Source: Deltaproteobacteria bacterium
GTDB lineage: Bacteria; Desulfobacterota; Desulfuromonadia; Desulfuromonadales; BM103
DNA: 11,425 bases
Direction of reading: 5' to 3'
Assembly: GCA_006226895.1 (NCBI GenBank)
Contig: SBFN01000129.1
Location: 1-11,425, forward strand
The translations under genes were made by a program, and so were the position numbers. The notes beneath the pieces were generated by a model. It was not told the origin of the DNA. It made no database searches and saw only the letters and a program-made list of their open reading frames with translations. Position 1 is the first letter of the stretch. Every line of letters begins with the position of its first letter. Positions 1-11,425 of this stretch are shown piece by piece.

Positions 1-243
<243 letters not shown>

Positions 244-275
244 AAGCCAACTGTTTCAACAAAGTTTAATAGCCG

Positions 276-312
276 GGGACAGGCATCTGCGGAGCCTGTC
301 CCTTAATTATTT
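276..312 (+). terminator. Rho-independent terminator after hemB
   Basis: A perfect 9-bp stem is formed by GGGACAGGC (276-284) and GCCTGTCCC (294-302), with a 9-base loop and a T-rich tail TTAATTATTT (303-312). It lies just past the hemB stop and ends before the next start codon. The tail has interrupting A residues, so termination may be incomplete. No good promoter for the next gene is visible after it. Confidence 0.75.
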
Positions 313-360
313 GATCGCTTCTTACCAGTGACTAGCCTTCAACATCCAGAAACGGACCCA

Positions 361-1659
361 ATGACTGAGTACTCATGCGACACTCTCGATAACGGCCTGC
401 GCGTCATCAGCGTCCCTATGCCACATCACCACAGCACCGAGGTGATGATCTACATCGGCGTCGGCAGCCGTCACGAAACGCCCAGAACTGCTGGAGCGTC
501 GCATTTCCTCGAGCACATGCTCTTTAAAGGCACTGAGGATTTTCCCACCAGCCTGTCACTGGAACGTGCCTTCGAAGCCGTCGGCGGCTCGGCCAACGCC
601 GCCACCGATTGTGAAACAACCTGCTTCCATTCCCGCGTCCACCCCGACCACTTTGCCAAAGGGATCGCGCTTTTTGCATCAATGATGCAGCGCCCTCTCT
701 TCAACGACATCGAAATGGAACGCCGGGTTATCCTTGAGGAAGCCATGGGTGACCTCAATGAAACCGGGCGGCAGATCAACTCGGACAACATCGTCGCAAG
801 CCTGCTTTTCCCGAAACACCCGCTGGGCATGCCGACTGTCGGCAACCGACCGGCGATCGAGCGCCTCTCCCTGCGACAGCTGAAGCAACACCACGCCACC
901 TACTACACACCGCTGAACGCTGTCCTGGCGATCGCCGGGCCGATCGAACACGCCAAGGTCGTTTCGGCAGCCAAGGAACATTTCGGCCAATGGCAGGGCG
1001 CTGCGGCCCCTTCGCCAAAAGCATGGACCGATTTCTCAGAGAAAGATAAAACCCTGCGCTGGGTTCGTGACGCCGGCTCCCAGGTCAACCTGCAATTAGC
1101 CTTTTTGCTGCCTGGCCGCGACAGTGACTGTGCCGTAAACTTGCGCGTCCTGCGACGTCTCCTCGGCTGGGGAGGAATGAGCCGCCTGATGCTCCGTTTG
1201 CGCGAAGAGCTTGGCCTAACCTACGCCGTTGACGCCGCACTCGCCCTCTACGCTGACGCCGGAACCCTGGCGATTGACCTGGCCGTTTCGGCTGAAAACC
1301 TTGGCAAAGCGACCACTGCAATTCTGGAGATCGTGACCGAACTGCACAACAGTGAAGTAGGCAAGGATGAACTGGAACATATCCTTAACTGCTATCGCTG
1401 TGACCTTGATTATTCCCGTGACCAGGTCGACGAAATGGCTCTGCGCTACTCTTGGGGAGAACTCACAGGCAGTCACCGTACCATCGCCAATGATCTCGCC
1501 GGGATCGAAACGGTTACAGCGACAGGGTTACGACAAACGGCAAAAGAGCTTCTTAGTCCGCAAAATCTGCGTGGGGCCATTGTTGGTCCCTATCGAACCA
1601 GAGACCGTAAAAAAGTAGAAGAAGTTATTGCAGAATGGAAGCCGACATCTGTCGACTAG
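361..1659 (+). CDS. M16 family zinc metallopeptidase (insulinase/processing-peptidase type)
   Basis: The product is about 432 residues, the usual size of single-unit bacterial M16B peptidases. These form clam-shell dimers that cut small or partly unfolded peptides. The inverted zinc motif HxxEH is present as HFLEH (H48, E51, H52 from this start). The third ligand is probably E127 in the block VILEEAMGDLNE, about 75 residues later, as expected. The N-terminal TLDNGLRV and the C-terminal-domain block REELGLTYAV are typical of the family. An in-frame GTG at 328 would add 11 residues. I prefer ATG 361 because homologues begin close to the LDNGLRV block, but neither start has a good ribosome binding site (only CGGA at 353-356). 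No signal peptide is evident, so a cytoplasmic location is likely. The substrate cannot be read from sequence. Confidence 0.9.
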   Translation: MTEYSCDTLDNGLRVISVPMPHHHSTEVMIYIGVGSRHETPRTAGASHFLEHMLFKGTEDFPTSLSLERAFEAVGGSANAATDCETTCFHSRVHPDHFAKGIALFASMMQRPLFNDIEMERRVILEEAMGDLNETGRQINSDNIVASLLFPKHPLGMPTVGNRPAIERLSLRQLKQHHATYYTPLNAVLAIAGPIEHAKVVSAAKEHFGQWQGAAAPSPKAWTDFSEKDKTLRWVRDAGSQVNLQLAFLLPGRDSDCAVNLRVLRRLLGWGGMSRLMLRLREELGLTYAVDAALALYADAGTLAIDLAVSAENLGKATTAILEIVTELHNSEVGKDELEHILNCYRCDLDYSRDQVDEMALRYSWGELTGSHRTIANDLAGIETVTATGLRQTAKELLSPQNLRGAIVGPYRTRDRKKVEEVIAEWKPTSVD

Positions 1660-1771
1660 CCTGACCACAAGCACGTTTTTAAAACCTCGGCTCGGTGAGA
1701 AATCTCTGTCGACATTCGGGGTATCAAATATTTGCAGACCCTCTGATAATAACGTGCAGCAAAACAGACGG

Positions 1772-1808
1772 AAACGCCCCAACCAGCACAAGCAGGTTGG
1801 GGCGTTTT
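1772..1808 (+). terminator. Rho-independent terminator after the M16 peptidase gene
   Basis: A perfect 13-bp inverted repeat is formed by AAACGCCCCAACC (1772-1784) and GGTTGGGGCGTTT (1795-1807). The loop is 10 bases and the plus-strand tail TTTTCT follows. It lies between two convergent genes, about 110 bases from the M16 stop and about 100 bases from the stop of the minus-strand regulator. The T-run is better on the plus strand, but the stem is strong enough that it may work in both directions. The rest of the 1660-1908 gap shows nothing else I can support. Confidence 0.85.
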
Positions 1809-1908
1809 CTATCTTGTATATCGTGATTCCTAATACAACGACGGTCACACAGCCCGTGCCTGCCTGGACTATGTGTGGAGAGGGAGGAAACAGCACATCG
1901 TTCTTTTA

Positions 1909-2610
1909 TCAACGTTGCTTATTACGTCCCTGAATAAAGTCTTGCAAAAGACGCTCCTCTTCGATGCTCAGAAACTCGACTCCCATACCTGCGGGGTGGT
2001 CTCTTCTGACAGGGGAGGTCGTGGAGTTTACCCAAGCAACACGCCCCTCGCAATAGACGACACAATTGTTCTCAGGGAGCTCTAACTTAAGCTTCAATGA
2101 CTCACCTGGAGGCAAGGGGTTCTCAGTCTCCAAAAACAGTCCCCCTGCACTCACATTAAACGTAACACTCACCGTATCATCAGAAAGGACTTTGCCCTTG
2201 CCGTAAAAAACTTCAAGCTTAAAAGGCATTCGTGGAGTTCGACGCTTATTGAGGGTAATTTGCAGTATTGTTTTGAGTTGTTTTTCGTTGAGAGGTTTGC
2301 TGAGAAACGTTGAAATACCGACTTTTCTGGCCTCTGAAATTTTATCCTCATCTTGCTCGCTTGAAAGCATGACCACAGGAACAAATTTACAGCTGGGGTA
2401 TTTTTTTACCTGCCTCGTAAACTCTATTCCGTCCATGACTGGCATGTTCATGTCCGAGATAATCATGTCAAACCTGGCAGACTCAGCCTTTTGACAAGCC
2501 AAGCGGCCACTGTCAGCCGTGGTGACTTCATAACTGAGGTTCGTCAACATATCTCCGATGACTTTCAGCATAAAAGGAGAATCATCTACAACGAGAATCT
2601 TTTTTTTCAT
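1909..2610 (-). CDS. Response regulator: receiver (REC) domain fused to a PilZ domain
   Basis: The product is about 233 residues from ATG 2610; a GTG at 2622 would add MAII. Residue numbers here follow the GTG form. A CheY-like receiver spans about 8-125, with acidic pair D13/D14, phospho-acceptor D57 in ISDMNMPVMDG, S87 and K109 (KP motif), so all phosphorylation residues are present. A PilZ domain follows from about 127, with RxxxR (R127, R131) and NxSxxG (N156, S158, G161), the two motifs that bind cyclic di-GMP. It has no DNA-binding domain, so it should act by protein contact in the cytoplasm under dual phosphorylation and c-di-GMP control. No kinase is nearby. Base composition is lower in GC than its neighbours (24-26 of 60 bases in sampled lines). 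The partner is unknown; adjacency to the operon at 3060 is only suggestive. Confidence 0.92.
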   Translation of the reverse strand: MKKKILVVDDSPFMLKVIGDMLTNLSYEVTTADSGRLACQKAESARFDMIISDMNMPVMDGIEFTRQVKKYPSCKFVPVVMLSSEQDEDKISEARKVGISTFLSKPLNEKQLKTILQITLNKRRTPRMPFKLEVFYGKGKVLSDDTVSVTFNVSAGGLFLETENPLPPGESLKLKLELPENNCVVYCEGRVAWVNSTTSPVRRDHPAGMGVEFLSIEEERLLQDFIQGRNKQR

Positions 2611-2695
2611 AATGATTGCCACGCCGATTTAATAGAACCCATTCAATTCGGAGCACTATAGCAAACTCGACTCACAATATCCTCACAAATCTCCC

Positions 2696-2723
2696 GCTAT
2701 AATTTTATTTCAAGGTTCGTCAA
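2696..2723 (-). promoter_or_regulatory. Candidate sigma-70 promoter for the REC-PilZ gene
   Basis: Read on the minus strand, TTGACG (2723-2718) is followed after 16 bases by TATAGC (2701-2696). That is five of six -35 matches and four of six -10 matches. It would start transcription near 2689 and give a leader of about 70-80 bases. An AGGAC/GTCCT inverted repeat (2723-2740) abuts the -35 box and could be a regulator site. This is prediction only. Confidence 0.4.
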
Positions 2724-2807
2724 GGACGAGAACGAGTCCTGAAAGAGCTGCCGTAAAGGGAAAGCCTGAGATCCAGGGTTTATCTGAGGCATCGGAATTT
2801 CCGGCAG
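2723..2807. other. Cluster of hairpin-forming sequences in the divergent intergenic region
   Basis: Three nested or adjacent pairings are visible. AGGAC (2723-2727) pairs with GTCCT (2736-2740). CTGCCG (2748-2753) pairs with CGGCAG (2802-2807). Inside the latter, GCCTGAGAT (2764-2772) pairs with ATCTGAGGC (2782-2790) with one mismatch and a 9-base loop. CGGAA/TTCCG (2793-2803) is a further short dyad that competes with the outer stem. It could be a structured leader or small RNA on either strand, or a set of protein binding sites. No known riboswitch class fits, and no gene is supported here. Confidence 0.3.
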
Positions 2808-2892
2808 GAGCAAATCAGCACAAAACTCTAACAAAGTTCAAGCAATGACCCCTCTTCATACCGGTCGATTGACATCCTTTTGTTGACCTTTG

Positions 2893-2921
2893 TTCATTTT
2901 GCGCCTATCAGATGTTATAAT
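2893..2921 (+). promoter_or_regulatory. Extended -10 promoter for the operon beginning at 3060
   Basis: TATAAT (2916-2921) is a perfect -10 box and is preceded by TGT (2913-2915), giving the extended TGnTATAAT element. The -35 region at 17-base spacing is weak (TTCATT, 2893-2898), as is usual for extended -10 promoters. Two TTGAC-like sequences further upstream (2869 and 2883) are too far away for standard spacing. The start point would be about 2928, leaving a leader of roughly 130 bases before ATG 3060. Confidence 0.6.
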
Positions 2922-2948
2922 GTGCGATAGAGGAATAATTTCAGAGCC

Positions 2949-2968
2949 TTGTCTTTGATCAAAGGCAA
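2949..2968. promoter_or_regulatory. Palindromic operator-like site in the operon leader
   Basis: CTTTGATCAAAG (2953-2964) is a perfect 12-base palindrome. It extends to a 20-base dyad, TTGTCTTTGATCAAAGGCAA, with a single mismatched pair. It lies about 20-40 bases after the predicted start point, a usual place for a repressor to block elongation. As RNA the perfect core has no loop, which argues for a DNA site for a dimeric protein rather than a terminator. The cognate regulator is unknown. Confidence 0.35.
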
Positions 2969-3059
2969 TGACTTCAGTCGTTTTTGGTTCGATTTCTTCA
3001 TCGGATATTAAGTGCCCATGCAAACCATAGTAATCTGCGGTTTCAAAACTTTTTCGCCG

Positions 3060-3920
3060 ATGCGGGCAGTCATTGCCCACACCCTCCACCTTGCCTTCTT
3101 TCTGATGTTCACGGTGTCGCCACTCTACGCCGGCGACCAGCAGCTCGAATCTATCCGCAAAAGCATCACCGCCCTCGATAGTGCCAGGCAGACAGCTCTG
3201 CAGGAGCTCGAAAAGACGGCTATGTCTGCCAACGAGGTTGCCGATTACAAAGACTTTGTTGTCTACCTCAACACCCGGATTGTCAACTACTGCATGGATC
3301 TCGCAAACCAGGGAGGAGCTAACGCTCTTGAAGATCTGCCCTGTCCTGAAGCGCCTGCTATGGTCGGTAACAGCGAGGCCTCTCCCTCTGGTGAGAGTAT
3401 TTTTTCTACGACCGGACCCAACTTCGGGGCAGCCAAGACTCAGGCTGAAGAAACTGCGCAGTTGGAGGGGGCCTTTCTCTCCTCCCTGGGAGACTTCGAC
3501 GACAGCTTGTTGAAGGAAGAAGAAAAAGTTGCGGCCAGAGTTCCCAGCCAGAGGGAAACCGGCAGTTCCAGTGCGTCCGGAAGCAGCGGCCGAGCAGGTG
3601 AATCGGGCGAGACCCGTTCCGGAGAAAGCGATGCGAGTGAAGAGCAGGGCGAAGGCGCAACGGAGGATCAGGGCCTGGAAGGCCAAGCGGGGGCAGCCCA
3701 AGGTTCAACGGGCCGCTCAGGATCTCAGGGCAGCGGCGTGGGGCAACCAACATACGGCGCCCCCGGAGGAAACCTGCCTCCTCCTGAGGATGACGATATC
3801 GTTGCCCGGCAACTGCGCGAAGCCGCCGAAAAGGAGCCCGATCCGGAGCTGAGAAAGAAACTCTGGGAGGAGTACTGGAAGTACAAGGGCGTAAACAAAA
3901 AAAGGAGTGAAAATCGATGA
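3060..3920 (+). CDS. Exported protein with Gly/Ser/Glu-rich linker and charged helical C-terminus
   Basis: The product is 286 residues from ATG 3060. This start gives a clean Sec signal peptide: MRAV, a hydrophobic core, then SPLYA before GDQQ. In-frame GTG 3012 and ATG 3018 would add 14-16 residues; none of the three has a good ribosome binding site, so the start is uncertain. Mature residues about 25-100 look helical and contain two cysteines (NYCMDLA and LPCPEA) that could pair in the periplasm. Residues about 162-237 are low-complexity Gly/Ser/Glu/Gln. The end (about 244-278) is a charged helical block beginning DDDIVARQLREAAEKE, followed by an aromatic LWEEYWKYKG element, and looks like an interaction module. 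It is the first gene of the operon after the 2916 promoter and overlaps the next by ATGA. I do not recognise a named family. Confidence 0.75.
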   Translation: MRAVIAHTLHLAFFLMFTVSPLYAGDQQLESIRKSITALDSARQTALQELEKTAMSANEVADYKDFVVYLNTRIVNYCMDLANQGGANALEDLPCPEAPAMVGNSEASPSGESIFSTTGPNFGAAKTQAEETAQLEGAFLSSLGDFDDSLLKEEEKVAARVPSQRETGSSSASGSSGRAGESGETRSGESDASEEQGEGATEDQGLEGQAGAAQGSTGRSGSQGSGVGQPTYGAPGGNLPPPEDDDIVARQLREAAEKEPDPELRKKLWEEYWKYKGVNKKRSENR

Positions 3921-5152
3921 ACAGGTTGTTCGTGCTGTTTGCCTCACTCCTCGCCCTGTCCGGATGTGCCTCACTCAGCAACAAGGTTGCGGACGGGGTA
4001 AAACCGATCGTCGCGACGCAGGAACTGGACAGCTCGGAACTACTCGATGTGGCAATCGTCGTTTTTGATTCCGAGGAATTAACGGACAAGGAGATCCGTG
4101 AACTGGGCTTGTCCGAGGAGATTCGTCGCGCCGAAGAGCGCTTCATCCCGATCCACCTTAAGTACACCATGCAACGGACCGGTCACTGGGGAGCCGTGCG
4201 GGTCGTCCCTGAAGAAAACGCCGCCCATCTTCAGGTCCGTGGCACCATCATCCACTCGGATGGTGAACAGCTGATCCTTGACATCGAAGCTTATGATTCA
4301 CGCGGCGTTGCGTGGTTTGAAAAATCCTATGCCGAAGAGCTCGGCCTGGTTGACTTCCACGGCAGCTCCCCCGGAGAGAAGGACCCGTTCCAAGATCTTT
4401 ACAACACCATCGCCAACGACCTTATCGAGCAGCGGAACCAGATGCCGGTCGCCGCTATTCAGGAAATTCAGCAGGTTTCCGAACTCCGCATAGCGCAAGA
4501 CATGGCCAGTGACGCGTTTGCCGGTCACCTCTCCCGCAACGAAGAAGGTCGCTATTCGCTGATCAGACTCCCTGTCGAAAATGACCCCATGCTGAAAAGG
4601 GTGCGGGCCGTTCAGGTGCGTGACGATATGCTGCTCGACACCATCAACGGTTATTACGAAATCTACTACAATGACCTCTGGCAGCCCTATGGAGACTGGC
4701 GGAAACTCTACAACGAAGAACTCGCTGCGCTGAATAAAGTCAAGAAACAAGCTCTGACCCGACAGCTGTTAGGCCTCGTCTCTGTTATCGGTGGCGTCGC
4801 GCTCAGTACCGGCAACAGCAACCTCTCCTCCTCCAACCTCCCCGGGGTCATGGTTATGGGAGGCGCCGCGGCGATTTACAGTGGTTTCCAGAAGCAGGAA
4901 GAGACCAGAATTCACAGGGATGTCATCGAAGAGCTAAGCATGTCCTTCTCCTCCGAAGCAGAGCCCCTGGTCGTGGAGGTCGTCGGCGAAACGGTCCGAC
5001 TCACCGGCTCAGCCGAAGAACAGTACCAAAAGTGGCGCGATATGCTTCAACAGATCTACGCCGCGGAGACCGGCCTGCCGCCTGTACCGACTGAAAGTGA
5101 CCTCGGTCAATCGGGAGGCTCTGGCTCCGGGCCAGGCAAGCTTGATCAATGA
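3917..5152 (+). CDS. Outer-membrane-type lipoprotein
   Basis: The product is 411 residues. The N-terminus has a short basic start, a hydrophobic stretch and the lipobox LSGC with C17 as the lipidation site. Residue +2 is alanine, not aspartate, which favours Lol-dependent transfer to the outer membrane. Residues about 40-175 look like a mixed alpha/beta domain, and about 180-280 a helical part rich in charged and aromatic residues. At about 280-322 there is a Gly/Ala/Val-rich stretch (VSVIGGVALSTG, then VMVMGGAAAIYSG) that could be a pair of glycine-zipper membrane helices. The C-terminal tail is Gly/Ser-rich. The start is set by AAGGAG (3902-3907) and overlaps the previous stop by ATGA. No named family was recognised; context makes it the likely outer-membrane anchor of the operon's product. 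Confidence 0.85.
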   Translation: MNRLFVLFASLLALSGCASLSNKVADGVKPIVATQELDSSELLDVAIVVFDSEELTDKEIRELGLSEEIRRAEERFIPIHLKYTMQRTGHWGAVRVVPEENAAHLQVRGTIIHSDGEQLILDIEAYDSRGVAWFEKSYAEELGLVDFHGSSPGEKDPFQDLYNTIANDLIEQRNQMPVAAIQEIQQVSELRIAQDMASDAFAGHLSRNEEGRYSLIRLPVENDPMLKRVRAVQVRDDMLLDTINGYYEIYYNDLWQPYGDWRKLYNEELAALNKVKKQALTRQLLGLVSVIGGVALSTGNSNLSSSNLPGVMVMGGAAAIYSGFQKQEETRIHRDVIEELSMSFSSEAEPLVVEVVGETVRLTGSAEEQYQKWRDMLQQIYAAETGLPPVPTESDLGQSGGSGSGPGKLDQ

Positions 5153-6657
5153 CCGAAGACTCCACCCCCAAACAGGATAACGGCGAACCGTCAAGGAGGA
5201 CTCCGACTCTGGTCCCTCCTGATGCAACCGCGGTAGAGGAGCAAAAATCTTCCCGCACCCCGTTGCTGGTGGCAGTTGGTGGCCTGTTGCTGGTGATCGC
5301 CGCTCTGCTGGTCGTTCTTGTGCCGCTCTTGAGTGAAGACCGAACGGCACCGACAACCGTAAAGGAAGCCGACACCCTCAAACCACAAGCTGCAACCCAA
5401 AAACAGGCGATCACTCGTTCGGAGGCGACGGACCCGGCGGCAACCGAGATCGAACAACTGATCGGCACCTGGCTGCATAAACAGGCCGAAGCCGAAGCGG
5501 AAAACGTCGCGGCGTGGGGTGGTGAAAGCTATAGAGTGGCAACGTTCAGGGGCAAAGAATGTAGCCAGTTGCTGCAAGAGAAACAGTACCTGACGGCACG
5601 AGAAGCTTGCAATCAAGCAATCGACAAGCTGAACGCTCTCATGGCGTCGAAAGAGGCGCTTTTCGAAGAGGCCTTCGCTGCGGGACTGCTGTCTCTCGAG
5701 CAGGGCAATCCGGAGCCTGCCGTCGAATATTTCCAGCAGGCTCTCGCCATCGATGCCGATGAGGAGAGAGCCACGGCGGCCCTGCACAGAGCAGAGCAAC
5801 TCCCCACTGTGCTGCGTTTCATGCACGACGGTCAGACCATGGAAACCGCCGGTGATCCGGAAGGGTCGCTTCGGGCGTTTTCAGAAGCCGCAACTCTTGA
5901 TCCGGAATATGAACCTGCGCAGCAGGCTCTGGCCCGGGTCAAAGCAGCGATCGCCGAGAAAGAGTTTCAACTGGCCATGAGCCGTGCCCTGCAGGCGATG
6001 GCCGAGGGCAAAACCGCTGCAGCCAGAACAGCGCTGCAAAAAGCCGAAACCATCAAGCCCGGAGATCGTGCCGTTGATGATCTCAAGCAACGACTTTTGC
6101 GGAACCAGCTTGCCGGCAGACTGTCCGCCCTGCGTCGGAACGCAGAGCGCATGGAGCGGGAGGAACGTTGGTCGGAGGCGTTAAGAACCTGCACAGAAGC
6201 GCTCAGCCTGGATTCAAATGCAGCCTTCGCCTCCAGTTGCAAGGAGAGGGCGAAGCTGCGGGTTGAGCTGGACAATCAGTTCACGGCGATTTTCGCCAAA
6301 CCGGAACGTCTCTTTACCGCTGGCCCCAGGCAAGAAGCCCGACAAACGTTGCTCTATGCCTCGCAATTCTCTCTCCGCGGACCGATTCTCGCCTCACAGA
6401 TGGACCGGCTTGAAGCGTTGGTCACCGAGGCCGAGGCCGAGATCGAAGTCGTGATTATATCGGACGGGCTAACTGATGTGGTGATCTATCATGTCGGCCG
6501 CCTTGGCTTTTTCCAGGAAAAACGGCTTGTTCTGCGCACAGGAAACTACACCGCCACTGGCAGCCGCAACGGCTTCAGGGATGTGCGGCAGACACTCAAA
6601 GTTCGACCGGGCTCCGGCAAAATGGTCTTCACCCTGCGCTGCGAGGATCCGATTTGA
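5149..6657 (+). CDS. Single-pass membrane protein with TPR-like repeats and C-terminal beta domain
   Basis: The product is 502 residues. Residues 1-36 are a polar, proline-containing cytoplasmic tail. Residues about 37-61 are one strong transmembrane helix rich in Leu and Val, giving an N-in/C-out topology. Residues about 165-385 contain at least four TPR-like helical pairs, recognisable by endings such as EYFQQALAIDAD, AFSEAATLDPEY, ALQKAETIKPGD and TCTEALSLDSN. The end (about 431-495) is a small beta-rich domain containing SDGLTDVVIYHVG and TGNYTATGSRNGFRDV, with the glycine-turn pattern of PEGA domains. It is therefore probably a periplasmic scaffold binding partner proteins. It begins with an ATGA overlap and no clear ribosome binding site, so translational coupling to the lipoprotein gene is likely. 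The enzymatic role, if any, is unknown. Confidence 0.85.
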   Translation: MTEDSTPKQDNGEPSRRTPTLVPPDATAVEEQKSSRTPLLVAVGGLLLVIAALLVVLVPLLSEDRTAPTTVKEADTLKPQAATQKQAITRSEATDPAATEIEQLIGTWLHKQAEAEAENVAAWGGESYRVATFRGKECSQLLQEKQYLTAREACNQAIDKLNALMASKEALFEEAFAAGLLSLEQGNPEPAVEYFQQALAIDADEERATAALHRAEQLPTVLRFMHDGQTMETAGDPEGSLRAFSEAATLDPEYEPAQQALARVKAAIAEKEFQLAMSRALQAMAEGKTAAARTALQKAETIKPGDRAVDDLKQRLLRNQLAGRLSALRRNAERMEREERWSEALRTCTEALSLDSNAAFASSCKERAKLRVELDNQFTAIFAKPERLFTAGPRQEARQTLLYASQFSLRGPILASQMDRLEALVTEAEAEIEVVIISDGLTDVVIYHVGRLGFFQEKRLVLRTGNYTATGSRNGFRDVRQTLKVRPGSGKMVFTLRCEDPI

Positions 6658-9050
6658 ACCGTCTGATCGAAATAATCGGCAGAGAAGAGGTCCTCAAGTT
6701 TGACGAGACCGACCTGCCCCTGCTCATCGGTATGGACGCCACCGCCCATGTTCGTCTGGATGGCGAAGGGGGCATCGTCGCTTACGTTGCGGAGTCCCGT
6801 AACCATCTCTTTCTGCAGCCTGCGGACGGCACCGCTCCCGGTGCTGTTTATCACAACGATGAACCGGTGACCGGTTCGGTCTGGCTGAAAGCTGGAGACA
6901 CAACCCACATCGGGGAGACCCTCATCTCCTGGCATCTTTCAGGACAGCGTGTGGAGATTCATCTCTCCAAATCCTCGGCCCAAAGGCTGCGCCCCCCTGT
7001 TGAATCCCCGGAGGAAAGCGTCGCTGATGAACAGGTCCTGCCGGTTGTGGAGGCGCCACGCACTGATGGACACAAGCTTCGAAAGCTGGTCGTTGTTCTC
7101 TTTCTGCTCCTTTTAACCGGAGCGGCCTTTGTGCTGCTGGCCAACCCCCTCTCTGTCGTGGTCACACCCGCTCCGGACAGCCTCTCCGTGTCCGGCTTTC
7201 CGCCACCACTGAAATCCGGCGACAGCTACCTGGGGATTCCTGGCAGCTACACTCTCCACGCCGAGAAGAAAGGCTACTTCCCTTTAGAAGAAACCATTGA
7301 GATTATCGGCAGCGGCAGTCGTTACAACTTCACCATGGAGAAGCTGCCGGGCCTGCTTGACCTGACCAGCACCCCCTCCGGAGCCACCGTGCTGCTCAAT
7401 GGCCTTGCGATTGGAAAAACCCCTCTCCAGGGTGTGGAGATTCCTGCGGGTAGCCGTAGTATAGGCTTCGAACATGACCGCTACCTGCCAGACGAAGCAA
7501 CGATCGAAATCGAAGGTTTTGCTGCAAAACAGGAACTGCATGTCGACCTCGAACCGGCCTGGGCCATGGTCACTCTTCGCACAGAACCGGAGAACGCGGC
7601 CCTGAGCGTCGACGGGGAGGAGCTTGGCACAACGCCGCTGGAGTTGGAGTTGATCGCCGGCAGTCGCGAACTGATATTCAGTAAAGAAAACTTCTCTCCT
7701 CTTGAAGTCAAGCTTGACGTTGTCGCGGGAGAGGAGATGACGCCCGCTGTTTATCAACTTGAACCGGCGCCGGCCAAGGTTGCCATCGCTTCGATTCCGA
7801 GCGGGGCTACGGTAACTATCGATGGTGGTTACAAAGGGCTGACGCCTCTTACCATCGAGCTTTCGCCAGGGGACAAACACGTTCTCCGTCTGACCCTGCC
7901 CGGTTACCAGTTGGCAAGCCGCAAGGTGCTATTCGAAGCTGAAGAGGAGCGTGATCTAAATATCAAACTCGAACCGGAGTACGGAACGATCTTCATCACC
8001 GGAGATCCTGCAGATGCTCTCCTCTATATCGACGGCAAGAAACAAACTTTATCCAGCGGTCGCTTCCGGCTGACCACAAAACCCCATACTGTCGAAATGA
8101 AAGCCAAAGGCTACGTGAGCGCGAGCAAGACCGTGACGCCACAGGCCGCTTACAGTCAACGCATCGAGATAAAGCTGCAGGACAAACAGATCGCTGCTGC
8201 GCCCAAAGCCGTGGGCGCCCCCGAACCGGTCAAAGCAACGGGCCTCGGCCAGAAGCTGGTCCTCATCAAACCAAGGCCTTTCATCATGGGCGCCTCCAGA
8301 AGAGAAGCGGGGCGTCGTGCCAACGAAAGTGAGCATAAAGTCGCCATGCAGAGGCACTTCTATCTCTCTTCTCGCGAGGTGACAAATGCCGAATACAAAC
8401 TGTTCCGGGCGCAGCATTCTTCCGGCATGTCCGGTAACCGTTCTCTCGACATCGATTCACATCCGGTCGCAAACGTTTCCTGGGAGGATGCCGCAAGATT
8501 CATGAACTGGCTCAGCAGAAAAGACGGGCTGCCATCTTTCTACCGCGAAGATAATGGCACCATGGTTGTCGCTGATCCGGGAGGCACTGGCTACCGTCTG
8601 CCCAGCGAAGCAGAATGGGCCTTCGCTGCCAGGATGGCTGGCCAGAAAGAGAGGGCGCGCTACCCCTGGGACGGCAAATATCCGCCGAAGGCCAAAGCAG
8701 GTAACTTCGCCGATGAATCAGCGCGGCACCTTCTGCCCGTGGTCATCGGGGGCTATAACGATGGCTTCGCAGCGAGTGCGCCGACCGCTTCTTTCTCTGC
8801 AAACCCGGCAGGCATTCATGACCTCGGCGGCAATGTGGCGGAGTGGTGTCACGATTACTACTCCGCTTTCAATGGCAATGCGGAAGAGAACGCTGTCGAT
8901 CCAATGGGCCCGACAAGCGGCGCACATCGCGTGGTCCGGGGTTCAAGCTGGCGCAATGCCAGCATCACTGAACTGCGCTTTAGTTATCGTCGTTACAGCA
9001 AGGAAGCCGCCAACGACATTGGTTTCCGGATAGCGAGGTATGCAAAATGA
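6654..9050 (+). CDS. FHA-like / transmembrane / PEGA-repeat / FGE-SUMF1-like multidomain protein
   Basis: The product is 798 residues. Residues about 1-105 resemble a degenerate FHA domain (LPLLIGMDA near the start; VWLKAGDTTHIGETLISW at the end), without the canonical arginine and serine-x-x-histidine phosphothreonine site. One transmembrane helix lies at about 144-166, so the remainder is periplasmic. Residues about 165-500 hold about five PEGA-like beta units, recognisable by TPSGATVLLNG, EPENAALSVDG, IPSGATVTIDG and DPADALLYIDG. Residues about 535-798 form an FGE/SUMF1-like domain with REVTNAEYKLF, GYRLPSEAEWAFAARM, DLGGNVAEWCHDYY, VVRGSSWRN and GFRIAR. The cysteine pair that serves copper-dependent formylglycine formation is absent from the C-terminal block, so a binding or structural role is more likely than catalysis. 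Translation starts at TTG 6654, supported by GAGGA (6643-6647), and overlaps the previous stop. Confidence 0.88.
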   Translation: MNRLIEIIGREEVLKFDETDLPLLIGMDATAHVRLDGEGGIVAYVAESRNHLFLQPADGTAPGAVYHNDEPVTGSVWLKAGDTTHIGETLISWHLSGQRVEIHLSKSSAQRLRPPVESPEESVADEQVLPVVEAPRTDGHKLRKLVVVLFLLLLTGAAFVLLANPLSVVVTPAPDSLSVSGFPPPLKSGDSYLGIPGSYTLHAEKKGYFPLEETIEIIGSGSRYNFTMEKLPGLLDLTSTPSGATVLLNGLAIGKTPLQGVEIPAGSRSIGFEHDRYLPDEATIEIEGFAAKQELHVDLEPAWAMVTLRTEPENAALSVDGEELGTTPLELELIAGSRELIFSKENFSPLEVKLDVVAGEEMTPAVYQLEPAPAKVAIASIPSGATVTIDGGYKGLTPLTIELSPGDKHVLRLTLPGYQLASRKVLFEAEEERDLNIKLEPEYGTIFITGDPADALLYIDGKKQTLSSGRFRLTTKPHTVEMKAKGYVSASKTVTPQAAYSQRIEIKLQDKQIAAAPKAVGAPEPVKATGLGQKLVLIKPRPFIMGASRREAGRRANESEHKVAMQRHFYLSSREVTNAEYKLFRAQHSSGMSGNRSLDIDSHPVANVSWEDAARFMNWLSRKDGLPSFYREDNGTMVVADPGGTGYRLPSEAEWAFAARMAGQKERARYPWDGKYPPKAKAGNFADESARHLLPVVIGGYNDGFAASAPTASFSANPAGIHDLGGNVAEWCHDYYSAFNGNAEENAVDPMGPTSGAHRVVRGSSWRNASITELRFSYRRYSKEAANDIGFRIARYAK

Positions 9051-9277
9051 AATTCTTGTCCATCACGCTTGCCCTGGCCCTGATCGCTGCCAGCGCAGTT
9101 GCTCTCGATAAGGACACCAGTAAGCAGACCCAGAAGAGTGCAGAGACCGGTGAAGTAAAACAAGACGCAGAAAAAAAAGGTACCAAGGAAAAGAAGTCGC
9201 CGACATGGCCACGCCCCTATAAATCAACTGAAGAGATAAGTGTGGACAGCATCGTCCCCTTCCCGACTGATATCTGA
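9047..9277 (+). CDS. Small exported Lys-rich protein
   Basis: The product is 76 residues. A signal peptide of about 19 residues ends in ASAVA before LDKD. The mature part is a Lys/Glu/Thr-rich, probably disordered stretch of about 35 residues. A distinctive C-terminal segment follows: WPRPYKSTEEIS, then VDSIVPFPTDI. The Trp/Pro/aromatic end contrasts with the polar linker and looks like a docking peptide. Translation starts at ATG 9047 with GAGG at 9035-9038 and overlaps the previous stop by ATGA. Despite its size it is well supported by signal peptide, ribosome binding site and operon spacing. Function is unknown; an accessory or linker subunit of the neighbouring membrane complex is the simplest guess. 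Confidence 0.78.
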   Translation: MKFLSITLALALIAASAVALDKDTSKQTQKSAETGEVKQDAEKKGTKEKKSPTWPRPYKSTEEISVDSIVPFPTDI

Positions 9278-9294
9278 ATGAGGTGATACGTCTT

Positions 9295-10104
9295 ATGCGC
9301 GGAAAAAATTTTCCTACCGAAATGATCTACCAGGTCTTTAGCCTGCTGTTGGTCTTCATCGTCGTTCATGGAGCCTATGTCTCCCTGATCCGGCCCAAAG
9401 CAGAGTCATTCCTGAGCATGCAGCAGGCCCGCATGGCGGAACAACCGGACGCCGTTCAGGAACAGAGCTTCTACGTTGTCATCCGTGATTTCGAGCAGGA
9501 AGCCTGTCTGGTCCTCTTCTTCTGGGCCATGGCGATCCTCATTTACAAGGGTGTCGCAATCTGGCGTCAGCAGGGCCAGCTGGACGAAGATCTGCTGCAA
9601 TTGCCCGGCAACATGCCGATCGGCCCGGAAGATACGCGGGAGTTGATGGGGCGATTACAACAACTGCCGAACACGAGCCGTGATTTATTGCTACCGGCAG
9701 CCTTGATGAACTCGGTCCAGCGGTTCGCCGCAACCCGCAACATCCAGGATGCAGCCACCTCGGTCCGTGAAACCTGCGAAGCCCACGGCGACCGTCTCGA
9801 TTCGGAGCTCTCCACCATTCGCTATATCGCCTGGGCCATTCCCTCGGTCGGCTTTATCGGCACCGTGCGCGGTATCGGCGCAGCGCTCTCCCAGGCCCAT
9901 CGTGCCGTCGAGGGAGATATCACCGGCGTCACCCAGAACCTCGGCGTGGCCTTCAACTCCACCTTTATCGCCCTGGTCTTAAGCATTGTGATGATGTTCT
10001 TTATTCATCAACTCCAGCACCGCCAGGAGCGCTTGATCCACGATGCCGGCGCCTACTGCCAGCGCAACCTGATCAACAAGCTGCGGATCAAACCCGCACC
10101 CTGA
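9295..10104 (+). CDS. MotA/TolQ/ExbB-type proton channel subunit
   Basis: The product is 269 residues from ATG 9295, chosen because GAGGTGAT (9280-9287) sits 7 bases upstream; the in-frame GTG at 9283 lies inside that site. Four hydrophobic segments are visible: about 10-32, 67-87, 175-198 and 216-240. The last two carry the family core: AIPSVGFIGTVRGIGAAL, then TQNLGVAFNSTFIALVLS. These correspond to the channel-lining helices of the ExbB/TolQ/MotA family (the GxxGTVxGI block and the A(F/I)xxT block). A polar segment of about 85 residues lies between helices 2 and 3 and should be cytoplasmic. Such proteins form pentamers round a dimer of ExbD/TolR/MotB-like partners and use ion-motive force. 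Here the partners are the next two genes. It is not close enough to TolQ, ExbB or MotA to take any of those names. Confidence 0.88.
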   Translation: MRGKNFPTEMIYQVFSLLLVFIVVHGAYVSLIRPKAESFLSMQQARMAEQPDAVQEQSFYVVIRDFEQEACLVLFFWAMAILIYKGVAIWRQQGQLDEDLLQLPGNMPIGPEDTRELMGRLQQLPNTSRDLLLPAALMNSVQRFAATRNIQDAATSVRETCEAHGDRLDSELSTIRYIAWAIPSVGFIGTVRGIGAALSQAHRAVEGDITGVTQNLGVAFNSTFIALVLSIVMMFFIHQLQHRQERLIHDAGAYCQRNLINKLRIKPAP

Positions 10105-10119
10105 AAATAAGGTTTTTTC

Positions 10120-11217
10120 GTGCCCCCTCGTCGACGTAGCAGCTCACAATTCAACCTGGCATTCCTCGACGTCATGTGTTGTGGTTTTGGCGCAGTCGTG
10201 CTGTTGGTCATGCTGCTGAACGGTGACATGCTGGCCACCCGTAAGGAGATCGTCACCGATCTGCGCAGCGAGGTTATGCGTCTCGAACGCGAAGTCAAGG
10301 TTGGTAAAGAGCACCTGGTCAGCCTGCAAAACAGCATGGTCCAGACAGAAGAGGACATCGTTCGTACAGAGGGTCTCTCCCGCCAGGTGATCAGCAGTCT
10401 GGAACAGACCAAACTCGAACTGGCCACAATGAGTGGTAAAAGTCAGGCGGCAAAAAAACATATTAACGCCCTGCAATCAGACCTCCTCAATCTGGACGCA
10501 GAGAGTCGACGCATCGGGGCGGAGCAACAAACAGAGCTTGCCCGTGGCGCCCAGGTTCGCGAGTTTATCGGCCAGGGAGACCGGCAGTATCTCACCGGTC
10601 TGCGGCTCGGCGGCAAAAGAGTCCTGCTGCTGGTTGACGCCTCGGCCAGCATGCTCGATGAAACCATCGTCAACATCATCGTCCGTCGCAATCTTGATGA
10701 CCGCAGCAAGAAAGCTTCTCCCAAATGGAAGCGCACCATCAGAACCGTCGAATGGTTGACCGCCAACCTCCCTGCAGACAGTTCGCTACAACTCTACACC
10801 TTCAACACCGAGCCCTCTCCCACCGCAGCAGAACTGAGAAACAAGTGGGTTAAGATCTCTGACAACAAGAATATCAACCGCATGCTGGCAGCGCTCAAAC
10901 AGACCATCCCTCAGGGGGGGACCAGCCTCTACAACGCCTTTGCTGCGGCCGCGCGCATGAAACCGCGTCCCGACAATATCCTCCTGCTTACCGACGGTCT
11001 CCCCACCCAGGGGGAGAAAAAGAGTTCGAAGAACACCATCTCGGGCGATAACCGCCTGAAACTTTTCCATCAGGCGACCGGAGTTCTGCCCAGAGCCGTG
11101 CCGATCAACACCATCCTCTTCCCGATGGAAGGCGATCCCATGGCTGCGGTCTCTTTCTGGAAACTCGCCATAGAGACAGGAGGGTCTTTCCTCACCCCAA
11201 CGAGGGATTGGCCATGA
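10120..11217 (+). CDS. Membrane-anchored coiled-coil protein with VWA (MIDAS) domain and ExbD-like N-terminal helix
   Basis: The product is 365 residues from GTG 10120, with TAAGG (10108-10112) upstream. After a basic tail (PPRRR), residues 11-34 form one transmembrane helix with the motif FNLAFLDVMCCGFGA; D17 sits where ExbD/TolR/MotB carry their ion-binding aspartate. Residues about 40-150 are a long charged heptad-like coiled coil. Residues about 165-360 are a von Willebrand factor A domain with a complete metal site: D173-A-S175-A-S177 (VDASASM), T268 (GGTSLYNAF) and D292 (LLTDGLPT). Such domains bind partner proteins through a divalent cation. Topology N-in/C-out puts the VWA domain in the periplasm. 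It follows the channel gene by 15 bases, mirroring exbB-exbD order. ExbD homology rests on motif and context, not a proven alignment. Confidence 0.87.
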   Translation: MPPRRRSSSQFNLAFLDVMCCGFGAVVLLVMLLNGDMLATRKEIVTDLRSEVMRLEREVKVGKEHLVSLQNSMVQTEEDIVRTEGLSRQVISSLEQTKLELATMSGKSQAAKKHINALQSDLLNLDAESRRIGAEQQTELARGAQVREFIGQGDRQYLTGLRLGGKRVLLLVDASASMLDETIVNIIVRRNLDDRSKKASPKWKRTIRTVEWLTANLPADSSLQLYTFNTEPSPTAAELRNKWVKISDNKNINRMLAALKQTIPQGGTSLYNAFAAAARMKPRPDNILLLTDGLPTQGEKKSSKNTISGDNRLKLFHQATGVLPRAVPINTILFPMEGDPMAAVSFWKLAIETGGSFLTPTRDWP

Positions 11218-11425
11218 GAAACCGGCGCCGCCAGATTGAGGTTTTCAACCTCTCCTTTCTCGACGTGATCTCCTGCGGTTTCGGGGCCATCATCCTGTTG
11301 CTGGTCATTTCGAAGATCTCCGAGCCCCGGGTGATCGAACAGACCAATGTCGACCTCTCAGGCCTTGTGATACAGCTGGAAGAAGAGCTCTACGACATCC
11401 GTGGGGAAACCCAGATTCTCAACCG
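11214..11425 (+). CDS. Second ExbD-like membrane-anchor protein, N-terminal part
   Basis: The gene is cut by the right edge; 70 complete codons are visible. It starts at ATG 11214 with GAGGGAT (11202-11208) upstream and overlaps the previous stop by ATGA. The N-terminus is basic (MRNRRRQ). A transmembrane helix follows with FNLSFLDVISCGFGAIILLL; its aspartate is again residue 17, exactly as in the preceding gene. After the helix a charged stretch (VIQLEEELYDIRGE) begins what is probably a coiled coil. It is therefore a paralogue of the VWA protein's anchor, at least over the first 35 residues. Whether it also ends in a VWA or other domain lies outside the window. Confidence 0.82.
   Translation, partial: MRNRRRQIEVFNLSFLDVISCGFGAIILLLVISKISEPRVIEQTNVDLSGLVIQLEEELYDIRGETQILN

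What the first reader, a model, noticed from the sequence alone, without database searches (positions are those of the whole stretch)
3060..11425. Candidate undescribed ion-driven envelope complex encoded by one tight operon
Seen: seven or more genes in one direction with 4-base overlaps or gaps under 20 bases. They encode two exported proteins, a lipoprotein with LSGC, two single-pass proteins carrying TPR-like, PEGA-like and FGE-like domains, a TolQ/ExbB-type channel, and two aspartate-bearing single-helix anchors, one with VWA. Known: MotA/TolQ/ExbB channels always work with a single-helix partner carrying an essential aspartate and power work across the periplasm. Inference: the operon builds a complete inner-membrane motor, periplasmic scaffold and outer-membrane anchor unlike Tol-Pal, TonB, Mot, Gld or Zorya. 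The presence of every compartment in one operon is the strongest argument.
Basis: partly seen in the sequence, partly recalled or inferred. Interest (0 to 1): 0.78.

Follow-up and report, generated by a model that had tools for sequence, protein, structure and literature searches.

The report
Conserved eight-gene ion-driven envelope machine
Eight tightly packed bacterial genes, found together in the same order in distantly related bacteria, appear to build an ion-powered machine reaching from the inner to the outer membrane; a motor core of this kind has been predicted in print before, but I found no description of the full gene set, and its job is unknown.

Summary
Eight genes (A-H, 3060-11425, + strand) overlap by 4 bases or lie 15-17 bases apart: two exported proteins, a lipoprotein, TPR and PEGA-FGE inner-membrane proteins, a MotA/TolQ/ExbB channel and two aspartate-bearing single-helix anchors. 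Corrections: both anchors carry VWA-type domains (the contig ends inside H), and the PEGA-FGE protein has an FHA-fold head in its structure model.

The set is a real unit. Of 39 loci with enough upstream sequence, 35 keep all eight genes in order. Lipoprotein and anchor, searched separately, co-occur in 20 of 321 Gammaproteobacteria genomes (1.7 expected) and 5 of 297 of the window's phylum. Motor residues are invariant in the alignments.

It is not wholly undescribed: PMC12204202 (2025) predicts a tolQ-like channel with paired aspartate-bearing VWA anchors, which fits F-G-H; what I read of it names no other genes for that family. New here: the eight-gene module, lipoprotein B's FlgT/TolB-N/PelC/CsgG-like fold, the FHA head, an FGE domain lacking the catalytic Cys pair, and a clade with an extra gene X.

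Most likely it transmits inner-membrane ion-motive force to an outer-membrane lipoprotein. The cellular task is unknown.

The parts
3060..3920 (+). A: exported protein with signal peptide, Ser/Gly-rich middle and conserved C-terminal motif (DDIVARQLREAAEKEPDPELRKKLWEEYWKYK in the window)
   Evidence: ATG at 3060; alignment A10 of 20 sequences, window included; motif in 34 of 39 A proteins, some of them partial
3917..5152 (+). B: lipoprotein (LSGC, Cys17), FlgT/TolB-N/PelC/CsgG-like domain at residues about 25-183, then long helices
5149..6657 (+). C: single-pass inner-membrane protein (hydrophobic segment at residues 40-58), TPRs, weakly PEGA-like C-terminus
   Evidence: Pfam TPR_2 2.2e-12; TPR_2 in 23 of 23 aligned members, PEGA in 4 of 23 at E<=1; hydropathy
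6654..9050 (+). D: FHA-fold head (residues 1-98), TM (about 141-163), PEGA domains (4 Pfam stretches), C-terminal FGE-type domain without the catalytic Cys pair
9047..9277 (+). E: 76-residue exported protein ending in a conserved FPxDI motif
   Evidence: Overlaps D's stop by 4 bases; 57 of 58 E proteins in the 80 scanned loci end in FPxDI; no family match above cut-off
9295..10104 (+). F: MotA/TolQ/ExbB-type channel subunit; Thr190 and Thr223 align with TolQ threonines
   Evidence: PF01618 3.2e-15; TolQ alignment, weak, E 0.1; both Thr in 31 of 31
10120..11217 (+). G: transpore-helix anchor (Asp17) with coiled coil and VWA domain, complete MIDAS set
   Evidence: VWA_2 1.9e-6; Asp17 and D173, S175, S177, T268, D292 in 31 of 31
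11214..11425 (+). H: first 70 residues of the second anchor (Asp17); cut off by the contig end
   Evidence: Translation; remainder on C126 of the same genome; full-length relatives about 331 aa with VWA-type domain

Best explanation
The operon encodes one trans-envelope, ion-driven machine. F is the channel pentamer of a 5:2-type motor, and G and H are its two different central anchors, whose transpore helices each carry the ion-binding aspartate. Ion flow would turn or swing the G/H pair, and their periplasmic VWA heads would act, directly or through C, D, A and E, on B, an outer-membrane lipoprotein with a FlgT/TolB-N/PelC/CsgG-type domain. D's cytoplasmic FHA fold, and gene X where present, would link the motor to a cytoplasmic partner. 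Shown: the genes, their order, co-occurrence and conserved motor residues. Modelled: the folds of B and D. Inferred: 5:2 stoichiometry, assembly, outer-membrane location of B, direction of force. Most likely task, with low certainty: moving or positioning an outer-membrane complex, as Tol-Pal does.
For: Order A-H kept in 35 of 39 loci with at least 8.3 kb upstream of H (six of the 35 with X between F and G); G beside H in 80 of 80; F in 61 of 61 loci with at least 2 kb upstream. B and H profiles, searched apart, meet in 20 of 321 Gammaproteobacteria genomes (24 with H, 23 with B, 1.7 expected) and in 5 of 297 of the window's phylum (5 with H, 6 with B, 0.1 expected). Of the B-only genomes, G540 shows only broken A-B-C pieces in the 19 kb fetched, and G645's contig ends inside G. 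Asp17 of G and of H and both channel threonines 31 of 31 each. G and H homologous. B and D folds. Among ORFs of 90 aa or more outside A-H, no family recurs in more than 11 of 80 loci.
Against: No experiment, multimer model or phenotype. F's similarity to solved TolQ is weak (E 0.1). The FHA head is seen only in the model. B's fold rests on one model; Foldseek had no match at E<=0.001. The system is rare: strong H in 5 of 297, 24 of 321 and 2 of 246 genomes (both of the last already known), so it is not essential. Four Gammaproteobacteria have strong H without a detected B (G568, G667, G669, G672); the G568 stretch also lacks detected E and F, and two divergent loci lack detected E (L182, L183). 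G349 has B without a detected H. Some sampled genomes also supplied rows of the search profiles (G058 among them). Distance correlation between genes (0.71-0.94 over 34 loci) partly reflects shared ancestry.
Confidence: 0.7

Rival explanations
1. It is a surface-motility or adhesion motor of the Agl-Glt kind: a proton channel with two different anchors drives envelope-spanning complexes that grip a surface.
For: Myxococcus uses AglR with two MotB/TolR homologues, AglQ and AglS, plus a TPR protein and VWA lipoproteins (passages of PMC4488436). G has a weak match to the CglB model (E 0.02, bits 13.9 against a cut-off of 200).
Against: No OmpA-type match among A-G or E and no CglB-level match; here the VWA domains sit on the anchors, not on lipoproteins; no neighbour family of any kind recurs in more than 11 of 80 loci (neighbours were not annotated).
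Confidence: 0.2
2. It is a secretion or assembly motor comparable to the type 9 system, with the FGE-type domain of D doing what GldK/PorK does.
Against: GldK score 110 bits against a cut-off of 350; D is a single-pass protein by hydropathy, not a lipoprotein; no GldL, GldM or GldN match; FGE-type domains occur in many unrelated proteins.
Confidence: 0.12
3. It is an anti-phage defence motor like Zorya.
For: F has a weak ZorA match (1.1e-4, bits 19.3); the distribution is patchy.
Against: No ZorB, ZorC or ZorD match among A-H (H from relative L032) and no recognisable cytoplasmic effector in the operon. Neighbouring genes were not scanned against the defence library.
Confidence: 0.04

Closest known systems
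TPH-vWA motors, the second VWA family of PMC12204202 (2025)
   Same: tolQ-like gene, no tolR/exbD, heterologous pair of single-helix VWA proteins with the transpore aspartate; proposed to turn inside the pentamer
   Different: Section 8 and the Fig. 4 legend name no lipoprotein, TPR, FHA-PEGA-FGE or small exported protein for this family (a TPR gene is named for the other, SHLS-type family); the figure image and supplement were not seen; sequence identity with the Idiomarina family was not tested
Tol-Pal
   Same: TolQ-like channel; B's domain resembles TolB's N-terminal domain
   Different: No TolA, TolB propeller or Pal match in the operon; 7 of 7 relatives tested keep a TolB_N protein over cut-off
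Agl-Glt gliding machinery
   Same: Channel with two different anchors, TPR protein, VWA proteins (passages)
   Different: No OmpA-type barrel match; VWA placed on the anchors
T9SS GldK/PorK
   Same: FGE-type domain
   Different: Below the GldK cut-off; no GldL/M/N match

Membership tests
TPH-vWA motors (PMC12204202) | tolQ-like gene with no tolR/exbD beside it | tested here: met
   F matches PF01618; no ExbD/TolR match among A-D, F, G (E<=0.1), E or in 31 H proteins among the 25 of 154 families shown
TPH-vWA motors (PMC12204202) | Heterologous pair of single-helix VWA proteins with transpore aspartate | tested here: met
   G and H adjacent in 80 of 80 loci; Asp17 31 of 31 in each; VWA weak in H
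TPH-vWA motors (PMC12204202) | Sequence homology to the Idiomarina seed | not tested
TPH-vWA motors (PMC12204202) | Helix pair sits inside a TolQ-like pentamer | not testable with these tools
   Single-chain structure prediction only
Tol-Pal | TolA, TolB propeller and Pal domains in the operon | tested here: not met
   No such Pfam match at E<=0.1 nor among the families shown for H
MotAB stators | OmpA-like peptidoglycan-binding domain on the anchor | tested here: not met
   G and H end in VWA-type domains; no OmpA match shown
T9SS/Gld | GldK-level match | tested here: not met
   110 bits against cut-off 350
Zorya | ZorA with ZorB and cytoplasmic effectors | tested here: not met
   Only a weak ZorA match for F; no other Zorya protein among eight tested
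Catalytic formylglycine-generating enzymes | Active-site Cys pair | tested here: not met
   No Cys in that aligned stretch in 25 of 25 D proteins; which residues are catalytic is recalled
FHA domains | FHA fold in D's head | tested here: inconclusive
   Model matches many FHA structures, Pfam does not; phosphothreonine-binding residues not evident by eye

The most novel reading that the evidence does not exclude
A motor class of its own: a channel turning two different VWA-headed anchors whose metal-binding (MIDAS) faces grip an outer-membrane lipoprotein ring made of B, with an FHA-fold cytoplasmic input that can be carried on D or on the extra protein X.
Probability: 0.25. Interest if true: 0.82.

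Novelty: new variant of a known kind. Interest (0 to 1): 0.6.

Why it matters
Channels of the MotA/TolQ/ExbB type power a handful of well-studied machines. A fixed eight-gene set with inner-membrane, periplasmic and candidate cytoplasmic and outer-membrane parts gives a parts list for a predicted motor of unknown function. It names testable partners for the VWA anchors, above all lipoprotein B, and shows that a motor core like the published one belongs to a larger conserved module in at least some lineages.

Tried and rejected
Chance clustering: rejected by order and co-occurrence. Active FGE enzyme: rejected for lack of the Cys pair. Replacement for Tol-Pal: unlikely, 7 of 7 relatives tested keep TolB_N. 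X as an Hsp70/actin-like ATPase: it looks so by eye, but Pfam and a PDB profile search gave no such match; left open. FHA on D by sequence: no Pfam match. E: weak PepSY_2 match (0.0063, below cut-off), nothing else of note. H of L076 in the plasmid collection: no match. Profiles of G and H against solved structures gave mostly coiled-coil matches (best 60 rows seen). Literature searches listed a paper with this motor core only as PMC12204202; of it I read section 8 with the Fig. 4 legend and term passages. Of PMC12505986, PMC12905483 and PMC4488436 I saw term passages only; other listed papers I saw as listings.
Full report
What is there. The window is the whole of contig C114 (11,425 bases) of a 60% complete genome of 1.6 Mb. 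Eight genes lie on the + strand from 3060 to the end. Five junctions overlap by 4 bases; the other two are 15 and 17 bases. The start of F is better placed at ATG 9295 than at GTG 9283. The contig ends inside H; H residues 40-332 open contig C126 of the same genome. No Rfam family reached its threshold and no tRNA was found in the window.

Motor residues. Across 31 sequences each, F Thr190 and Thr223, G Asp17 with its five MIDAS positions, and H Asp17 with its DxSxS motif are invariant. The match of F to solved TolQ places both threonines on TolQ threonines but is weak overall, E 0.1; that these are TolQ's channel threonines is recalled. G and H align over most of their length, probability 99.6, E 1.1e-23, 21% identity. 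The signature around the aspartate, as I wrote it, fits 68 of 73 full G and 70 of 79 full H.

Is it one unit? In relatives of the window, G was found in 15 of 58 genomes: 10 of 11 in the genus counting the window's own, 3 of 11 in the rest of the family, 2 of 36 in the rest of the order. Eleven of these loci were fetched; the eight long enough show all eight genes in the same order. Among the 80, G precedes H in all; 39 have at least 8.3 kb upstream, and 35 of these hold all seven other genes in order, six of them with X between F and G. The four exceptions are L076 (D-G only), L078 (C not detected), L091 (A and B not detected) and L118 (A not detected; B at the contig end). No order exception was seen among the 80. 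The profiles were built by iteration on these same loci, so weak members could be drawn in, most of all for the short E. Loci L032-L042 and some of L043-L122 are the same contigs; only L043-L122 were counted.

Independent co-occurrence. H and B were searched separately in the same evenly drawn genomes. In the class of L076's genome (Gammaproteobacteria): H at E below 1e-70 in 24 of 321, B in 23, both in 20; 1.7 expected. The window's phylum: H in 5 of 297, B in 6, both in 5; 0.1 expected. Genomes are related and a few supplied rows of the profiles, so the Fisher values (6e-25, 3e-10) overstate significance. Weaker matches were not counted: 9 Gammaproteobacteria and 3 of the phylum for H, one of the phylum (G291) for B. 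Of the three B-only Gammaproteobacteria, G645's contig ends inside G and G540 shows only broken A-B-C pieces in the 19 kb fetched; G453 has a B match with three stops inside and a weak anchor match. H-only: G568, G667, G669, G672. G669 has the other seven genes without a detected B; G568 lacks detected B, E and F; G667's contig is short; G672 was seen only in part. G349 of the phylum has B without a detected H. In Planctomycetota, strong H occurs in 2 of 246, both already known; 39 others have weaker matches, some over the transpore helix, not followed up. Divergent Gammaproteobacteria keep most of the set at lower similarity, two with F after H (L178, L186) and two without detected E (L182, L183).

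A variant. In 8 of the 80 loci an extra gene X of about 365-480 codons lies between F and G. These eight form one side of a branch with SH-aLRT support 100 in a quick G+H tree of 72 loci. X of L091 ends in a clear FHA domain (5.7e-12); L110 and L111 have sub-cut-off FHA matches there. By my reading, five of the eight loci lack the FHA-like head on D (L110, L111, L118, L121, L122), while seven of the eight X proteins have a C-terminal extension. This suggests that the head can move between D and X. X profiles also match beside G in further Gammaproteobacteria.

What it may do. The parts appear to span the envelope, and 7 of 7 relatives tested keep a TolB_N protein, so this looks additional to Tol-Pal. 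The best-supported picture is a motor F-G-H coupled through C, D, A and E to lipoprotein B. Its task is not known. Patchy distribution says that it is accessory. Gliding or adhesion, secretion and defence are rivals with less support.

What is known. PMC12204202 (section 8 and Fig. 4 legend read; other passages) describes tolQ-like genes with heterologous pairs of transpore VWA proteins and models them; it calls the function of its first, SHLS-type VWA family unknown and assigns the second only putative force transduction. The second fits F-G-H by features. A TPR gene is named only for the first family. PEGA does not occur in the main text, and the one 'FHA' hit is FhaC; the figure image and supplement were not available to me. 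Eight literature searches in an open-access library that lacks most subscription papers listed no description of the eight-gene set, so the claim of novelty for the full module is limited to that.

Noticed in passing
window 1-243: The C-terminal end of an open reading frame that looks like porphobilinogen synthase (HemB); recalled, not searched.
   Followed up: no
window 328-1659 and 1909-2622 (-): An M16 peptidase and a receiver-PilZ protein lie upstream; both are kept beside the operon only in some close relatives.
   Followed up: partly
L189 and L190 (G058): In a chromosome-level assembly A-B with a partial C and a partial D with E-H lie about 1.2 Mb apart; a rearrangement or an assembly error.
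   Followed up: partly
L191 (G540): A decayed copy: broken A, B and C pieces in the fetched stretch, and the H search listed no match for that genome.
   Followed up: partly
L063: A contig labelled Halobacteria archaeon carries the operon, nested among Ectothiorhodospiraceae in the tree; probably a wrongly binned contig.
   Followed up: no
L091, L104, L109, L110, L111, L118, L121, L122: Extra gene X between F and G, with a clear C-terminal FHA domain in L091; its main domain had no Pfam match above cut-off in the seven tested and no PDB profile match.
   Followed up: partly
A C-terminus (window about 3790-3890) and E C-terminus (window about 9230-9274): Two very conserved short motifs end two otherwise variable exported proteins, as if each docks on a partner.
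   Followed up: no
L130, L131 and weak Planctomycetota matches: More distant transpore-helix proteins, in L130 and L131 beside F-like channels, possibly other members of the wider motor family.
   Followed up: no
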